Below are positions 1 through 64,000 of a stretch of DNA of 64,000 bases, piece after piece; position 1 is the stretch's first letter, and each line of letters begins with the position of its first letter. The notes under the pieces are model-generated. The model was not told the origin of the DNA and searched no databases. It saw only the letters and a program-made list of their open reading frames with translations. The DNA lies in assembly GCF_012271785.1 (NCBI RefSeq), contig NZ_JAAWVT010000013.1, positions 1 to 64,000 on the forward strand. The letters are read 5' to 3'. Source of the stretch: Paeniglutamicibacter terrestris. Its GTDB lineage: Bacteria > Actinomycetota > Actinomycetes > Actinomycetales > Micrococcaceae. The position numbers and the translations under genes are program-made.

Positions 1-167
1 ACCATTGTCCAAACGGCGAGTACCTGCACCACAGCACCAAAAACCCCCGAAAAACCCCGGCTTACCGGTGCTTTTGGACCGTCAAATGCCCAGAAACGGC
101 GACAAACGGTGATTGTGAACTGACGCACAGGCGCTTTGATGCCCGTCCATCAGCTGAACAATTGAAC
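1..167. other. Window-edge intergenic sequence with C-rich repeats
   Basis: No gene is seen here. Two near-tandem AAAAACCCC units lie around 39-58. Read on the minus strand they give a GGGGTTTTT run directly after a short CCGG-TAAG-CCGG stem, which could be a weak terminator for the GlgB fragment that ends at 168. I looked for continuation of branching-enzyme sequence on the minus strand past 168 and found none. Confidence 0.4.
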
Positions 168-923
168 CTAAGCCTCAAATCCCTCGGGCTGGACCACACA
201 TATGGAGTCAGGGTCCTCGGTCGAATAGTGGCCAACCGGATCCGCGTACTCGATCCAGGTACCGGTGGGCTCAAGATATTCAAAACGGTATTTTGTTCCA
301 TGACCAACACCAGGGATAAAGATTTCCCAAATGCCACTGTTCCCGAGCTGACGCATAGCATGCGAGGACCCGTTCCAGATATTGAAGTCTCCACAGACCC
401 GTACCGCGGCAGCTTCGTCCTGCCGAACTACAAAACCGGTGCCTTCCACTTCACCCATGGGCGAGGAGTAATGCTGAGGGTGAGCGCCGAGCAGAGATTC
501 CTGCACGGTTGCTCCTCCGGTCCGCAATCGGTGCAGCTCCAACTCACCCAGACGCGGGGTATGCCGATAAGGATCATCAACTACACGGGTTCCCTCGCGT
601 TCGACTCGTTGGATCCGGTAGTCCGGAACGCGCCCAATCTCCTTGGCTTCAAGTAGTCCTACCCATATGTCGCCCAGTTCCCTGACCATGGGAACGGTCT
701 CGGTGGAGGTCAGGATGTCCACCGCCAGTACGTGGCGTTGCAATGTCCGCACACCCACTTGGCCGAATCTATTGAGATGGGGACCTAACACCGCATGTGG
801 GGATTTGTCTTCTCCGCGTTCAACGGATTCAAGGACTTGGGGGTTCACGGGCAAGGCAGCCCCTAAAAGCTTCTCGGATCCACGCGTCGGGTGGTCCTTG
901 GCCTCGAGCTGAGTCTGACCCAT
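168..923 (-). pseudogene. glgB: Truncated 1,4-alpha-glucan branching enzyme (N-terminal domains only)
   Basis: This encodes about 251 residues resembling the first third of GlgB, the enzyme that makes alpha-1,6 branches in glycogen. Residues about 25-125 match the N1 domain (HAVLGPHLN). Residues about 140-235 match the CBM48/N2 domain (GDFNIWNGSSHAM, GIWEIFIPGVG, GTKYRFE). The protein stops at a clean TAG right after a YADPVGHY segment, so the whole GH13 catalytic barrel (about 450 residues in the family) is missing and it cannot be a branching enzyme alone. The ATG at 923 is chosen because GGAGAG lies six bases upstream. A longer ATG at 953 is possible. No trehalose or maltokinase partner is adjacent. 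It is either a decaying remnant or a small retained glucan-binding protein. Confidence 0.65.
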
Positions 924-1083
924 GGTTTCTCTCCATCCCACTGGTTGAAGCAAAAGGAGTTCCGCCGGCGGCCTTGGACGCCACGTAGTCTCCCCGTTGG
1001 ACTCACGCTATCGAGTTTCAGCGGGCTTGGGAATAGGCGACTCATCGTGTCAGTGGAGAACGACTTGGCCCGGCATTAACGAA

Positions 1084-1128
1084 GAAAGTGGCCCGGCAGA
1101 TTCCTTGGGGAATCGCCGAACCACTTTC
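1084..1128 (-). terminator. Intrinsic terminator-like hairpin downstream of rlmB
   Basis: Outer arms GAAAGTGG (1084-1091) and CCACTTTC (1121-1128) enclose a second paired stretch, GATTCC with GGAATC. Read on the minus strand the hairpin is followed by a TTCTTCGTT stretch. It sits just past the rlmB stop. Confidence 0.65.
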
Positions 1129-1175
1129 TCAGCGGGCCTATGTCACCGGATACTTCCCGATGACACAGGGTCGCG

Positions 1176-2186
1176 TTATACGCTGCGCTTGCGCGAAACC
1201 TCGTAGAGGGTGATGCCAACTGCCATCGATGCGTTCAACGACTCCATGTTGGAGTTGATCGGGATCGAGACGATCAGGTCGCAGTTCTCGCGCACCAGGC
1301 GGGAGAGGCCCTTGCCCTCGGAACCTACAACGATGCACAGCGGATCTGTGGCCAGAGCAAGATCCGGAAGCGAAACGTCGCCTTCGCCATCAAGTCCGAT
1401 GACAAACACGCCGGCTTCCTTGATGCCCTTGAGGGTTGCAGTCAGGTTCGGAGCACGCGTGACCGGGACACGTACCGCGGCACCGGCGCTGGTCTTCCAT
1501 GCCGAGGCGGTCATGCCCACCGAGCGACGCTCGGGAACAATTACCGCGTGGGCGTTGAAAGCCGAGGCCGAACGAATGATGGCACCGAGGTTACGCGGGT
1601 CGGTGATTCCGTCCAAGGCGATGAAGAGCGGCGCGTTCTTGACGTGGCCCTTCTTGAACTTGGAGATGGTGGCGTTGACGGTTTCCAGCGCATCGGCGTA
1701 GTTGTACGGCGGTACCTGAAGGACCAAGCCCTGGTGAATGGCCTCGTCGGTCATCCGGTCCAGTTCTGGCTTGCCGGTTTCCATCACCGGGATGCTGCGC
1801 TCGGCAGCGATCTTCAAGACTTCGCGGACACGCTCGTCCACGTCGATACGGATGCCAACGTACAAAGCCTTGGCCGGAATGCCGGCGCGCAGGGCCTCAA
1901 CAACCGAGTTACGACCGGTAACAAGCTCTTCGCTGTTCTTTGAGCGGCCACCGGTGCTGCGGCCGCGCGGTGCGGAGCTTCCGCCACGGGCGGGGGAACC
2001 GCCGCGCTTGGCGGCGGAGCGCTCTGCGAGCTCCTTGTTTTTGAAGGCCTTGTGGTACGTGCGGTCCTCGGCCTTGGGCGTGGGGCCCTTGCCTTCGAGT
2101 GCCTTACGGCCATATCCGCCGGTTCCGACGGAGGGGCCCTTCTTGCTCTTGCGTATGGCGCCGGAACGCTTTGGTGCAGCAGACAT
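1176..2186 (-). CDS. rlmB: 23S rRNA (guanosine-2'-O)-methyltransferase RlmB
   Basis: This is a SpoU/TrmH-family methyltransferase of 336 residues, expected to methylate the ribose of G2251 in 23S rRNA using SAM. The first ~85 residues are a basic, Gly/Ser/Arg-rich extension common in actinobacterial members. The substrate-binding domain begins at ELVTGRNSVVEAL. The SPOUT knot motifs are present: NLGAIIRSASAF, VVGSEGKGLSRLVRE and IPINSNMESLNAS. It lies directly downstream of cysS in the same orientation, a common arrangement in actinobacteria, with about 105 bases between them. Confidence 0.93.
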   Translation of the reverse strand: MSAAPKRSGAIRKSKKGPSVGTGGYGRKALEGKGPTPKAEDRTYHKAFKNKELAERSAAKRGGSPARGGSSAPRGRSTGGRSKNSEELVTGRNSVVEALRAGIPAKALYVGIRIDVDERVREVLKIAAERSIPVMETGKPELDRMTDEAIHQGLVLQVPPYNYADALETVNATISKFKKGHVKNAPLFIALDGITDPRNLGAIIRSASAFNAHAVIVPERRSVGMTASAWKTSAGAAVRVPVTRAPNLTATLKGIKEAGVFVIGLDGEGDVSLPDLALATDPLCIVVGSEGKGLSRLVRENCDLIVSIPINSNMESLNASMAVGITLYEVSRKRSV

Positions 2187-2207
2187 GATGGTTTTTTCCT
2201 AGGATCG

Positions 2208-2244
2208 GGGCGGACAGCACGGCGATTTGACTCGCCGCCCCGCC
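2208..2244 (-). other. Inverted repeat in the rlmB leader
   Basis: GGGGCGG and CCGCCCC arms flank about 20 bases between cysS and rlmB. A second palindrome, CAAGGAA-cgtata-TTCCTTG, lies at about 2258-2277, closer to the cysS stop. Either could attenuate or terminate the cysS transcript, but neither has a convincing T run on the minus strand. Confidence 0.35.
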
Positions 2245-2291
2245 TATTTTAGCGACAAGGAACGTATATTCCTTGTTCTTTGTGGGCCAAC

Positions 2292-3764
2292 TTACGCTTT
2301 GAGGCTCCAACGAGCTCCATCGGCGGAATCTTCAACAACGATTCCGGCCGCGGCCAGAGTGTCTCTGATGGCGTCAGATCGAGCCCAGTCCTTGGCCTCG
2401 CGAGCCGCAGCACGTTCGGTCAATTGCGCAGCAACCAGCACATCGAGTGCGGCACTTTGGGCAGCATCGGCAGAACCCGCGGACTCGATGGTGTCATCCA
2501 AACCTAACGCGTAGGTCATGGCCATGACCTGCTGCATCGCCTCATCGGCTGTGTCCATATCCCCCGCGGCCAGAGCGGTATTGCCCCGGCGCACGGTCTC
2601 ATGAAGTGCGGCAAGGGCCTGAGGAACGTTGAGGTCATCGTTCATGGCGTTGGCAAACGCCTCGGTGACCTCAAAGTGGTGCATATCGATGTCAAAGTCT
2701 TCGGTAGGACCCACGCCATGGATGCGAGCCAACGCGTTGGTCACAAATCCGTCGATCCGTTCCACCGCCGCTGCGGCCTCGGGCAACGAGTCGGGACGGT
2801 AGTCCAATTGCGAGCGGTAGTGCGCCTGTCCCAAGAAGTAACGAACCACCCGAGGGGTAGCCAGCTCCAGCATTTGTGTCGGAGAGATGGTGTTGCCAAT
2901 GGACTTGGACATTTTTTCACCCTCGTAGGTGACCATGCCGTTGTGCATCCAGAAGTTGGCGAAGTCGTGGCCGGCAGCCATCGACTGCGCCATCTCGTTT
3001 TCGTGGTGCGGGAAACGCAGGTCAAGGCCGCCACCGTGAATGTCAAAGGAGGTGCCGAGGTATTTGGTGACCATGGCCGAGCATTCTAGGTGCCACCCCG
3101 GACGTCCAGTGCCCCAGGGGCTGGCCCAGGAAGCGGAGAGCGGATCGGAATCCTTGTGTCCCTTCCAGAGCGCGAAGTCGCGGGGATCCTTTTTGCCACG
3201 CGGATCTGCGTCCGGGGCGCCCTGCATATCGTCAACGTTTTGGTGCGTCAGGCTGCCGTAGGCCGGGAAGGATCGGACGTCGAAGTAGACGTCGCCGGAG
3301 TCATCAAGCGCAGGGTAGGCGTGGCCAGCATTGATTAGTTCGGTGATGAGCCGGTGCATCTCCGGGATGTGCCCGGTAGCGCGCGGCTCATAGGTGGGCC
3401 GGCGAACACCAAGGGTGTCATAGGCCGAAGCGAATTCCTGCTCGAAGCGGTACGCCAGTGCGAACCATGGCTCACGCGCTAAGTAATCTTCGTTTTCTTC
3501 GAAATCCTCGGCAAATGAGGCCGCAGACTTTTCCAGGATCTTGTCGTCGATGTCGGTGACATTGCGGATCACCGTGACCTCAAAGCCGCGGTTTTCCAAC
3601 CAGCGGGTGAGGATGTCAAAGGCGATGGCGCTGCGCACGTGGCCCACGTGCGGGAGCCCCTGGACGGTGGCGCCGCAATAGTACAGCCCGACCTTGCCCT
3701 CTATCAGGGGGACGAAGTCCCGGGTCGCTGCCTGCTTGGTGTCGTAAAAACGGATGCTCACCAC
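2292..3764 (-). CDS. cysS: Cysteinyl-tRNA synthetase
   Basis: This class I aminoacyl-tRNA synthetase charges tRNA-Cys in the cytoplasm. At 490 residues it is a normal full length. The zinc and catalytic signatures are complete: YYCGATV with Cys30, HVGH at 39-42 (the HIGH box), WHLEC at 224-228, HHENE at 253-257 and KMSKS at 284-288. The C-terminal helical anticodon domain follows. The start is one of two adjacent GTG codons (3764 or 3761); the second gives MSIRFYDT. ispDF lies upstream with about 50 bases between, and rlmB downstream, so the three may be cotranscribed. Confidence 0.95.
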
Positions 3765-3814
3765 ACAAGGTTATCCGAGCCGGTCAACCGAGTTGTGCGC
3801 AGCCCGGTGACGAT

Positions 3815-5140
3815 TCAGTGCCGTGGGGAATACACCAGCGCCGTGGCGTAGGCGGTGATGCCAGTGCCGCTACCCTCGTAGCCCAGCCCATCGGAGGTGG
3901 TGGCGGTGACGGTGATGGGTGCACCGGCCGCTTCGCTGAGCACGGCGTCGGCCTCCAGCCGGCGATCGGCGAATTTGGGGCGCCTGCCCACGAATTGCAC
4001 GGCAACGTTGCCAATCTCAAAGCCAGCTGCCCGCACCAGACGCGCCGCCTCGCGCAGCAGCGTCGTTCCGGAGGCGCCCGCATACTCGGGACGGTCAGTG
4101 CCAAAGTGCGTTCCGAGGTCTCCGATCCCCGCCGCGGAGAAGAGCGCGTCACAGGCGGCGTGCGCCACGGCGTCACCATCGGAGTGCCCGGAGAGACCCT
4201 GGTCATCGGGGAAGCGCAATCCGGCTAGCCACATTTCGCGCGGTTCGGAGGGATCTGCAACGGCATGGACGTCGATACCGATTCCGGTTCGTGGGATCAG
4301 CGGGGCCGATGCACCGGATTCTTGCTGGGTCATGAGTGAAGCCTTTGGAGTGGAAGCGGACAACATGGATTCGGCCAGCGCAAGATCCGGCGCGGTGGTG
4401 ATTTTCAGTCCCTGGGCCGTGCCCGGGACGGTGTCGACTCGTTCGCCGATCATTTCCATGAGCATGGCGTCGTCGGTGACGGCCTCTGCCCGATCCTGAT
4501 CCCAGTGTGCGGCGGCGCGGTGCGCCGCCAAGAGTATGGGGGCGTCGAAGCCTTGCGGGGTTTGCACGGCCCGTAGGTTCTGCCGCGCGGGGGTACCCGT
4601 GACATGTGGCTGTAGGGCACCCGGATCGGTGGTGACAGATTTGATGGTGTCAATGACCGGCAGCACGGGAATCACCGCGTGGGCACCGGCGAGCAGGGCC
4701 GCGGTCACCTCGCGGAAAGTTTCCGGCGGGGTGAGCGCGCGCGCGGCATCGTGGATGAGCACGCGCTGGATATCGGGGCCCAGCGCGCCCAAGCCGGCGC
4801 GGACCGAGTCGGTTCGGGTGGCTCCCCCCATGACGATGTGCGGGTGCAGTGGGTGATGTGCCGCGTGGTCGGCGAGCCCTTCATCGTTTTCCGGGAGCAC
4901 CGCGATCACCTGTGCCGCGCAGCCCGCAAGCTGAATGCGGTCCAGTGCGTGCTCCAGCAGGGTGCGGCCACCCAGCGGCACCAGCGCCTTGGGGATGCCA
5001 TAGCCCAAGCGTGTGCCGGAGCCGGCAGCTACAACGATGATGGCGGTTTGGTGGATCTCTTGGACACTGAAAATACTCGGGTCACTCACGCAGTACACCT
5101 TATCGGGGTTCGTGCTCGAGCCGCCGATTCTTCGGCTCAA
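3815..5140 (-). CDS. ispDF: Bifunctional IspD-IspF isoprenoid (MEP pathway) enzyme
   Basis: A single 441-residue protein combines two non-consecutive MEP-pathway enzymes. The N-terminal half is 2-C-methyl-D-erythritol 4-phosphate cytidylyltransferase ([11 protein letters not shown] nucleotide-binding motif, [14 protein letters not shown]). The C-terminal half, from about residue 282, is 2-C-methyl-D-erythritol 2,4-cyclodiphosphate synthase ([11 protein letters not shown] with Asp/His metal ligands, [23 protein letters not shown]). A short Ser/Ala/Gln-rich linker joins them. The true start could be a GTG at 5089 (residue 18), because the first ~17 residues are not family-like. It lies upstream of cysS and downstream of carD, the conserved actinobacterial order. 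Confidence 0.93.
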
Positions 5141-5164
5141 ATCAGAAGGTCGGGATTAAACGAC

Positions 5165-5206
5165 GGTGGGGGTTCGGTGCGCCTTCTGGCGTTCCGAACC
5201 CCCACC
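5165..5206 (-). terminator. Hairpin between carD and ispDF
   Basis: The perfect 13-base arms GGTGGGGGTTCGG and CCGAACCCCCACC enclose a 16-base loop. On the minus strand a modest T-containing stretch (GTCGTTTAAT) follows. It would end the carD transcript or partly attenuate read-through into ispDF. Confidence 0.6.
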
Positions 5207-5236
5207 GGAGTACAAACTATTTAGAACTCGTGGCTA

Positions 5237-5719
5237 CTACGAGGCCAAAACCTCGTCAAGCACGCTCTCGGCCTTTTCCTCGTCCAGCTTCTTGGCCAGC
5301 GCAAGTTCGCTGATCAAGATCTGGCGGGCCTTTGCCAACATACGCTTTTCGCCTGCGGAAAGACCGCGGTCGTTGTCACGGCGCCAGAGGTCTCGAACGA
5401 CCTCTGCAACCTTAATGACATCGCCCGAAGCAAGCTTTTCCAGGTTCGCCTTGTAACGGCGGGACCAGTTGGTAGGCTCTTCCGTGAACTCGGCTCGCAG
5501 CACGTCAAAGACGTGGTCCAAGCCTTCCTGACCAACTACGTCACGCACACCAACGAGATCGACATTCTCTGCCGGAACCTCGATGGTCAGATCACCTTGG
5601 GCAACCTTAAGCTTGAGATACATCTTCTCTTCGCCCTTGATGGTGCGCATCTTGATCTCTTCGATCATTGCTGCACCGTGGTGCGGATAGACAACTGTCT
5701 CGCCAACCTCAAAAACCAT
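5237..5719 (-). CDS. carD: CarD-family RNA polymerase-binding transcriptional regulator
   Basis: CarD binds the RNA polymerase beta subunit and stabilises open promoter complexes, notably at rRNA promoters. It is a global, often essential actinobacterial regulator. The 160-residue product starts [17 protein letters not shown], the canonical N-terminus of the Tudor-like RNAP-interaction domain. The C-terminal helical DNA-binding domain includes [15 protein letters not shown] and [19 protein letters not shown]. The ATG at 5719 is preferred over 5755 because it matches the family start and has GGGAAAGGGG upstream. It lies upstream of ispDF. Confidence 0.95.
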
Positions 5720-6028
5720 GTGGATAAACCCCTTTCCCACCTTCGAGTTTATCACGTTTACTGGGTAAATCAGTTCGGGGCCGTAGCCTACTCCCTAGCA
5801 ATGACGCGGTTTTACCCCTTCCCAAGCGATGATTCTCCTGCTATGTAAAAGGTGCTCTGAGGGGCGAATCGGGGCAGTGATCACGTACTTGATGACGCTT
5901 AAGCCGAGGGCCGAATCATACATTCGGGGCAAAACCTATTAGGCTAGTGGACGAGAGTGGCTCCCTCGGGTGCATCCCGTGCGCCCACGAGCTCACCCGA
6001 ACTCGAACCTGAATGAGGAGTTTGTGCC
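5720..6028. promoter_or_regulatory. Divergent promoter region between carD and the lipoprotein gene
   Basis: This is about 309 bases without a gene. It must hold the minus-strand carD promoter and the plus-strand promoter of the lipoprotein. A GAGGAG ribosome site ends at 6020 for the latter. I see no strong operator. Confidence 0.4.
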
Positions 6029-6556
6029 GTGATGACCGCACAGAAGAACCGTGGACGCCGCGCCGCTGCAGCAGCCGCAATTGCCATGTTGACCCTTGGC
6101 GCTACCGGTTGTGGCGCCATCAACGAACAAGCGACGACCTTCCAGTACGCCGCTTCCGATGGAATCGTACTCAACGTCGGTGACCTAAATGTCCGTAACC
6201 TGTTGATCGTGACCAAGAGCGCCACCGACAAGGCCCGCCTGATCGGCTCGCTGGTTAACTCCACCGACGCCGCCCAGACCTTGAAGGTTGAGCTCTCGAC
6301 CGGCTCCGTGTCCATCAGTGTCCCGGCCAAGACCACCGTGAAGCTTGAAGAGATCGAGAAGGTCCTGCCGTCCACCGGAGTGCTTCCCGGTAGCCGGGTC
6401 GAGGCAACCTTGAGCGTTGGGTCCAGCTCGGACGGCATCACCATCCCGGTGATTGACGGAACCCTCGAGGAATACCGCGAATTCGTTCCCGGCGGCTTCG
6501 ACGAGCACAGCCTCGAACACCTGACCCCGGAACCGAAGACCGAAGAACACCACTAA
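6029..6556 (+). CDS. Putative lipoprotein of unknown function
   Basis: The 175-residue product has a twin-basic signal peptide and a lipobox around LTLGATGC, so it should be exported and lipid-anchored. The mature part is a beta-rich single domain (GIVLNVGDLNVRNLLIV, LIGSLVNSTDAAQTLKV) that loosely resembles small immunoglobulin-like or copper-chaperone-like folds. That is a guess from pattern only. The C-terminus is acidic and ends in His-His. The start is GTG 6029 or ATG 6032, with GAGGAG eight bases before the GTG. It converges on regX3 across a shared terminator. Confidence 0.75.
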   Translation: MMTAQKNRGRRAAAAAAIAMLTLGATGCGAINEQATTFQYAASDGIVLNVGDLNVRNLLIVTKSATDKARLIGSLVNSTDAAQTLKVELSTGSVSISVPAKTTVKLEEIEKVLPSTGVLPGSRVEATLSVGSSSDGITIPVIDGTLEEYREFVPGGFDEHSLEHLTPEPKTEEHH

Positions 6557-6593
6557 ACCGGCTTCGGCGCTACGCCGTCAGCAACAAACTCAT

Positions 6594-6640
6594 AAAGGTG
6601 TTGGGCCAGAAGAATTTTTTCTGGCCCAGCACCTTTTTGT
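6594..6640. terminator. Strong bidirectional terminator
   Basis: AAAGGTGTTGGGCCAGAA pairs with TTCTGGCCCAGCACCTTT and is followed by TTGTTTTT on the plus strand. It lies between the convergent lipoprotein gene and regX3. Confidence 0.9.
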
Positions 6641-6748
6641 TTTTGCGCCTCTCGGGGTACCTCACCGGAGAAAAGCATGGCCCCGCGCGCGCCATTTTTC
6701 CGGCGCCCCGCGGGGCCATGAGGGTGTTACTGCGTTGAGTGCGTGAGC

Positions 6749-7429
6749 CTAGGCCTCGAACTTGTAGCCCAGTCCGCGCACCGTCACCAGGTGCACCGGG
6801 GTCGCCGGCTCCGGCTCGATCTTTGAGCGCAAGCGCTTCACATGCACGTCAAGGGTCTTGGTGTCCCCCACATAATCCGATCCCCACACACGGTCGATCA
6901 GTTGCCCGCGAGTCAACACCCGGCCGGCGTTGCGCAGCAGCATCTCCAAGAGCTCAAATTCCTTCAGCGGCATCGACACCTCATCGTTGCGTACCGAGAC
7001 CACGTGACGCTCCACGTCCATACGCACCGGGCCGGCGGCAACAACATTGCTCACCAATTCTTCGCCTTCGCCCTGACGACGCAGCACTGCACGGATGCGG
7101 GCGACCAGTTCACGGGAAGAGTACGGTTTGGTGACATAGTCATCGGCACCCAGTTCCAGCCCGACGACCTTGTCGATTTCCGAATCCTTGGCCGTCAGCA
7201 TGATGACCGGAACCTGAGAAACGGTGCGCAGCTGCCGGAAAACTTCGGTACCCGGCTGCCCCGGGAGCATCAAATCCAGGAGCACCAGATCGGCTCCATG
7301 ACGTTCAAACTCGGTGACGGCGTCAAGCCCGTTGTCTGCCACCCGGACCTCAAAGCCCTCCTTCTCCAGCAGGTAAGTCAGTGGATCTGAGAGTGACTCT
7401 TCGTCCTCGACAAGCAAAATACGGGTCAT
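6749..7429 (-). CDS. regX3: OmpR/PhoB-family response regulator RegX3
   Basis: This 226-residue phosphate-starvation response regulator is phosphorylated by SenX3 and binds PHO boxes. The receiver domain has the acidic pocket at E8/D9, phosphoacceptor Asp52 (LLDLMLP) and conserved Lys101 in YVTKPYS. The C-terminal winged helix includes LTRGQLIDRVWG and VHVKRLRSKIE. Its start overlaps the end of senX3 by four bases, so the pair is translationally coupled. phoU is divergent on the other side of senX3, as in mycobacteria and other actinobacteria. Confidence 0.95.
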   Translation of the reverse strand: MTRILLVEDEESLSDPLTYLLEKEGFEVRVADNGLDAVTEFERHGADLVLLDLMLPGQPGTEVFRQLRTVSQVPVIMLTAKDSEIDKVVGLELGADDYVTKPYSSRELVARIRAVLRRQGEGEELVSNVVAAGPVRMDVERHVVSVRNDEVSMPLKEFELLEMLLRNAGRVLTRGQLIDRVWGSDYVGDTKTLDVHVKRLRSKIEPEPATPVHLVTVRGLGYKFEA

Positions 7430-8643
7430 CCCCGTCCTCCTTCCGACGCCGCGCCGTGAGCGAGGGCCGTGTTGTGTGTGTGCTCGCCCCGGAGGGGAGC
7501 CGAATTCTCTTCAGTGCCTGTGTCGTCAACCATCGGCAGTCGCACGGTGAATGTTGAGCCCTGACCGGGCTGTGACCAGAGGGTGATTTCTCCACCGTGG
7601 TTGGCCACCACGTGCTTAACAATGCTCAGGCCCAGCCCGGTGCCGCCGGTGTGGCGGGAGCGGGCGGCATCAATACGGTAGAACCGCTCGAAGATCCGGT
7701 CTTGTTCATCCGGGGCGATGCCCGGGCCCTGATCGGTGACGGAAACCTGAACCAAGCCATCGCGCTGGCGCAAGCCCACCCCAACCGTCGTGTCTTCCGG
7801 TGAATACCGGATGGCGTTGTCAATCAGGTTCCGCAGCGCGGTCATGAGCAGGTCCCTGTCGCCAAAGACATCGTGGTCAACGTTGCCTCCCACGGAGATC
7901 TTAATGTTCTTCTCCTCGGCCGGCAGCTTGTTGCGGTCAACCGCCTCGGCCAGGACATCATTAATGTCCACCCGTTCACCGGCCAACACCACGTCGGTCC
8001 CCTGCAGTCGGGACAGTTCGATGATGTCCTGGACCAATGCCGCCAGACGGGCGGATTCCTTGTACAACCGCGTGGTGAAACGGCGCACTGCCACCTCGTC
8101 GTCGGCCGCTCCATCGATGGCCTCGGCCAGCAGGGAGATCGCGCCGACGGGAGTCTTGAGCTCGTGGGAGACGTTGGCAACGAAGTCGTTGCGTACCGCG
8201 GCCGTGCGAGTGATCTCGGTGCGGTCATCGGCCAGCAGCAGGATGTATTCCTCACCCAAAGGGGCGATGCGCACATGAACCACCATATTGGCGGCGCCCA
8301 TCGCACCGCGCTGCAGCTCGAACTCGCGTTCGGCAATCACCCCATCGCCGCGGACCTGGCTGGCCAGGGTGCGCAACTCGTCGTGAATCAGCGTATGGCC
8401 GCGGACCAGTCCGTATGCATAGGAAGCGGGATTGGCTCGCACCACCCCGTCGACCTCATCAAGAATCACGAAGGCACGGCCAATGACAGAGAGCACTTCG
8501 GCGGAACCTTCGGGCAGTGTAGGTTCACCCACGACCGGGAGCCCACGGCGCGATCGCCGGGAGCCCCAGTACGCCATGATGCCCACAATGCCTAGGGCCA
8601 GCCCGACGAGGCCCGCAACAACGGATAACAAGACATCATTCAC
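7426..8643 (-). CDS. senX3: Sensor histidine kinase SenX3
   Basis: The 405-residue membrane sensor has one N-terminal transmembrane helix (about residues 5-26), a PAS-like region (about 45-145) and a HisKA domain with phosphoacceptor His160 in VSHELKTP. The HATPase domain carries N and G boxes (LIDNAIRYS, VTDQGPGI, GGTGLGLSIVK). It phosphorylates RegX3 in response to phosphate limitation. The C-terminus after the kinase is a short low-complexity tail. The start is GTG at 8643, with AGGAGG almost abutting it, so an internal start is possible. Confidence 0.94.
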   Translation of the reverse strand: MNDVLLSVVAGLVGLALGIVGIMAYWGSRRSRRGLPVVGEPTLPEGSAEVLSVIGRAFVILDEVDGVVRANPASYAYGLVRGHTLIHDELRTLASQVRGDGVIAEREFELQRGAMGAANMVVHVRIAPLGEEYILLLADDRTEITRTAAVRNDFVANVSHELKTPVGAISLLAEAIDGAADDEVAVRRFTTRLYKESARLAALVQDIIELSRLQGTDVVLAGERVDINDVLAEAVDRNKLPAEEKNIKISVGGNVDHDVFGDRDLLMTALRNLIDNAIRYSPEDTTVGVGLRQRDGLVQVSVTDQGPGIAPDEQDRIFERFYRIDAARSRHTGGTGLGLSIVKHVVANHGGEITLWSQPGQGSTFTVRLPMVDDTGTEENSAPLRGEHTHNTALAHGAASEGGRG

Positions 8644-8705
8644 GCCTCCTAGCCTAACGGTGGCGGAGCCCGCGATCCGTGCACTTACGCGTGTTTATAC
8701 GACGC

Positions 8706-8745
8706 GTTCACGAAACGTTCACTTCGTTGGAGTGAACGGTTCACC
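8706..8745 (+). promoter_or_regulatory. PHO box (RegX3-type direct repeats) between senX3 and phoU
   Basis: GTTCAC occurs at 8706 and 8717 with exactly 11-base periodicity, and GTTCACC recurs at 8739, exactly 22 bases later. An inverted copy, GTGAAC, lies at 8732-8737 between them. Eleven-base GTTCAC repeats are the known layout of actinobacterial PHO boxes. The site likely makes both phoU and senX3-regX3 responsive to RegX3. Confidence 0.8.
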
Positions 8746-8824
8746 CGGTGCTGTAACAATGGACATGAACAGTTCCGTGGTCCGTGCCGGACGCGGTGCT
8801 CCACCGTAGCGAAAGGACGCCCGC

Positions 8825-9484
8825 GTGCGTAAGGTTTTCCAGGCCGATCTGCAACAAATCGGAGAAGAACTCATCGAGATGTCACGTTTGGTGGCTTCGG
8901 CGATGGATCGCGCCTACGAGTCGTTTGCGAATGCGGATATCGAGCTGGCGCAGGAAGTTATCGCCGAGGACGCGAAAATTGATTTCCTGCAGAACCAGCT
9001 GGACGAGCGCGCCATCGACGTCTTGGCGCTCCAGGGCCCGGTGGCCTCGGACCTGCGGATGATCGTCGGTTCGCTGCGCATGAGTGCCTCGCTGGAACGC
9101 ATGGGAGATTTGGCTCGCCACGTCGCCCAGCTGGCTCGCCTGCGCTTCCCGCAGCAGGTCGTTCCCGAATCCATCGCCCCCACCTTCAAGGCCATGGCAG
9201 AGCTCGACATTCAGATCGTCGGCAAGGTCGGTCAGTTGCTGGACACCCGCGATCTGTCACTGGCACGCGAGATCATCGAGCTGAATACCAAGATTGATGA
9301 GCTGCACGCCTCGATCTTCCGCATCGTGGCGGCTCCCGAGTGGACCTACTCCGGACCGACGACAGCCGATGTCACCCTGACCAGCCGCTACCTAGAGCGC
9401 TTTGGCGACCACGGGGTGTCTGTTGCTCGCAAGGTTTCCTACCTGGTGACCGGCGAGTGGGATCCGGATATCTCGCTCTTCTAA
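8825..9484 (+). CDS. phoU: Phosphate signalling regulator PhoU
   Basis: The 219-residue protein has two copies of the PhoU three-helix bundle (about residues 1-105 and 115-219). Metal-binding signatures are visible in each half: MSASLERMGDLARHVA and TSRYLERFGDHGVSVA, the E-R-x-G-D-H type. PhoU damps phosphate signalling by linking the Pst transporter to the SenX3 kinase. The start is GTG at 8825. It is divergent from senX3 across the PHO box. No pst transporter genes are in the window. Confidence 0.95.
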   Translation: MRKVFQADLQQIGEELIEMSRLVASAMDRAYESFANADIELAQEVIAEDAKIDFLQNQLDERAIDVLALQGPVASDLRMIVGSLRMSASLERMGDLARHVAQLARLRFPQQVVPESIAPTFKAMAELDIQIVGKVGQLLDTRDLSLAREIIELNTKIDELHASIFRIVAAPEWTYSGPTTADVTLTSRYLERFGDHGVSVARKVSYLVTGEWDPDISLF

Positions 9485-9503
9485 ACCAATAAAGTTCAGT
9501 ACT

Positions 9504-9541
9504 AAGGAAGCGAGCCCGCCATTCGGCGGGCTCGCTTCCTT
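9504..9541. terminator. Bidirectional terminator after phoU
   Basis: AAGGAAGCGAGCCCGCC and GGCGGGCTCGCTTCCTT form a perfect 17-base stem with an ATTC loop. It lies between the convergent phoU and DUF4193 genes. Confidence 0.9.
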
Positions 9542-9688
9542 GTTAATAGCGTTCTTCGGGTCCACCAAATACACCGAGGCGCCATTTAAACGCCAAACCG
9601 CCACACGTATCTCACCGGTGGCCCAAGGGCCAGCGGGGAATTACGGTGCAGCGGCAGTGTTCGTGGCGCAGGAAGCCGAATCGGCTCC

Positions 9689-9991
9689 TTAGCCCTCGCA
9701 GTCGCGGCAGTAGGCCACGCCATTTGATTCGCGCGCCAGCAGCGTGCGGTGGCGGATCAGGAAGCAGGATCCGCAAAGGAACTCGTCTTCCTTCTGCGGA
9801 ATGACGGTAACCGTCAGTTCCTCGTTCGACAGGTCGGCACCGGCCAGTTCAACACCATCCGAGGTATCTTCCTCGTCTAGGTCCCGAGACACGCTACGTG
9901 CGTCGGGGGCGTTGGCGGACTTTACCGCTTCCAGGGAGGCTTTACGGGCCTCGGCTACGTCGGGCCGGACCTCGTCATAATCAGTTGCCAC
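9689..9991 (-). CDS. DUF4193 family small zinc-ribbon-like protein
   Basis: This 100-residue actinobacterial protein of unknown function starts MATDYDEVRP, the typical DUF4193 N-terminus. The GTG at 9991 is chosen over the ATG at 10000 because AAGGA lies nine bases upstream and because it restores the family start. The middle is acidic (DLDEEDTSDG). The C-terminal third has two CxxC pairs (FLCGSC and YCRDC) that probably bind zinc. In relatives it is often near RNA polymerase or sigma-factor genes, but no such link is visible here. Confidence 0.88.
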   Translation of the reverse strand: MATDYDEVRPDVAEARKASLEAVKSANAPDARSVSRDLDEEDTSDGVELAGADLSNEELTVTVIPQKEDEFLCGSCFLIRHRTLLARESNGVAYCRDCEG

Positions 9992-10244
9992 GAAATGCAA
10001 TCCTTACGTGATTCAGGGGTACGTCGAGACGACACAGTACAGCATGAACCCGAGTGCGCAAGTGCCAGCGGCTGTTTTTACGCCTCTCGCGCACAGATTG
10101 TGACAAGGCATACCTTTTGGCCCCACTTCTTCGTACTTCATCCATGGCCCACGGCACAGTGCGCGCGTCGCCTCAATGAAGCCCAAAAGCCCTGCTGAGT
10201 TAGTCCGCGGGCAGTGCCCGGAGCACGAGGTGCTTAACGCAAAA
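9992..10244. other. Intergenic region between DUF4193 and the gpmA terminator
   Basis: It contains the minus-strand AAGGA ribosome site of the DUF4193 gene. I see no convincing coding sequence and no operator. Confidence 0.4.
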
Positions 10245-10297
10245 GGGGCCCTGCCCCAGCACCGCCACAAAATAGTGGAGTGCCGGCGCAGGGCCCC
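10245..10297 (-). terminator. Terminator downstream of gpmA
   Basis: GGGGCCCTGC and GCAGGGCCCC form the stem. On the minus strand the hairpin is followed by TTTTGCGTT, about 50 bases past the gpmA stop. Confidence 0.75.
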
Positions 10298-10347
10298 GAT
10301 AGCTGCCCCGTGGATAGTGATTTCGGAGCGAGGTAAGAACCGGTGGC

Positions 10348-11091
10348 TTAGCGGCCCTGGTTGGCCACGGCCTTGATGGCGTCGGCGGCTGCGTCCGCAT
10401 CAAGGTACTGTCCTCCGCGGGTGACCGGGGTGAAGTCCTCATTCAATTCGTAGACCAGCGGGATGCCGGTGGGGATGTTCAGCGACGCGATGTCCTCGTC
10501 GCTGATGCCATCGAGGTGCTTAACCAGTGCGCGCAGCGAGTTGCCGTGCGCGGTGACCAGTACCGTCTTGCTGGCGACTAGGTCGGGCTTGATCTCATTT
10601 TCCCAGTACGGGAGCATGCGATCCAGAACATCCTTGAGGCATTCGGTGCGCGGGGCAGCATCACCGAGATCCGCGTACCGCGGATCGTTGATCTGGCTGA
10701 ACTCCGAGTCATCATTCAGCGCCGGCGGCGGGGTGTCGTAGCTACGACGCCATTCCATAAACTGCTCCTCGCCGTATTCGGCCAGGGTTGCCGCCTTGTC
10801 CTTGCCCTGCAGCGCACCGTAGTGGCGCTCGTTCAGGCGCCAGTTGCGCTTGACCGGGATCCAGGACAAGTCGGCCGACTCGAGGGCCAGGTTGGCGGTG
10901 ATGATGGCGCGCTTGAGCAACGAGGTGTGCAGGACGGCCGGGACCAGTCCTGCCTCGGTGAGCAGCTGGCCTCCGCGGGTAGCTTCGGCACGGCCTTTCT
11001 CGGTGAGCGATACGTCGTACCAACCGGTGAACAGGTTCTTTTCGTTCCACTCGCTTTGCCCGTGGCGCAGCAGGATCAGGGTGTAAGTCAT
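10348..11091 (-). CDS. gpmA: 2,3-bisphosphoglycerate-dependent phosphoglycerate mutase
   Basis: This glycolytic/gluconeogenic enzyme interconverts 3- and 2-phosphoglycerate in the cytoplasm. The 247-residue product has the RHG phosphohistidine motif ([12 protein letters not shown]), the NLFTGW substrate segment, RHYGALQG and the second catalytic histidine in [13 protein letters not shown]. The length matches the dPGM family. The start is the ATG at 11091 ([11 protein letters not shown]); an in-frame ATG three codons upstream (11100) is the alternative. Confidence 0.96.
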
Positions 11092-11177
11092 AGTTCCCAT
11101 TCTAGGACGCGTGAAGTGCCTTACTTTATTCCGTGACGTGTTCCCGGCGCGGTGCGCGACACTTTAGGCTTGAAGCA

Positions 11178-12035
11178 ATGGTTCAGAAAGCGACTCGGCT
11201 TGGCGGACGGTCCCGGACCGGTCGCCCCCTGGGTAATACCACCCGCGGAACCACGAACCCCAATCGCATGCGCCGCGTTGACCGCTGGTTAACCGGACCC
11301 CAGGGTTGGCGCCTACGCCCCGCGGTCACCGGTGCCCCGCCCATCGCCGTGGATCTTGGCTACGGGGCATCCCCGAGAACCGCTGTTGAATTCTTCGAGC
11401 GCATTCGCGCCGTGTCACCGTCTGCACGTGTTGTCGGCATCGAGATTGAACCCGAACGGGTGGCCCGCGGTGTGGCTCTTGAACTCGAGGGCCTGGACTT
11501 TATGCTCGGTGGCTTCGAAATCCCCGTTGCTGCTCAGGTGAGCGTGATCCGCGCCTTTAATGTGCTGCGGCAGTATGACGAGGCGGATGTGCCGGGCATC
11601 TGGGACACCATGGCCTCGCGCCTCACCACCACCGGTGTGCTGATCGAGGGCACCTGCGATGAGATCGGCCGGCGCAGCAGCTGGGTGGCGGTGACCAAGG
11701 ACGGCCCCCAAACACTGAGCATCTCACTGCGCTTTGGCGCCTTCGAGCTGCCCTCCGATGTGGCGGAGCGGCTGCCCAAGGCACTGATCCACCGCAACAT
11801 CACCGGGGAACGCATTCACGAATTTCTTGGTGCCGCCGATGCCGCCTGGTTAACCGCGTCCCCACTGGCCACCTTCGGAAACAGCCAACGCTTTGTGGCC
11901 ATGTGTCGCGCCCTTCGTGAAGACGGCTGGCCCATCTGCGATTCGGCAGCACGCTGGCGCTTGGGCGAAATGACGGTTTTATGGGACGCCGTGGCACCGC
12001 GCAGCGGAGCCTTAGCCCGCGTCGAAGAGAACTAG
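11178..12035 (+). CDS. Class I SAM-dependent methyltransferase-like protein
   Basis: The 285-residue protein has a Rossmann-like motif I (IAVDLGYGASPRTAVEFF, about residues 56-73), an acidic motif II (RVVGIEIEPERV) and a later FNVLRQYDE segment, the general layout of SAM methyltransferases. The N-terminal ~35 residues are basic. The substrate cannot be inferred. The ATG at 11178 is preferred to 11133 because the extra N-terminus looks non-coding. It is divergent from gpmA. Confidence 0.78.
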   Translation: MVQKATRLGGRSRTGRPLGNTTRGTTNPNRMRRVDRWLTGPQGWRLRPAVTGAPPIAVDLGYGASPRTAVEFFERIRAVSPSARVVGIEIEPERVARGVALELEGLDFMLGGFEIPVAAQVSVIRAFNVLRQYDEADVPGIWDTMASRLTTTGVLIEGTCDEIGRRSSWVAVTKDGPQTLSISLRFGAFELPSDVAERLPKALIHRNITGERIHEFLGAADAAWLTASPLATFGNSQRFVAMCRALREDGWPICDSAARWRLGEMTVLWDAVAPRSGALARVEEN

Positions 12036-12101
12036 CCAGCAACGGATTTATCCGTACCTACAAGTGGTACAGAAGAGCTCGTGTCGATAGATAATTGAGC
12101 C

Positions 12102-12569
12102 ATGGTCCTTGGTGCTGCACGAAGCGGAAAGCAAATGCTGATGCTGCTGTGCGTGATCGTGTTGTTGGTGCTGGTATCGCTGGTTGTTGTCTTGACCCGT
12201 GGCGCGTCGAAGCCGCTTGATGTGCACAGTCCTGCCGGGGTGGTTCAGGGGTATGTCACCGCCGTGGTGAACGGCGACGAGGACACCGCACGCAAATTTC
12301 TCACCGACGTAGACGACAAACGCTGCGACGGGTATGAATCGGTGGCCCCCGAGCGGAACATCAGGGTTGCCCTGGTGCGCACCACCCAGCACGAAGCCAC
12401 CGCCGACGTGGTAGTTTCCATTTCCTACAGCAACGTCTCGGGACCCTTCGGCAGCCCCGAATACGCTAACGAGGAATCCTTCGAGTTAGACCGGGTTGCT
12501 GGCACTTGGCGCATCTCCAGTGCGCCGTGGCCCCTGCTGGTCTGTGCAGATGAGGGGTTCAAACCATGA
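12102..12569 (+). CDS. Small single-pass membrane protein, possible NTF2-like extracellular domain
   Basis: The 155-residue protein has a basic start and one hydrophobic helix (about residues 12-33), followed by an extracytoplasmic domain. The segment SPAGVVQGYVTAVVNGDEDTA resembles the first helix of NTF2-like or DUF4878-type domains, and two cysteines (CDGY and VCAD) could pair outside the cell. The stop overlaps the start of the next gene (ATGA), so it is coupled to the polytopic protein. The function is unknown. Confidence 0.75.
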   Translation: MVLGAARSGKQMLMLLCVIVLLVLVSLVVVLTRGASKPLDVHSPAGVVQGYVTAVVNGDEDTARKFLTDVDDKRCDGYESVAPERNIRVALVRTTQHEATADVVVSISYSNVSGPFGSPEYANEESFELDRVAGTWRISSAPWPLLVCADEGFKP

Positions 12570-14239
12570 GCGCCGACCGTGAAACGGGCATCCGGCCGGT
12601 GGCTCCAGCCTTAGGCACACTGCGGCGCATCATCTTGTACATCTTGCTCTTTGCTCTTCTCTCCATCACCGCCTCCGGCGTTGGCTCGCTCTTGGGCTGG
12701 GCGTTTACCGCCGGCGATGTGCTGGTTGCCGCGGACTCTTCCTCGCTGGCGCTTGCACTAGCGCTGACCTTGGTGGGCGGCCCGCTGGGCGCCGTAGCCT
12801 TCTGGGCCAGTTGGCGACTGCTGCGCTCTCCGGCGGAACGGCGCTCCACGGCGTGGGGGGTTTACTTCTCCGCCATGTACATCACCTCGCTGATCACCGC
12901 CTCCAGTTTCATCCTCGGTGGATTGGCCCACTGGATCGGCGGGGACACCGGATCCGTCAAAACCTCGCTGGGGCAGGGGCTGGGTTGGGCAGCGGTGTGG
13001 TGCTGGCACCGGTGGATGCTGGTCCACAGCACGCGCGGGCCGGTGGCCCTGGCCACGGTGCCCACGCTCCTCGGTTGGGCGTTCGGGCTGGTTCTTGGCC
13101 TTGGGGCCGCCAGCAACGCCTTGGGGTTGCTCTTTGACCGAGCCCTGGGGGCGCAAGAGGATCTGGCGGTCGTTGGGAGCCCCTGGTGGCGCGGCGCCCT
13201 AGGACTGTTGGTTTGGGCCGTTGGCGGAGCGGTGATCTGGTGGTGGCATTGGTTCCGCTCTGGGGCCAGCACGCTGCACACCACTCTGGCCGGGGTAGCG
13301 GTGGTGTCCCTGGGGGTGGGGGTCTCAAGCATCTTGGCCCTGGGCGGCGTGGGGATCGTGCTTTTTGTGCTGCTGCGGTTGGGGCTGGATCGCAGCGATC
13401 CGCTGCCCATCGTGTTGGATCCTGCCCCCGAGGCGCTGGCTGCGGGTTTACTGGGGCTGCTCTCCTGGCTCTACCACGCAAGGATCGTGAGTAACCGGCC
13501 GGCACCTCTTCCGGCAGCCGCAGGACTCGCCATTTCCGGAGTCACCCTGATCGCGTGGGCTTCCGGTCTAGGCGTGGTGGTGAATGCGGGTCTGTCCACG
13601 GCCACCACCCGTTTGGGTGGCACCGATTCGTTGCAGCTGCTCTTGGCTGGACTCAGTTCGTTGGCCGTGGGCGCTCCGTTGTGGTGGTTCTCCTGGCGTT
13701 CGGCCCGGTCCTTTGACCAGCAAGGTCGGCGCATCTATCTAGTTCTGGTCTTTGGAATCAGCGCGGTGGTATCCCTGGTGACGCTGCTAGTGATCGGCTT
13801 CCGGCTCTTTGAGTTCATCTTGGGAGATACGAGTACATCGGGACTGCTTGAGCGCGTCAGGGCGCCGTTGGGTCTGTTGGTCGCCACTGCACTGGTGGCC
13901 GGCTACCACTTTGTACTGTGGCGCCATGCCCGTGAGCTCACCGAGCACGCCGAAGCACCGGGCGTCCCGGGGAGCAGACCCAAGCTCGGTCTCGCCGAGG
14001 TGGTGCTAGTGGCCGGTGCCGATGCCCCGGATCTCGCCGCGGTGATCCGGGCGCACACCGGCGCCCGTGTCACGGTGTTGCTGCGCCAGGAGCCGGCCGG
14101 TACGACGCTCTCCGTGGAGCAGGTCCTCCAGAGCCTGCGCGGCCACGGTGCGCGGCGGATCCTGCTGCTGGTGGGTCCGGGAGACCGGCTGGAGGTCACC
14201 GCGCTGGCCAATGACTTGCCGATGATCGGTTCCGGGTAA
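12566..14239 (+). CDS. DUF5671-type polytopic membrane protein
   Basis: The 557-residue integral membrane protein has roughly a dozen or more hydrophobic helices. Four related modules, each opening with a basic/aromatic segment before a pair of helices, recur: LRRIILYILLFALL near 19, WGVYFSAMYITSLI near 97, TLHTTLAGVAVVSLG near 238 and RRIYLVLVFGISAVV near 390. This fits tandem DUF5671 domains. A soluble tail of about 90 residues follows the last helix. It is translationally coupled to the preceding small membrane protein. The biochemical role is unknown. Confidence 0.78.
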   Translation: MSADRETGIRPVAPALGTLRRIILYILLFALLSITASGVGSLLGWAFTAGDVLVAADSSSLALALALTLVGGPLGAVAFWASWRLLRSPAERRSTAWGVYFSAMYITSLITASSFILGGLAHWIGGDTGSVKTSLGQGLGWAAVWCWHRWMLVHSTRGPVALATVPTLLGWAFGLVLGLGAASNALGLLFDRALGAQEDLAVVGSPWWRGALGLLVWAVGGAVIWWWHWFRSGASTLHTTLAGVAVVSLGVGVSSILALGGVGIVLFVLLRLGLDRSDPLPIVLDPAPEALAAGLLGLLSWLYHARIVSNRPAPLPAAAGLAISGVTLIAWASGLGVVVNAGLSTATTRLGGTDSLQLLLAGLSSLAVGAPLWWFSWRSARSFDQQGRRIYLVLVFGISAVVSLVTLLVIGFRLFEFILGDTSTSGLLERVRAPLGLLVATALVAGYHFVLWRHARELTEHAEAPGVPGSRPKLGLAEVVLVAGADAPDLAAVIRAHTGARVTVLLRQEPAGTTLSVEQVLQSLRGHGARRILLLVGPGDRLEVTALANDLPMIGSG

Positions 14240-14377
14240 AAATTCTCGGTAGCGTAACGCTGTGTGAGCGCCACACCTAGCGCGGCGTCCCCCACTTCGA
14301 TTCGCCGGTGTCCACGCCGATCAACGGCGTGGGCAGGTGGCCGTGGCGGGATTCTCCTGCAGCGGAAATGAGGCACA

Positions 14378-14422
14378 AAAAGGGCGCGATGCCGCGACAA
14401 ATCCGCAGTATCGCACCCCTTT
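14378..14422 (-). terminator. Terminator downstream of the DUF2516 gene
   Basis: AAAGGG-GCGAT pairs imperfectly with ATCGC-CCC-TTT. On the minus strand a TTTTTG run follows. The preceding 14240-14377 stretch holds no gene that I can support. Confidence 0.7.
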
Positions 14423-14458
14423 GAAGCTATTGCGCGGGCGCTTAGCCCCACGGTAGCC

Positions 14459-14764
14459 CTAGTACGGGTAGTAGCCACCCTTGCCGGAAACTGCCGGCTT
14501 CACGTCCGCCAGATACACGCAGGCAATGCAGGCACCGATGAGCTGGAACATTCCGCCGCCGCCGCCCGAGAACAACGAAAGCAGGCAGACCAAGGTGGCT
14601 GCGGCGCTCATGCCCATCCAGAACTGCTTGGTGCGCTTGTTTTCGCGCTGGAAGTTGGCTGCCGGACGCCGCACCGCGTCAGCCAGCGCCATAACGGCCA
14701 GCACCACGGCAACTACACCGAGCGCAAGCATGAGGTAACGGTCGAACATGTGGGCATAAATCAT
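14459..14764 (-). CDS. DUF2516 family membrane protein
   Basis: The 101-residue actinobacterial membrane protein has hydrophobic helices at about 11-29 (LMLALGVVAVVLAVMAL), 49-65 and 72-87, with a basic cytoplasmic loop NKRTKQFWMGM. The family signature YLADVKPAV is near the C-terminus, which ends in an aromatic GGYYPY. The function is unknown. It lies immediately downstream of the trans-sulfuration enzyme gene on the opposite side of a short gap. Confidence 0.88.
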   Translation of the reverse strand: MIYAHMFDRYLMLALGVVAVVLAVMALADAVRRPAANFQRENKRTKQFWMGMSAAATLVCLLSLFSGGGGGMFQLIGACIACVYLADVKPAVSGKGGYYPY

Positions 14765-14773
14765 GGTTCTAGC

Positions 14774-15919
14774 CTAGCGGGAATCGCTCAGCGCCGCTTC
14801 AAGATCGGCATACAAGTCCTCCACATTTTCGATGCCGACGCTCAGCCGCACCAAATTTTCGGGCACGGTGCCTGGTTCCCCCGGATGACGCCGACGCCTC
14901 TCGGCCAGGGATTCGACCCCACCCAGCGACGTGGCGGGGGTCCACAGCTGCAGCGCAGCAAGCATCCGATCGGCAGCCTCCGGGCCGGCGGCGATCTCGA
15001 TGCCGATGATCGCGCCAAAACCATCAAGCTGTTCCGCAGCCCGGGCGTACCCCGGGTCCTGCGGCAGGCCCGGGTAACGCACCAGTGAAATGGCAGGGTG
15101 CTCGGCCAGACGCCGCGCCAGTTCCCCGGCGTTCGCCTCGGCCTTATCCAGACGCAGGGCCATGGTGCGGATGCCACGCAACGTCAGCCAAGCCTCAAAG
15201 GGCCCGGGGATCGCACCGTGCAGGGTCCGCATGGAGTGCAGACGGGCGTGTAGTTCCGGGTTGCGCGTCACCACGGCACCGAGGACCACATCCGAGTGTC
15301 CACCCATGTACTTGGTAGCGGAATGCACCACGACGTCCGCACCTTGCTGCAGTGGGCGTTGGCGCAGCGGCGTGGAGAAGGTGTTATCCACTACCGTCAG
15401 GACTCCGGCTTCCTTGGCCGCTTTCAGCAATACCGGCAAATCGGCGACCTCAAGCATCGGGTTGGTGGGTGACTCCAGCCAGGCCATATCGGCACCCACC
15501 AGGGCTGCGAGCACCGCATTGGTGTCGGCAAGATCCACCCGGCGAACACTTAAGCCCAGCGTGACTTCAAGTTCGGCGACTAGGGCCAGTGATCCGTTGT
15601 AAGCGTGAGAGGGGATCACGATGGTGTTCCCGGGTGCCAGCAGCGACAGGCCCGCGGCCACCGCCGCCATGCCCGAGGCATAAGCCAGGGCCGGCAGATC
15701 ACAGTCCTCGAGCGTGGCAATCATTTCTTCCAGCGGATCCCAGGTGGGATTCGTGAATCGCCCGTACACCTTTTCTCCCGCGCCGGGCACACCCAGCGAA
15801 TAGAACGTGGAGGAAAGCACGATGGGCGGGTTCACTGGCTGGTCAACGGCATGCGGCGGGCGCCCGGCGGACACCACAACGGTGTCCGGGGCCAGCGGCG
15901 CGAAATCAGGACGGGTCAT
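14774..15919 (-). CDS. PLP-dependent trans-sulfuration enzyme (cystathionine gamma-synthase/lyase family)
   Basis: This 381-residue Cys/Met metabolism enzyme should make or cleave cystathionine or related thioethers. Family marks are VYGRFTNPTWDPLE, ASGMAAVAA (cofactor phosphate loop), VVDNTFSTPL with the PLP-binding Asp, and the PLP Lys in HSATKYMGGHSDVVLG. The SLGGVESL segment is also typical. Sequence alone does not separate synthase from lyase. The ATG at 15919 is favoured over 15985 because GGGAAGG lies upstream and MTRPDFAPL is family-like. No Met-pathway partner is adjacent. Confidence 0.9.
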   Translation of the reverse strand: MTRPDFAPLAPDTVVVSAGRPPHAVDQPVNPPIVLSSTFYSLGVPGAGEKVYGRFTNPTWDPLEEMIATLEDCDLPALAYASGMAAVAAGLSLLAPGNTIVIPSHAYNGSLALVAELEVTLGLSVRRVDLADTNAVLAALVGADMAWLESPTNPMLEVADLPVLLKAAKEAGVLTVVDNTFSTPLRQRPLQQGADVVVHSATKYMGGHSDVVLGAVVTRNPELHARLHSMRTLHGAIPGPFEAWLTLRGIRTMALRLDKAEANAGELARRLAEHPAISLVRYPGLPQDPGYARAAEQLDGFGAIIGIEIAAGPEAADRMLAALQLWTPATSLGGVESLAERRRRHPGEPGTVPENLVRLSVGIENVEDLYADLEAALSDSR

Positions 15920-16035
15920 GATTTTTAGATTACCTTCCCACCCCCGTTGCTCCCACTCTGATGACGTGGGTTTCGAGCGGATCACCGTCGCTTGCCTGTC
16001 TCGATGCGAGCCGTGGGGAAGATAGGCTGGTAGGT

Positions 16036-16710
16036 GTGAATGACGCGCAGCAGAACCTTCAGCACACCGGCCGCTTCATAGTCTTTGAAGGTGGTGACGG
16101 TGCCGGCAAATCGACGCAGGCGGCACTGCTTGCCAAGGCGCTGCGCGAACGCGGTCATACGGTGCTGCACACCCGGGAACCAGGTGGCACCCCCATCGGG
16201 GAGAAATTGCGTTCGCTGGTTCTTGACCATGGGCAGGGCACTGTTGATGCGCGCACCGAGGCACTGATGTACGCGGCGGCCCGTGCCGCTCACGTCGAAC
16301 AGGTCATCCGCCCCGCCCTGGCCGCCGGCACCATGGTGATCTGCGACAGATTCATCGATTCATCCCTGGCGTATCAGGGCATTGGCCGGGAACTCGGCGA
16401 AGATGCCGTGCGAGCCATCAACGAATTTGCCACCGGCGGGCTGCTGCCGGACCTCACGGTGCTCTTGGATGTCTCCCCCGCCGCCGGACGTTCGCGACGC
16501 ATCGTTGACGCGGACGGACAGTCGGTGAGCGAAGATCGTCTGGAATCCGAACCGGATTCCTTCCACTTACTGATCCGCGACGCCTTTGTACACTTTGCTA
16601 CCCGGGAACCAGCGCGCTATCTGGTCCTTGATGCCACCACCGGCATCACGGAGCTAGCCGAAGCGATCTTTGGCACCGTGTCGAATCTACTAAACGGGCC
16701 AAGGTCCTAA
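16036..16710 (+). CDS. tmk: Thymidylate kinase
   Basis: This enzyme phosphorylates dTMP to dTDP. The 224-residue product has the P-loop FEGGDGAGKST, the dTMP site TREPGGTPIGE, and DRFIDSSLAYQG. The GTG at 16036 is the chosen start, with a weak AGG-type site. The upstream in-frame extension to 15961 reads as non-coding. holB begins two bases after the stop, the standard tmk-holB pair. Confidence 0.95.
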   Translation: MNDAQQNLQHTGRFIVFEGGDGAGKSTQAALLAKALRERGHTVLHTREPGGTPIGEKLRSLVLDHGQGTVDARTEALMYAAARAAHVEQVIRPALAAGTMVICDRFIDSSLAYQGIGRELGEDAVRAINEFATGGLLPDLTVLLDVSPAAGRSRRIVDADGQSVSEDRLESEPDSFHLLIRDAFVHFATREPARYLVLDATTGITELAEAIFGTVSNLLNGPRS

Positions 16711-16712
16711 CC

Positions 16713-17861
16713 GTGGATGTCTGGGAGGACCTGCCCGGTCAGGAAAAGGCCATCACCGCGCTACGCCGAGCCGTGGCCGAGGGTGCCCCGGCACATGCTT
16801 GGTTGTTCACCGGTCCGCCGGGCTCCGGGCGCTCCAACGCCGCGCGGGCCTTTGCCGCCGCACTGCAATGCCAACTCACCGATCCGGAAAAGCGTGGCTG
16901 CGGTGTCTGCAAGGCCTGTGTGACGGTCCTGGCCGGAACCCACCCGGATGTAGCGCTGATCGCCACGGAGAAGGTCAATTACCAGATTGATGACGTTCGT
17001 GAGCTAATCACCAAGGCGCAAGACCGGCCTTCCACCGCGCCCTGGCGAGTCATCATCGTGGAGGATGCCGACCGGATGACCGAGCGCACCACCAACGTGC
17101 TGCTCAAATCCATTGAGGAGCCACCTCCTCACACGGTGTGGATCCTGTGTGCGCCATCCCCCGCCGACGTCTTGGTGACCATTCGCTCGCGCTGCCGTTC
17201 TGTGTCCCTGGCCGTGCCCACCCGCGAATCGGTGGCCGCGCTGCTGGTGCGCCGCGACGGGCTTTCGGCGGAACAGGCCGAATTTGCCGCACGCATCTCC
17301 CAATCTCATATTGGCATTGCTCGGCGGCTGGCCCGCGATGCCGAGGCGCGCCGTCGCCGCGACACCACGGTGCGGCTACCACTGCGCATCCGCTCGGTCT
17401 CCGATGCGGTGATGGCCGCCGCCGAACTGGTGGAACTCTCCACCGCCGAGGCCACAGCGTCGGCCGCCGAGCGCGCCGAGGCCGAGTCGGCCGCCCTGCG
17501 CACATCGCTGGGCCTGGATGCCGAGTCCCCGGTGCCACCCCAACAACGCAGCGCGTTCAAGGCACTCGAGGAAAATGCGAAGCGCCGAGCCCGGCGCGCC
17601 ACCCACGATGCGTTGGATCGTTCGCTGATCGATCTGACCACGTTCTTCCGCGATGTGTTGCTGCTGCAGCTCAAGAGCGGTAGCGAGCTGGTCAACGACT
17701 ACCTCGCCGATCCGCTGCACGCCTACGCCAACGCCTCGCACCCGGAGGCGACGATCGCGAAGATCGATGCCATCGCCGAGGCCCGGGCGCGCATCGGAGC
17801 CAATGTGGCTCCACTGTTGGCCATGGAGGCCATGATGGTCTCGCTGCGTCCCGCCGCCTAA
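16713..17861 (+). CDS. holB: DNA polymerase III delta-prime subunit
   Basis: This clamp-loader subunit opens the beta sliding clamp together with DnaX and delta. The 382-residue AAA+ protein has TGPPGSGRSNAA in place of a canonical Walker A (Arg instead of Lys), as expected for non-hydrolysing delta-prime. A zinc module C-x8-C-x2-C-x2-C lies around residues 52-68, and the SRC arginine-finger motif is in IRSRCRS. An Ala/Glu-rich helical stretch (about 245-270) precedes the C-terminal collar domain. It starts at GTG and is coupled to tmk. Confidence 0.94.
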   Translation: MDVWEDLPGQEKAITALRRAVAEGAPAHAWLFTGPPGSGRSNAARAFAAALQCQLTDPEKRGCGVCKACVTVLAGTHPDVALIATEKVNYQIDDVRELITKAQDRPSTAPWRVIIVEDADRMTERTTNVLLKSIEEPPPHTVWILCAPSPADVLVTIRSRCRSVSLAVPTRESVAALLVRRDGLSAEQAEFAARISQSHIGIARRLARDAEARRRRDTTVRLPLRIRSVSDAVMAAAELVELSTAEATASAAERAEAESAALRTSLGLDAESPVPPQQRSAFKALEENAKRRARRATHDALDRSLIDLTTFFRDVLLLQLKSGSELVNDYLADPLHAYANASHPEATIAKIDAIAEARARIGANVAPLLAMEAMMVSLRPAA

Positions 17862-17907
17862 GGCGTTTATCCACCCACTCGGACCATCCAAGGAGTACCA
17901 GCACCGT

Positions 17908-19437
17908 ATGAGAGCACCCCGCCGCCACCTGAGTGTGATGTCCTTGCTAGCGTCGATGGCCCTGTTGCTGAGCGGATGCTCGGTGACCACGACCCCCGTC
18001 AGCGAGTCCACCGCCACGGCGCCAGGTACTGCGGCCAAGGCCCCCAAGGGCCTGGAAAAGTTTTACACGCAGAATTTGGAATGGAACTCCTGCGACGGAT
18101 CGCTGAAGTGCGCCGAGCTGAGCGTACCGATGGACTATGCCAACCCTGCCGGGGAAACGCTAAGCCTGAAGCTCAACAAGCGCCCCGGCAGCGGCACCGT
18201 ACAGGGTTCCTTGTTGGTGAATCCCGGTGGCCCCGGCGCCTCCGGGCTAGATCTGGTGCGCGACTCGGTGCCGCAGATGTTTGGCCGTTCGCTACAAGAC
18301 GGCTTTGACATCGTGGGCTTTGACCCGCGCGGGGTAGCTTCCTCCAGCCCGGTGAAATGTGAGGACGCCGCCGAGCAAGATGCCGGCCGCCAGGTGCAAT
18401 TTGATACCTCCACCGACGCCGGTCTGGCTTCCATGCGCGCCTCCAGCGCCGACTATGCTGCCCTCTGCGCGGAACGCACCGGCGCGGCTCTAGGCTTTGT
18501 TGATACCGTTTCCGCGGCCCGCGACATGGATGTGATGCGCGCGGTGTTGGGGGATGAAAAGTTGAATTTTCTGGGCTTCTCCTACGGAACCTCGTTGGGC
18601 GCCCACTATGCAGAGATGTTCCCGAAAAACGTCGGTCGGTTGGTGCTCGACGGAGCCCTAGATCCGGCACTCTCCAACGAGGAGATCACCCTGGGTCAGG
18701 CGGTGGGATTCGAAAACGAAATTCGCGCCTACCTCCAAGATTGCCTCGCGTCCGGCGACTGCCCCTTCACTGGCTCTTTGGATGATGCCCTAACCCAGCT
18801 GCGTGCACTCTTGGATAGCGTCGAAGCGAACCCGATGGTAGCCAGTGACGGACGCAGTGTGCCGATCATCGACTTTGTCAACGGCTTCATCATTCCGCTC
18901 TACGACAATGCCAGTTGGCCCACCCTGACCCAGGCCCTGAGCTCGGTCATGGATGGAGATGTGGACACCATCGAATACTTCGCCGATCTTTCCGCCGGAC
19001 GCACCTCAGAGGGCACCTACTCGGGCAACGGAGCAGCCTCCTTCACCGCCATCAACTGCCTTGATTACCCGATGAATGCCGACGTGGCCACCATGCGCGC
19101 CGACGCCGCGACGTTGACCAAGGCGGCACCCACCATCGGTAAGTATCTGGCCTTCGGCGCGGTCGGGTGTCAAGACTGGGAGTTTAAGGCCACCGGCAAA
19201 CCGGGAGAACTGACGGCCAAGGGCGCAGCACCCATCGTGGTCATCGGCACCACCGGAGACCCCGCCACCCCTTATGCCTGGAGCCAGTCACTGGCCAAGT
19301 CACTGGATTCGGGATCCCTGGTCACCTATCAGGGACACGGGCACACCGCCTATGGGCGTTCCAATGGTTGCGTGAGCGACGCCGTGGAATCTTACCTCCT
19401 TGAAGGTAAAGTTCCGACCGACGGATTAACCTGCTGA
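17908..19437 (+). CDS. Secreted lipoprotein alpha/beta hydrolase (TAP-like tripeptidyl aminopeptidase)
   Basis: The 509-residue serine hydrolase has a lipoprotein signal (LLLSGC lipobox, about residues 22-27), so it is surface-anchored. The alpha/beta fold shows the oxyanion HGGPG-type segment as NPGGPGASG, the nucleophile elbow GFSYGTSLG, Asp in VVIGTTGDPATPY and His in YQGHGHTAYG. This matches the S33/TAP-like families that remove tripeptides in Streptomyces and relatives. It lies alone between holB and tRNA-Thr, with AAGGAG upstream of the ATG. Confidence 0.9.
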   Translation: MRAPRRHLSVMSLLASMALLLSGCSVTTTPVSESTATAPGTAAKAPKGLEKFYTQNLEWNSCDGSLKCAELSVPMDYANPAGETLSLKLNKRPGSGTVQGSLLVNPGGPGASGLDLVRDSVPQMFGRSLQDGFDIVGFDPRGVASSSPVKCEDAAEQDAGRQVQFDTSTDAGLASMRASSADYAALCAERTGAALGFVDTVSAARDMDVMRAVLGDEKLNFLGFSYGTSLGAHYAEMFPKNVGRLVLDGALDPALSNEEITLGQAVGFENEIRAYLQDCLASGDCPFTGSLDDALTQLRALLDSVEANPMVASDGRSVPIIDFVNGFIIPLYDNASWPTLTQALSSVMDGDVDTIEYFADLSAGRTSEGTYSGNGAASFTAINCLDYPMNADVATMRADAATLTKAAPTIGKYLAFGAVGCQDWEFKATGKPGELTAKGAAPIVVIGTTGDPATPYAWSQSLAKSLDSGSLVTYQGHGHTAYGRSNGCVSDAVESYLLEGKVPTDGLTC

Positions 19438-19458
19438 GGAACGCATTTTCCCCTCGTT

Positions 19459-19486
19459 TTGACCGCTGAGGACCCACTCCTATAAA
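19459..19486 (+). promoter_or_regulatory. Promoter of tRNA-Thr
   Basis: A -35-like TTGACC (19459-19464) and a -10-like TATAAA (19481-19486) are separated by 16 bases. This would place the transcript start about 25 bases before the tRNA. Confidence 0.6.
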
Positions 19487-19517
19487 GTGTTCACTTGTGG
19501 TGCTTATGCGCCGCGGT

Positions 19518-19590
19518 GCCTCCTTAGCTCAGTTGGTAGAGCGTTTCACTCGTAATGAAAAGGTCGCCAGTTCGATTCTGGCAGGAGGCT
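19518..19590 (+). tRNA. tRNA-Thr (CGT anticodon)
   Basis: The 73-base cloverleaf has a 7-bp acceptor stem GCCTCCT/AGGAGGC, D arm GCTC...GAGC, anticodon stem TTTCA/TGAAA with loop CTCGTAA (anticodon CGT), and T arm GCCAG-TTCGATT-CTGGC. CCA is not encoded. Confidence 0.96.
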
Positions 19591-19692
19591 CGTCGAAACG
19601 ACGTGAGGGTCCGTTACCGCCAAGGTGACGGACCCTTTCGCGTGTCCCCGTCAGCTGGTCCCCATAGTGGGGCAGAACCTCAGGAAATCAAC

Positions 19693-20196
19693 GTGCCGCA
19701 GCCAGCATCCTCCGCGTCTCTTTACCCCGCAGAACTGACACACTTCCTGGCGGCCTCCGGCCTTTTGGCCGAACACGAACTCTCCGAGGTTTGTACTGAT
19801 CCACATCCCCAGGCCGCCGCATACTCCGGGTGTTCCCTTGTACTCACCGAGACAACCGGCAAGCAAACCCGAGCGGTGTTCCGCGCAGCCAAGGTGACTC
19901 CCACCAAAGCGGGACTTTTTGTGACACTGTGGATCCGCGGCACAGATGGGCAAACCCGACCCTACCGCGCAACCGACGGCATCGATGTGCTCTATGTGGC
20001 GGCACACACCGCAGACGGCTACGGCTACTTCAGGTTCACTGCCGCAGATCTTCTGAAAGCAAAAATCTTGGCCGGTGACGCATCGGCGGGAAAACGCGGA
20101 TTCCGTCTCTACACACCGTGGGACACATCGCTGAACCGCACAGCGCAGAACACCTGGTCGTGGCAACAACATTGCTTCACGGTCTTGGCGCGTTAG
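19693..20196 (+). CDS. MepB-family protein
   Basis: The 167-residue product resembles MepB, a small family of unknown biochemistry first named in the staphylococcal mepRAB locus. The conserved C-terminal pattern is visible: GKRGFRLYTPWDTSLNRTA then a Trp-rich WSWQQHCF. YGYFRFTAADLL is a further family-like segment. The GTG at 19693 is chosen, with CAGGAAA seven bases upstream. The longer frame runs into tRNA-Thr and cannot be genic. It is followed by a GNAT gene nine bases on. Confidence 0.8.
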   Translation: MPQPASSASLYPAELTHFLAASGLLAEHELSEVCTDPHPQAAAYSGCSLVLTETTGKQTRAVFRAAKVTPTKAGLFVTLWIRGTDGQTRPYRATDGIDVLYVAAHTADGYGYFRFTAADLLKAKILAGDASAGKRGFRLYTPWDTSLNRTAQNTWSWQQHCFTVLAR

Positions 20197-20205
20197 TCTT
20201 CTGGG

Positions 20206-20775
20206 ATGAAGAAGCTGTCCCTGCACACGACACGTTTGGAATTAGTCCCGCCCTGCAGCGACGATGTGGAGGCCATTCGCTCCGCCTGTCAGGATCCGGA
20301 GATTCAACACTGGGTTCCGATTCCGGTGCCGTACCGGTATGAAGATGCCTTGGAGTACGCGACCGTCCATACGGAACAGACGTGGGAGGCTGGCACCGAA
20401 TTCACCTGGACCATTCGTTCATCCTCCCAGCTTGCCGGGGTGGTGGGGCTCTATCGAGTCGCCAACTCCTCGGCGGACTTGGGCTTTTGGATGGATCCGG
20501 CATTTCGCGGCCGCGGGTTTCTCACCGAGGCGTGTCGTGAAGTTCTCGATTTTGCTTTTGGGCCCGCGCCGCAGGGGCTGGGCCTGGCTCGTGTGGGCTG
20601 GAATGCCTACGCGGGAAATATCGGTTCGGCCCGCATCGCGCAAAAGTTGGGGTTCCACTTTGAGGGAACGGCACGGCTGGGCGCTGCTTTACGTGGAGAA
20701 CTGCGTGATGATTGGGCGGCCGGACTACTGTCCACCGATGATCGCAATGCCCAGAAGTGGCCGATCCTCGATTAA
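20206..20775 (+). CDS. GNAT N-acetyltransferase (RimJ/RimL-like)
   Basis: The 189-residue acetyl-CoA-dependent acyltransferase has the RimJ/RimL pattern: an N-terminal TTRLELVPPCSDDVEAI, central DLGFWMDPAFRGRGFLTEA (acetyl-CoA loop RGRGF) and NIGSARIAQKLGFHFEG. It starts nine bases after the MepB gene, so the two are likely cotranscribed. The substrate (protein N-terminus, antibiotic or small amine) is not determinable. Confidence 0.88.
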   Translation: MKKLSLHTTRLELVPPCSDDVEAIRSACQDPEIQHWVPIPVPYRYEDALEYATVHTEQTWEAGTEFTWTIRSSSQLAGVVGLYRVANSSADLGFWMDPAFRGRGFLTEACREVLDFAFGPAPQGLGLARVGWNAYAGNIGSARIAQKLGFHFEGTARLGAALRGELRDDWAAGLLSTDDRNAQKWPILD

Positions 20776-20782
20776 CGCGCAT

Positions 20783-20820
20783 AAACGTGTGGGGACCCGT
20801 CACCGGATCCCCACACGTTT
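20783..20820. terminator. Bidirectional terminator
   Basis: AAACGTGTGGGGA pairs with TCCCCACACGTTT. It lies between the convergent GNAT and aldo/keto reductase genes. Confidence 0.85.
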
Positions 20821-20863
20821 TATGCCTTCGGCTCCCGCTAGTGCGGGCAGCGACATAGGTACT

Positions 20864-21709
20864 TTAGGCGAAGTCACTCACGGCCGGATCGGCCGCGATG
20901 CGCCCCTCCGCACCCTTATCCAGAGCGTTGATCGCGGCGATGTCCTGCGCATCCAGCGATACACTCTGACCCGCGAAGTTCTCCACGATGCGTGAAGGTG
21001 TGACCGACTTCGGGATAACCACGTTGCCCAGAGCCAGGTGCCAGGCGATAACAACCTGCGCAACACTGGCATCGTGCTTTTCGGCGATGGCTACCAAGAC
21101 GGGATCGCTGAGCAATTCGCTGCCCTGGCCCAGTGGGGACCACGACTCGTGGGCGATGTTCTTGGATGCCTCGAACTCGCGCAGTGCCGTCTGTGGGAAG
21201 TACGGGTGGGTTTCGACCTGGTTGATCACCGGCAGGACACCGGTGGCTTCTTCGAGTTCGGCGAGCGCCTCGATGGTGAAGTTGCAGACGCCGATGGACT
21301 TCACGCGACCCGACTTCTGCAGCTCGATCAGAGCCTTCCACGTGTCTACGTATTTACCCTGCTTCGGCTGCAGCCAGTGGATCAGGTAGAGGTCAAGGTA
21401 TTGAAGGCCCAGGCGTTCCATGGACGCGTCAAAGGCTGCCAGCGTTTCTTCAAAGCCCTGATCCGCGTTCCAGACCTTGGTGGTGATGAACATGTCTTCG
21501 CGAGCCACATCGGTGGCCGCGATGGCGCGTCCGACGCCTTCCTCGTTGCCGTAGATGCGCGCGGTGTCGATGTGGCGGTATCCGGCGGCAAAGGCCTGCT
21601 GGACAACATCGTTGGCGACGTCATTTTCAACCTTCCAGACCCCGTAACCAAGCTGGGGAATGGTGTTGCCGTCGTGGAAAGTGGTCACTGGGGATACAAG
21701 GTTCGTCAT
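20864..21709 (-). CDS. Aldo/keto reductase (2,5-diketo-D-gluconate reductase-like)
   Basis: The roughly 281-residue NADPH-dependent oxidoreductase is of the AKR5 type. The catalytic tetrad is readable: Asp and Tyr in HIDTARIYGNEEGVG, Lys in FITTKVWN and His in LYLIHWLQP. The cofactor-binding C-terminal segment VIPKSVTPSRI is conserved. The ATG at 21709 gives MTNLVSPVTT; an ATG three codons upstream (21718) is equally possible. It is a single-gene unit and the substrate is unknown. Confidence 0.9.
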   Translation of the reverse strand: MTNLVSPVTTFHDGNTIPQLGYGVWKVENDVANDVVQQAFAAGYRHIDTARIYGNEEGVGRAIAATDVAREDMFITTKVWNADQGFEETLAAFDASMERLGLQYLDLYLIHWLQPKQGKYVDTWKALIELQKSGRVKSIGVCNFTIEALAELEEATGVLPVINQVETHPYFPQTALREFEASKNIAHESWSPLGQGSELLSDPVLVAIAEKHDASVAQVVIAWHLALGNVVIPKSVTPSRIVENFAGQSVSLDAQDIAAINALDKGAEGRIAADPAVSDFA

Positions 21710-21837
21710 GTTCCCCATCCTGCCACCATGTATTGAAGGGAATTGGCTCTGCTGAGAATGATCAGCGTTCGGCGAAACCCGGAATATCTGCCGCCACCCA
21801 TGTCACGGCGTTCTGCTCGGGTGCCAGGAACCTCCCC

Positions 21838-22290
21838 CTAGTGTTTCGCCAATTCAATCTCGGCGGCACTGATGCCATCGGCGACCAGGTCCGCACGCAT
21901 GGCAACGTTTTCTAATCCGGCAGAGGCAAAGCCCCAGCGTTCCCCATCTAAGCGGGCCATGGCTGCGACTTGGGCCGTGGTGGCCAAGTCGTTGGCTGCT
22001 TTGGAAAGCAACCTGTGCACGGCATACAGCTCGTGGGGAATGTCCGCCCCGGTACTGGGGGATTTCTCCTGGGCACTCACACACACCACGCGCACCCGCG
22101 CTTGGAGATCCGCCAGATGATTGGCGATCATGATCAGGGCGTTGTGCAGATCATTGTCCTCGATGCCCTCGAGGATTTGGTGCACCCGATCCAGGGAACG
22201 GCCAAACCTGTCGTAGGCACGTCGCCATACCCCGTCACCGAGCTCCTTGGTGTCGCGGCGTGCTTCGCGAGCGGCGGAGAATAATCCCAT
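21838..22290 (-). CDS. Helical protein of unknown function downstream of bpa
   Basis: The 150-residue, largely helical soluble protein has no family I recognise. It begins MGLFSAAREARRDTKELGDG and contains a long amphipathic region (LHNALIMIANHLADLQARVRV) followed by HELYAVHRLLSKAANDLATTA. It has no signal peptide or membrane helix. It lies 91 bases downstream of the proteasome activator gene in the same orientation, so a shared transcript is plausible. Good coding character supports it as real. Confidence 0.7.
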   Translation of the reverse strand: MGLFSAAREARRDTKELGDGVWRRAYDRFGRSLDRVHQILEGIEDNDLHNALIMIANHLADLQARVRVVCVSAQEKSPSTGADIPHELYAVHRLLSKAANDLATTAQVAAMARLDGERWGFASAGLENVAMRADLVADGISAAEIELAKH

Positions 22291-22381
22291 CTACGTGTTT
22301 GCCTTTGTTATAACGATGAGGTCCCCCGGCACTTCTGAGCTACCGAGGAACACGTTGCTGACAGTATTGCCATTTTCCAGT

Positions 22382-23095
22382 CTAGAGGTACTGCCCAAAG
22401 CCGCCATCGCCCTCGGTGGCAGGGCTGGCTGCCTGACGCTCGGGTGGCGCCGGCGCGCCGGGACCACCTTGGGTGATGCGTTCGGGTTCACCCTGCTCAT
22501 TGATGACAATCCCCGGGGCTACCTGTGTACCCGGGGGAAGCTGACGCATCGCCATGCGCTGGGCCAACTGCTGATTGGCCAGTTGCTGGGCGGCCATGGC
22601 TGCCTGCAGCCCGTGGAACACGCCCTCCAGCCATCCCACCAATTGAGCCTGAGCTACCCGCAGCTCGGCCTCCGAGGGCGTCTGGCCATCGGCGAAGGGC
22701 AAACGAATGCGGTGTAGCTCTTCGGCAAGTTCAGGGGAGAGCCCCGTTTCCAGCTCGCGGACGGAGCGCTCATGAATGTCCGCCATCCGGGTCCGGGCTT
22801 CGGCGTCCAGTGGAGCGGCGCGCACTTCGTCAAGTAGCTGCTTGATCATTCCACCGATGCGCATCAGTTTGGCGGGTTCCCCGATGCCCGTCACTCGCGC
22901 GTTGCCCTTGCCAGAAGCATGCGGAGCCTGGTCCTCGGGGGCTGCTTCCCCTGCCTGCTGGGCGGAGCCCGTGGCGGATCCACCGCTCGGGGTGCCCGAC
23001 TCTGCGGCTACCGGGAATGGCCACGGCGTATCGCCAGATGCAGGAGTGTTCGTTGCAGCGGTCGGATCTGGGATCTGTGCACTGTGCTCGCTCAT
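22382..23095 (-). CDS. bpa: Bacterial proteasome activator Bpa
   Basis: Bpa (PafE) rings dock on the 20S proteasome and open its gate without ATP. The 237-residue product has a low-complexity N-terminal ~75 residues and a helical DUF2587 core (PAKLMRIGGMIKQLLDEVRAAPLD, then a four-helix region). It ends in GQYL, the C-terminal docking motif that inserts into the proteasome alpha ring. The ATG at 23095 (MSEHSAQIP) is chosen because the upstream extension is basic and non-family. No proteasome subunit genes are in the window. Confidence 0.93.
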   Translation of the reverse strand: MSEHSAQIPDPTAATNTPASGDTPWPFPVAAESGTPSGGSATGSAQQAGEAAPEDQAPHASGKGNARVTGIGEPAKLMRIGGMIKQLLDEVRAAPLDAEARTRMADIHERSVRELETGLSPELAEELHRIRLPFADGQTPSEAELRVAQAQLVGWLEGVFHGLQAAMAAQQLANQQLAQRMAMRQLPPGTQVAPGIVINEQGEPERITQGGPGAPAPPERQAASPATEGDGGFGQYL

Positions 23096-23299
23096 GGCTC
23101 CATCTTGCCATGCGGATCTTCGCCGTGGCCCGAAGATTTCGATGTTGGTCAAACGCCGGGCGCGAACGGCAAGGCCTTCGCCCACCATCGGCCGCTGATG
23201 ACGGTTTAGACGGCACCCCTACCGACGGCTAAGGCCGATGGCCGGTGGATGCGTTCCACCGGCCATCGGCCCCTTGTCTACCTGTGGCGCCTTAACGCC

Positions 23300-23509
23300 T
23301 TAGCAGCACCGACCCTGCGGGTTCTTTTCCTGCCAGTCGGTGTAGTCGCGCCAGAATTCGCGTTCAGTCATGGGAGTGATGCCCGGATGATCCCGTCCCT
23401 GGTGTTCGAGGTACACCCGGTATTTATCGGCACCCAGCACTCCCTCGAGATAACGCACCAGTCCACGTGCCGTGTTTCCCAGCACGGCCAGTGGTCGCGT
23501 AGCGCCCAT
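23300..23509 (-). CDS. ybdD: YbdD/YjiX family small protein
   Basis: This 69-residue DUF466 protein is the usual partner of CstA. The core is GADKYRVYLEHQ, then HPGITPMTEREFWRDYTDWQ, and it ends with the family's Cys pair (GRCC). The ATG at 23507-23509 lies two bases after the cstA stop, so it is translationally linked. In enteric bacteria the related small proteins are needed for or modulate pyruvate uptake by CstA/BtsT. The frame is open much further upstream but that part is a shadow of cstA. Confidence 0.9.
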   Translation of the reverse strand: MGATRPLAVLGNTARGLVRYLEGVLGADKYRVYLEHQGRDHPGITPMTEREFWRDYTDWQEKNPQGRCC

Positions 23510-23511
23510 GA

Positions 23512-25758
23512 TCAGTGTCCTCCGCGGACGATCTGGTGCTCCGCAGGGACCTTCTTCCAAGCCTTCTCCAGCTCCTTCTCCGCCGGGGAAGAGACCAACC
23601 CACTCGGTGCGTAGATCTTCGAGGGGATTTCCGGATCCTCGGTGTTCTTGCCACCGCCGTTGGGGTAGGCCCGGATGGTGGCGATGATGGCGGAGATGAT
23701 CACGATCAGCGAAAGCGCCAAGAAGATCACCGAGAGCCAACCCTGAACGCCGGTATTGCGAACCACTGCCTCCATGGCCTCGACGTTCTTGGCGGAACCG
23801 AAGCTGGTTTCCCCGCGTTCCAGCGCGCCCTTGTGCGCGTTGTGCTGCGCGAAGTAGCCCACGGCCGGGACGGTGGAGAAGATCTTCAGGAACGATGCGT
23901 ACACGGTGACCACGGTGGCGAACGCCAGCGGCAGCACAATGATCCACAGGTACTTGAAGTTTCCGCGCTTGGCCACGATGGTCATCACCACGGCCAGGGC
24001 GATGGCCGCCAGCAGCTGGTTGGAGATGCCGAAGAGCGGGAAGAAGGTATTGATGCCACCGAGCGGATCGGTGACCCCCAGAATCAGGATGTACCCCCAA
24101 GCAGCGACCATGATGGCCGTACATATCCAGGCTCCTGGGCGCCAGGAGGTGTCCTTGAACTTCGGGAAGACGTTGCCAATGGTGTCCTGCAGCATGAAGC
24201 GCGCCACCCGGGTTCCGGCATCCACGGCGGTGAGGATAAACAGGGCCTCGAACATGATGGCGAAGTGGTACCAGAAGCTTGCCATAGCGGCTCCGCCGAA
24301 CCACTGCTGCATGATGTGGGCGATGCCCACCGCGAGGGTCGGGGCACCGCCGGTGCGCGAGACCACCGATTCTTCTCCCACGCTGGCGGCTAGATCGGTG
24401 AGCATGCGGGGAGTCAGGTTGACACCCGTCAGGCCCAGCGAGTTCACAAACGCCACGGCGCCTTCCACGGTTCCGCCGGTGGCGGCTGCCGAGGAGTTCA
24501 TCGCGAAGTAGATGCCACGATCAATGGAGATTGCTGCAACCAAAGCCATGATGGCCACGAAGGATTCCATCAGCATGCCGCCGTAACCCAGGAAGCGGGT
24601 CTGCTTCTCTTTTTCCACCATCTTTGGGGTGGTTCCGGAGGCAATCAGCGCGTGGAAGCCGGAGAGCGCTCCACAGGCAATGGTGACAAAGAGGAAGGGG
24701 AACAGATGCCCCGCAACCACCGGGCCCTTGTCGGAACCGGCAAATTCGGAGATGGCCGGAACACTGATCTCCGGGCGGACCACGATGATGGCAGCGGCCA
24801 GCAGACCAATGACACCGATCTTCATAAAGGTGGAGAGGTAATCACGCGGTGCCAACAGCAGCCATACCGGGAGTACCGCGGCAATGAAACCGTAAATGAT
24901 AATGAACCAGGCCAGGGTGGTGCGGTCCATGTGGAAGAACTCGGCACCCCATGCGGATTCGGCAACCCAGCGACCGGAGATGATGGCGAACATCAGCAGT
25001 ACGAAGCCGATGACGGAAATTTCCATAACCTTGCCCGGGCGGATGAAGCGCAGGTAAACACCCATGAAGAGGGCGATCGGGATGGTCAGGCCCACCGAGT
25101 AGACGCCCCAGGCGGATTCGCCCAGCGCATTAACCACCACGAGGGCAAGGATAGCGACGATGATAACCATGATGGCCAGCGTTGCGATCAGGGCCGCGGT
25201 GCCACCAATGACACCGAGCTCTTCACGAGCCATCTGTCCCAGCGAGCGTCCACCTCGACGCATCGAGAAGAACATGACGAGGTAGTCCTGAACTGCTCCG
25301 GCCAGAACTACACCGATGATGATCCAGATGGTTCCCGGGAGGTAGCCCATCTGAGCGGCAAGGATGGGGCCAACCAGCGGACCGGCGCCGGCGATGGCGG
25401 CGAAGTGGTGTCCGAAGAGCACCCGGCGGTCCGTGGGCATGAAGTCGCGGCCGTTGTTGTTGTATTCGGCCGGGGTGGCCCGGAAATCGTTGGGCTTGGC
25501 GATCTTACGTTCAATGAACTTGGAGTAAAAACGGTAGGCGACCAAATAAGTACAGATCGCAGCGAAGACGAACCAGATGGCATTGATGGTTTCCCCGCGG
25601 GAAAATGCCAAAATGGCCCAGGCGACGGCACCGAGCAGCGAAATCGCTGCCCAGAGGACAATCTTTCCCGGTGTCCATTTTCGTTCCTCGGCTTCCGCAA
25701 CTTGCGGGTCAACGGCTGCCGGTGGAAGCTCTGGAGCCGAAGATTGAGGCTTGCTCAT
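23512..25758 (-). CDS. cstA: CstA-family carbon starvation / pyruvate transporter
   Basis: The 748-residue polytopic membrane protein has many helices. The CstA core is recognisable in FGHHFAAIAGAGPLVGP, LGQMAREELG, HALIASGTTPKM and FILTAVDAGTRVARFMLQD. The family imports pyruvate and possibly peptides when carbon is scarce. A short acidic N-terminal tail precedes the first helix. The ATG at 25758 has a GAGG-type site upstream. It forms a two-gene unit with ybdD. I see no obvious CRP-like palindrome upstream. Confidence 0.95.
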   Translation of the reverse strand: MSKPQSSAPELPPAAVDPQVAEAEERKWTPGKIVLWAAISLLGAVAWAILAFSRGETINAIWFVFAAICTYLVAYRFYSKFIERKIAKPNDFRATPAEYNNNGRDFMPTDRRVLFGHHFAAIAGAGPLVGPILAAQMGYLPGTIWIIIGVVLAGAVQDYLVMFFSMRRGGRSLGQMAREELGVIGGTAALIATLAIMVIIVAILALVVVNALGESAWGVYSVGLTIPIALFMGVYLRFIRPGKVMEISVIGFVLLMFAIISGRWVAESAWGAEFFHMDRTTLAWFIIIYGFIAAVLPVWLLLAPRDYLSTFMKIGVIGLLAAAIIVVRPEISVPAISEFAGSDKGPVVAGHLFPFLFVTIACGALSGFHALIASGTTPKMVEKEKQTRFLGYGGMLMESFVAIMALVAAISIDRGIYFAMNSSAAATGGTVEGAVAFVNSLGLTGVNLTPRMLTDLAASVGEESVVSRTGGAPTLAVGIAHIMQQWFGGAAMASFWYHFAIMFEALFILTAVDAGTRVARFMLQDTIGNVFPKFKDTSWRPGAWICTAIMVAAWGYILILGVTDPLGGINTFFPLFGISNQLLAAIALAVVMTIVAKRGNFKYLWIIVLPLAFATVVTVYASFLKIFSTVPAVGYFAQHNAHKGALERGETSFGSAKNVEAMEAVVRNTGVQGWLSVIFLALSLIVIISAIIATIRAYPNGGGKNTEDPEIPSKIYAPSGLVSSPAEKELEKAWKKVPAEHQIVRGGH

Positions 25759-25879
25759 GTTTTCCTCTCACGTGACTAATGCTTGGGTAGATGCGAATGG
25801 TCATTGAGTAGGCGCCGCGCATTACGTGCTCCGCGACACCTACTCCTGTGATACACCGTAGTCCGTGGGAAAAACAGTT

Positions 25880-26866
25880 TCAGTGCTTGACGACGATTTT
25901 TCCTGTATGTATCCCCGAATCGAAGTATTCATGCGCCGAACGGGTGTCTGTGAAGGGGAAACGTCGGTCGATCGACAGTTCAAGTGCTCCCGCAGCGAGC
26001 AGTGGTAAGGCATGAGACTTCACCGCGGCAACAATTTCGGCTTTCTGCTCCAGTGGCCGTGCTCGCAGCGTGGTGCCAATGACTCTGGCACGCTTGGCCA
26101 TCAGGGTGCCGAGGTTGAGCTCGCCTGTGGCCCCGCCCTGCAGTCCGATCACCACCAGTCGTCCACCAACGGCCATGGCACGCAGATTCTGTCCGAGGTA
26201 TTTAGCTCCCACCACATCCAAAATCACATCGACGCCAGCGCCACCGGTCAGCTCGGCAACACGCTCAACGAAGTCTTCCTCGCGGTAATTGATGCCAGCG
26301 GTGGCACCCAGCGCCAGACAATGCTCAATTTTTTGTGCGCTTGACGCCGTCACTAGAACCTTGGCGCCGGCGGCGACGGCCAGCTGGATCGCCATGGAAC
26401 CGATCCCACCGGCTCCGCCGTGCAGGAGCACTGTCTCACCCGGAGCAAGGTTAGCCTCCAGGAAAAGGTTGGAGACTACTGTGCCCGCTACCTCCATGAA
26501 CCCTGCGGCATCCACCACGTCAACATTCTCGGGGACCTCGAGGACATGCCCGGCAGGGACGCTCACATATTGGGCGTAGCCGCCACCGGATAACAGGGCG
26601 CAGACGTTCTGTCCCACGGTGAAGCCAAGTGTTCCCTCCCCCAACGCCTCGATGGTGCCCGAAACCTCAAGCCCGGGAATGTCGCTTGCCCCGGCTGGAG
26701 GCGGGTAGACTCCACGGCGCTGCTGTACATCGGCACGGTTTAGCCCAAATGCAGCCACCTTGATCAATACCTCACCGGCGCCGGCCGCCGGTTTGGGCCG
26801 ATCTACCTCCACCAGCACCTCGGGGCCACCAGCACCCTGATACTCAAAGGCACGCATTGTTGTCAT
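25880..26866 (-). CDS. Zinc-independent NAD(P)H:quinone oxidoreductase (MDR family)
   Basis: The 328-residue medium-chain reductase is of the QOR/PIG3 type. GroES-like N-terminal domain: AAFGLNRADVQQRRGVYPPP. Rossmann domain: VLLHGGAGGIGSMAIQLA (AxxGxxG NADPH motif). The catalytic zinc Cys/His set of alcohol dehydrogenases is absent. The ATG at 26866 is favoured over 26944 because GAGGAGAA lies five bases upstream and MTTMRAFEY is family-like. It stands alone upstream of tRNA-Ser. Confidence 0.92.
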   Translation of the reverse strand: MTTMRAFEYQGAGGPEVLVEVDRPKPAAGAGEVLIKVAAFGLNRADVQQRRGVYPPPAGASDIPGLEVSGTIEALGEGTLGFTVGQNVCALLSGGGYAQYVSVPAGHVLEVPENVDVVDAAGFMEVAGTVVSNLFLEANLAPGETVLLHGGAGGIGSMAIQLAVAAGAKVLVTASSAQKIEHCLALGATAGINYREEDFVERVAELTGGAGVDVILDVVGAKYLGQNLRAMAVGGRLVVIGLQGGATGELNLGTLMAKRARVIGTTLRARPLEQKAEIVAAVKSHALPLLAAGALELSIDRRFPFTDTRSAHEYFDSGIHTGKIVVKH

Positions 26867-27041
26867 GGGATTCTCCTCACCGTTTTTGGCCATTCTTGCG
26901 AGCATTTCGGCTCCCCAACCGTTGTCGTGGGACCCAAAGAACACGCGTTTAACCTTGTTGGGGCCACTCTACCGGCAAGAAATTGTTGCACTAATTTCCT
27001 GCTCAGGGGCCCCGTTGTCCTTTTGCACTCTCACTCTGGCG

Positions 27042-27047
27042 TATACT
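27042..27047 (+). promoter_or_regulatory. -10 element of tRNA-Ser(TGA)
   Basis: TATACT lies ten bases before the tRNA. No -35 with normal spacing is clear; TTGCAC at 27023 is only 13 bases away. Confidence 0.5.
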
Positions 27048-27057
27048 TTTTTGGTCT

Positions 27058-27145
27058 GGATGGTTGTCCGAGCGGCCTAAGGAGCTGGTCTTGAAAACCA
27101 GTGTGCGGTAACCCCGTACCAAGAGTTCAAATCTCTTACCATCCG
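27058..27145 (+). tRNA. tRNA-Ser (TGA anticodon)
   Basis: The class II tRNA of about 88 bases has acceptor stem GGATGGT/ACCATCC, anticodon stem CTGGT/ACCAG with loop CTTGAAA (anticodon TGA), and a long variable arm. CCA is not encoded. Confidence 0.96.
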
Positions 27146-27152
27146 CTCAATG

Positions 27153-27190
27153 AAAGAGGCGGTTCCCGTGTTCACGGGAACCGCCTCTTT
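27153..27190 (+). terminator. Terminator of tRNA-Ser(TGA)
   Basis: The 18-base perfect arms AAAGAGGCGGTTCCCGTG and CACGGGAACCGCCTCTTT lie eight bases after the tRNA. The stem ends in TTT then GC. Confidence 0.85.
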
Positions 27191-27310
27191 GCATTCATGC
27201 TCCGGCCATCTTCAGGCACGTTGCTGGCGAGTAGGCTTCCATTCATCAGGGCAGGCAAGTGCCCCGGTTCCCGAACCACGGTACAACTCCACGACAGGAA
27301 GCTTTCAACA

Positions 27311-28093
27311 ATGTCTCAGCGCATCAGCACTCCCGCCGGAAGCCCGGTATGGACCGACATCATGACGACCGACATCGAAGCAAGCAAAAAGTTCTACACC
27401 GAGCTCTTCGGCTGGGAATTTGAGGAACCGACCTCCGAGGAATACGGCGGATACCTCAGTGCCACGCGGCAGGGGCACCTGGTCGCTGGGCTCTCGCCCT
27501 ACCAGCCCGAGTTTGGTGGTATTCCCAACATTTGGTCGCTCTACTTGAAGAGCGACGACATCACCGCCACTCAGGCCAGCGTCCAGGGTGCCGGCGGCCA
27601 GGTCCTGATACCGCCGATGCACGTGGTGCCCTACGGCCACATGGGCATCTTCCTTGATGGTGGTGGAGCCGCCTTCGGTGTATGGCAGCCGCAAGAGCAC
27701 CAGGGTTTCGGCGTCGATTCCCAGCACGGGGCCCCCGCATGGCACGAGTTACTTTCCAAGAACTACCTCGCGGCTGTGGAGTTCTACTCCAAGGCCTTTG
27801 GGTGGGACACACACGTGATGTCAGATGCCCCGGAATTCAAGTACACAACTTACGGGCAGGGCGACGATGCGCGCGCCGGGCTGATGGATGCCTCGGGGTT
27901 CCTGCCGGCCGAGGTCCCCGGGTTCTGGGTGACCTACTGGGGCGTGGATGATGTGGATGCAGCCTGCGCGACGGCTGTGGCCAACGGCGGCACCGTGACC
28001 GAGGGCCCGCAGGACTCGGAGTTCGGCCGGGTTGCCGCCATCACCGACTGCTGCGGAGCAGCCCTGAAGCTGGTCGGTGTGCAGCAAAGCTAG
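27311..28093 (+). CDS. Two-domain VOC (glyoxalase/bleomycin-resistance-like) protein
   Basis: The 260-residue product has tandem vicinal-oxygen-chelate halves. The first (about residues 10-125) starts SPVWTDIMTTDIEASKKFY and contains ELFGWEFEE. The second (about 135-260) starts GAPAWHELLSKNYLAAVEFY and contains KAFGWDTHV. Such paired domains bind a metal and catalyse varied reactions or bind hydrophobic ligands. The ATG at 27311 has AGGAAG eight bases upstream. The open frame before it overlaps tRNA-Ser. Confidence 0.88.
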   Translation: MSQRISTPAGSPVWTDIMTTDIEASKKFYTELFGWEFEEPTSEEYGGYLSATRQGHLVAGLSPYQPEFGGIPNIWSLYLKSDDITATQASVQGAGGQVLIPPMHVVPYGHMGIFLDGGGAAFGVWQPQEHQGFGVDSQHGAPAWHELLSKNYLAAVEFYSKAFGWDTHVMSDAPEFKYTTYGQGDDARAGLMDASGFLPAEVPGFWVTYWGVDDVDAACATAVANGGTVTEGPQDSEFGRVAAITDCCGAALKLVGVQQS

Positions 28094-28176
28094 CTTCTTC
28101 CCTGCCGCGGCGCGGGTGCGGGCGGTACTGCCAGCACCCGCGCCGCGTTGCGGTTTCAGCGCGGCCGGTTCAGCTC

Positions 28177-30189
28177 TTAGACCTGGCTGAGTCGCAGCAG
28201 TTCCCGAGCGGCGTTCTGGGCGTCGCCCAGTGTTCTAGCCGCTCCGTCGAGAGCGGCGCCCGCCTGCGCTGCGATCGCGGTGCCCCATTGAACCGAGGAA
28301 AGCTGCAAGCCGAGTACGAAGATTGCACGGTGTGGCACCCCGCGCCCATCAACCATCCGGTACGGCTCGCCCTTTACGTCCAGACCCTGTCCGGGGATCG
28401 GTTCGCCCTGGTCGTTATGCATGGTGAATGCTGCGGCCAAGCCGTCATCGATCAGTTGTCGCAAGAGCGGCGAGGCCGTCTGCAGCACACGGTTGGCTGG
28501 CATCATGGCTTCAACCAGGGTGCGTCCGGTGCAGGCGGGAGCGTCTACCCACGGTGAAGATACCGTAAACATCCCGGTGGGAGCATCGATCGCGAATTCC
28601 GGGTCCGGGCCAATAAATTCCACAATGTTGGCCCTAGCCAACGCCGCGAGTTCCTCGATGCGCTGCACCGGAGGACCCGAGGCGAGGCCCTCGACCAACG
28701 GTTCAAACCAACCCTGTACCTCGCCTAATCGCGATTCATCGGAGATGAGCCCCTCGGCAATCATGTCCTTGACGACCATGCGCCCGGCATTCAGCGTGGC
28801 GATGGCCATCTTCAGCGGGTTCTTTTCACCCTCGTGCGAAGAAATGGCGTCGTATTCGAGGTACTCCTTGACGGCTACCTGGTAGTCGCTCATCGAGGAA
28901 AACCCATTTTGGTCAAAGGGACGCCCGAGCAGCGGAACGTCAAGGAAACCCATCTCCGGAGCATATTTCTCAACAAGCTGCCGGGCGCTCTGGAGCCAGA
29001 CCTGGGACCCGGCCTGATGTTCGGCGTCGAGAACCTCGGTGAGCGATTTAACGAACTGTTCCGGCTCGACGTTGAACCGTGCGGGATGACGCCGTGCGGC
29101 AAAACTGTAATAGGCCAACAACACATCGCGATGCAGCAACGGCCACACGTGGGCGTCAAAGCGCGCGGTGGCTCCGGGGTTCAGCACCCGGGCCTCTGCG
29201 ATCTTCTGGATAATCAACTCCGCATCCAGATAGCGCAGGGTGACGGATGCTGGAATGAACTCCTCGATGCAGGACTTGGCCCGGTACGGGGTTCCGCGGC
29301 GCGATGCGGCGACGATGCGCGGTTCGCGGCCCGAAGGCCAATATTCCAACGCCCGGCCCGGCCCACCATTAACCTCATTGAACTGACCACCGCGCCCCAC
29401 CGTTAGCGCGGCCATGGCATCAAAGAAATTCAGTCCCAATCCGCGCACCAAGACGGTTTCCCCGGCCGGGATCTTGTCCCACGCAACATCGCCAGGCACG
29501 TTGGGGCCCTGGTAGGTTAATCCGGCTTCGGACGCGGCGAGGGCCATGGCCTTTTGCGCCGGGTTCAGGTGTGCAGGAACGTGCCCAACGGCCAAAACAA
29601 CAGCGTGAGCGTGTAGTGAGAATTGTTCCCCCGACCGTTTGGGGTGCGGATGACCCGCCGCAACGGGGTGGGCGTAGAGCAGGTAGTCGGCATCGCCGCG
29701 GTGCAAGGCTGTCACCTCGGCCCGTTCGATACGCACTTCCACCACCGCTTCGTGGCTGCGTAATGCCGACACCGCTGCCTCGAAGACATGGCGCAGGTAG
29801 CGACCGTAGAGGGCCCGGGGTGGGTAGGAGCCTCTTTCCATCGCTGCCAGTTCCTCGGCTTCAACGCTGCTCAGCGCCGCTCCGTCACCACCGAGCGCGC
29901 GCCACTGGTCGAAGCTCAGTCCCGGATCTTCGGCGTGAGTGCGTTCCGGGGCCACTGTCGGGAACCCGGCCGGGGTATTCATCAGGAAGTGTCGTGACTG
30001 CGCCGTGGACCAGACGTGTCCGGCCCCCGGATCATGGACGTCAAAGACCACCACGGTGATCTTGCGTGAGTAATTTTGGGTACGCCGCAATTCGGACTCC
30101 AGACGCTCCAAAGTGGAGGTTCCCCGGGGTCCTGCTCCGACAACTGCTATGACGTACGGTTCGCGTCCAGAATTCTGCTTTTCACTCAC
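28177..30189 (-). CDS. Large FAD/NAD(P)-binding protein
   Basis: The 670-residue protein is of the FAD_NAD_binding_9 type. The N-terminus has a dinucleotide-binding motif (AVVGAGPRGTSTLERL) and the family-typical DPGAGHVWSTAQSRHFLMNTP. A second Rossmann-like segment is TVLVRGLGLNFFDAMAAL. It has no signal peptide or membrane helix. Related proteins are annotated only as oxidoreductases, and some resemble N-hydroxylating monooxygenases. No siderophore genes are adjacent, so the substrate is unknown. It is divergent from the S9 peptidase gene. Confidence 0.82.
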   Translation of the reverse strand: MSEKQNSGREPYVIAVVGAGPRGTSTLERLESELRRTQNYSRKITVVVFDVHDPGAGHVWSTAQSRHFLMNTPAGFPTVAPERTHAEDPGLSFDQWRALGGDGAALSSVEAEELAAMERGSYPPRALYGRYLRHVFEAAVSALRSHEAVVEVRIERAEVTALHRGDADYLLYAHPVAAGHPHPKRSGEQFSLHAHAVVLAVGHVPAHLNPAQKAMALAASEAGLTYQGPNVPGDVAWDKIPAGETVLVRGLGLNFFDAMAALTVGRGGQFNEVNGGPGRALEYWPSGREPRIVAASRRGTPYRAKSCIEEFIPASVTLRYLDAELIIQKIAEARVLNPGATARFDAHVWPLLHRDVLLAYYSFAARRHPARFNVEPEQFVKSLTEVLDAEHQAGSQVWLQSARQLVEKYAPEMGFLDVPLLGRPFDQNGFSSMSDYQVAVKEYLEYDAISSHEGEKNPLKMAIATLNAGRMVVKDMIAEGLISDESRLGEVQGWFEPLVEGLASGPPVQRIEELAALARANIVEFIGPDPEFAIDAPTGMFTVSSPWVDAPACTGRTLVEAMMPANRVLQTASPLLRQLIDDGLAAAFTMHNDQGEPIPGQGLDVKGEPYRMVDGRGVPHRAIFVLGLQLSSVQWGTAIAAQAGAALDGAARTLGDAQNAARELLRLSQV

Positions 30190-30272
30190 GGAATCAGCCT
30201 AGTCTGCACGGCAGCTGATCGCCGTGCGCTAAGCTCCGAAACACTCCATGTACGCCATGAGAGACTGTGCCC

Positions 30273-32474
30273 ATGAGTTCATCTAATCCTCGTGAATCCG
30301 ATGCGAACAGCCCCGGCCTGAGCACAACAACAGTCATCAACGCTTCCTCCCCCACCTGGGCATCCGGTGCCCAGATCACCAATGCCCAGGACGGAGACTC
30401 GTCCGAGGATCCCTTCCTCTGGCTCGAGGAGCTGGATTCGCAGCGGGCCATGGATTGGGTCGTGGGACAGAATAACCGCACCGAGGCCGAACTTTTCGAC
30501 AACGATTTTGAGGCCACCCGGGCCGGCATTCTTGAGGTGCTGGATGCCACCGACAGGATCCCCATGGTGACCAAGCGAGGAGAGCACTATTACAACTTCT
30601 GGCGCGATTCCCAGCATCCCAAGGGCCTGTGGCGGCGCACCAGCTGGGAGTCCTACCTTGAAAATGACCCCGTGTGGGAAATTCTGCTGGATATTGATGC
30701 CTTGGCCGCAGCAGAGAATATCGAGTGGGTCTTTTCTGGGGCACAGATGCTTCGCCCCGCGGCCAACCAACCCTATGAGCGCGCTTTGATCAAGCTGTCC
30801 CCCGATGGCGGAGACCAGGTCCGTGTGCGGGAGTTTGACCTGCCCACCTTATCCTTCGTCCCGGGCGGCTTTGATTTGCCGGTGGCCAAAACTAAGGTCT
30901 CCTGGGCAGATTCCGACACCTTGTTAGTCGCCACGGACGTCGGTGAAGGATCGCTGACACTTTCGTCGTATGCACGCACCGTCCGCAGACTATCCCGCGG
31001 CCAGGATCTTGCGCAGTCCCCAGAGATCTTCGCCATTGACCCCTCCCACGTCTTGGCCTTCGTTTCCCATGATTCAACTCCGGGGTTCGAACGCGATGTC
31101 GCCCATGACGTCATCGACTTCTACAACTCCAAAACTTTCCTCCGCCGTCACGACGTGTGGCTACCCATCGAGGTGCCCACCGACGTTGGAGTCTCACTGC
31201 ACCGCGACTGGGTACTTTTCTCACCGCAGACTCAATGGACACATGAGGGAACCACCCATGTTCCCGGCACACTGCTATTAGCAGACCTTGAAGAGTTCAT
31301 GGCGGGCACAGCCACCCTGCGAGAGATCTTTGTTCCGAGCGAATCCACGTCTCTGCAATCCATCGATTTCACTGCCAACTACATCCTGCTCAACGTTTTA
31401 CAGGACGTCGCCTCGCACATCTACATCTGCGATCCGGCGAACGACTTCGCCCTACGCCCCCTGGATATTGGCTCCCCCTTGCATAGCTTCAGCGCTTCGG
31501 CCGTCGATGATGAGGCGGCTACGGGCGGGGATGACTTCTGGCTGACGCTCACCGGTTTCCTGACCCCGACGTCTCTGGCCCGCGGAAAGGTCAGCGACAA
31601 CGACGACGCACCACGAGTCATCAAGAGCGCGCCTTCACGGTTCGACGCCGCTGACTTTGAGGTCTCGCAACATTTTGCCGTTTCCGACGACGGAACCCGC
31701 GTCCCCTACTTCCAGATCTCCCCACAAGATTTGCCGCTCGATGGCAAGAACCCGGTGCTCATGAATGGCTATGGCGGATTCCAGACGAGTCTCACCCCCG
31801 GATACCTTGGTGCTCTGGGTCCCGGCTGGTTGGTGCGGCGCACTGAAACGGGGCGACGCGGCACTTATGTGGTGGCCAATATTCGTGGTGGTGGCGAGTA
31901 CGGTCCGCGCTGGCACCGCGCAGCATTGCGCGAGAACCGGCACCGCGCCTATGAAGACTTCGCTGCTATTGCTCGAGACCTCATCTCCCGAGGCGTCACC
32001 AGACGCGAGCATCTGGCAGCCACCGGGCGCTCGAACGGCGGACTGCTGATGGGCAACATGATCACCGGCTATCCCGAGCTCTTCGGCGCGGTCTCCTGCG
32101 GTGTCCCACTCTTGGACATGCGCAGGTATACCCGTCTGGCAGCGGGGCATTCGTGGATCGCGGAATATGGTGATCCGGAGGTGCCAGAGGACTGGGAATT
32201 CGTGAAGACATTTTCGCCCTATCATCGCCTGGATGACGCTCTACCCGAAGGTGTCGATTACCCGGCATCTTTGATTTGGAGTGCCACGAGCGATGACCGG
32301 GTTGGTCCGGTCCAGGCTCGCAAGATGGCTGCAAAGATGATGAGCCAGGGCGTGAGGGACGTCCGTTACCACGAGTCCCTCGACGGCGGTCATGCCGGGG
32401 CCAGTGACAACAAGGCGTCCGCCACCATGTTGGCCACCAGCTACGAGTTCCTCTGGCGGCACATCAGCTCCTAA
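30273..32474 (+). CDS. S9 family prolyl oligopeptidase-like serine peptidase
   Basis: The roughly 733-residue peptidase has an N-terminal region with a DPFLWLEELDSQRAMDWV motif and a seven-bladed propeller (about 100-430). The C-terminal hydrolase domain has nucleophile Ser in ATGRSNGGLLMG, Asp in SATSDDRVGP and His in DGGHAGASD. The family cleaves after proline in short peptides. No signal peptide is visible, so it is cytoplasmic. The start is ATG 30273, or GTG two codons upstream. Confidence 0.93.
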   Translation: MSSSNPRESDANSPGLSTTTVINASSPTWASGAQITNAQDGDSSEDPFLWLEELDSQRAMDWVVGQNNRTEAELFDNDFEATRAGILEVLDATDRIPMVTKRGEHYYNFWRDSQHPKGLWRRTSWESYLENDPVWEILLDIDALAAAENIEWVFSGAQMLRPAANQPYERALIKLSPDGGDQVRVREFDLPTLSFVPGGFDLPVAKTKVSWADSDTLLVATDVGEGSLTLSSYARTVRRLSRGQDLAQSPEIFAIDPSHVLAFVSHDSTPGFERDVAHDVIDFYNSKTFLRRHDVWLPIEVPTDVGVSLHRDWVLFSPQTQWTHEGTTHVPGTLLLADLEEFMAGTATLREIFVPSESTSLQSIDFTANYILLNVLQDVASHIYICDPANDFALRPLDIGSPLHSFSASAVDDEAATGGDDFWLTLTGFLTPTSLARGKVSDNDDAPRVIKSAPSRFDAADFEVSQHFAVSDDGTRVPYFQISPQDLPLDGKNPVLMNGYGGFQTSLTPGYLGALGPGWLVRRTETGRRGTYVVANIRGGGEYGPRWHRAALRENRHRAYEDFAAIARDLISRGVTRREHLAATGRSNGGLLMGNMITGYPELFGAVSCGVPLLDMRRYTRLAAGHSWIAEYGDPEVPEDWEFVKTFSPYHRLDDALPEGVDYPASLIWSATSDDRVGPVQARKMAAKMMSQGVRDVRYHESLDGGHAGASDNKASATMLATSYEFLWRHISS

Positions 32475-32511
32475 TCCTGCATCTGCTGCAAGGCACCGGC
32501 GAACCTCCGAC

Positions 32512-32904
32512 CTAGCCCGGGGAGGTATCGCCGGTGCGTGCCAGTAGCCGCGGGCTCAGCTCTACAACGTTGGGTAATCGCTGGAGTTTTTCCGCGTTGA
32601 TCAAGATTCCTGGGTTCTTCAAGATCTCACTGAGGTATGCCCAGTAGCCATGAACGGCTTGCTCAGCGGTTTCATTGCCCCATGGTTCATCCGGTCCCAC
32701 CACGCTCAAAGCGGTTTCCCGCAGCTCTTCGTGAGTGGTGCTCTCCCAGCTTCCGCTCGTTCCCCAGCCACGATCATCCAGCAGCACGATTCGTTCTCCG
32801 TCTGTCAGCACAAGTTCAAGCCGTGCGCTGACAGAAATTTGCTCTTGCGGAGTCGCATTGTCGTCAATATCGGCGCTGGTAACCAGGCTGCTGGCAGTTC
32901 TCAT
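32512..32904 (-). CDS. Hypothetical protein
   Basis: The 130-residue protein matches no family I recognise. The N-terminal half looks like a small beta sheet (SARLELVLTDGERIVLLDDRGWG), the C-terminal half is helical (AVHGYWAYLSEILKNPGILI). It is acidic, soluble and has no export signal. It converges on the S9 peptidase. Coding character is reasonable but a start other than 32904 is possible. Confidence 0.65.
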   Translation of the reverse strand: MRTASSLVTSADIDDNATPQEQISVSARLELVLTDGERIVLLDDRGWGTSGSWESTTHEELRETALSVVGPDEPWGNETAEQAVHGYWAYLSEILKNPGILINAEKLQRLPNVVELSPRLLARTGDTSPG

Positions 32905-32989
32905 GTCCCGAATGCTACCTCTGAGAGGGATAGCAGGCCGTAATAATCCGCGTACTTCCGGGGTTTTTCTTCACCATAGATACGTCGTT

Positions 32990-33018
32990 TTGTGTGGCGC
33001 GCTAGCTTTGGGTAGTCT
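32990..33018 (+). promoter_or_regulatory. Candidate promoter of tRNA-Ser(GCT)
   Basis: TTGTGT and TAGTCT are separated by 17 bases, with the tRNA beginning about 24 bases further on. Confidence 0.45.
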
Positions 33019-33041
33019 AGGGGAGCTGGAAACAGCAGAAT

Positions 33042-33130
33042 GGACACGTGCCAGAGCGGCCGAATGGGCTTCACTGCTAATGAAGTGTCGGGGTTAAACT
33101 CGACCGGGAGTTCAAATCTCCCCGTGTCCG
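33042..33130 (+). tRNA. tRNA-Ser (GCT anticodon)
   Basis: The class II tRNA of about 89 bases has acceptor GGACACG/CGTGTCC, anticodon stem CTTCA/TGAAG with loop CTGCTAA (anticodon GCT) and a long variable arm. CCA is not encoded. Confidence 0.96.
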
Positions 33131-33133
33131 CTG

Positions 33134-33162
33134 AAAAACCCCTACTTCGGTAGGGGTTTTTT
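33134..33162 (+). terminator. Terminator of tRNA-Ser(GCT)
   Basis: AAAAACCCCTAC-TTCG-GTAGGGGTTTTTT is a perfect stem with a stable TTCG tetraloop, four bases after the tRNA. The remaining gap to 33300 shows nothing further. Confidence 0.92.
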
Positions 33163-33300
33163 CGTCTTAATATCCAGTTCACTCGCTTCGATTATTGAGC
33201 AGCCACGGAGTGAACAAAAAGGACCGCATGTCCCTGCCCCTGACGGGAGAAGAACACACGGTCGCTTAGCTACGTCGTTCGGCGTTTACTCCGCCAGAGT

Positions 33301-34290
33301 CTACTTCTCTCCGTCGCCAAAGGCATTGAGCAGGGTGCGCACCATTTCATCGGGCAGGCCGGTATGCCGGGCAACAATGCTGGTGGCCTCATCAAGTTCA
33401 CCCAGACGCAAATGGTCAAGTAGCTTCGAGCGTTCAGGCTCCCCCAGATCGTTGATGCTGAATTTCACGGCACCATCGGGGCCCTGGCCCTCAAAGCTGA
33501 AATCGGCGATGTTGGCTGTTGGTGCCTGCCCGCCACCTAGCGGCGAAGCAACAAGCATCCGAAAGATTTCTTCTTCGGCCAGGCCCGAGTGCTTGGCGAT
33601 GAGTGACGCGGCACCGTGCAGGTCCTCATCGCGTACCAACGAAAGGAACTGGTCGTATTCGGCTGGAGGAAGGTCTTCACTCGCGAATTCGTGCTCTTCC
33701 CCGTCAACCAGGTAGGAAACCTTGAACTGCGTTGAGCTGCGTTCGGCGCTAGAACCAAATTCGTCGGCCCATTCGCTCGGGACCATCCAGGGATCCTCGG
33801 ACTTCTCTGCTTCTTCCGAGGTCTTGGCAAGGGGCTGGGATAGCACCTGCTCAGCTGGGGCAGAATCGCCTATCGGCAGGGGGATCCCGGCAGCAGCACT
33901 TGGTGCTTGCGGCTTTGCCGCTTCCGGTTCCGCCGCCTGATCAGCCTCGCGTTCGGCGGCAAGCTGTTGAGCGATGGTCGGTCCGGTGGTTGGCGCCTTG
34001 CGAACCTGCGGGAAGCGTTCCAAGCTTCGCACGGCAATAATGCTGGCCTTGTAGCCTTCACCGGTCATGGCCTTGTAGTTTTGCACCGCGGCCATGAAGT
34101 CACCCTGGGCTAGGGACTTGTATACGGCGCGATGGGCATCGGCTGTCAGTCGCGTATTGGCCAGCTCGGCGGATTCTTGGGTGATCGCGGCCGAAACCTC
34201 GGCAGAGTTTTTGACACGAAGCTTCTTCAGTCCCAGCCACGCTAGTCCGAGAATGAGCAGCGGGACAAGGACCCAAAGCAGTATTTCCAT
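33301..34290 (-). CDS. Membrane-anchored protein with three bL12-C-terminal-like helical repeats
   Basis: The 329-residue protein has one N-terminal membrane helix (about residues 3-20) with a basic stop-transfer LKKLRVK, then three related helical units. Unit 1 (51-90) has LAQGDFMAAVQNYKAMTGEGY, unit 2 (211-248) has DEDLHGAASLIAKHSGLAEE and unit 3 (286-324) has LGELDEATSIVARHTGLPDE. Each has a Gly/Asp turn, a helix, a (H/M)TG/SG-type turn and a second helix, like the C-terminal domain of ribosomal protein bL12. An Ala/Pro/Glu-rich linker (about 115-170) separates unit 1 from the rest. The function is unknown. Confidence 0.75.
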   Translation of the reverse strand: MEILLWVLVPLLILGLAWLGLKKLRVKNSAEVSAAITQESAELANTRLTADAHRAVYKSLAQGDFMAAVQNYKAMTGEGYKASIIAVRSLERFPQVRKAPTTGPTIAQQLAAEREADQAAEPEAAKPQAPSAAAGIPLPIGDSAPAEQVLSQPLAKTSEEAEKSEDPWMVPSEWADEFGSSAERSSTQFKVSYLVDGEEHEFASEDLPPAEYDQFLSLVRDEDLHGAASLIAKHSGLAEEEIFRMLVASPLGGGQAPTANIADFSFEGQGPDGAVKFSINDLGEPERSKLLDHLRLGELDEATSIVARHTGLPDEMVRTLLNAFGDGEK

Positions 34291-34458
34291 GTCTCTAGCC
34301 TACGGCCACACGGGAGCCAGTGCGGAACTTTCGCACCGATGCGTTGCTTGGATCAAGGCATACCGGGGATCAGCGGCCCTTGTCATTTACCGTGCCAGTG
34401 TCTCCGGCACCATTTATGCCAACGGCCAAATTGGGCGCATTGAGTCTTCGGAGCAGAA

Positions 34459-34498
34459 GGGCCGTGTCGCCACCCATTTTCGGGTCACAACACGGCCC
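34459..34498 (-). terminator. Terminator downstream of the SCO4226-like gene
   Basis: GGGCCGTGT and ACACGGCCC enclose an inner ACCC/GGGT pairing. It lies about 55 bases past the stop of the minus-strand gene. The T run is weak. The rest of 34291-34553 shows no gene. Confidence 0.6.
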
Positions 34499-34553
34499 AC
34501 TTTTCGAAATTTTCGCCACGTCTTTGTGGATTCTGCTGCGAGTTGGAAACGGA

Positions 34554-34802
34554 CTAGACGACCAACGGCACGGCGTAAATTTCATCGGCTAGGTGGCCGG
34601 CCCGCTCGTGAACCCGCTGAACGGCCTCGGCAGAGGGACCCTCCGAGAGACAGAAAACCTTCCCGCTCACCGGATCTGCCCATGCCTTTTTGAATTCAAC
34701 GTTTTCCTCGCCCTGGATGGCAAGATCAGCCGCGTGAGCGGCCGTCAGATCGGCTGCAGATAGTCCCTGCATGTGGTTGTGTACATCCATGAATTCAGCC
34801 AT
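34554..34802 (-). CDS. SCO4226-like (DUF4242) small nickel-binding-type protein
   Basis: The 82-residue protein has the highly conserved pattern MAEFMDVHNHMQGLSA, ADLAIQGEENVEFKKAW and VFCLSEGPSAEAVQRVHE. Streptomyces SCO4226 of this family binds nickel as a small ferredoxin-like dimer. The HNH and HERAGH histidines here are candidate ligands. The ATG at 34802 is chosen over 34838, with AAGGAAG eight bases upstream. It is monocistronic, and no nickel enzyme is nearby. Confidence 0.85.
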   Translation of the reverse strand: MAEFMDVHNHMQGLSAADLTAAHAADLAIQGEENVEFKKAWADPVSGKVFCLSEGPSAEAVQRVHERAGHLADEIYAVPLVV

Positions 34803-34938
34803 TGCTACACTTCCTTGAATTGTGCTGAACGCACTCATGACCCTGCGTTCACCTCATCATAGGAGTTGCAGTGAAGGATGAAAATACTAGGAAAACATCA
34901 ATAAACCCATGAATAACAATTGCTGCCTCGGTGACGGG

Positions 34939-37074
34939 TCAGCCAGCTACACCCAACACAAATGGAAGCACTCCGGGGGCACCTGCAACACGCAGGATGC
35001 GAGCCACCTCGGTCAACGTCCACCGACTATCTGCCAAGTCATCGAGCAGCAGGATCGGGCCCGGTGCATCCGCCAGCTTCGCGGCCATCTCGGCGGGCAC
35101 AACAAACTGGTCCCAGACCGCAGCTAAGCGGAAGGCCGAGTTACCACCCGAACCACCGCGCGGACCATGGTCCCGATATTCAAGCTGTCCAAGGTATGGG
35201 AGGCGACCGATGGTGGAAATGCCCTGGGCGAAGGACCCCACCAATTGCGGGCGAGTGCGCGAAGGCATGGACACCACGGCGACCGGTCGGGTGGACCACT
35301 TCCACTCGCTGAGCACCTTCACACAGGCATCCAACATGGCCGGTGAGATGGGCGCATCAGGCTCATCCGGATTCTCCAGCAAGGCACGCAAACGTCCACC
35401 CCACCCAAGGTCGGTCAGGCGGGCCAGCGCGCGGCCGTCCTCGGCCTGGAACTCCGGCTTGATCTTGCCCTTGAGCTGCACCCCAAGCTTTTCCATCCCA
35501 CCGGGGTACATCCGACGCGCTTCCAGCAGCGCCCCCACGCGCCCCAACGCCGTCTGGGCGGAGTCCTTGGCGACCTGTTGGATTTCGTCGCTGAACCAGA
35601 CCCCGGCGCAGTTATCGCAGCGCCCACAAGGTGCCGCGGCCGGATCGTCCAGTGCCTTGGACAAGAATTCCATGCGGCAGGTTGTCAGGTGTTCGTAGTC
35701 CAGCATGGAGTTCTGCTCCGCGACACGGGCTGCGGCAACCCGGGTGTAGCGCTCGGCATCGTAGTACCACTGGGCATCGGAGCGGATCCAGCCGCCCGAG
35801 ACCCGTTCCACCGCGCCGTCGACCGCCAATACCTTTAGCAGCAGCTCGAGCGGGGTGCGCTTGATATTGACACGTGATTCGAGCGCAGGTACCGACAGCG
35901 GTCCCTGCGTGGCGCCAAGTTCCTGCAGGACTGCATGCGCCTTCTGCTCGTCCGGCATGGAGCTGGTGGCGAAGTAACGCCAGATCTCCCGGTCCTCCGG
36001 GCCAGGCAACAGCAGCACGTCGGCGTTGATGCTGCCACGACCGGCACGGCCCACCTGCTGGTAGTACGCCACCGGGGAGCTTGGTGCCCCCACGTGGATG
36101 ACAAAGCCGAGGTCAGGTTTGTCAAAGCCCATACCCAGTGCGCTGGTGGCCACCAACGCCTTGACCTCATTGTTCTTCAGCGCAATTTCGGCTCGGTGCC
36201 GTTCCTCGGTGTCGGTGCGTCCCGAGTACGCGAGCACCTTGTGCCCGGCCTCGGCCAGCAGTCGGGTGATATCTTCAGCCGCCGAGACGGTGAGCGTGTA
36301 AATGATGCCCGACCCGTGGAAATCATTGAGGTGCGTGAGCAGCCAGGCAAATTGCGACCGCGGTGAGGGCAGGCGCAGCACACCAAGTCGCAGGGAATCG
36401 CGGGCCAGCGCGCCGCGCAGCGTGAAGACATCGGCGCCACCCACGGCCAGCTGTTCGCGCACATCCTGAACCACGCGCTCGTTGGCCGTCGCGGTGGTTG
36501 CCAGCACAGGAACGGTGCCCGGCAGCGCGTTGATGAGGTCCTTGATGCGGCGGTAGTCCGGGCGGAAGTCGTGTCCCCAGTCGGAGATGCAATGCGCTTC
36601 ATCAATCACCAGCAGGCCCATTCGCTCCACCAGAGCCGGCAGCTGGGTGTCTCGGAAGACGGGATTGTTCAACCGTTCCGGGGATACCAACAGCACGTCC
36701 AGCTCATCGTTGTCGAGCTTTTGGGCTATGGACGCCCAGTCCAGCGCGTTGGCCGAGTTGATCGCTTCGGCCCGCACCCCGGCCCGTGCCGCGGCAGCAA
36801 CCTGGTCGCGCATCAGTGCCAAAAGCGGAGAAACAATTAATGTGGGTCCCGCGCCGCGAGCACGCAAGAGCAGCGACGCCACGAAGTACACCGCAGATTT
36901 TCCCCAGCCGGTGCGTTGCACCACGAGGGCGCGACGGCCCCCTGCTACCAGGGCCTCAATCGCTTCGAACTGCCCATCATGGAACTCGGCGTCATCCCGC
37001 CCCACCAAGGAGCGCAGAATGGAAGTGGCAGCGGAACGCAGGTCCGCATCGATGCTGGGTGTAAAGGCGTCCAT
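34939..37074 (-). CDS. RecQ-family ATP-dependent DNA helicase
   Basis: The roughly 711-residue superfamily 2 3'-5' helicase should act in recombination and replication repair. It has a Walker A-like RTGWGKSAVYF, motif Ia SPLLALMRDQV, the DEAH box with RecQ aromatic loop DEAHCISDWGHDFRPDYRR, motif III TATAN, motif VI QQVGRAGR and the zinc-binding CGRCDNC. The C-terminal ~200 residues, including a PRTase-like DQFVVPAEMA...ILLLDDLADS, differ from E. coli RecQ and are typical of actinobacterial forms. The ATG at 37074 (MDAFTPS) is chosen. It is divergent from the phosphohexomutase. Confidence 0.93.
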   Translation of the reverse strand: MDAFTPSIDADLRSAATSILRSLVGRDDAEFHDGQFEAIEALVAGGRRALVVQRTGWGKSAVYFVASLLLRARGAGPTLIVSPLLALMRDQVAAAARAGVRAEAINSANALDWASIAQKLDNDELDVLLVSPERLNNPVFRDTQLPALVERMGLLVIDEAHCISDWGHDFRPDYRRIKDLINALPGTVPVLATTATANERVVQDVREQLAVGGADVFTLRGALARDSLRLGVLRLPSPRSQFAWLLTHLNDFHGSGIIYTLTVSAAEDITRLLAEAGHKVLAYSGRTDTEERHRAEIALKNNEVKALVATSALGMGFDKPDLGFVIHVGAPSSPVAYYQQVGRAGRGSINADVLLLPGPEDREIWRYFATSSMPDEQKAHAVLQELGATQGPLSVPALESRVNIKRTPLELLLKVLAVDGAVERVSGGWIRSDAQWYYDAERYTRVAAARVAEQNSMLDYEHLTTCRMEFLSKALDDPAAAPCGRCDNCAGVWFSDEIQQVAKDSAQTALGRVGALLEARRMYPGGMEKLGVQLKGKIKPEFQAEDGRALARLTDLGWGGRLRALLENPDEPDAPISPAMLDACVKVLSEWKWSTRPVAVVSMPSRTRPQLVGSFAQGISTIGRLPYLGQLEYRDHGPRGGSGGNSAFRLAAVWDQFVVPAEMAAKLADAPGPILLLDDLADSRWTLTEVARILRVAGAPGVLPFVLGVAG

Positions 37075-37199
37075 GGCCCCAGTATCCCAGTGTCCACCGA
37101 CAGTTGTGCGCATCCTGCCGCGTCAGGCCCCTATGTAACTACTCACCTTCGCAGTCTCAAATCCCTGCCGTGACGCGCCAACCGGATAAGCTCAACAGT

Positions 37200-38615
37200 G
37201 TGAATGTGGAAATTGATCTTTCTGAGTCCTTCAAGGCCTATGACGTGCGCGGCATCGTCGGGGCCACCATTACCGCCGAGGCAGTAGAGGCCATTGGTGC
37301 CGCATTTGTTGACGTGTTGGGCCTGGCCGGCCAAGACGTTCTCATCGGCGGTGACATGCGACCATCTTCACCCGAGTTTTCCGCGGCTTTTGCCCGCGGA
37401 GCCGCTTACCGTGGTGCGAACCCGAAGATGCTGGGGCTCATTTCCACCGACGAGCTGTACTTCGCCGCAGGTTCGCTGGATTGTGCCGGCGTGGTGTTTA
37501 CCGCCAGCCACAACCCAGCGGGCTATAACGGCATCAAGATGTCCAAGGCCGGCGCCGTGCCGGTGTCTTCTGACACCGGGCTTTATCAGATCCGCGACCT
37601 GGCTCAGAGTTACCTCGATGAGGGTTTGCCGGTATCCACCGAGGCTCCGGAAGGTACCACCACGCAGCTTGATGTGCTGGCCGACTACGCCGCCTACCTG
37701 CGCTCGCTGGTAGACCTATCTGACATTCGCCCGCTGAAGGTGGTTGTTGACGCCGGCAATGGCATGGGTGGGCTCACCACCCCGGCGGTGCTGGGGGATG
37801 CGATCTTGCCGGGTCTTCCCCTGGAGATCGTTGATCTGTACTTCGAACTTGATGGCACCTTCCCCAATCACCCGGCTAACCCTCTGGAGCCGGAGAACCT
37901 GCGCGATTTGCAGGCTGCCGTCGTCAAGCACGGCGCCGATATTGGTCTGGCCTTTGATGGCGACGCCGATCGCTGTTTCGTGATCGATGAGTTGGGCAAC
38001 CCCGTTTCCCCCTCCGCCATCACCGCTTTGGTGGCAGTGCGCGAGATCGCTCGCGCCCAGGGGGCCGGAGAACAGACTCCGGTCATCATTCACAACTTGA
38101 TCACTTCCCGCGCTGTGCCCGAGGCAGTGGTGGCAGCAGGTGGGCGCCCGGTGGTCACCCGCGTGGGGCATTCCTTCATCAAGGCCGTCATGGCCGACGA
38201 AGGAGCGGTCTTCGGCGGCGAGCACTCGGCTCACTATTACTTCCGCGACTTCTACAATGCTGACACCGGCATGCTGGCTGCGATGCACGTCTTGGCTGCG
38301 CTGGGTCACCAGCAAACCCCGCTGAGCGAATTTGCTGCCGAGTACGAGCCGTATGTCTCCTCGGGCGAAATCAACTCAGAGGTTCAAGACAAAGCCGGCG
38401 CCGTTCAGCGCGTGCTGGCCGCCTACGCCAGCGAACCGGTAGACGTAAGCACCATGGACGGCACCACCGTAACAGCCACGGACGGTTCCTTCTGGTTCAA
38501 CCTTCGCCCATCCAATACCGAACCCTTCCTCCGCTTTAATGGAGAAGCAGTCGACCGTAAGACCATGGAACTCGTCCGTGACGGAGTTCTGAAGATCGTC
38601 AGGAGCAACGCATGA
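37200..38615 (+). CDS. Phosphomannomutase/phosphoglucomutase
   Basis: The 471-residue phosphohexomutase interconverts hexose 1- and 6-phosphates for cell-wall or polysaccharide precursors. It shows FKAYDVRGIVG, the phosphoserine loop TASHNPAGYNGIK, the metal loop DGDADRCF, the sugar loop GEHSAHYYF and the phosphate-binding RPSNTEP. GTG 37200 or GTG 37206 is the start. The upstream frame overlaps recQ's promoter region. Its stop overlaps the start of the next gene (ATGA). Confidence 0.93.
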   Translation: MNVEIDLSESFKAYDVRGIVGATITAEAVEAIGAAFVDVLGLAGQDVLIGGDMRPSSPEFSAAFARGAAYRGANPKMLGLISTDELYFAAGSLDCAGVVFTASHNPAGYNGIKMSKAGAVPVSSDTGLYQIRDLAQSYLDEGLPVSTEAPEGTTTQLDVLADYAAYLRSLVDLSDIRPLKVVVDAGNGMGGLTTPAVLGDAILPGLPLEIVDLYFELDGTFPNHPANPLEPENLRDLQAAVVKHGADIGLAFDGDADRCFVIDELGNPVSPSAITALVAVREIARAQGAGEQTPVIIHNLITSRAVPEAVVAAGGRPVVTRVGHSFIKAVMADEGAVFGGEHSAHYYFRDFYNADTGMLAAMHVLAALGHQQTPLSEFAAEYEPYVSSGEINSEVQDKAGAVQRVLAAYASEPVDVSTMDGTTVTATDGSFWFNLRPSNTEPFLRFNGEAVDRKTMELVRDGVLKIVRSNA

Positions 38616-39094
38616 GCACCCCAGAAAACAAGATCACCGAACTCGACGCCGCCGCACAGGCGGAGCTGAACAAGGTCCTAGGCACCGCGCTAGGTGTGGC
38701 CCGCGAACAGCTCGAAGAGCAGGGCGTATTCCTGCCCTTCGCCATCGCCGTTGAGCCGGCCACCGAGGAAAACGCCGAGCCGGAACTGCGCCTGCTGGCC
38801 GTTCAGCCGACCGAGGACCTGGATGACCCGGAAGCCGACATCGATGCCGAAGTCATGATGCAGGACCTGGTCCAGCTACTGAGCGACCAGCGCGATTCCT
38901 TCAACGCCGTGGCCTTCGTTTCGGATGTCACCTTGCTTGATGACGGCAAGGATGCCGTCCACGTTTTGGCCGAGCACCGTGATGGGGCTTCGATTGCCAT
39001 CGTGCAGCCGTACACCGCACCCGATCCGGAAACCGGGATCTGGGAGTTCTCCGAGCCCAGCGCCGAGGGCGGCCAGATTCAAGTCTGGGGCTAG
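38612..39094 (+). CDS. Acidic hypothetical protein coupled to the phosphohexomutase
   Basis: The 160-residue acidic protein has no membrane helix. It has an N-terminal helical segment (ELDAAAQAELNKVLGTALG) and an alpha/beta region (FLPFAIAVEPATEENAEPELRLLAV ... AVAFVSDVTLLDDGKDAVHVLAEH). This layout recurs in actinobacterial proteins near phosphomannomutase, but I do not recognise a named domain. The ATGA overlap with the upstream gene indicates translational coupling. Confidence 0.78.
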   Translation: MSTPENKITELDAAAQAELNKVLGTALGVAREQLEEQGVFLPFAIAVEPATEENAEPELRLLAVQPTEDLDDPEADIDAEVMMQDLVQLLSDQRDSFNAVAFVSDVTLLDDGKDAVHVLAEHRDGASIAIVQPYTAPDPETGIWEFSEPSAEGGQIQVWG

Positions 39095-39245
39095 TTTCTT
39101 CGCTGGTATTTGGCCCGTGGCCCGGTAACGCAGCACGCGTTTTCGGGCCACAGGTCTTTAATTGGCAATGTTGGCGAGGGGCGAATTCTAGGCGGCTGGG
39201 CTTGAGCTCATCTCGCTCGGACCAAACACCTGCGAGAATGGAAGC

Positions 39246-39683
39246 GTGAAACTCAGCGCCTTTGCCGACGTATGTCTGCGCACCTTGATGTTTCTCGGCT
39301 CCCGTCGCGACCAGCAGGTCACCACCAAAGATATCGCCGAGGCGATCGGTGTGCCCTACAACCACGTCGCGAAGGCCATCGTGGAATTACGCAATCGCGG
39401 AGCCCTCGATGTGACCCGCGGACGTTATGGTGGTTCACAAATCACCAACGTGGGCTTGGAATTACGAGTAGGCGCACTCATGCGCGATCTGGATGTCCGT
39501 GAGGACGTTGTTGAATGCGTTTCCGAGGCAGGGATCCCTTGTCCCTTGCTGGCCACGTGCAAGTTACGTGGTGCTCTGCGCCGGGCCCGCGAGGCGTTCT
39601 ATGCGGAGTTGGACGCGCTACGTGTCCAAGACCTCACCTCGCAGCAGGGAAGCACGTCATTGCCCTTCCCGCTCTTTCCGTAG
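39246..39683 (+). CDS. nsrR: Rrf2-family regulator, NsrR-type nitric-oxide sensor
   Basis: The 145-residue Rrf2 protein has a winged helix (VTTKDIAEAIGVPYNHVAKAIVELR, about residues 25-49) and a [Fe-S] cluster region with Cys91, Cys99 and Cys105 (ECVSEAGIPCPLLATCKL). Asp8 near the N-terminus matches the unusual fourth ligand reported for Streptomyces NsrR. The immediate downstream gene is the NO-detoxifying flavohaemoglobin, with a perfect palindrome in between, so this is very likely its repressor. The start is GTG 39246. IscR is the alternative, but context argues against it. Confidence 0.88.
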   Translation: MKLSAFADVCLRTLMFLGSRRDQQVTTKDIAEAIGVPYNHVAKAIVELRNRGALDVTRGRYGGSQITNVGLELRVGALMRDLDVREDVVECVSEAGIPCPLLATCKLRGALRRAREAFYAELDALRVQDLTSQQGSTSLPFPLFP

Positions 39684-39841
39684 TTTCTGAAAGGCGCGTT
39701 TCACCTCACAGTCCTGGCGTTCTTGGCTCCGCCCAACGATGACTCCTCCCGGTTTCTAGACGCCCGAGACTCCCCCACGTCTCGGTCACGAAGCCACTCG
39801 ATTTGCATCCGAGTTCTACTAACGGTAGAAATGAAATATCA

Positions 39842-39864
39842 ATCTTGCATTACAGATGCAAGAT
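39842..39864 (+). promoter_or_regulatory. Palindromic operator upstream of hmp (likely NsrR site)
   Basis: ATCTTGCAT-N5-ATGCAAGAT is a perfect 9-9 inverted repeat about 30 bases before the hmp start. It resembles the AT-rich ATGCAT-type core of known NsrR boxes. A related half-site TTTGCATCC lies near 39802. Confidence 0.75.
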
Positions 39865-39894
39865 AAGAGTCACCCTTCGTCAAGGAGCCACAAG

Positions 39895-41076
39895 ATGCTT
39901 TCCGACAAGTCCCGCCCGGTCATCGAAGCCACGCTGCCAATCATTGGCGAGCGGATCTCCCACATCACCCCGAAGTTCTACGACCGGATGTTCGCGGCCC
40001 GCCCGGAACTCCTTGACGGACTCTTCTCCCGCTCCAACCAGAAGAACGGCACACAGCAGCAGGCCCTGGCCGGATCCATCGCCGCCTTCGCCACCCACCT
40101 GGTCAACAACCCCGGAACCCTCCCCGAGGCAGTGCTCTCCCGCATCGCCCACAAGCACACCTCATTGGGCATCGTTGAGGAACAGTACGCCATCGTCTAC
40201 GAGCACCTTTTCGCCGCCATCGTCGAGGATCTGGGCGAGGCCGTGACCCCCGAGGTCGCCGAGGCCTGGAGTGAGGTCTACTGGCTCATGGCCGATGCCT
40301 TGGTCAAGATCGAAAAGGGTCTCTACAAGCAGCAGGCCAACGACAAGATCTGGACCAACTGGAAGCTTGTGGCCAAGGAAGCCGCCGGGACCGGTTCGGT
40401 CACCTTCCGCTTCGTCCCGGCGGATGACACCCCGGTGACGGTGGCTAAGGCCGGCCAGTTCGTCTCGGTGCGGGTCCCGCTGCTGGACGGACTGCGCCAG
40501 TGCCGCCAGTACACCCTCAGCGATTCGGTCACCTCCACGACCGAGCGCGTGATCACCACCAAGTTCGACGGCGGCGGCGAGGTCTCCCCGTTCATGCACC
40601 AGCACCTGAATGTCGGAGATGTCATTGAGCTCTCCAACCCCTACGGCGATCTGACCATCGACACCACCGGCGCTCCCATCATCTTGGCCACCGCGGGTAT
40701 TGGCTGCACCCCCAGCGCCTCCGCACTGGCCACCCTGGTAGCCGCAGGCTCGGACCGTCAGGTCCTGGTCCTGCACGCCGAAGCCACCGAGGACGCTTGG
40801 GCACTCAAGAAACAGATGCTCGAGTCGGTCGATTCCCTGCCCAACGCCGAGCTGAAGCTGTGGCTCGAGGACATCAACGCGAAGGCCGAAGGCACCGAAG
40901 CCACAGAGGGCTACATGTCCCTGGCCAACCTCGATCTGCCGGCAAATGCGCGCCTGTACCTGTGTGGCCCACTGCCGTTCATGCGCGCCGTCCGCTCGCA
41001 GGCGATCGATGCGGGAATTCCTGCCACCAACATCCACTACGAGGTCTTCGGCCCCGACCTGTGGCTTGCTGCTTAA
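39895..41076 (+). CDS. hmp: Flavohaemoglobin / nitric oxide dioxygenase
   Basis: The 393-residue enzyme converts NO to nitrate using O2 and NAD(P)H in the cytoplasm. The globin domain (1-140) has the proximal haem histidine at about His88 (IAHKHTSLGI). The FAD domain has RQYTLSD and the NAD domain has ATAGIGCTPSASAL and YLCGPLPFMRAV. The ATG at 39895 has AAGGAG seven bases upstream. Control by NsrR through the adjacent palindrome is expected. Confidence 0.96.
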   Translation: MLSDKSRPVIEATLPIIGERISHITPKFYDRMFAARPELLDGLFSRSNQKNGTQQQALAGSIAAFATHLVNNPGTLPEAVLSRIAHKHTSLGIVEEQYAIVYEHLFAAIVEDLGEAVTPEVAEAWSEVYWLMADALVKIEKGLYKQQANDKIWTNWKLVAKEAAGTGSVTFRFVPADDTPVTVAKAGQFVSVRVPLLDGLRQCRQYTLSDSVTSTTERVITTKFDGGGEVSPFMHQHLNVGDVIELSNPYGDLTIDTTGAPIILATAGIGCTPSASALATLVAAGSDRQVLVLHAEATEDAWALKKQMLESVDSLPNAELKLWLEDINAKAEGTEATEGYMSLANLDLPANARLYLCGPLPFMRAVRSQAIDAGIPATNIHYEVFGPDLWLAA

Positions 41077-41096
41077 CGAGGAATCAGAAACCCAAA

Positions 41097-41134
41097 AAGT
41101 GGGCGGCTACCGATGTTCGGTGGCCGCCCACTTT
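41097..41134. terminator. Terminator between hmp and the hydrolase gene
   Basis: AAAGTGGGCGGC pairs with GCCGCCCACTTT, with a further CC/GG pair inside, followed by CTTGGG on the plus strand. The two genes converge here. Confidence 0.85.
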
Positions 41135-41192
41135 CTTGGGTAAACAGGGTCATATCGGTGCAAGATTTACGACTCATGCGCCTTCACGTTCC

Positions 41193-42446
41193 CTACTGCT
41201 GTGTAGTCTGCTCCTGCAACCGCGGGTGTGCGGTGCCCTTTTCGACCCAGGCGCGCACGGTGGCGTTGAAGAGGATCGGGTCCTCGATGTTCCACTGGTG
41301 GTGCATTCCGGCCGCGGTACGGAATTGCGCCTGGGGCAGGGCCTTGGCCAGCGCCGGGAAAGACTTTGCCACCAACTTGGGTTCCTTGCCACCGGCAATC
41401 ACCAGCGCCGGTCCCTGATAGGCCCCGAGCTTGGAGGGAACGCCACCCGGATCAACCTCGTCCATGATGGCACGCATATTATCCGCCCGCAGTTGGGTGC
41501 CATGCTCGGTGAACAGTTCCTTTTCATCGGCGACCATACCGTAGGCGCCGGCCTGGAAGCGCCAATACCACTCACTGCCGAAGAGCCGCAATTGCATGCG
41601 GCTCATGGTGCGCATCGAGGCAGAGACCCCGGCCGCCGGCACACCGGAAATGAGCACCGATTCGACGAGTTCGGGGTGCCTGGCCAGAACACGCAGGGCG
41701 ATGACACCACCCAAGGAAATGCCCACCAAGTGAGCGCCTCCGTTGGACACCTCGTCAGCGATGACCGCTGCAACATCGTCGGCGGCACTATCAAGTCCCG
41801 CCCAGTCTTCCTGCGACCTCGCTCCGAACCCTGGAAGGTGCGGGGTGAGAACCTCATAGTCACCAAAGGCGCGAACCTGCGGATCCCAGCTCCAGTTCGC
41901 CACGTTTCCACCGTGGAGGAAGACGATCGTTTGCGCTCTTTTTCCGTCCTTGCGGGCACGGGTCGGCGCATGGAATTCGGGGTATCCACCGGGGTCACGT
42001 GGAGTCTTGGCCTCAACTGAGGCGCCGACTGTGCCCGTGGCCGGCACGGCTGGGCGGTGGGACGCGGCTGGTGGCTGCGGCTCGGTGGGCCGAGATTGCT
42101 TGGGCGATTTAATGGGCCTCGCCTGCTTTTGATGCGGCGAGCGCTTGTCCTTGGCACCAGCACCGCTCTGTGCCGGGCTCTCCTTGACGGGCGCCTGCTG
42201 GCCGGGAACCGCCGACGCGTCCTTTTCCCAGCTCTGGCCCACCGCTGCGGGATCCTCGGGGCGATTCTCGGTGTGAGCCTTACTCTCCTTGGGCACCCGC
42301 TTCGGATTAGTCACCTTCGGAGCTCGGGCTGGCTTGCCCGACTTCGGGGCTGGAGGCTGGGTATCTGGCTGATCCGGCTCGATCGGGTCAACAAATTCTT
42401 CGTCGGTTCCCGCATCGTTGCCGGACATGTTTTCGTTCTGGCTCAT
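41193..42446 (-). CDS. Alpha/beta hydrolase with long disordered N-terminal extension
   Basis: The 417-residue protein has an N-terminal ~165 residues that are charged and Pro/Lys/Glu/Gln-rich without hydrophobic segments, so probably disordered. An alpha/beta hydrolase domain follows: VFLHGGNVANWSW oxyanion region, nucleophile in HLVGISLGGVIAL, Asp in LVIAGGKEPKLV area, and His in GMHHQWNIEDP. No export signal is seen. Its ATG overlaps the stop of the upstream PadR gene (ATGA), so PadR and hydrolase form an operon. The substrate is unknown. Confidence 0.85.
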   Translation of the reverse strand: MSQNENMSGNDAGTDEEFVDPIEPDQPDTQPPAPKSGKPARAPKVTNPKRVPKESKAHTENRPEDPAAVGQSWEKDASAVPGQQAPVKESPAQSGAGAKDKRSPHQKQARPIKSPKQSRPTEPQPPAASHRPAVPATGTVGASVEAKTPRDPGGYPEFHAPTRARKDGKRAQTIVFLHGGNVANWSWDPQVRAFGDYEVLTPHLPGFGARSQEDWAGLDSAADDVAAVIADEVSNGGAHLVGISLGGVIALRVLARHPELVESVLISGVPAAGVSASMRTMSRMQLRLFGSEWYWRFQAGAYGMVADEKELFTEHGTQLRADNMRAIMDEVDPGGVPSKLGAYQGPALVIAGGKEPKLVAKSFPALAKALPQAQFRTAAGMHHQWNIEDPILFNATVRAWVEKGTAHPRLQEQTTQQ

Positions 42447-42970
42447 GGCAGGTACTCCGCCACGGCATCAAGCCATTCAAGTTCTGCCTCGGCATGGCGG
42501 ATGCCGTTGTCGAGGGTTGCCGCCATCAGGAAACTGCGGCGGTCAGCTGCTGCTCGCATATCAATATCCTCACGCTGGGAGAGGTAGTCGTCGAGTACTT
42601 CTTGTGTTGCACCGCGGCGGGACTGGATCAATTCCAACACCTCTTCGCGGTCCAGTTCCGCGGCGAAAAACACGCGGGCCAGAAAGGGTTCCCGCGGGGT
42701 GTGCGCAGTAACGTCACCGCCCAGCCATTCCACCAGCGCTTGGCGCCCGGACTCGGTGATGTGGTGTTCTTGGCGATCCGGGTAGTTGTCCTGGGCGATG
42801 GTGGTGACGGTGGCGTGTCCATCCTTCACCAGCTGCGACAGGGTGCGATAGATCTGGGCCTTGTCGGCATTCCAGAAATGATTGATTGACGAGTCGAAGT
42901 GCTTCTTCAACTCGTACCCTGTCATCGGTGACAAACTCAAGAGCCCGAGGATCAAACGCGCAAGAATCAT
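42443..42970 (-). CDS. PadR-family transcriptional regulator
   Basis: The 175-residue repressor has an N-terminal winged helix typical of PadR: ILGLLSLSPMTGYELKKHFD, WNADKAQIYRTLSQLVKDG and a wing ending EHHITESGRQAL. The C-terminal half is a helical dimerisation and ligand domain (Vir_act_alpha_C type). PadR proteins often respond to phenolics or stress. The ATG at 42970 (MILARLILGLL) is chosen over 42988. It is the first gene of a coupled pair with the hydrolase, probably autoregulated. Confidence 0.9.
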   Translation of the reverse strand: MILARLILGLLSLSPMTGYELKKHFDSSINHFWNADKAQIYRTLSQLVKDGHATVTTIAQDNYPDRQEHHITESGRQALVEWLGGDVTAHTPREPFLARVFFAAELDREEVLELIQSRRGATQEVLDDYLSQREDIDMRAAADRRSFLMAATLDNGIRHAEAELEWLDAVAEYLP

Positions 42971-43103
42971 GCTTTCATCCTGACACATCCACTAGAGGAT
43001 TGTTCCAGCAGCCACGCGTTAAACCTCCGACGCGGTCGTGGCCACTCCGCCCTGAACGCTGGTGATGAGGCTGCCCTTTGAAGCAATGTAGGACATAAAG
43101 ACA

Positions 43104-43165
43104 GGGCCCCGTCAGCACTTCCTTCGTATTCCCGAATTCGGGTGAAGGTGGTGATGACGGAGCCC
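43104..43165 (-). terminator. Terminator downstream of pckG
   Basis: GGGCCCCGTCA (43104-43114) pairs with TGACGGAGCCC (43155-43165) and an inner stem is possible. On the minus strand TGTCTTTATG follows. Confidence 0.7.
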
Positions 43166-43197
43166 TTAAACTGTCTACTGTTAGCGTTGGGAGGCTA

Positions 43198-45027
43198 TTA
43201 GGCGCCCAAGCGCTCCTTCAGACCGTCAAGCTCGCCGCGCAGCGATACGGGCAGTGCCTCGCCGAACTTGGCGTACCACTCCTCGATGCTGGCCAGCTCG
43301 GTGTCCCATTCGTCCTTGTCCACGGCCACTGCCGCTTCAACCTCGGCTGGGGTCATATCCAGTCCGGTCAGGTCAATCGAATCGCCGGTCGGTACGAAGC
43401 CGATCGGGGTCTCCACGGCGTCTGCCTTGCCCTCGATGCGATCGATGGCCCACTTCAGCACGCGGGAGTTGTCCCCGAATCCGGGCCAAGCGAAGCCGCC
43501 TTCGGCATTACGTCGGAACCAGTTGACCAAGAAGATCTTGGGCAGGCGTTCCGGGTTGGCCTTGGACTCGATCGAATCCCAGTGGTTGAGGTAGTCACCG
43601 GCGTTGTAGCCAATGAACGGAAGCATGGCCATCGGGTCGCGGCGAACCACGCCAACGGCACCGGCTGCTGCTGCAGTGGTTTCCGAGGACAGGGTGGAAC
43701 CCATGAAGATGCCGTTGGTCCAGCTACGTGCCTGAGTCACCAAAGGAATGGTGGTCTTGCGACGTCCGCCGAAGAGAATCGCGTGGATCTCTACGCCATC
43801 CGGGCTGTAGTACTCCTGGGCCAGCATATCGACCTGTGAGATCGGCGTGCAGAAACGCGAGTTCGGGTGTGCGGCGGGGCGGCCCGAATCCGGGGTCCAG
43901 TCATTGCCCAACCAGTCGGTCAGGTGTGCCGGAGCTTCATCCGTCATACCTTCCCACCACACGCCACCTTCGTCGGTGAGTGCCACGTTGGTGAAGATCG
44001 AGTTGCCCTTGGTGATAGCGCGCATGGCGTTGGGGTTGGTGGACCAGCCGGTACCCGGTGCGACGCCGAAGAGGCCGTATTCCGGGTTAACGCCGCGAAG
44101 CTCGCCTTCCTTGCCGATGCGCATCCAGTTAATGTCATCGCCCAGGGTCTCTGCCTTCCAACCATCAATGGTCGGGTCCAAGAGAGCCAGGTTGGTCTTG
44201 CCACAGGCCGACGGGAAGGCCGCTGCTACGTTGTAGCTCTTGCCTTCCGGGTTGGTGAGCTTAAGGATGAGCATGTGCTCGGCCAGCCAGCCCTCGTCGC
44301 GAGCCATCACCGAGGCGATGCGCAGCGCGTAGCACTTCTTGCCCAGCAATGCGTTTCCGCCGTAGCCCGAGCCGTAGGACCAGATGGAGCGCTCCTCGGG
44401 GAAGTGAACAATCCACTTCTCCGCGTTGCACGGCCATGCGACATCTTCCTGGCCATCAGCCAGTGGGGCGCCAACGGAGTGCAGTGCCGGAACGAAGAAC
44501 GCGTCTTCGGTTTCCATCTTGCGCAACACATCATCGCCAATGCGAGCCATGATGCGCATGGAGGTGACCACGTAGGCGGAGTCAGTAAGCTCCACGCCGT
44601 ACTGCGGCGCTTCGGCATCAAGCGGACCCATGACAAACGGGATGACGTACATGGTGCGACCACGCATGGCACCGTCGAAGATCCCGGTCAGCATGGACTT
44701 CATCTTGACTGGTTCTTCCCAGTTATTGGTGAAGCCTGCATCCTTCTTGTCTTCGGAGCAGATGAAGGTACGCTCCTCAACGCGGGCCACATCTTTGGGG
44801 TCCGAGAAGGCAGCGAAGGAATTCGGGAACGTAGGATCCGTGAGCTTCTGCAGCGTGCCGGACTTAACCAGCTCGGCGGTGAGGCGATCATTCTCCTCCT
44901 GCGAGCCGTCTACCCAATAGACATGGTCAGGCTTCGTCAGTTCCGCGACTTCCTGCACCCAAGCGGCTAGCTTTGCGTGCGTGGTCGGTGCTGCGTCGAT
45001 GACCTTCTGGTCCGAGCTCTCGCTCAT
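43198..45027 (-). CDS. pckG: Phosphoenolpyruvate carboxykinase (GTP)
   Basis: This gluconeogenic enzyme makes PEP from oxaloacetate with GTP. At about 609 residues it is a normal GTP-PEPCK. The P-loop is [18 protein letters not shown] with the reactive cysteine, and the metal-binding EGKSYN and DDINWMR segments and the guanine-site FPWFRRN-like [11 protein letters not shown] and [13 protein letters not shown] are present. The ATG at 45027 (MSESSDQ) has GGAGGG seven bases upstream; two upstream ATGs are in frame. It is monocistronic, and a hairpin with a T run lies about 110 bases upstream. Confidence 0.96.
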
Positions 45028-45139
45028 GTCCATTCCCTCCATTGGGCTGAATTTGCAATATGTCGATGCTACGGGGGCCAAGGTCGCGGCCTCCTGTGAT
45101 CCAGATCGCCCAATTTCCTCTTTTGTGATTTAGTTTCAA

Positions 45140-45163
45140 CAAAAAGCCCGACTTTTCGGGCTT
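45140..45163 (-). terminator. Terminator-like hairpin upstream of pckG
   Basis: On the minus strand AAGCCCGA and TCGGGCTT form the stem, followed by TTTTTGTTG. It precedes the pckG start by about 110 bases in the pckG direction. It may be a leader attenuator or a block to antisense transcription from the tRNA-Arg side. Confidence 0.6.
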
Positions 45164-45265
45164 CGGGCAGGAGTTCACCGAGGCCTTAAGTGACGAAGGA
45201 CACGTAGACCGGTATACTTCATGGAACGTGACCTAACGACACACCGCACGAAGTGCCAACGGATT

Positions 45266-45293
45266 TTGCACGAGGCCCATTCGTCTGTATAGT
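45266..45293 (+). promoter_or_regulatory. Promoter of tRNA-Arg copy A
   Basis: TTGCAC (45266-45271) and TATAGT (45288-45293) are separated by 16 bases. The TGTATAGTT block recurs before copy B. Confidence 0.7.
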
Positions 45294-45300
45294 TATTCGA

Positions 45301-45325
45301 GGTCGAACCGCAAGGTTGCTACCAA
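45301..45325 (+). other. tRNA-Arg leader hairpin, copy A
   Basis: AACC-GCAA-GGTT is a stem with a GNRA-type tetraloop, with flanking GGT/ACC pairing. It covaries with copy B near 55050. Confidence 0.55.
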
Positions 45326-45336
45326 AATAAGAATAT

Positions 45337-45413
45337 GCGCCCATAGCTCAGCTGGATAGAGCATCTGTCTACGGAACAGAAGGTCAGGGGTTCGAATCCC
45401 TTTGGGCGCACCA
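45337..45413 (+). tRNA. tRNA-Arg (ACG anticodon), copy A
   Basis: The cloverleaf has acceptor GCGCCCA/TGGGCGC, anticodon stem TCTGT/ACAGA with loop CTACGGA (anticodon ACG) and T arm AGGGG-TTCGAAT-CCCTT. CCA is encoded at 45411-45413. It is identical over 77 bases to copy B at 55084. Confidence 0.97.
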
Positions 45414-45416
45414 AAT

Positions 45417-45445
45417 GAAAAAGCCACGAGAAATCGTGGCTTTTT
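45417..45445 (+). terminator. Terminator of tRNA-Arg copy A
   Basis: GCCACGA-GAAA-TCGTGGC followed by TTTTTG is an intrinsic terminator with a GNRA loop. Confidence 0.92.
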
Positions 45446-45566
45446 GCATGTCACGTAGACCAACTCAACAGCGCGAATCTGAAAGCGGTGTTTGGGGTGA
45501 AACGACCCGCTGGCGCGTTAATCGCCACAACTTGCACGCCCGCTTATTCTCTACTTGACTTGATTC

Positions 45567-46037
45567 ATGCAGACCCCATTCGAGCTCAGGGCAGCCACAG
45601 AATCCGACGCACAATGGATTGCTGAGTTACGTGCGGTCGTGCTGAAAAATGATCTTGAACGCCTCGATCGCTACGATCCCGTGCGTGTGCGCCAACGCTT
45701 TCTCAACGAATTCCGGCCCGAGCACACGAAGATCATCACATTGGATGGACTTGCTGCGGGAAGCCTCGCCCTGCGGCCAACCTCAGATAGTCAATGGCTC
45801 GAACACTTCTACATCGATCCGCAGCATCAGGGCAAGGGACTGGGCGGTTCGGTACTGGCCGACCTCATGCGGCGGCATGCCGATACTCGCCCCTTCCGCC
45901 TCAACGTGCTGGCAGGAAGCCCGGCACAGCGGCTTTATCTACGCCACGGTTTTGTTGTTGATACCTCGGACCCCATAGACGTTTTCATGGTTGCCCGTGG
46001 ACTCACTCCGCGAAGACCCGTAACGCCCACCTGTTGA
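45567..46037 (+). CDS. GNAT family N-acetyltransferase
   Basis: The 156-residue acetyltransferase has an N-terminal LRAATESDAQWIAELRAVV, the beta strand LEHFYIDPQHQGKGLGGSVLADLM with acetyl-CoA loop Q-x-x-G-x-G, and a C-terminal YLRHGFVVDTSDPIDVFM. It is the first gene after tRNA-Arg copy A. The substrate is unknown. Confidence 0.88.
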   Translation: MQTPFELRAATESDAQWIAELRAVVLKNDLERLDRYDPVRVRQRFLNEFRPEHTKIITLDGLAAGSLALRPTSDSQWLEHFYIDPQHQGKGLGGSVLADLMRRHADTRPFRLNVLAGSPAQRLYLRHGFVVDTSDPIDVFMVARGLTPRRPVTPTC

Positions 46038-46093
46038 TACGACGGGGTGCGAGGATGGCATCATGGTCATCAAACGAAGAAACGGGATGAGCA

Positions 46094-46777
46094 ATGGCCT
46101 CAATTTTTGAATTGGCATTAGGCGACGACTTTCATCGTCTGCATCCGATGCTCCAGAAGCGTTTCGGCGTTGATGTGGAATCCGGTTATGCCTGTATTGG
46201 CAGCGGAGTCTTTACGGAGGTACGGCGCGGGGCTTGGTGGACGTTGCCCTTTCTGGCACTAGGCGCCTACCGCAACATCTTGTTTCCGGATCAGGGAAAT
46301 AACATCCGCTTCACCATCGAAAACTATCCCTACCTCGACGGGTTTTCCCGACCTACCGTTACTTTTGTTCGGACCCTCAACGTTTCACGTTCCAAAAAGC
46401 GCCGCTTCGATGCCACGATGGTGTACAGCCCGCAACGGGGCCGGATTGTTGACTACCTTGGCACACACCAGCATCTGGCCACCGATCTCATGCTCGACGT
46501 CCTGGCAGATGGAACTCTTCACTTACAGACCACTGCCCAGCGCTTCTATGAGGGTCCTCTGGCATTCACGTTTCCTGCCGCTTTCACCGGCACGGCAGAT
46601 TTATACGAGAGCTTTGATGATCAACGAGGCGTCTTCACCGTACAGATGCAGGTACGTAATCCTCACTTCGGATTCCTTTTCGGCTACCGCGGCGAGTTCA
46701 CCTGCACGTTTCCCTCGCTAGTCGAGGCACCCATCCCGCAGGCGCTAAAACCGCTGAGGGAAGAACTGCGCGACTAG
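46094..46777 (+). CDS. DUF4166 family protein
   Basis: The 227-residue soluble protein is of the DUF4166 type: it opens FELALGDDFHRLHPMLQKRFG, a known family signature, followed by a beta-rich middle (RNILFPDQGNNIRFTIENYPY, DGFSRPTVTFVRTL). The C-terminus has FGFLFGYRGEF. The role is unknown; the domain often occurs next to or fused with saccharopine-dehydrogenase-like proteins, but none is here. Confidence 0.82.
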   Translation: MASIFELALGDDFHRLHPMLQKRFGVDVESGYACIGSGVFTEVRRGAWWTLPFLALGAYRNILFPDQGNNIRFTIENYPYLDGFSRPTVTFVRTLNVSRSKKRRFDATMVYSPQRGRIVDYLGTHQHLATDLMLDVLADGTLHLQTTAQRFYEGPLAFTFPAAFTGTADLYESFDDQRGVFTVQMQVRNPHFGFLFGYRGEFTCTFPSLVEAPIPQALKPLREELRD

Positions 46778-46922
46778 CCGCCGTTCCCCTCACTCCAGTG
46801 TCTTGCCGTTACAGTCCAGCAACTCCTGTGCACCATGAGTCGGGCTAATGTTTCCGCTGAAAGTTCAGGCTCAATACATCAGCACCCGGTTCTAATAGGG
46901 GCGCTGATGTACCGTCGGGAGG

Positions 46923-47339
46923 CTAAGCCCTGTTCACTGCCTTCTTGAGCAGTTCCACAAGGCGGTCCTGATCCGCTGCGCTCAGCTCGGTGACGGCGAA
47001 GGAGGTCGGCCACAAGTTGCCTTCGTCCAGCATGGCGTCGGGCTGGAAACCAATGGTCGCATAGCGCACCTTGAACTTGGCGGCGCTTTGGAAAAACACC
47101 ACAACCTTGCCCTCTGCGTTGGCATAGGCAGGCATTCCGTACCACGTCTTCGCACCCAAATCGGTGTTCTTCTGGACCATCTGGTGCAGGGTCTCGGCCA
47201 GTTCTTTGTCCGTGCCGGTCATCTCGGCAATCGCGCCGAGGCAGGCCGCCTCCAGATCTGCACCTAGCTTTGCGGCCTTTGCTTCTGCCGCTGCGGCACG
47301 CATCGCTGCCTTTTCCTCTTTACTGAAGGTGGTGCTCAT
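46923..47339 (-). CDS. DUF1801 family protein
   Basis: The 138-residue product has an Ala/Lys-rich N-terminus (EKAAMRAAAAEAKAAKLG) that may form a helix, then a DUF1801/YdhG-like domain with GAKTWYGMPAYANAEGKVVVFFQ. The family has been linked with iron-chaperone-like and other roles without firm biochemistry. The ATG at 47339 is chosen, with GAAAGGAAA upstream. It is monocistronic and on the minus strand. Confidence 0.82.
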   Translation of the reverse strand: MSTTFSKEEKAAMRAAAAEAKAAKLGADLEAACLGAIAEMTGTDKELAETLHQMVQKNTDLGAKTWYGMPAYANAEGKVVVFFQSAAKFKVRYATIGFQPDAMLDEGNLWPTSFAVTELSAADQDRLVELLKKAVNRA

Positions 47340-47580
47340 GGTGTTTCCTTTCATTGGTTTGCTCTTGAGATTCACTCTAGGCGCACAGGGCCCGGGACTG
47401 CTTCTTGAATCCTGCTCAACCTGGACAGGGCGTGCTCGGCGCGGGGAGCGTCAACCCGCATCCGGGTTTGGTCTCTTAGGTAAAGATGACCACTAACGAC
47501 GTTGGTAACAGTTCGGTTGGACACCCGGCGAGCGCCGCCACGTTTTTTGATTCCTGGGGCTCCTGAGAGCCGCTTCAGCT
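47340..47580. other. Intergenic region
   Basis: No gene or operator is supported in these 241 bases. They hold the DUF1801 gene's ribosome site on the minus strand. Confidence 0.35.
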
Positions 47581-48594
47581 CTACCATCTGTTGCGCATCT
47601 CCTCGGCCCAGCCGAGCAGCCCCGCGATCTGGATCCGGCGCTCCCCCACCTGCACCCACCCGGAGTAGTGGCCAAAGCATTGGTGACCACGACTTCCGAA
47701 CACCACCAGCTCGGTGCTACTGCTTCTGTCCCAGAATGGTTCAAATTTCAGCTGGACGCTCTCCCCGGTAATGCTCCACGGTGCCAACCAGTCGGAGGTG
47801 TTGTACTGCCAATCGAGTTCTTCGCTGATCTTGTGAAGCGTTCCGTCGATAAGGAGGGAATTCTCCGTGGATCCGCTGCCATCGGTCCATTTGCCACCTA
47901 TTTGAAGACCGAGCGTTTCGCCGTTCAGCTTCCCGGACGCGGCACCCCAGTTCCATGTCATTTTGTAGGGCCAGCGTCCACGCCCGTGATCGAGCACTGC
48001 CCAGCTCTCGCCCTCGGGGATCTCGTGGCGGGTACCCGCTATCTCAAGCCAACCCGTGGCGGGTCTTGCTACATCTTTGAGCGTGTATTGAAAGCGGTTT
48101 TTGGAGAAGGGAACCACCACGCCCAAGGCTTGGTGGCCTGCCGGACGATGCGCCATCATCTCAAATGAGACCCCTGAAGCATTCGCACGCAACTGAGTGC
48201 CGCCGGGCACCTCGTCGATGGCGATCCGCAATTTCTTAGTGGTCGCCCGGGCGGGGCCTGCCCCGGCCGAGGCAGGAAGCTTGGCGGTACCGGCCAGTGG
48301 AGCGACGGCATCGCGTTCCAGGACCTTGCCTGTTGACCGTTCGTACACCATGACCGCATGCACTGCCGCATAGTCGAGCGATGAGACCGTGAGGGCAATG
48401 ATGTACTCGGGCGTCGTAACTGCCCAATACTCCCAGCGCTTGTTCCTCCCCCACGCGATACGGCCGGCACCAATGCCGGAGGTATCGTGAAGCGGTGTTC
48501 GGCTGAATCCGACGGCGTCCGGGTTCAGTGTTCCGTCGGCTCGCAGTAGGACGACGGGCTCGGTAATTTCCCGTTCCACCAACATTTTGCTCAT
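47581..48594 (-). CDS. DUF2804 family protein
   Basis: The 337-residue beta-rich soluble protein is of the DUF2804 family, of unknown function, with the lipocalin-like pattern of repeated aromatic beta strands. It opens MSKMLVEREITEPVVLL and contains KRWEYWAVTTPEYIIALTV, WAVLDHGRGRWPYKMTWNW and SGKLNGETLGLQIGGKWTDG. The ATG at 48594 with GAGGAA upstream is preferred; 48729 adds a non-family N-terminus. It lies downstream of the LacI gene on the same strand, separated by about 150 bases. Confidence 0.82.
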   Translation of the reverse strand: MSKMLVEREITEPVVLLRADGTLNPDAVGFSRTPLHDTSGIGAGRIAWGRNKRWEYWAVTTPEYIIALTVSSLDYAAVHAVMVYERSTGKVLERDAVAPLAGTAKLPASAGAGPARATTKKLRIAIDEVPGGTQLRANASGVSFEMMAHRPAGHQALGVVVPFSKNRFQYTLKDVARPATGWLEIAGTRHEIPEGESWAVLDHGRGRWPYKMTWNWGAASGKLNGETLGLQIGGKWTDGSGSTENSLLIDGTLHKISEELDWQYNTSDWLAPWSITGESVQLKFEPFWDRSSSTELVVFGSRGHQCFGHYSGWVQVGERRIQIAGLLGWAEEMRNRW

Positions 48595-48746
48595 GGGTTC
48601 CTCGTCTTTTGAAGCACGTGCTGAGGAGCTAGTGGTCCCGTTTAACGCGGCAAAGCGGCGGCCATTTTCGTTATTGGCCTTGCGCATTAGCAAGACGCAA
48701 GTCATGAATACGCTTCCGCCATAGGTCAACAGCCCCTTGCCTTCGA

Positions 48747-49760
48747 CTAGTGCGAACCGCGCTTGATCAGCACCGTGTTAATGATGGTGCGCTCGGGGAC
48801 TTGGCCGCCGGCGATCAGCGTGACCAGTAGCTGGGCCATCATGGCGCCCTGGCGCTCGGCCGGTTGCTCGATGGTGGTCAGCGGCGGTGAAGCACTTTGC
48901 GCATACGAGTCGTTATCGACAGTGGTGATCGAAATGTCTTCCGGCACCCGGATACCGCGCTCATGGAGGATCTTCAGCGCTCCAAAGGCCATCTGAGCGC
49001 TGGCAATGAAAATCCCGTCAATATCCACTCCCCGCTCGAGCAGGGAAATCATCGCCGCTTCACCACCCGGTGGGGTGAAGTCGCCATATTCAATCAGATC
49101 CGTTGCCAGTCCCACGGGCTCCAAAGCTTCCCGCCAACCCTGGAGCCGGTCCTGCCCGGCACCCATGTTTTGCGGACCAGCAATCGTGGCGACCCTGCTG
49201 CGTCCGGATTCCAGGATGGTGCGTGTTGCGGTGGTGGCAGCGGCGACATTGTCCACGTCAACCACGTGCAGTTCGCCGCTTTCATTACTCATGGGCCTGC
49301 CACCAAAGACCATCGGCAGTGAGCCGGCAAGTTCCACATAGGAACGGTCATCACTGTGGTGCGAAAGGATCAGCGCGCCATCCACATTGCCTCCGCGAAG
49401 GTAGCGTCCGGTCTTGGCGGGGTCGGCCTCGGTGGCAATCAACAAGGTGAGAGTGAACTCGGTGTCGGCCAGGTACATGGCAGCGCCTTGAATGACGGTG
49501 GCGAAATAGGGGTCCGAGAAGAACTTGGCCGCGTTTTCCGGGATGACTAGGGCAATGGAATTGGTTCGCCCATTGGCCAGTGAGCGCGCGGCCCTATTGG
49601 GAACGTACTTGAGTTCGGCAATGGCCTTATTGACCTGCTCGTTGACCTCGGCGCTGACCTTGGTGGAGCCATTTACGACGCGAGACACCGTGGCGCGCGA
49701 GACCCCCGCCCGGGCAGCCACCAATTCCAGCGTTGGCTGTGGTTTAGCGCTCTCGCCCAT
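48747..49760 (-). CDS. LacI-family transcriptional repressor of the beta-glucoside operon
   Basis: The 337-residue regulator has an N-terminal LacI HTH (TLELVAARAGVSRATVSRVVNGSTKVS, about 10-34) with hinge helix NRAARSLANGRTN, and a periplasmic-binding-protein-like sensor (about 62-335). The nearby operators TGAGAGCGCTCTCA upstream of the sugar-binding-protein gene are the obvious targets. They resemble the GGGAGCGCTCCC box of the Streptomyces/Thermobifida cellobiose repressors CebR/CelR. It is the last gene of the cluster, after a terminator-like hairpin. Confidence 0.92.
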   Translation of the reverse strand: MGESAKPQPTLELVAARAGVSRATVSRVVNGSTKVSAEVNEQVNKAIAELKYVPNRAARSLANGRTNSIALVIPENAAKFFSDPYFATVIQGAAMYLADTEFTLTLLIATEADPAKTGRYLRGGNVDGALILSHHSDDRSYVELAGSLPMVFGGRPMSNESGELHVVDVDNVAAATTATRTILESGRSRVATIAGPQNMGAGQDRLQGWREALEPVGLATDLIEYGDFTPPGGEAAMISLLERGVDIDGIFIASAQMAFGALKILHERGIRVPEDISITTVDNDSYAQSASPPLTTIEQPAERQGAMMAQLLVTLIAGGQVPERTIINTVLIKRGSH

Positions 49761-49821
49761 TCGCTTTTCCCACTTTCGCTGTCAACTACCGGCTCGACTC
49801 TTCCGTCACGGCGACGGAGAA

Positions 49822-49852
49822 ATGCCGCGGAACACGAAGTATTCCGCGGCAT
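49822..49852 (-). terminator. Hairpin between beta-glucosidase and lacI-type gene
   Basis: ATGCCGCGGAA and TTCCGCGGCAT form a perfect 11-base stem just past the beta-glucosidase stop. On the minus strand TTCTCC follows. It may lower expression of the regulator relative to the transporter. Confidence 0.65.
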
Positions 49853-49857
49853 CCGGT

Positions 49858-51276
49858 TTATGCCAGTGTACGACTCGCCGCGATCAGCTTGCCGTAGGCA
49901 AGCCCACTGTCCTTAATGGTTCTCTCCTGCGTGTCATAGTCCACCCTGACAATGCCGAAGCGTTTGGCGTATCCCCACGCCCACTCGAAGTTATCCAGCA
50001 GCGACCAGACGAAGTAGCCACGGACATCCACCCCGTCTTCGATGGCCTCGGCAACGGCTCCAATGTGGTCAAGGATGTAGGCCGCGCGCTCGTTATCTGC
50101 CACGGAACCGTCCGCTTCCACGGTGTCCTCATAGGCCGCCCCATTTTCGGTGATGTACAGCGGGGGCAGATTTGAATAGTCGGCCTTCAACCGGTTCAGC
50201 AAGGTGCGCAGTCCCGCGGGGTTCACTTCCCAGCCCATGGCGGTCAGCGGCAGGTCCCGGGCGGGGAAGGAGACATGTTCGCTGCCGACAAACGGCGAGC
50301 TCTTGGGACTATTGGTGGGAACGACTGCCGGGGCAGCCTGTGCCGAGACAGGGTGACCGCTGACACTGTCATCGTGATAGTGATTCACACCCAAGAAATC
50401 GATGGGTTGGTGAATGGCAGCCAAATCACCGGGCTTAATGAGTTCGGCCAGACCGTACTCTTTCACGTCCTCGAGCAAGTCCGCGGGGTAGGAACCACGC
50501 AGAATCGGGTCAAGGTACATGCGGTTCCACAGGGCATCGATGCGCCGGGCGGCATCCAGATCCACCGGATCGTTCGGATCATTCGGCACGGCGTTAGTCA
50601 GGTTCAATGTAATGCCGATCTTTTCCACCCCGAGCCCGCGCAACTCGGACGTGGCAAGGCCATGGGCCAAATGCTGATGATGCATCGCTGCCAGTGCTGC
50701 ACGTGGTTCGCGGCGACCCGGCGCATGTTCACCTGCCGCATAGCCGATCAGTGAGGAACAAAGCGGTTCATTAAATGTCGTCCAGTGCGTGACGCGGTCC
50801 CCGAGCACGCCGTGGACCGCCTGAGCATATTCCACAAAGCGATAGGCGGTGTCGCGGTGGGCCCAGCCACCACGCTCCTCCAAAGCCTGTGGAAGATCCC
50901 AGTGATAGAGGGTCAGCCACGGCAGGATGTTGGCTTCCAACAGCTCATCAACGAGGCGGCTGTAGAAATCCAGCCCCTTGGCATTAACGCTTCCGCCGCC
51001 GGGAACCACTCGAGCCCACGATGTGGAGAACCGGTAAGAATCCAGCCCCAGGTTCTTCATGATGCCCACGTCTTCGGTGTACCGGTGGTAGTGGTCAACC
51101 GCCACTTCCAGATGATCACCACCGGCAATGGCGTTGGGTACGCGGGCGAAGGCATCCCAAATGGAATCCTCCTTGCCGTCAAGGTGTGCCGCGCCTTCGA
51201 TCTGCGCTGCGGCCGTTGCGGATCCCCAAAGGAATCCCGAGGGCCATGAAAAGTCGTGCAATTTGTTGATGCTCAT
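49858..51276 (-). CDS. Family 1 glycoside hydrolase (beta-glucosidase)
   Basis: The 472-residue intracellular GH1 enzyme should hydrolyse cellobiose or other imported beta-glucosides. The N-terminus FPSGFLWGSATAAAQIEGAA (here DFSWPSGFLWGSATAAAQIE) is typical. The acid/base glutamate is in TTFNEPLCSS and the nucleophile in YITENGAAYED. The active-site HWDLPQALEERGGW is also present. It overlaps the upstream permease by one base (TAATG), so it is in the transporter operon. No export signal fits import before hydrolysis. Confidence 0.95.
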   Translation of the reverse strand: MSINKLHDFSWPSGFLWGSATAAAQIEGAAHLDGKEDSIWDAFARVPNAIAGGDHLEVAVDHYHRYTEDVGIMKNLGLDSYRFSTSWARVVPGGGSVNAKGLDFYSRLVDELLEANILPWLTLYHWDLPQALEERGGWAHRDTAYRFVEYAQAVHGVLGDRVTHWTTFNEPLCSSLIGYAAGEHAPGRREPRAALAAMHHQHLAHGLATSELRGLGVEKIGITLNLTNAVPNDPNDPVDLDAARRIDALWNRMYLDPILRGSYPADLLEDVKEYGLAELIKPGDLAAIHQPIDFLGVNHYHDDSVSGHPVSAQAAPAVVPTNSPKSSPFVGSEHVSFPARDLPLTAMGWEVNPAGLRTLLNRLKADYSNLPPLYITENGAAYEDTVEADGSVADNERAAYILDHIGAVAEAIEDGVDVRGYFVWSLLDNFEWAWGYAKRFGIVRVDYDTQERTIKDSGLAYGKLIAASRTLA

Positions 51277-52172
51277 TAGCCTTTTACTGCTCCTGCCATG
51301 ATTCCCGAAACAAGTTGTTTGCCGGCCACTACGAAGAGCAGCAACAGCGGGATGGTGGCCATCACGGCACCTGCCATCACGATGGTGTGGTCAACGTACT
51401 TGGCTGATTGCAGTTGGCTCAGGGCCACCTGCAACGTTGGATTTTGCGGTGCTACCAGCAGTGGCCAGAGGTAGTCGGTCCAGGCCGTCATGAAGGTGAA
51501 CAGACCCAGGATCGCCATCGCCGGACGTGCCGCGGGGACGCCCACATGCCAGAAGGTCTGGATCATGCTGGCTCCGTCAACACGCGCCGCCTCGATCAAT
51601 TCGTCCGGGATGACATCCACTAAATACTGGCGCATAAAGAACACGCCGAACGCGGTGACCAGCGTCGGAACCATGATGGCCCCCAGAGATCCAGTCCAGC
51701 CGAACTGCTTCATCATCATGAACAGCGGGATGATGCCCAGCTGTGTTGGCACGGCCAGGGTCGCGATCACAAAGACCATCAGTCCCTGTTTGCCGCGAAA
51801 GCGCAGTTTCGCGAAGGAGTAGCCGGCGAGCGTGGAGAATCCGACAACCGAAATCGTGATGATGCTCGAAACGATAATGCTGTTGCCCAGGGCTGACCAG
51901 AAGTCGATGGTCGTGAAGACCTCCGAGACGTTGGACAAGAAGGCCTCGCCGGGGAAGATGGGCGGCAACGAACCTTCAAAGGCGCCGCCGGAGCTGGATC
52001 CTGTGACAAATGACCACCACAACGGGTATGCCCCGCCGAGGAAGAAGGCGAGCAACAAGCCATAGGTGAGAAAGCCTGGCCGCCGGTCCAGACCGAAGGA
52101 ACGCTTGCGTCCCGGTTTGGCCGGTACAACGTTGCTATTTTTAGCCGGGGGTATCGCGGTTTTTAGGCTCAT
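51276..52172 (-). CDS. ABC sugar transporter permease (CebG-like)
   Basis: The 298-residue inner-membrane permease of the carbohydrate-uptake-1 family has about six helices and the cytoplasmic EAA loop (ELIEAARVDGASMIQTFWHVGVPAARPA as a whole; key residues EAA...G...P). A basic N-terminal tail (KPGRKRSFG) precedes the first helix. It pairs with the adjacent permease. Its ATG overlaps that gene's stop. Confidence 0.94.
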   Translation of the reverse strand: MSLKTAIPPAKNSNVVPAKPGRKRSFGLDRRPGFLTYGLLLAFFLGGAYPLWWSFVTGSSSGGAFEGSLPPIFPGEAFLSNVSEVFTTIDFWSALGNSIIVSSIITISVVGFSTLAGYSFAKLRFRGKQGLMVFVIATLAVPTQLGIIPLFMMMKQFGWTGSLGAIMVPTLVTAFGVFFMRQYLVDVIPDELIEAARVDGASMIQTFWHVGVPAARPAMAILGLFTFMTAWTDYLWPLLVAPQNPTLQVALSQLQSAKYVDHTIVMAGAVMATIPLLLLFVVAGKQLVSGIMAGAVKG

Positions 52173-53284
52173 GACCGATGCTCCTTCAAGTTTTCCTGCG
52201 CGGCTTCGCGGGCGAGTAGCTGAGCGTTTTTTCGTGCTGAACGTCGTGCCGCGCGGCCGATTTTCTCGCCCCTACCGCCACCGGAGGAGGCAATGGAGCG
52301 GGAAATGAGGAAGTTCAGTAGCCCGACCAGGATGATGATCAGGAAGAGCAGCCAAGCCACGGCGGACGCTTTGCCGAAGTCCCCGCGGTTGAAGGCCAAG
52401 TCCCAGAGGTACAAAACGGTGGTCTGGTATTCACGGTTGGGTCCGCCCAGCGTCGAGCTGCTGGGATTAAAGAGTTTCGGCTCGGTGAAGATCTGCAGAC
52501 CGCCGACCGTCGCGGTGATGATCACGAAGATCATGGACGGGCGGATACCCGGCAACGTGATGGAGAAGAAGCGCCGGAAGGCTCCGGCACCATCTAGAGC
52601 GGCCGATTCGTGGAGTTCACGCGGAACGGCCTGCATGGCTGCCAGGAGGATCAGCGCGTTGTAGCCCGTCCAGCGCCAGTTCACCATCGAGGCGATGGCG
52701 ATATGGGAGGGGAAAACCTCGGACTTCCACGCGACGGGATCAAGGTTGAGCAGTTGCAGGATGTTGTTGATGAGACCGTATTTTTCGTCGAAAGCGCTCG
52801 AGAAAATCAACGTCACCGCCACCGGAGTAACAACGTAGGGCAGGAGGATACTCATGCGCCAGAAGGTCTTGGCTCGTAAATTCTGATCCAAGATGGCGGC
52901 GATGAACGTTGCCGCGATGAGCTGCGGGATGGCCGAGAGTAGGAAGATGCTGAAGGTGTTAAACAGCGAGTTCCAGAAGTACGGATCCGTGAGTTCGGTG
53001 ACGTAGTTCTCCAGGCCGACCCAGTCCCCCGCGCCCGAGAGCAGATCCCAGTCGTTAATGGAAACGATAAAGGTATAGACCAGCGGGAAAAGTCCCACCA
53101 AGGCGAAGAGGATAAAGAACGGGGCGATGTAGAGGTAGGGCGATACCTTAACGTCGAGTGCGCCAAACTTTGCTCGAAGCGAGGGACGCGGGCTGTTTCC
53201 GGAGCTGGGGGCACCGGTGCTTTCCGCGTCGGGCCTGCCATGCTTTTGCTGCGGCGCCGAAGGCGGGCTGATGATGCTGGTCAT
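52169..53284 (-). CDS. ABC sugar transporter permease (CebF-like)
   Basis: The 371-residue permease has an extended N-terminal tail (about 50 residues, Ser/Pro/Gln-rich) before the first helix (VSPYLYIAPFFILFALVGL). The EAA loop is ELHESAALDGAGAFRRFF. A C-terminal basic tail (RRSARKNAQLLAREAAQ) extends past the last helix. It couples to the second permease by an ATGA overlap, and lies 70 bases downstream of the binding-protein gene. Confidence 0.94.
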   Translation of the reverse strand: MTSIISPPSAPQQKHGRPDAESTGAPSSGNSPRPSLRAKFGALDVKVSPYLYIAPFFILFALVGLFPLVYTFIVSINDWDLLSGAGDWVGLENYVTELTDPYFWNSLFNTFSIFLLSAIPQLIAATFIAAILDQNLRAKTFWRMSILLPYVVTPVAVTLIFSSAFDEKYGLINNILQLLNLDPVAWKSEVFPSHIAIASMVNWRWTGYNALILLAAMQAVPRELHESAALDGAGAFRRFFSITLPGIRPSMIFVIITATVGGLQIFTEPKLFNPSSSTLGGPNREYQTTVLYLWDLAFNRGDFGKASAVAWLLFLIIILVGLLNFLISRSIASSGGGRGEKIGRAARRSARKNAQLLAREAAQENLKEHRS

Positions 53285-53354
53285 GAGATTCTTCTCCCAG
53301 TGGGACGGAGGCTCGGCACAACGTGTATGCCGAGCCTCCGAACTGCGTGGTGGA

Positions 53355-54680
53355 TTATTTGAGGTCGAGGTTCTTCAAGGTGGTCAACGCGTCATTCCAT
53401 GCGCTCTTTCCGTCGGTTCCCTTATCCAGCGCGATGGTTGCCGGGCCGAAGACCTGCTCCTGAATGACCGAGTCGTTGGCTCCCTTGAATTGGGCCTTGA
53501 CTCCTTCCGAACGCGAGGCCAGAATCTCGCCGACCGGTGCATCGTTGAAGAACTTGCTCAATTCATTGCTGCCGGTGACGCCCGGATCGGTTTGGGCAGC
53601 TGTCACACTCGGGAAGGTTCCCGCTGCTTGGAAGGCTGCGACCTGTGACTTTGCGTCGGTCAGGTACGTGGCAAGTTCGGCAGCTTCGGCCGGGTGCTTG
53701 GATGTAGTGGGTACCGTCAGGAAGGTTCCGCCCCAGTTGGTGGGACCACCGGGGAAGACATCGGCAAAGTCCCATCCTGAGTCGGCGTTGCCACCGGCAG
53801 CTTCGATCTGACCTTGGACGACACCGAGCATCCATCCCGGGCAGACGGAGGTGGCGAAGGATCCGTCGACAAAGGCCTTGCCCTTGCCCCAGTCCCACTG
53901 AGTCTGACCCGAGGAGAGACCCGCTGCTGCGCCGCCGGCCAGTTCATCCCAGCGTTCTGCCAGTGCGGTATTTCCCTCGATGTTCAACGAGCCATCTGCC
54001 TTGTAGTAGCCCTCGGGCAGCTGATTGACCATCGAGTTCCAGACGAAGCCGGACTGGTCGTACCAGGATTTGCCGGTGGCTGCCTTGTATTTCTTGCCGG
54101 TCTCGAAGTAGTTGGCCCAGGTGGCGTCGTCCCCGCCCAGCGCGGCAGCAACCTCGGTGCGATCGGTGGGAAGCCCTGCTTCCTTGAAGAGTTTCTTGTT
54201 GTAGCACAGGCCGACCGGACCGATATCGGTGCCGTAGGCGATCACGCGGTCCTTTGAGTCGGTGGCTTGTTCGGTCTTCCATGAAACCCAGCGGTCCTTG
54301 ATGTCTGCCGCACCGTACTGGCCGAGGTCGGTGAAGGAGTCCGAGACGGCCATGACCTGACCGAGCCAGCCTTCTTCAACGGCCTGGACATCCGGCAGCC
54401 CGGCCCCGGCGGCCTGCTTCGTCTTCCAATCGGTCAGCGCGTTTCCGCCGGTGTCGATGTTGGTGGCCTTGATGGTGATGCCCGGGTGATCGGCTTCGTA
54501 CTGCTTGTACAGGCCGTCGAGTCCCATGGTTCCGAACGTGGTGACGGTCAGTGTCACCGGGTTATCGCTTGATGCCGGCTCGGCCGAGGAGGCTCCGGAA
54601 GAGCACCCCACTGCCAAAAGTGCGAAGGCTGCCGCTCCTGCGAGGGCCGCGGCGGTCTTAGTGTGGCGTGAATTCTTCAC
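53355..54680 (-). CDS. Extracellular sugar-binding lipoprotein of an ABC transporter (CebE-like)
   Basis: The 441-residue solute-binding protein is of the MalE-like cluster. The lipobox LLAVGC is followed by a Ser-rich linker. The lobes contain LTVTTFGTMGLDGLYKQYE, PDVQAVEEGWLGQV and GPVGLCYNKKLFKEAG. The substrate is inferred to be cellobiose or another beta-glucoside from the operon's GH1 gene. The GTG at 54680 is preferred because AAGGAG lies five bases upstream. Three LacI operators lie in the 150 bases upstream. Confidence 0.93.
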   Translation of the reverse strand: MKNSRHTKTAAALAGAAAFALLAVGCSSGASSAEPASSDNPVTLTVTTFGTMGLDGLYKQYEADHPGITIKATNIDTGGNALTDWKTKQAAGAGLPDVQAVEEGWLGQVMAVSDSFTDLGQYGAADIKDRWVSWKTEQATDSKDRVIAYGTDIGPVGLCYNKKLFKEAGLPTDRTEVAAALGGDDATWANYFETGKKYKAATGKSWYDQSGFVWNSMVNQLPEGYYKADGSLNIEGNTALAERWDELAGGAAAGLSSGQTQWDWGKGKAFVDGSFATSVCPGWMLGVVQGQIEAAGGNADSGWDFADVFPGGPTNWGGTFLTVPTTSKHPAEAAELATYLTDAKSQVAAFQAAGTFPSVTAAQTDPGVTGSNELSKFFNDAPVGEILASRSEGVKAQFKGANDSVIQEQVFGPATIALDKGTDGKSAWNDALTTLKNLDLK

Positions 54681-54734
54681 GTTCACTCCTTTGTATGCGT
54701 CGGTGGTGCTGCGTGTGAATGGAGTTAGATCAAA

Positions 54735-54750
54735 ATGAGAGCGCTCTCAT
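54735..54750 (-). promoter_or_regulatory. LacI-type operator 1
   Basis: ATGAGAGCGCTCTCAT is a perfect palindrome about 55 bases before the binding-protein start. Confidence 0.85.
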
Positions 54751-54801
54751 TTCATGCCGACGAGCACCCTTCGCAAGCCATACCAGGGATTCGTCGAATA
54801 C

Positions 54802-54815
54802 TGAGAGCGCTCTCA
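54802..54815 (-). promoter_or_regulatory. LacI-type operator 2
   Basis: TGAGAGCGCTCTCA is a perfect palindrome, identical in its core to operator 1 and 66 bases from it. Confidence 0.85.
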
Positions 54816-54823
54816 CCCAGAAG

Positions 54824-54839
54824 TGTGAGCGCTCTCACA
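54824..54839 (-). promoter_or_regulatory. LacI-type operator 3
   Basis: TGTGAGCGCTCTCACA is a near-perfect palindrome with arms TGTGAG/CTCACA, adjacent to operator 2. Confidence 0.75.
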
Positions 54840-55012
54840 AGATCGCTAGATACAAGATTCCACGGCTTTCAACAAATGTCAACACCGAACACCTCCCGGC
54901 TTTGAGCCGAGCGCCACCGCTCAAAACAGGTGAAGTTCACCCGCTGGCGATACCTAACACCCTGCTCGCGACAGATCAGAAGGTGAGTTCGGGCACGATT
55001 CTGAGGATGGAA

Positions 55013-55041
55013 TCGACCGCCGGGCAAAAGCTATGTATAGT
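55013..55041 (+). promoter_or_regulatory. Promoter of tRNA-Arg copy B
   Basis: TCGACC (55013-55018) and TATAGT (55036-55041) are 17 bases apart. The TATAGTT-g-TTCGAGGTCGA segment matches copy A. Confidence 0.6.
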
Positions 55042-55048
55042 TGTTCGA

Positions 55049-55074
55049 GGTCGAGCCGTGAGGCTGGATCAACA
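55049..55074 (+). other. tRNA-Arg leader hairpin, copy B
   Basis: AGCC-GTGA-GGCT is the counterpart of copy A's AACC-GCAA-GGTT. The second base pair has changed from A-T to G-C on both sides and both loops are GNRA type. Confidence 0.55.
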
Positions 55075-55083
55075 ATAAAATAT

Positions 55084-55160
55084 GCGCCCATAGCTCAGCT
55101 GGATAGAGCATCTGTCTACGGAACAGAAGGTCAGGGGTTCGAATCCCTTTGGGCGCACCA
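55084..55160 (+). tRNA. tRNA-Arg (ACG anticodon), copy B
   Basis: This is identical over 77 bases to copy A, with anticodon ACG and encoded CCA. It lies 9,747 bases downstream in the same orientation. Confidence 0.97.
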
Positions 55161-55164
55161 AGTG

Positions 55165-55193
55165 AAAAAGCCGCGAGAAATCGCGGCTTTTTT
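55165..55193 (+). terminator. Terminator of tRNA-Arg copy B
   Basis: GCCGCGA-GAAA-TCGCGGC is followed by TTTTTTG. Compared with copy A (GCCACGA/TCGTGGC) one base pair has been swapped on both sides. Confidence 0.92.
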
Positions 55194-55265
55194 GTGGTCT
55201 ACGACCGAATCGCCATGCGAAACCATCTCGTCACTGCTCCCCACGAGAACTCTCCTGGATTAACC

Positions 55266-55724
55266 TCACGCGGTGAGCCGATTAAGAACATCCTCGTAGA
55301 TCGATTCATCGATCAATCCGAAAGATACCGCATTTTCCACGTCGATGAACGTTCCGGCAATGTCACTTTCTAACTCACCAAATTCATTGAACTTCGGGGC
55401 ACTGCGGTACGGCCACGCTGCCAACTCGAGGATCACCTCTTCACGGCCAATCATGCCCGCGGCAAACCGCTGGCAGAGCTCATGCGGCGAGGCTGCATTA
55501 AAACCCGCCACGACATCTGGCACTTTCGCGGCACGTTGCAACGCCTTGGCCACCGCCGGCTGCGATAAGCGCAACACTTTGGCCATCTGAACCTGTGTCA
55601 TCTGCTGGCGCGCAGCTTTAAGGGTCCGCTTGTAGTCAAGCAAAGCGACTTCTGCAAGTTCCCTGGAGCGCAACAGCTGCGCCGCCACAGCCGCGTCACG
55701 TGGTGGATCAATATTCTGGCTCAC
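55266..55724 (-). CDS. Helix-turn-helix protein with C-terminal domain of unknown role
   Basis: The 152-residue protein has an XRE-like HTH at about residues 42-62 (MTQVQMAKVLRLSQPAVAKAL). A C-terminal region rich in aromatic and acidic residues (ELAAWPYRSAPKFNEFGELESD, then GTFIDVENAVSFGLID) may bind a ligand or partner. The GTG at 55724 is chosen because GGAGG lies five bases upstream. A palindrome 44 bases upstream suggests autoregulation. It could be a lone antitoxin-like regulator, but no toxin is adjacent. Confidence 0.75.
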   Translation of the reverse strand: MSQNIDPPRDAAVAAQLLRSRELAEVALLDYKRTLKAARQQMTQVQMAKVLRLSQPAVAKALQRAAKVPDVVAGFNAASPHELCQRFAAGMIGREEVILELAAWPYRSAPKFNEFGELESDIAGTFIDVENAVSFGLIDESIYEDVLNRLTA

Positions 55725-55767
55725 GGCAACCTCCAAAGCGCGAAATTACTTGTCCTACTTCTCGAAT

Positions 55768-55781
55768 ATAACAGATGTTAT
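55768..55781 (-). promoter_or_regulatory. Candidate operator of the HTH gene
   Basis: ATAACA-GA-TGTTAT is a perfect 6-6 palindrome. On the minus strand TATATT, a plausible -10, overlaps its end. The rest of 55782-56029 shows no gene. Confidence 0.6.
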
Positions 55782-56029
55782 TTTGACGCTCTAGGGCTTC
55801 GCGCGTGATGGGACACCGCAGGCGAAGCAGGATCAGGCCGGGCCCGAGAAGCTAGATTCTGCCGCGGATTGAAGCAACGGCAGATGATCGTGATTTTGGA
55901 TGGCCAGCTTTCGACGGCACAAGGGCCGATCCGCACCGCGAAGATCAACACCCGGGCAGCAGCCATCGCGCGAGCGCAACAGACAACCATCGACACAGGC
56001 GAGGAACGAAGTCCCTACAAGCGACCGGC

Positions 56030-57049
56030 TCAGCGTGCCACTTGGGCGGTGATGCAGGTGGGACTTTCCATCACCAGGGAGTCCAGACGTACAGAAGGAA
56101 TCCCATCCCCGGCGTCCAGCTCAAAGGCCTCGACCGTATTGGACAGCTGATTGGCCACCAGCATCGAGTCACCCACCTGCAGGTGATGCCGCGGCCACTC
56201 CCCTTCACAGGCCGAACTACCCACGAGCACCGGAATTCCCGCCTTGAGTCCAAGCACCACTACCTTCTGGGCACCACGAACACCGACGTAAAGACGGTCT
56301 CGGTACTTGTCCAAGGACAATTCGGCAGGAAAATGCTCGCCGGGCAAAATCTCTTCACCGAGGCCGGTTCGTGCCACCTCACGATATTCACCCGAAGCGT
56401 CGGGGCTCAGCGTGATGACTTCAGCGCCATGCTCGGTAGCGACATAAATGAACCCCGAGGGATGCTCCACCAGATGTCGCGGGCCGTCGCCCTTGTGCAA
56501 GACGATGACTTGTTGCAGCAGTAATTGGCCATCATGTAGTTCCCACAGGCGCAGTGAATCATGTCCAAGATCGGTGGTAATGATCCTTCCCGAACGCAAC
56601 ACAGTGGCTTGATGAGAATGCGATGCCCGCCCCTCATGACCGGGGACCGCAAAGGGATCCCTGGAGGCCGGCGCCAGGCTGGGCAGTCCCAGCGAACCAT
56701 CGGTGGCTAACGGGTAGATCAGGATCTTCCCGTCGCCGTAGCAGCTGGCGATGAGATGACTTCCGGTCAAGGCCAGGTGACATACCAGCGCTCCGGCGGG
56801 AACCGGATGCCCCAAAGGTTCAAGCCGGTCGGTGCCCACGATCGTATAGGCAGCCACCTCACCCCGATGCTCGAGGGCCGCATAGAGCACCGGCAGTGTC
56901 GGGTGGACGGTCAACCACGAGGGGGAATCTGCGGCGTGGGCCAACCCGAGGTCCGTGAGTACCCCATTATTGATACCCATCGTTCGAATGCCCTGACTGG
57001 TACCGCCACCATCTGGCGAATATCCGCCAACCCAAAACCTCTTGATCAT
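56030..57049 (-). CDS. Lactonase family seven-bladed beta-propeller protein
   Basis: The 339-residue protein is of the 6-phosphogluconolactonase type (Lactonase, PF10282 family). Propeller repeats are seen as FWVGGYSPDGGGTSQGI, SPSWLTVHPTLPVLYAALE, GHEGRASHSHQATV, TDLGHDSLRLWEL and GDGPRHLVEHPSGFIYVATE. It could hydrolyse 6-phosphogluconolactone in the pentose pathway or act on another lactone. No pentose-pathway partner is adjacent. No signal peptide is seen. Confidence 0.9.
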   Translation of the reverse strand: MIKRFWVGGYSPDGGGTSQGIRTMGINNGVLTDLGLAHAADSPSWLTVHPTLPVLYAALEHRGEVAAYTIVGTDRLEPLGHPVPAGALVCHLALTGSHLIASCYGDGKILIYPLATDGSLGLPSLAPASRDPFAVPGHEGRASHSHQATVLRSGRIITTDLGHDSLRLWELHDGQLLLQQVIVLHKGDGPRHLVEHPSGFIYVATEHGAEVITLSPDASGEYREVARTGLGEEILPGEHFPAELSLDKYRDRLYVGVRGAQKVVVLGLKAGIPVLVGSSACEGEWPRHHLQVGDSMLVANQLSNTVEAFELDAGDGIPSVRLDSLVMESPTCITAQVAR

Positions 57050-57171
57050 GTCCCCATCTTCCCCCCAACAATGCCCTCACATGGAGATCAAGGGTTAAAA
57101 GTTGCCCTATCGTGTCCTAAGGTTGCGTACCGAATCTCGTCACGTGTCGCATCAGACAAAAACACTAATTG

Positions 57172-57187
57172 AACTGACCAGTCAGTT
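57172..57187 (+). promoter_or_regulatory. TetR-type operator upstream of the YhgE operon
   Basis: AACTGAC-CA-GTCAGTT is a perfect 7-7 palindrome. It lies between a candidate -35 TTGAAC (57169-57174) and -10 TACGAT (57193-57198), where a repressor would block transcription. Confidence 0.75.
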
Positions 57188-57204
57188 TGGTTTACGATGG
57201 TTTT

Positions 57205-58116
57205 GTGCTCATCGCCGATAACCTGGCCATTGCCGGTCGCCACCTGCCCCTGCTGGATCCCACCAGCCTTGCCGTCGCGCGCGGCGAACTTCTGCTGATC
57301 CAGGCCGATACCCAAACCACGCGCACCGCGCTGTCTCTAGGACTGAGCGCACGCATGCGCCCCAGCGAGGGAAGCGTCAGCTGGCTCGGGGATTCCTCAC
57401 TCAAAGCGGTACGCCGCATCAGCGCCATCGTTGACTCCCCCCAGATCAACGATCCGGAGGCACACATGAAGGTCCGCGACCTGGTGGCCGAGGACCTTTC
57501 ACTCATTCCGGGTTCCAGACGGCGACGACCCAAGACCAAAACGTGGATTCAAGAGCACCATCTGGAGTCCTTGGCCGATCAATACCTCGATGCCATCGAA
57601 CCGCTTGACCGCCTCACCCTGATGACCGAGCTGGCCCTTGAAGATGCCCACGTTGAGCTGTTGGTCTTCGACACCCCGGAACGCCACGGGATTCCCGAAG
57701 AGATGTGGTGCACCTTCCTAGAATCGGTGTCCACCGGCGAACGAGCCCCGGCCATCATCGCCGTGGTGCAGCGCCTCCCCGAACAGTGGTCGGGCCCCAA
57801 CGCCTACGACGGCGGTATTCAGGACAAGCTGGAGGTTCCCTTCGGCTCGATTCACGCAGATCTCCCCGCGGACGAACCCACGGAGGAACCCGAAACCAAG
57901 GCAGCACCGGCACACCTCGCAGACCCCGAGCCAGCTCCAGCGGTCGGCGTTGATATCCCCGGCGAAACCGAATCCTCTCCGAAGCACCTCGAGGGTGCTG
58001 CTCCCGCACATGCAGCAAGCGTTGACATCCCGGAAGTCAGCTCACCGGTCGATGCGATCGAGGACGCCCCGGTCGAAACCACCACACTTCCCACCGCAGC
58101 AAAGGACCTCTCATGA
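57205..58116 (+). CDS. Degenerate ABC-ATPase-like protein with acidic tail
   Basis: The 303-residue protein has an N-terminal ~210 residues with the ABC-ATPase layout (DNLAIAGRHLPLLDPTSLAV, LVFDTPE in the Walker B position) but no Walker A lysine: residues 34-42 read ADTQTTRTA. No LSGGQ is recognisable; DRLTLMTELAL occupies its place. It therefore probably does not hydrolyse ATP. The C-terminal ~90 residues are Ala/Pro/Glu-rich with repeated VDIP units. The likely start is GTG 57205, possibly leaderless, since the -10 element is only seven bases away. Its stop overlaps the YhgE gene (ATGA). Confidence 0.75.
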   Translation: MLIADNLAIAGRHLPLLDPTSLAVARGELLLIQADTQTTRTALSLGLSARMRPSEGSVSWLGDSSLKAVRRISAIVDSPQINDPEAHMKVRDLVAEDLSLIPGSRRRRPKTKTWIQEHHLESLADQYLDAIEPLDRLTLMTELALEDAHVELLVFDTPERHGIPEEMWCTFLESVSTGERAPAIIAVVQRLPEQWSGPNAYDGGIQDKLEVPFGSIHADLPADEPTEEPETKAAPAHLADPEPAPAVGVDIPGETESSPKHLEGAAPAHAASVDIPEVSSPVDAIEDAPVETTTLPTAAKDLS

Positions 58117-60431
58117 CCACGTTGCGTCTGGCTCTGTCCGAACTCAAGCGCATGACCTCCGGTCGCCTACCGAAGATCGCGATCGCCGCATTGACTCTGG
58201 TCCCGCTGCTCTACGGAGCGCTCTACCTTTACGCAAACTGGGACCCGTATTCCAATCTGCACAACGTCAAGGCCGCCATCGTGAACCTGGATCAGGGTTC
58301 CACCAAGGACGGCAAGGACCTCGCTGTAGGTGATGACGTCACCACCGAATTGATGGAGGATGGCACCTTCGGTTGGAACCAGGTGTCCACCGAGGCCGAA
58401 GCCGAGGCGGGTGTTGCCTCCGGCGATTATGCCTTCGCGATGACCATCCCCGCAGATTTCTCCGCCAACCTCGCCTCCCCCGGCGACTTCGAGGCGGCCA
58501 AACAGGGCATCTTGAAACTCACCACCAACGATGCAAACAACTACATGGTCGGCACCTTCGCCGACAAGCTGGCCGGCCAGGTGCACAACACCGTGGCCGC
58601 CGAGGTTGGAACGCAGACCGCCGATGCCCTGCTCACCGGTTTCACCGAGATCCACACCTCGATGTCCAAGGCCGCAGATGGCGCCGGGAAACTACACACC
58701 GGCACCGTGAAACTCTCCGACGGTGTCACCACGCTGGCCGATGGCGTGAACACGCTGGATGATGGAGCCGGCAAACTTGATGCCGGGGCCGCGGATCTTT
58801 CCCAAGGTGCCAACACCCTGCACGACGGCACCTCCTCGCTGTTAGCCGGGCAAAAGAAGCTCGCCACCGGTGCGAACTCGCTCGCCGCTGGGGCAGACAC
58901 GCTGGCCGATGGCACCAAGGAACTCAACGCCGGTCTGGCCGAACTAAAGTCCAAAACTTCGGCCCTTCCCGCGAAGACCCAACAGCTTAATGATGGTGCG
59001 CAGAAGGCCTCCGATGCGTCCGTCCAGCTCGCCGATGGCGCCGCCGAGGTGGCAGCCGGCAACAAGGCCCTGGATGACAAGGTCACGCAGGCAGCAGAAA
59101 CCCTCACCGCCCTGGAAAAAGATGCCAATACCCGCATCGATTCGGCCACCGAGGCCCTGAACACCCGTCTGGATCAATTGGTCACCGAGGGGATCCTCAC
59201 CAGCGAACAGGCCAAGACCCTGCGCACCGATGTCACGAACGCCGCAAAATCCAGCGGTGTCAGCGAACAGGTGGCCGACACCAAAAAGCAGTTGACCACC
59301 GCCCAATCCCAGATCTCCGCTCTTGCCGACGGCTCGGCGAAGGTCGCGGCCGGCGCCAAGCAACTATCCGGAGGCCTCTCTACCCTGGCTGACGGAACCG
59401 AAACCCTGGCCGGGGCCATGCCCGCGCTCAAAACCGGTATCGGAGATGCCGCTGCGGGCGCATCCGCCCTCAACACCGGAGCCCAAAAACTCTCTGACGG
59501 TGCCGATACCCTGGCCGACGGTGAAGCAGACGCACTGGCTGGTACCAAGAAGCTGAACAGCGGTGCCTCAACGCTGGCCGCCGGAACCACCACCTTGCAC
59601 GAGGGAACCGGCTCGCTACTCGCCGGCGTGGGTGACCTCGGCGACGGGGTCGGTGAGCTCGGCGACGGGGCCACCGAACTGAGTGATGGTTCCTCCGAGC
59701 TGTCCACCAAACTCACCGACGGCACCGATGAGGTACCCAACCCCAACGCGGCAGACCGTGATCAAGTTTCGAACATCATCGGCGATCCGGTAGCCATCGA
59801 TCGCACGGACCAGGCCAAGGCCTCGGTCTACGGCGAAGGACTGGCCCCGTTCTTCATGACCCTAGCCATCTTCATTGGTGCCTTCATGCTCATCCAGCTC
59901 ATGCGCCCGATTACCGCACGCGCGCTGGCCTCCAACGCCTCCAACTGGAAAATCGCCATCGGCGGTTGGCTGCCCTTCTTCTTCATCTCGATCATTCAGG
60001 GCACCATCCTCTACCTGGTCGTGATCTTCGGCCTCGGGCTCAATACCGCCCACCCGTGGATGACCTGGGGACTCTTCCTGCTGGCGTCGATGGCGTTCAC
60101 CGCCATCATCCAGGGCATCTGCGCACTAGCCGGCACGCCGGGCAAGATGGTGGTCCTGGTATTGATGGTGCTGCAGCTGGTTTCCTCCGGCGGAACCTTC
60201 CCCTGGGAAACCACCCCCAAGATCCTGCACATTGCCCACCAATGGCTGCCCATGGGACATGTCGTCACCGGCCTGCGCCACCTGATGTACGGAGCGGATC
60301 TCACGGTGCTCGGCCCCGTGGTGGCCGGGCTCATCGGCTACACCGTGCTGGGCCTGCTGGCCAGCACCCTGGCGGTACGCTTGCACAAGACATGGTCCCT
60401 GAAAACACTGCATCCGGAGCTGAGTGCATGA
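58113..60431 (+). CDS. YhgE/Pip family membrane protein
   Basis: The 772-residue protein has an N-terminal membrane helix (about 21-40), a long extracytoplasmic region and several C-terminal helices (about 577-765), the YhgE/Pip layout related to ABC-2 type permeases and type VII secretion EsaA. Two blocks of xLxxGxx heptads (about 200-280 and 407-532), such as TLADGVNTLDDG, flank a coiled-coil-like stretch. It is coupled to both neighbours by ATGA overlaps. The degenerate ABC partner may assist its assembly. The substrate is unknown. Confidence 0.9.
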   Translation: MTTLRLALSELKRMTSGRLPKIAIAALTLVPLLYGALYLYANWDPYSNLHNVKAAIVNLDQGSTKDGKDLAVGDDVTTELMEDGTFGWNQVSTEAEAEAGVASGDYAFAMTIPADFSANLASPGDFEAAKQGILKLTTNDANNYMVGTFADKLAGQVHNTVAAEVGTQTADALLTGFTEIHTSMSKAADGAGKLHTGTVKLSDGVTTLADGVNTLDDGAGKLDAGAADLSQGANTLHDGTSSLLAGQKKLATGANSLAAGADTLADGTKELNAGLAELKSKTSALPAKTQQLNDGAQKASDASVQLADGAAEVAAGNKALDDKVTQAAETLTALEKDANTRIDSATEALNTRLDQLVTEGILTSEQAKTLRTDVTNAAKSSGVSEQVADTKKQLTTAQSQISALADGSAKVAAGAKQLSGGLSTLADGTETLAGAMPALKTGIGDAAAGASALNTGAQKLSDGADTLADGEADALAGTKKLNSGASTLAAGTTTLHEGTGSLLAGVGDLGDGVGELGDGATELSDGSSELSTKLTDGTDEVPNPNAADRDQVSNIIGDPVAIDRTDQAKASVYGEGLAPFFMTLAIFIGAFMLIQLMRPITARALASNASNWKIAIGGWLPFFFISIIQGTILYLVVIFGLGLNTAHPWMTWGLFLLASMAFTAIIQGICALAGTPGKMVVLVLMVLQLVSSGGTFPWETTPKILHIAHQWLPMGHVVTGLRHLMYGADLTVLGPVVAGLIGYTVLGLLASTLAVRLHKTWSLKTLHPELSA

Positions 60432-61036
60432 GTCAAAACGCCGAACCCCGTCCCAGGGTGCGGGCCACCGATTCGAAGCACCGTTTGTTCACCGCGTCGA
60501 TGGAACTGATCGGGGCCCGTGGGCACCACGCCGTGTCGGTTGATGAAATCGCCAAGGCCGCAGGGGTATCCAAGGGAACCGTATATTACAACTTCGGTTC
60601 CAAGGCGGAGCTGATCGGTGAGCTGCTGAACTACGGTGTGGCAATCCTCTTCGAACGATTGGCACAGGGCGCCGAGGATCCTGATCCGCTGACCGGACTG
60701 CGGATGATGATCGGAGATGCGCTGGAGTTCATTGCCGAATACCCGTCCTTTGCCCAATTGTGGATTTCCGAGCAATGGCAGTCCGACAGCCAATGGGCCA
60801 CCTCCTTGGCGAGCATGCGCCACGAGGTCATTAGCTTAGTGGCCACCGCCCTGGGAAAGATCGCCAGCAGCACTCCCGCGGCACCTGATAAAACCGCGGT
60901 AGATATTGACACACTTGCCACCGCGGTCTTTGGCGCGGCGCTGATTCTGGGCCGAGACCGCTTGGTTTTCCACCCCGAGCGCAGCATTGAATCCTGCGTC
61001 GGGGCGGTCATGGCCTTCACCGCGCCACTGCGCTAA
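60428..61036 (+). CDS. TetR-family transcriptional regulator
   Basis: The 202-residue repressor has an N-terminal HTH (VSVDEIAKAAGVSKGTVYYNFGSKAELIGELL, about residues 35-66) and a helical ligand-binding domain with a TetR_C type C-terminus. It is the last gene of the operon, overlapping the YhgE gene by four bases. The AACTGAC-CA-GTCAGTT palindrome before the first gene is its likely operator, so it probably represses its own operon. The ATG at 60428 is chosen; the longer frame is a shadow of YhgE. Confidence 0.93.
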   Translation: MSQNAEPRPRVRATDSKHRLFTASMELIGARGHHAVSVDEIAKAAGVSKGTVYYNFGSKAELIGELLNYGVAILFERLAQGAEDPDPLTGLRMMIGDALEFIAEYPSFAQLWISEQWQSDSQWATSLASMRHEVISLVATALGKIASSTPAAPDKTAVDIDTLATAVFGAALILGRDRLVFHPERSIESCVGAVMAFTAPLR

Positions 61037-61061
61037 CGTTCGGGAGCGCCGGGACCCAGCG

Positions 61062-62777
61062 CTATTGCGCTGCATCCAGATCCCAGAGCCGAAACCCCGC
61101 GCACCATGGCTCATCCGAGGCGATAATGACCACGCCCGGGTAGTTCAGCAAGGTGTTCTCCAGCCACGCCTTGGCACGCGGTTCCAGTTGAGCATCGATG
61201 CCATCAAGCAGCAGCAGCGCCGGTGAACCGAGCATCGCCCGCGCCGTCATCAGTCCCGCACGCTGGGTGCGGGTCAGCGGCATCCCACCGCGACGCAGGG
61301 CCGTGTCTTCCCGCTGCTCGAGCGAATCGATCCCCACACCGAGATCCCGCGCCAGATTCAAGGCCCGGGAAATATCGGTATCCGGGCGGCGGTACCGCAG
61401 GGCCCGGCCCAGAGTTCCACGTTCTGGCACCATCGAGGCAAAGGCGGCACCGATCAGTCGGCGGCGTTTCTTTTCGCTCACGGCCCCGGGGATTTGTCCG
61501 GCCACCACATACCCCAGGCCGCGATTCTCGCGTTCTTCGCCCAGCTCCCCCAAAATCTGTCTCGCGTTCGTGCGCGCGGTGGCCAACACCGCGAGCAGTT
61601 CCGAGCGCAGGCGCGCATCTTTGGCCCGCAGCAATATTTTCTCCCCCGGTGCTGCGCGTAGCTCCGGGATCCGGTGGCCGTTGATTTCGAGCCCGCGTAG
61701 CCACACCCCAGCAACGCGCGAGGCCTGGATCTGTGCGGCCGCCCGCGCAGCATTCTCCCGCAGGGCGGGGCCAGCGGTCAGTTCGCTTTCCTCAACCAGC
61801 AGCGGAGCAATAATCCGGGCCGCTGCCCGGTAATTTTGCCGGTACTCCACGATCCGGCCCCATTCCCCCACCGGGGCCGCGCACAGCCCTAACAGGGTCA
61901 GTGCCGTGGCGATCTGCCCGGCATCCAGGGCCGCATGCCGGGAAACCAGCACCAGAATCGCGGTGGCTGCCAAGGGTAGGGCCAGCGAGCAGGCGCGCAA
62001 CACTCCCGCCATCCGGGCCCGGGATACCGCAGCATCGCGCACCTTGGTTCCGCTGCCAGCGATCCTGGAAAGTTCGCGGGACACCCCACCTGCCGCCACC
62101 AGCGCAGAGCTAGCCGCGAGCGTGTCGGCCAGGCGGGCCGCTAAGTTGCCGCGGTGCCGGCGCAGGATCCGGGCCCGCTCGTAGGCGGGGCCCGCGAGAA
62201 GTCGCAGGACCACGCTCAGGAGCAGCACCGGAACTGCCAGCGCCAGCGCCAGCAGTGGGTGCAACGCCCAGAGTCCGAGCATGGAGATCAGCACCAACGG
62301 GATGCCGGCCAGTAGCGGCGCGATTCCTTGGGCCACCCAGTTGCGCACCGCGGCAAGATCATTGCTGGCCCGCGTCACGGTGATCCCCATTGAGGGGACT
62401 TTGGGTGCCAACAACGAGTGCGAGATCAACAAAAGTCGCAGTTGAGCCACGTAGTCCTGGCCCAGCTTTTCGGCTACAACACGTTCCAGATACCTGCCAT
62501 AGCCCCAGGCCAGGATCATCACGGCGATGCCCACGCTCAGCGGCACGATTGGTGCTCCGCTGACTAATGAGCCCAGAAGTAGGGCAATGCCCACGCCCAG
62601 TCCCGCGCACAGAATGGCGATGGTCAGCAGCGCGGCGAAGAGGCCGCGACGCTTTCCTCGCAGGAGCTGGGGCAGACGCGGCGTCGGCAGCGCTGCCGCT
62701 GGCCGTGTCTCCACCAGTTCCAGGGGCCGCGTCGTGGGACCCTCGGTCAGCTCCAGGTGGGCGTTATTCCCGCTCAC
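61062..62777 (-). CDS. ABC exporter-like protein with eroded nucleotide-binding domain
   Basis: The 571-residue protein has about five or six membrane helices (about residues 50-310) of the ABC exporter/CydC type and a C-terminal NBD-like domain. The Walker A region reads GEKILLRAKDARLRSELL (no G-x-x-G-x-G-K-S/T). The signature reads RRGGMPLTRTQR and Walker B ends LLLLDGIDAQL, with Gly in place of the catalytic Glu. It is therefore probably not a normal ATP hydrolase. The start is GTG 62777, overlapping the upstream stop (GTGA). It likely works with a missing or distant partner. Confidence 0.78.
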   Translation of the reverse strand: MSGNNAHLELTEGPTTRPLELVETRPAAALPTPRLPQLLRGKRRGLFAALLTIAILCAGLGVGIALLLGSLVSGAPIVPLSVGIAVMILAWGYGRYLERVVAEKLGQDYVAQLRLLLISHSLLAPKVPSMGITVTRASNDLAAVRNWVAQGIAPLLAGIPLVLISMLGLWALHPLLALALAVPVLLLSVVLRLLAGPAYERARILRRHRGNLAARLADTLAASSALVAAGGVSRELSRIAGSGTKVRDAAVSRARMAGVLRACSLALPLAATAILVLVSRHAALDAGQIATALTLLGLCAAPVGEWGRIVEYRQNYRAAARIIAPLLVEESELTAGPALRENAARAAAQIQASRVAGVWLRGLEINGHRIPELRAAPGEKILLRAKDARLRSELLAVLATARTNARQILGELGEERENRGLGYVVAGQIPGAVSEKKRRRLIGAAFASMVPERGTLGRALRYRRPDTDISRALNLARDLGVGIDSLEQREDTALRRGGMPLTRTQRAGLMTARAMLGSPALLLLDGIDAQLEPRAKAWLENTLLNYPGVVIIASDEPWCAGFRLWDLDAAQ

Positions 62778-63928
62778 AGCGAGGCGGCGCGCACCGGCAG
62801 CAGTGCGGTGGCGACCTCTGGGCGGCACAGGGCGTAGGTATCAATGACCCGGACCTCCAACTGTGCGGCGGCCTCGGCGGTGGCCAGCGGGGAGGCGGTG
62901 AGTAGACCGGAAATCGCCGCCACCGGCACTCCCGCGTCCTGCAGCACATCCAGCCCGGCGCGGGCGCCGAGCGCGTCTTGGGCCGAGAACACCACGGTGT
63001 CCACGTAGGCGGCAAAGAGAGGATCGCGCAGCAGTCGGGAGGTCTCGCCCTGGTAAAGGCCATCGGCGATCTCGATGACCACCACGTCGGCGCCGGAGGC
63101 AGCCTGCTCGTTGATCATCGCGGCCAGTAGGTCGCGTACCTGCTCGTAGGCGAGCTTGAAGGTGGTGGGGTAGCCAAAATCGGTGAAGTCGCAGACCGGG
63201 AAGGCACCGGCGTCGATGAACAGGTTCGGGTCGTTGCCCGCTCCGGTTCCGGTGGCCTTACCTGCTGCAACATTGAGCCCGGCGTTGGATAGTCCGTTGA
63301 CCAGGCAGCCCAGGGTGGTGGACTTGCCCGAGTTCATCGAGGTTCCCAGCACCGCGATGACCGGTGGGCGCACGGTGCCCTCTGCGCGCAGCGCGGCCAG
63401 CGACGGGGTGCCCACCTGCAGTGGGGCGAAGTCGCGCAGGTTGACCACGCCATCATTGGTGGCCAGCAGGCCGATCGGTTCGATGGCGGTGGCGGCGTCG
63501 ATGGAGGCGTGCATTTGGGTCACGTAGCCGGCCAGACCGCCACCGGCGATCAGGTGGCAGGGTTCCAGTGAGTCGGGCACGTGGGCCAGGAACTGGTCGG
63601 GGGCGTAGCGGTTGCCGTAGGCGACCATGATTTCCTGGCCCACGAACATTAGCTGGCGGCGGGAGACCGGGGATTCGAGGCGGGTGTGCTTGCCGATTTC
63701 GGCGACGCGGGCGATGACCACGTCTCCGGGCTGCGGGGTGATGGTGGCACCGGCGATGAGGTGGAAGTCCTCGGGGTGCTTGGAGAACTCGGTGGCCACA
63801 AAGCGGGTGGTGTAGGCGGCACGGATTTTCAGGGCGCGTTCGGCGCCAATTAGTTCCTGTCGCACTTCTCCGGCTGCAGCGTTGGGTGTTGCAAAGATGT
63901 CGGTTTCAAGGCTGGTGCTGATGCTCAT
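62774..63928 (-). CDS. P-loop protein, DUF1611/DgcN-like
   Basis: The 384-residue protein has an N-terminal ~175 residues of uncertain fold, with a beta-rich portion (QPGDVVIARVAEIGKHTRLES) and GNRYAPDQFLAHVP. A C-terminal NTPase follows: VLGTSMNSGKSTTLGCL (P-loop, about 194-210), then TGTGAGNDPNLFIDAGAFPVCDFTD and IADGLYQGET. This resembles the C-terminal domain of DUF1611 proteins such as DgcN, but that assignment is tentative. AAAGGA lies eight bases before the ATG. It is coupled to the ABC gene downstream and probably to the gene that ends at 63925. Confidence 0.78.
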   Translation of the reverse strand: MSISTSLETDIFATPNAAAGEVRQELIGAERALKIRAAYTTRFVATEFSKHPEDFHLIAGATITPQPGDVVIARVAEIGKHTRLESPVSRRQLMFVGQEIMVAYGNRYAPDQFLAHVPDSLEPCHLIAGGGLAGYVTQMHASIDAATAIEPIGLLATNDGVVNLRDFAPLQVGTPSLAALRAEGTVRPPVIAVLGTSMNSGKSTTLGCLVNGLSNAGLNVAAGKATGTGAGNDPNLFIDAGAFPVCDFTDFGYPTTFKLAYEQVRDLLAAMINEQAASGADVVVIEIADGLYQGETSRLLRDPLFAAYVDTVVFSAQDALGARAGLDVLQDAGVPVAAISGLLTASPLATAEAAAQLEVRVIDTYALCRPEVATALLPVRAASL

Positions 63929-64000
63929 GGTGTTGTCCTTTGGGTGCCGGAATCTGGTTCCGCATCGGAAGCGGTTGCAGGATGTGTTCCTGCGCTGTTC
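63925..64000 (-). CDS. 3' end of an upstream gene (partial)
   Basis: One minus-strand frame from the window edge stays open and ends in a TGA that overlaps the next gene's ATG (ATGA). The 24 residues seen are Ala/Thr/Ser/Pro-rich (HPATASDAEPDSGTQRTTP), typical of a low-complexity tail. The same ATGA coupling is used elsewhere in the window. Its identity is unknown. The alternative is that this is leader sequence only. Confidence 0.45.
   Translation of the reverse strand, partial: NSAGTHPATASDAEPDSGTQRTTP

Follow-up and report, generated by a model that had tools for sequence, protein, structure and literature searches.

A two-gene module of a P-loop protein and an ABC exporter homologue with a dead nucleotide-binding domain in Actinomycetota

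On the minus strand, at positions 61062-63928 of the window (the 64,000-base stretch of Paeniglutamicibacter terrestris DNA that was analysed, bases 1-64000 of a 90350-base contig), a two-gene unit was found in which the gene of a P-loop protein comes first and is followed by that of an ABC exporter homologue whose nucleotide-binding domain (NBD) is dead. This pair recurs across Actinomycetota, beyond local decay, and the erosion of the ABC protein has one main origin. Our preferred reading, to which we give about an even chance, is that of a two-gene Actinomycetota module in which a soluble P-loop enzyme is joined to an ABC-fold membrane partner acting as an ATP-independent translocator or as a scaffold. 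No description of the pair was among the papers listed in the literature searches; other wording or subscription journals could hide one.

Organization of the unit and features of its products

The P-loop protein, of 384 aa, is encoded at 62774..63928 (all feature coordinates given here are on the minus strand), and an AAAGGA sequence at 63936..63941 is its likely ribosome-binding site. The ABC gene occupies 61062..62828, giving a product of 588 aa when translated from the GTG furthest upstream (62828) or of 571 aa from the GTG at 62777. This second, in-frame GTG is a possible start that overlaps the stop codon of the P-loop gene in a GTGA (62774..62777), an overlap pointed out by the first-pass annotation of this DNA, and suggests translational coupling of both genes. 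The same annotation had linked the P-loop gene by an ATGA overlap to another gene running off the edge of the window; once the true sequence past the edge was read, that frame turned out to be a 33-codon ORF starting with TTG. The proposed extension past position 64000 identified the next minus-strand gene as one encoding a histidine phosphatase (PF00300); it ends at L002:9218, and 288 bases separate it from the ATG of the P-loop gene further downstream (L002:8929). A normal CydD or CydC gene was looked for at this place and did not occur, and a CydDC-type upstream partner was discarded on the basis of that phosphatase. The window ABC protein itself scored 41.2 bits against the CydC equivalog, below the cut-off of 329. 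No ABC partner gene adjoining the pair is present in the window, and no racemase-like neighbour was recognised on reading the translations around it. A promoter scan gave 0 sites (0.3 expected) and four terminator-like sites were identified (2.3 expected).

ABC transporters are defined by the binding and hydrolysis of ATP. The window ABC protein matched ABC_membrane (PF00664) with 31.3 bits, above the cut-off of 28, and PF00005 was not reported for it in the Pfam search; among the members of its family, Pfam detected the NBD in 13 of 51 at E up to 0.01. Its predicted model (mean pLDDT 85.8) has a complete type IV exporter fold, with a Z of 26.9 to TmrB over 510 aligned residues and of 25.0-26.9 over 489-516 residues when compared with TmrAB, CydDC, HlyB, and PCAT1. 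In this model, a transmembrane half with six long helices and the coupling helices (residues 52-352, 61773..62675) is followed by a relic NBD (residues 372-588, 61065..61715), which is predicted to be folded and, according to the residue table, is devoid of catalytic motifs. Alignments located the Walker A position at residues 399-411 (61596..61634), where the motif is absent, the ABC signature position at residues 513-530 (61239..61292, RRGGMPLTRTQRAGLMTAR), and the Walker B position at residues 538-545 (61194..61217), which reads LLLLDGID, a Gly replacing the catalytic Glu. They thus bear out the first reading of this protein as lacking a canonical Walker A, with LRRGGMPLTRTQR at the signature site and DG instead of DE. 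Although it shares with the type IV exporters the whole fold of six helices plus NBD, it differs from them in the loss of Walker A, signature and catalytic Glu and in being tied to a P-loop protein gene. An exporter unable to use ATP itself must be passive, ion-driven or driven by another protein, or else not be a transporter.

The P-loop protein, which we take to be of the SIMIBI class, carries the Walker A motif GTSMNSGKS at residues 195-203 (63320..63346), reading GTSMNSGKST with the next residue. In an alignment of 90 relatives, whose ABC neighbour is eroded in 70, intact in 14 and absent in six (L191 was left out), G195, M198, G201, K202, and T204 of this motif are invariant, as are, among others, K224, D233, D247, E286, and D289. 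Since these core residues are the same with an eroded, an intact or no ABC neighbour, the protein probably has one and the same activity regardless of its neighbour. An N-terminal beta-rich domain was delimited from the predicted strands at about residues 55-160 (63449..63766) and contains the invariant triplet R107-Y108-A109; the fold matches listed for the whole-protein model (pLDDT 91.7) go mostly to the P-loop domain.

Regarding the identity of this protein, the likeness to DUF1611 that had been proposed is real but weak: PF07755 gave 19.9 bits, under the curated cut-off of 25, and with a limit of E 0.1 a match was obtained for 45 of the 53 family members (best 2e-5). The predicted fold of the C-terminal domain resembles TM0796, dethiobiotin synthetase and DUF1611 structures (Z 13.7-14.6), and as the DUF1611 structures (2obn, Z 13.7; 2g0t, Z 14.6) are tied with dethiobiotin synthetase (Z 14.3), the modelled likeness to DUF1611 is not specific. 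The same holds for DgcN, an N-acetyltransferase which acetylates D-glutamate and has dgcA as neighbour: its structure (7xrj) does match the model, with a Z of 12.9, but is no closer to it than dethiobiotin synthetase. Foldseek placed SRP GTPases first among the matches listed (E 8.9e-8), weak Pfam matches of the family were to MobB, DUF1611, AAA_26, and CbiA, and cobyric acid synthase was weakly matched by nine of the 53 members (best E 0.0064). The suggested check against MurT/GatD-type ligases yielded none among the Pfam, NCBIfam and fold matches listed, the nearest being weak CobQ/CobB-type ones, and this identity was dropped. Likewise, the family profile found nothing convincing among the sequences of solved structures (best E 0.066). 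The best reading is that the protein belongs to the dethiobiotin-synthetase/MobB/DUF1611-like superfamily, with which it shares the P-loop domain fold (Z 12.9-14.6 over DUF1611, DgcN, TM0796, and dethiobiotin synthetase) and from which it differs in its unmatched N-terminal domain and sub-threshold DUF1611 score.

Occurrence of the pair and origin of the erosion

In 59 genomes, including that of the window, the P-loop gene was detected in 16 and an ABC match above 250 bits in 15, and in each of these 15 the coordinates of the P-loop gene are next to those of the ABC match; G053 is the genome with the P-loop gene and without such an ABC match. With the same ABC threshold, 10 of the 14 other genomes of the genus contain both genes and four contain neither. 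A scan of GTDB genomes for the P-loop protein gave 287 relatives. The best 80 of them were retained, which tilts the sample towards the eroded clade; among these 80, the nearest named relatives belong to Paeniglutamicibacter. When 105 loci, chosen because they hold P-loop relatives, were searched with profiles in six frames, 96 of 107 P-loop hits had an adjoining ABC gene, which exceeds what chance would give. The remaining 11 comprise L062, where none was found in the searched locus, the first tandem copy of L106, two hits at contig ends (L093 and L110) and seven distant relatives scoring below 110 bits. In 16 further loci, picked by a profile of P-loop proteins accompanying Walker-A-type ABC proteins, the ABC gene adjoins the P-loop gene in eight and was not found beside it within the fetched stretch in L256, L260-L265, and L267, the P-loop gene of L267 being itself split in two pieces. 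In these counts, L199/L091 and L257/L119 probably each represent a single contig that entered twice. The existence of P-loop genes without an adjoining ABC gene indicates that the partnership is dispensable in some genomes.

A Walker A match is absent in 85 of the 92 full-length paired ABC proteins, a figure that includes L199, which probably duplicates L091, and the only half-eroded L191. In a residue table of 69 aligned sequences of the eroded clade (L191 left out), no row retains the Walker A Lys (0%), and the Walker B Glu and a signature Gly survive in 4% each; L061 and L066 are among the few members retaining the Walker B Glu. Furthermore, N156 and P342 are fixed in these 69 rows and absent from seven intact rows, and R251, R270, E328, and Q331 are fixed in the former and only partly so in the latter. 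The seven ABC proteins with a retained Walker A and an adjoining P-loop gene (L053, the second copy of L114, L192, L193, L206, L208, and L210) have the Walker A Lys in all cases, and the catalytic Glu (Gln in L210) and the signature Gly in six each. Walker A is also kept in L252-L255, L258, L259, and L266, judged on this motif alone except for L258, whose remaining ABC motifs also read as intact. Both kinds of module, Walker-A-type and eroded, coexist in Arthrobacter sp. AL12 (L114) and in G007, where L053 is the second copy.

Phylogenetic analysis grouped the eroded ABC rows in one clade of 69 rows with an SH-aLRT of 100 and a long stem (1.73), which spans 12 named families. A second tree recovered this clade with 48 rows (SH-aLRT 100, stem 1.26), and the tree of the P-loop proteins also grouped the 48 eroded-partner rows (SH-aLRT 97). 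The ABC relatives that have this P-loop neighbour and a retained Walker A fall outside the eroded clade, in quick trees without bootstrap in which the long branches of L210 and of the outgroup make exact placement unsure. The 69-row tree omits 19 locus ids (near-duplicates or truncated), and for the 48-row set another 22 eroded rows were removed, along with the P-loop row of L106. Under a strict pattern, L258 was classed as eroded for both 48-row trees, despite the presence of its Walker A. The P-loop tree, whose outgroup consists of five of the seven distant relatives, includes L062, L256, L260, L262, L264, and L265 as rows without ABC neighbour and omits L261, L263, and L267. Apart from the main event, the L191 ABC protein represents a second, partial erosion. 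The intact state would be the ancestral one.

Alternative explanations for the eroded exporter

The idea of a functional NTPase beside an eroded exporter, contained in the first-pass annotation, fits the sequences, as the core P-loop is invariant and the ABC motifs are gone clade-wide. Its corollary, that hydrolysis was moved to another subunit, did not survive as an account of origin: since the P-loop gene adjoins ABC genes with a retained Walker A in some loci and has no ABC gene next to it in others, its origin is not that of a replacement engine, and the P-loop protein as a late substitute for a lost ATPase was rejected. A present-day transfer of energy, in which hydrolysis by a P-loop NTPase docked on the relic NBDs would power the conformational cycle of the exporter, is a separate matter that we judge possible although unlikely. 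The adjacency of both genes in 96 of 107 hits and the relic NBD, predicted to be folded and with fixed residues, speak in its favor. In addition, five positions of the P-loop protein (S89, S203, G223, F251, and T364) split the eroded-partner from the intact-partner rows; S203 is a Ser in place of the Thr that the other groups carry next to the P-loop Lys. However, the core residues are the same whether the neighbouring ABC gene keeps Walker A, is eroded or is missing, and the changes at the five positions may reflect the shared ancestry of the clade. The rows without ABC neighbour resemble the intact-partner rows at S89, S203, G223, and F251, and Q112 is kept in paired rows and not in those lacking an ABC gene. 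All these group-specific positions come from few lineages and are only leads. The complete scenario, an ATPase switched off once and anciently in an exporter whose cycle is now powered through the relic NBDs by a separate P-loop NTPase, seems to us rather improbable; if true, it would be a transporter that swapped its engine.

It is quite unlikely that the ABC protein is one half of a heterodimeric exporter with an intact partner encoded elsewhere in the genome. Degenerate half-transporters are usual in heterodimers (PMC7756269), the ten further ABC_membrane matches in the genome of the window make a partner in trans conceivable, and there is the weak similarity to CydC of about 41 bits mentioned above. 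Nevertheless, no partner gene adjoins the pair in the window; the related loci were surveyed by their ORF clusters. Heterodimeric exporters such as TM287/288, TAP, and MsRv1273c/72c do have a degenerate nucleotide site, but such sites are altered and several still bind ATP (PMC7756269), whereas here Walker A is absent. With signature and catalytic Glu gone as well, neither composite site would be workable by the known rules.

It is very unlikely that the ABC protein serves purely as a membrane receptor or scaffold and transports nothing. This role would agree with the loss of the nucleotide motifs and with a set of conserved Arg in the helices (R131, R153, R162, R223, R226, and R251), but conservation extends across the rest of the transmembrane half and the relatives keeping Walker A are presumably exporters.

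Selection was analyzed by a simple counting method in 13 hand-picked pairs of close relatives, and dN/dS was below 1 in 13 of 13 for the transmembrane half (0.04-0.29), the NBD (0.055-0.55), and the P-loop protein (0.05-0.40). From these data we think that the ABC protein is under purifying selection and not decaying; a local pseudogene is ruled out by them together with the clade-wide conservation. An exporter heading to loss, with the P-loop enzyme alone mattering, is highly improbable: the NBD exceeds the transmembrane half in dN/dS in 12 of the 13 pairs, P-loop genes exist without an adjoining ABC gene and the L126 ABC gene matches over 452 aa only, its NBD looking out of frame, but the dN/dS values, the maintenance of a single-origin clade across 12 named families and the residues newly fixed in it disfavor this explanation.

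Proposed function and significance

According to the preferred reading, that of an ATP-independent translocator or scaffold, the ABC-fold protein would descend from an ATP-driven exporter whose motifs for nucleotide binding and hydrolysis were lost in a single event at the base of a large clade. The P-loop enzyme may make or modify a small, perhaps anionic, product, which the ABC-fold protein would pass across the membrane without ATP hydrolysis of its own, either down the gradient of the product or coupled to a gradient of ions, the solution used by SbmA. Alternatively, the ABC-fold protein may be the membrane scaffold of the P-loop enzyme. In both cases the relic NBD would be retained as a structural or docking domain. 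SbmA is a proton-driven transporter related to an ABC transmembrane domain (PMC13316013), and SbmA/BacA (SLiPT) offer a precedent for the mechanism, as they work with this fold without ATP hydrolysis. However, SbmA corresponds to the transmembrane domain alone (PMC13316013), whereas the window ABC protein keeps a relic NBD in its predicted fold. The long maintenance of this less constrained domain is odd for a mere channel. Some ABC proteins of the eroded clade that keep the Walker B Glu, and P-loop genes that stand without an adjoining ABC gene, are further observations against the preferred reading, as are the ten other ABC_membrane matches of the genome, which make a partner in trans conceivable.

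The accessory genes around the pair vary by branch. A PGA_cap gene (PF09587) adjoins the Walker-A-type ABC gene in L053, L114, and L252, and an alpha/beta-hydrolase-like family is present in these three loci and in L191 and L210; of these members, the one in L252 alone exceeds the Pfam cut-off, that of L191 scores under it and that of L114 is not matched. Of the 105 loci, 13 have a membrane protein family in the vicinity of the pair, two of them with Walker-A-type ABC (L206 and L210), and 12 have its companion family, both counted with profiles built from some of the same loci. This membrane family owes the name HTTM to its L206 and L210 members, which pass PF05090; the L061 member has no Pfam match, and the genome of the window gave no HTTM match. 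These genes hint at a cell-surface or anionic product.

A broad clade that keeps the predicted full fold of an ABC exporter and has lost its catalytic motifs constitutes a natural experiment on such an exporter without ATP, to which the sisters keeping Walker A beside the same neighbour gene add. The pair also supplies a gene context for an uncharacterised P-loop family. The module poses the question whether, and by what, an ATPase-dead ABC protein is powered that selection maintains beside such an enzyme in many actinobacteria.

State of the ABC gene in related loci

The loci fetched because they hold relatives of the window P-loop protein (L-numbers, with locus-internal coordinates) differed in the state of their ABC gene. 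The ABC protein of L191 (8289-10085) is half-eroded, its motif sites reading GRAGSGATA, VSPADRQ and LLLNRP, and it represents a separate, second loss. In Pseudarthrobacter sp. Fe7 (L126, 9086-10789) a frame change appears to be present in the nucleotide-binding part of the ABC gene. Arthrobacter sp. AL12 (L114, 7836-16075) carries both a module with an eroded ABC and a module whose ABC relative keeps Walker A, the two being convergent within a span of about 8 kb.

Arrangements of the P-loop gene

No ABC gene was found beside the P-loop gene in the fetched stretch of L256, L260-L265, L267 and L062; in L267 the P-loop gene is also split into two pieces. Corynebacterium pollutisoli (L106, 6587-9095) has the P-loop gene duplicated in tandem, ahead of a single ABC gene. 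A distant P-loop relative in L209 adjoins a thiamine-pyrophosphate enzyme (PF02775), and this region (5564-9818) looks like a small biosynthetic cluster.

Neighbours of the pair

In the window, the plus-strand genes at 57187-61036 encode a TetR-type regulator, a YhgE/Pip-type protein and a 309-aa ORF, the latter without match in Pfam and NCBIfam searches, and form an ordinary-looking neighbouring unit. Near the pair, an HTTM-like membrane protein (a name resting on the L206 and L210 members, which pass the PF05090 cut-off) was identified in 13 loci (L096, L100, L101, L103, L107, L109, L110, L112, L132, L143, L061, L206 and L210), 12 of which also contain a companion family of unknown function.
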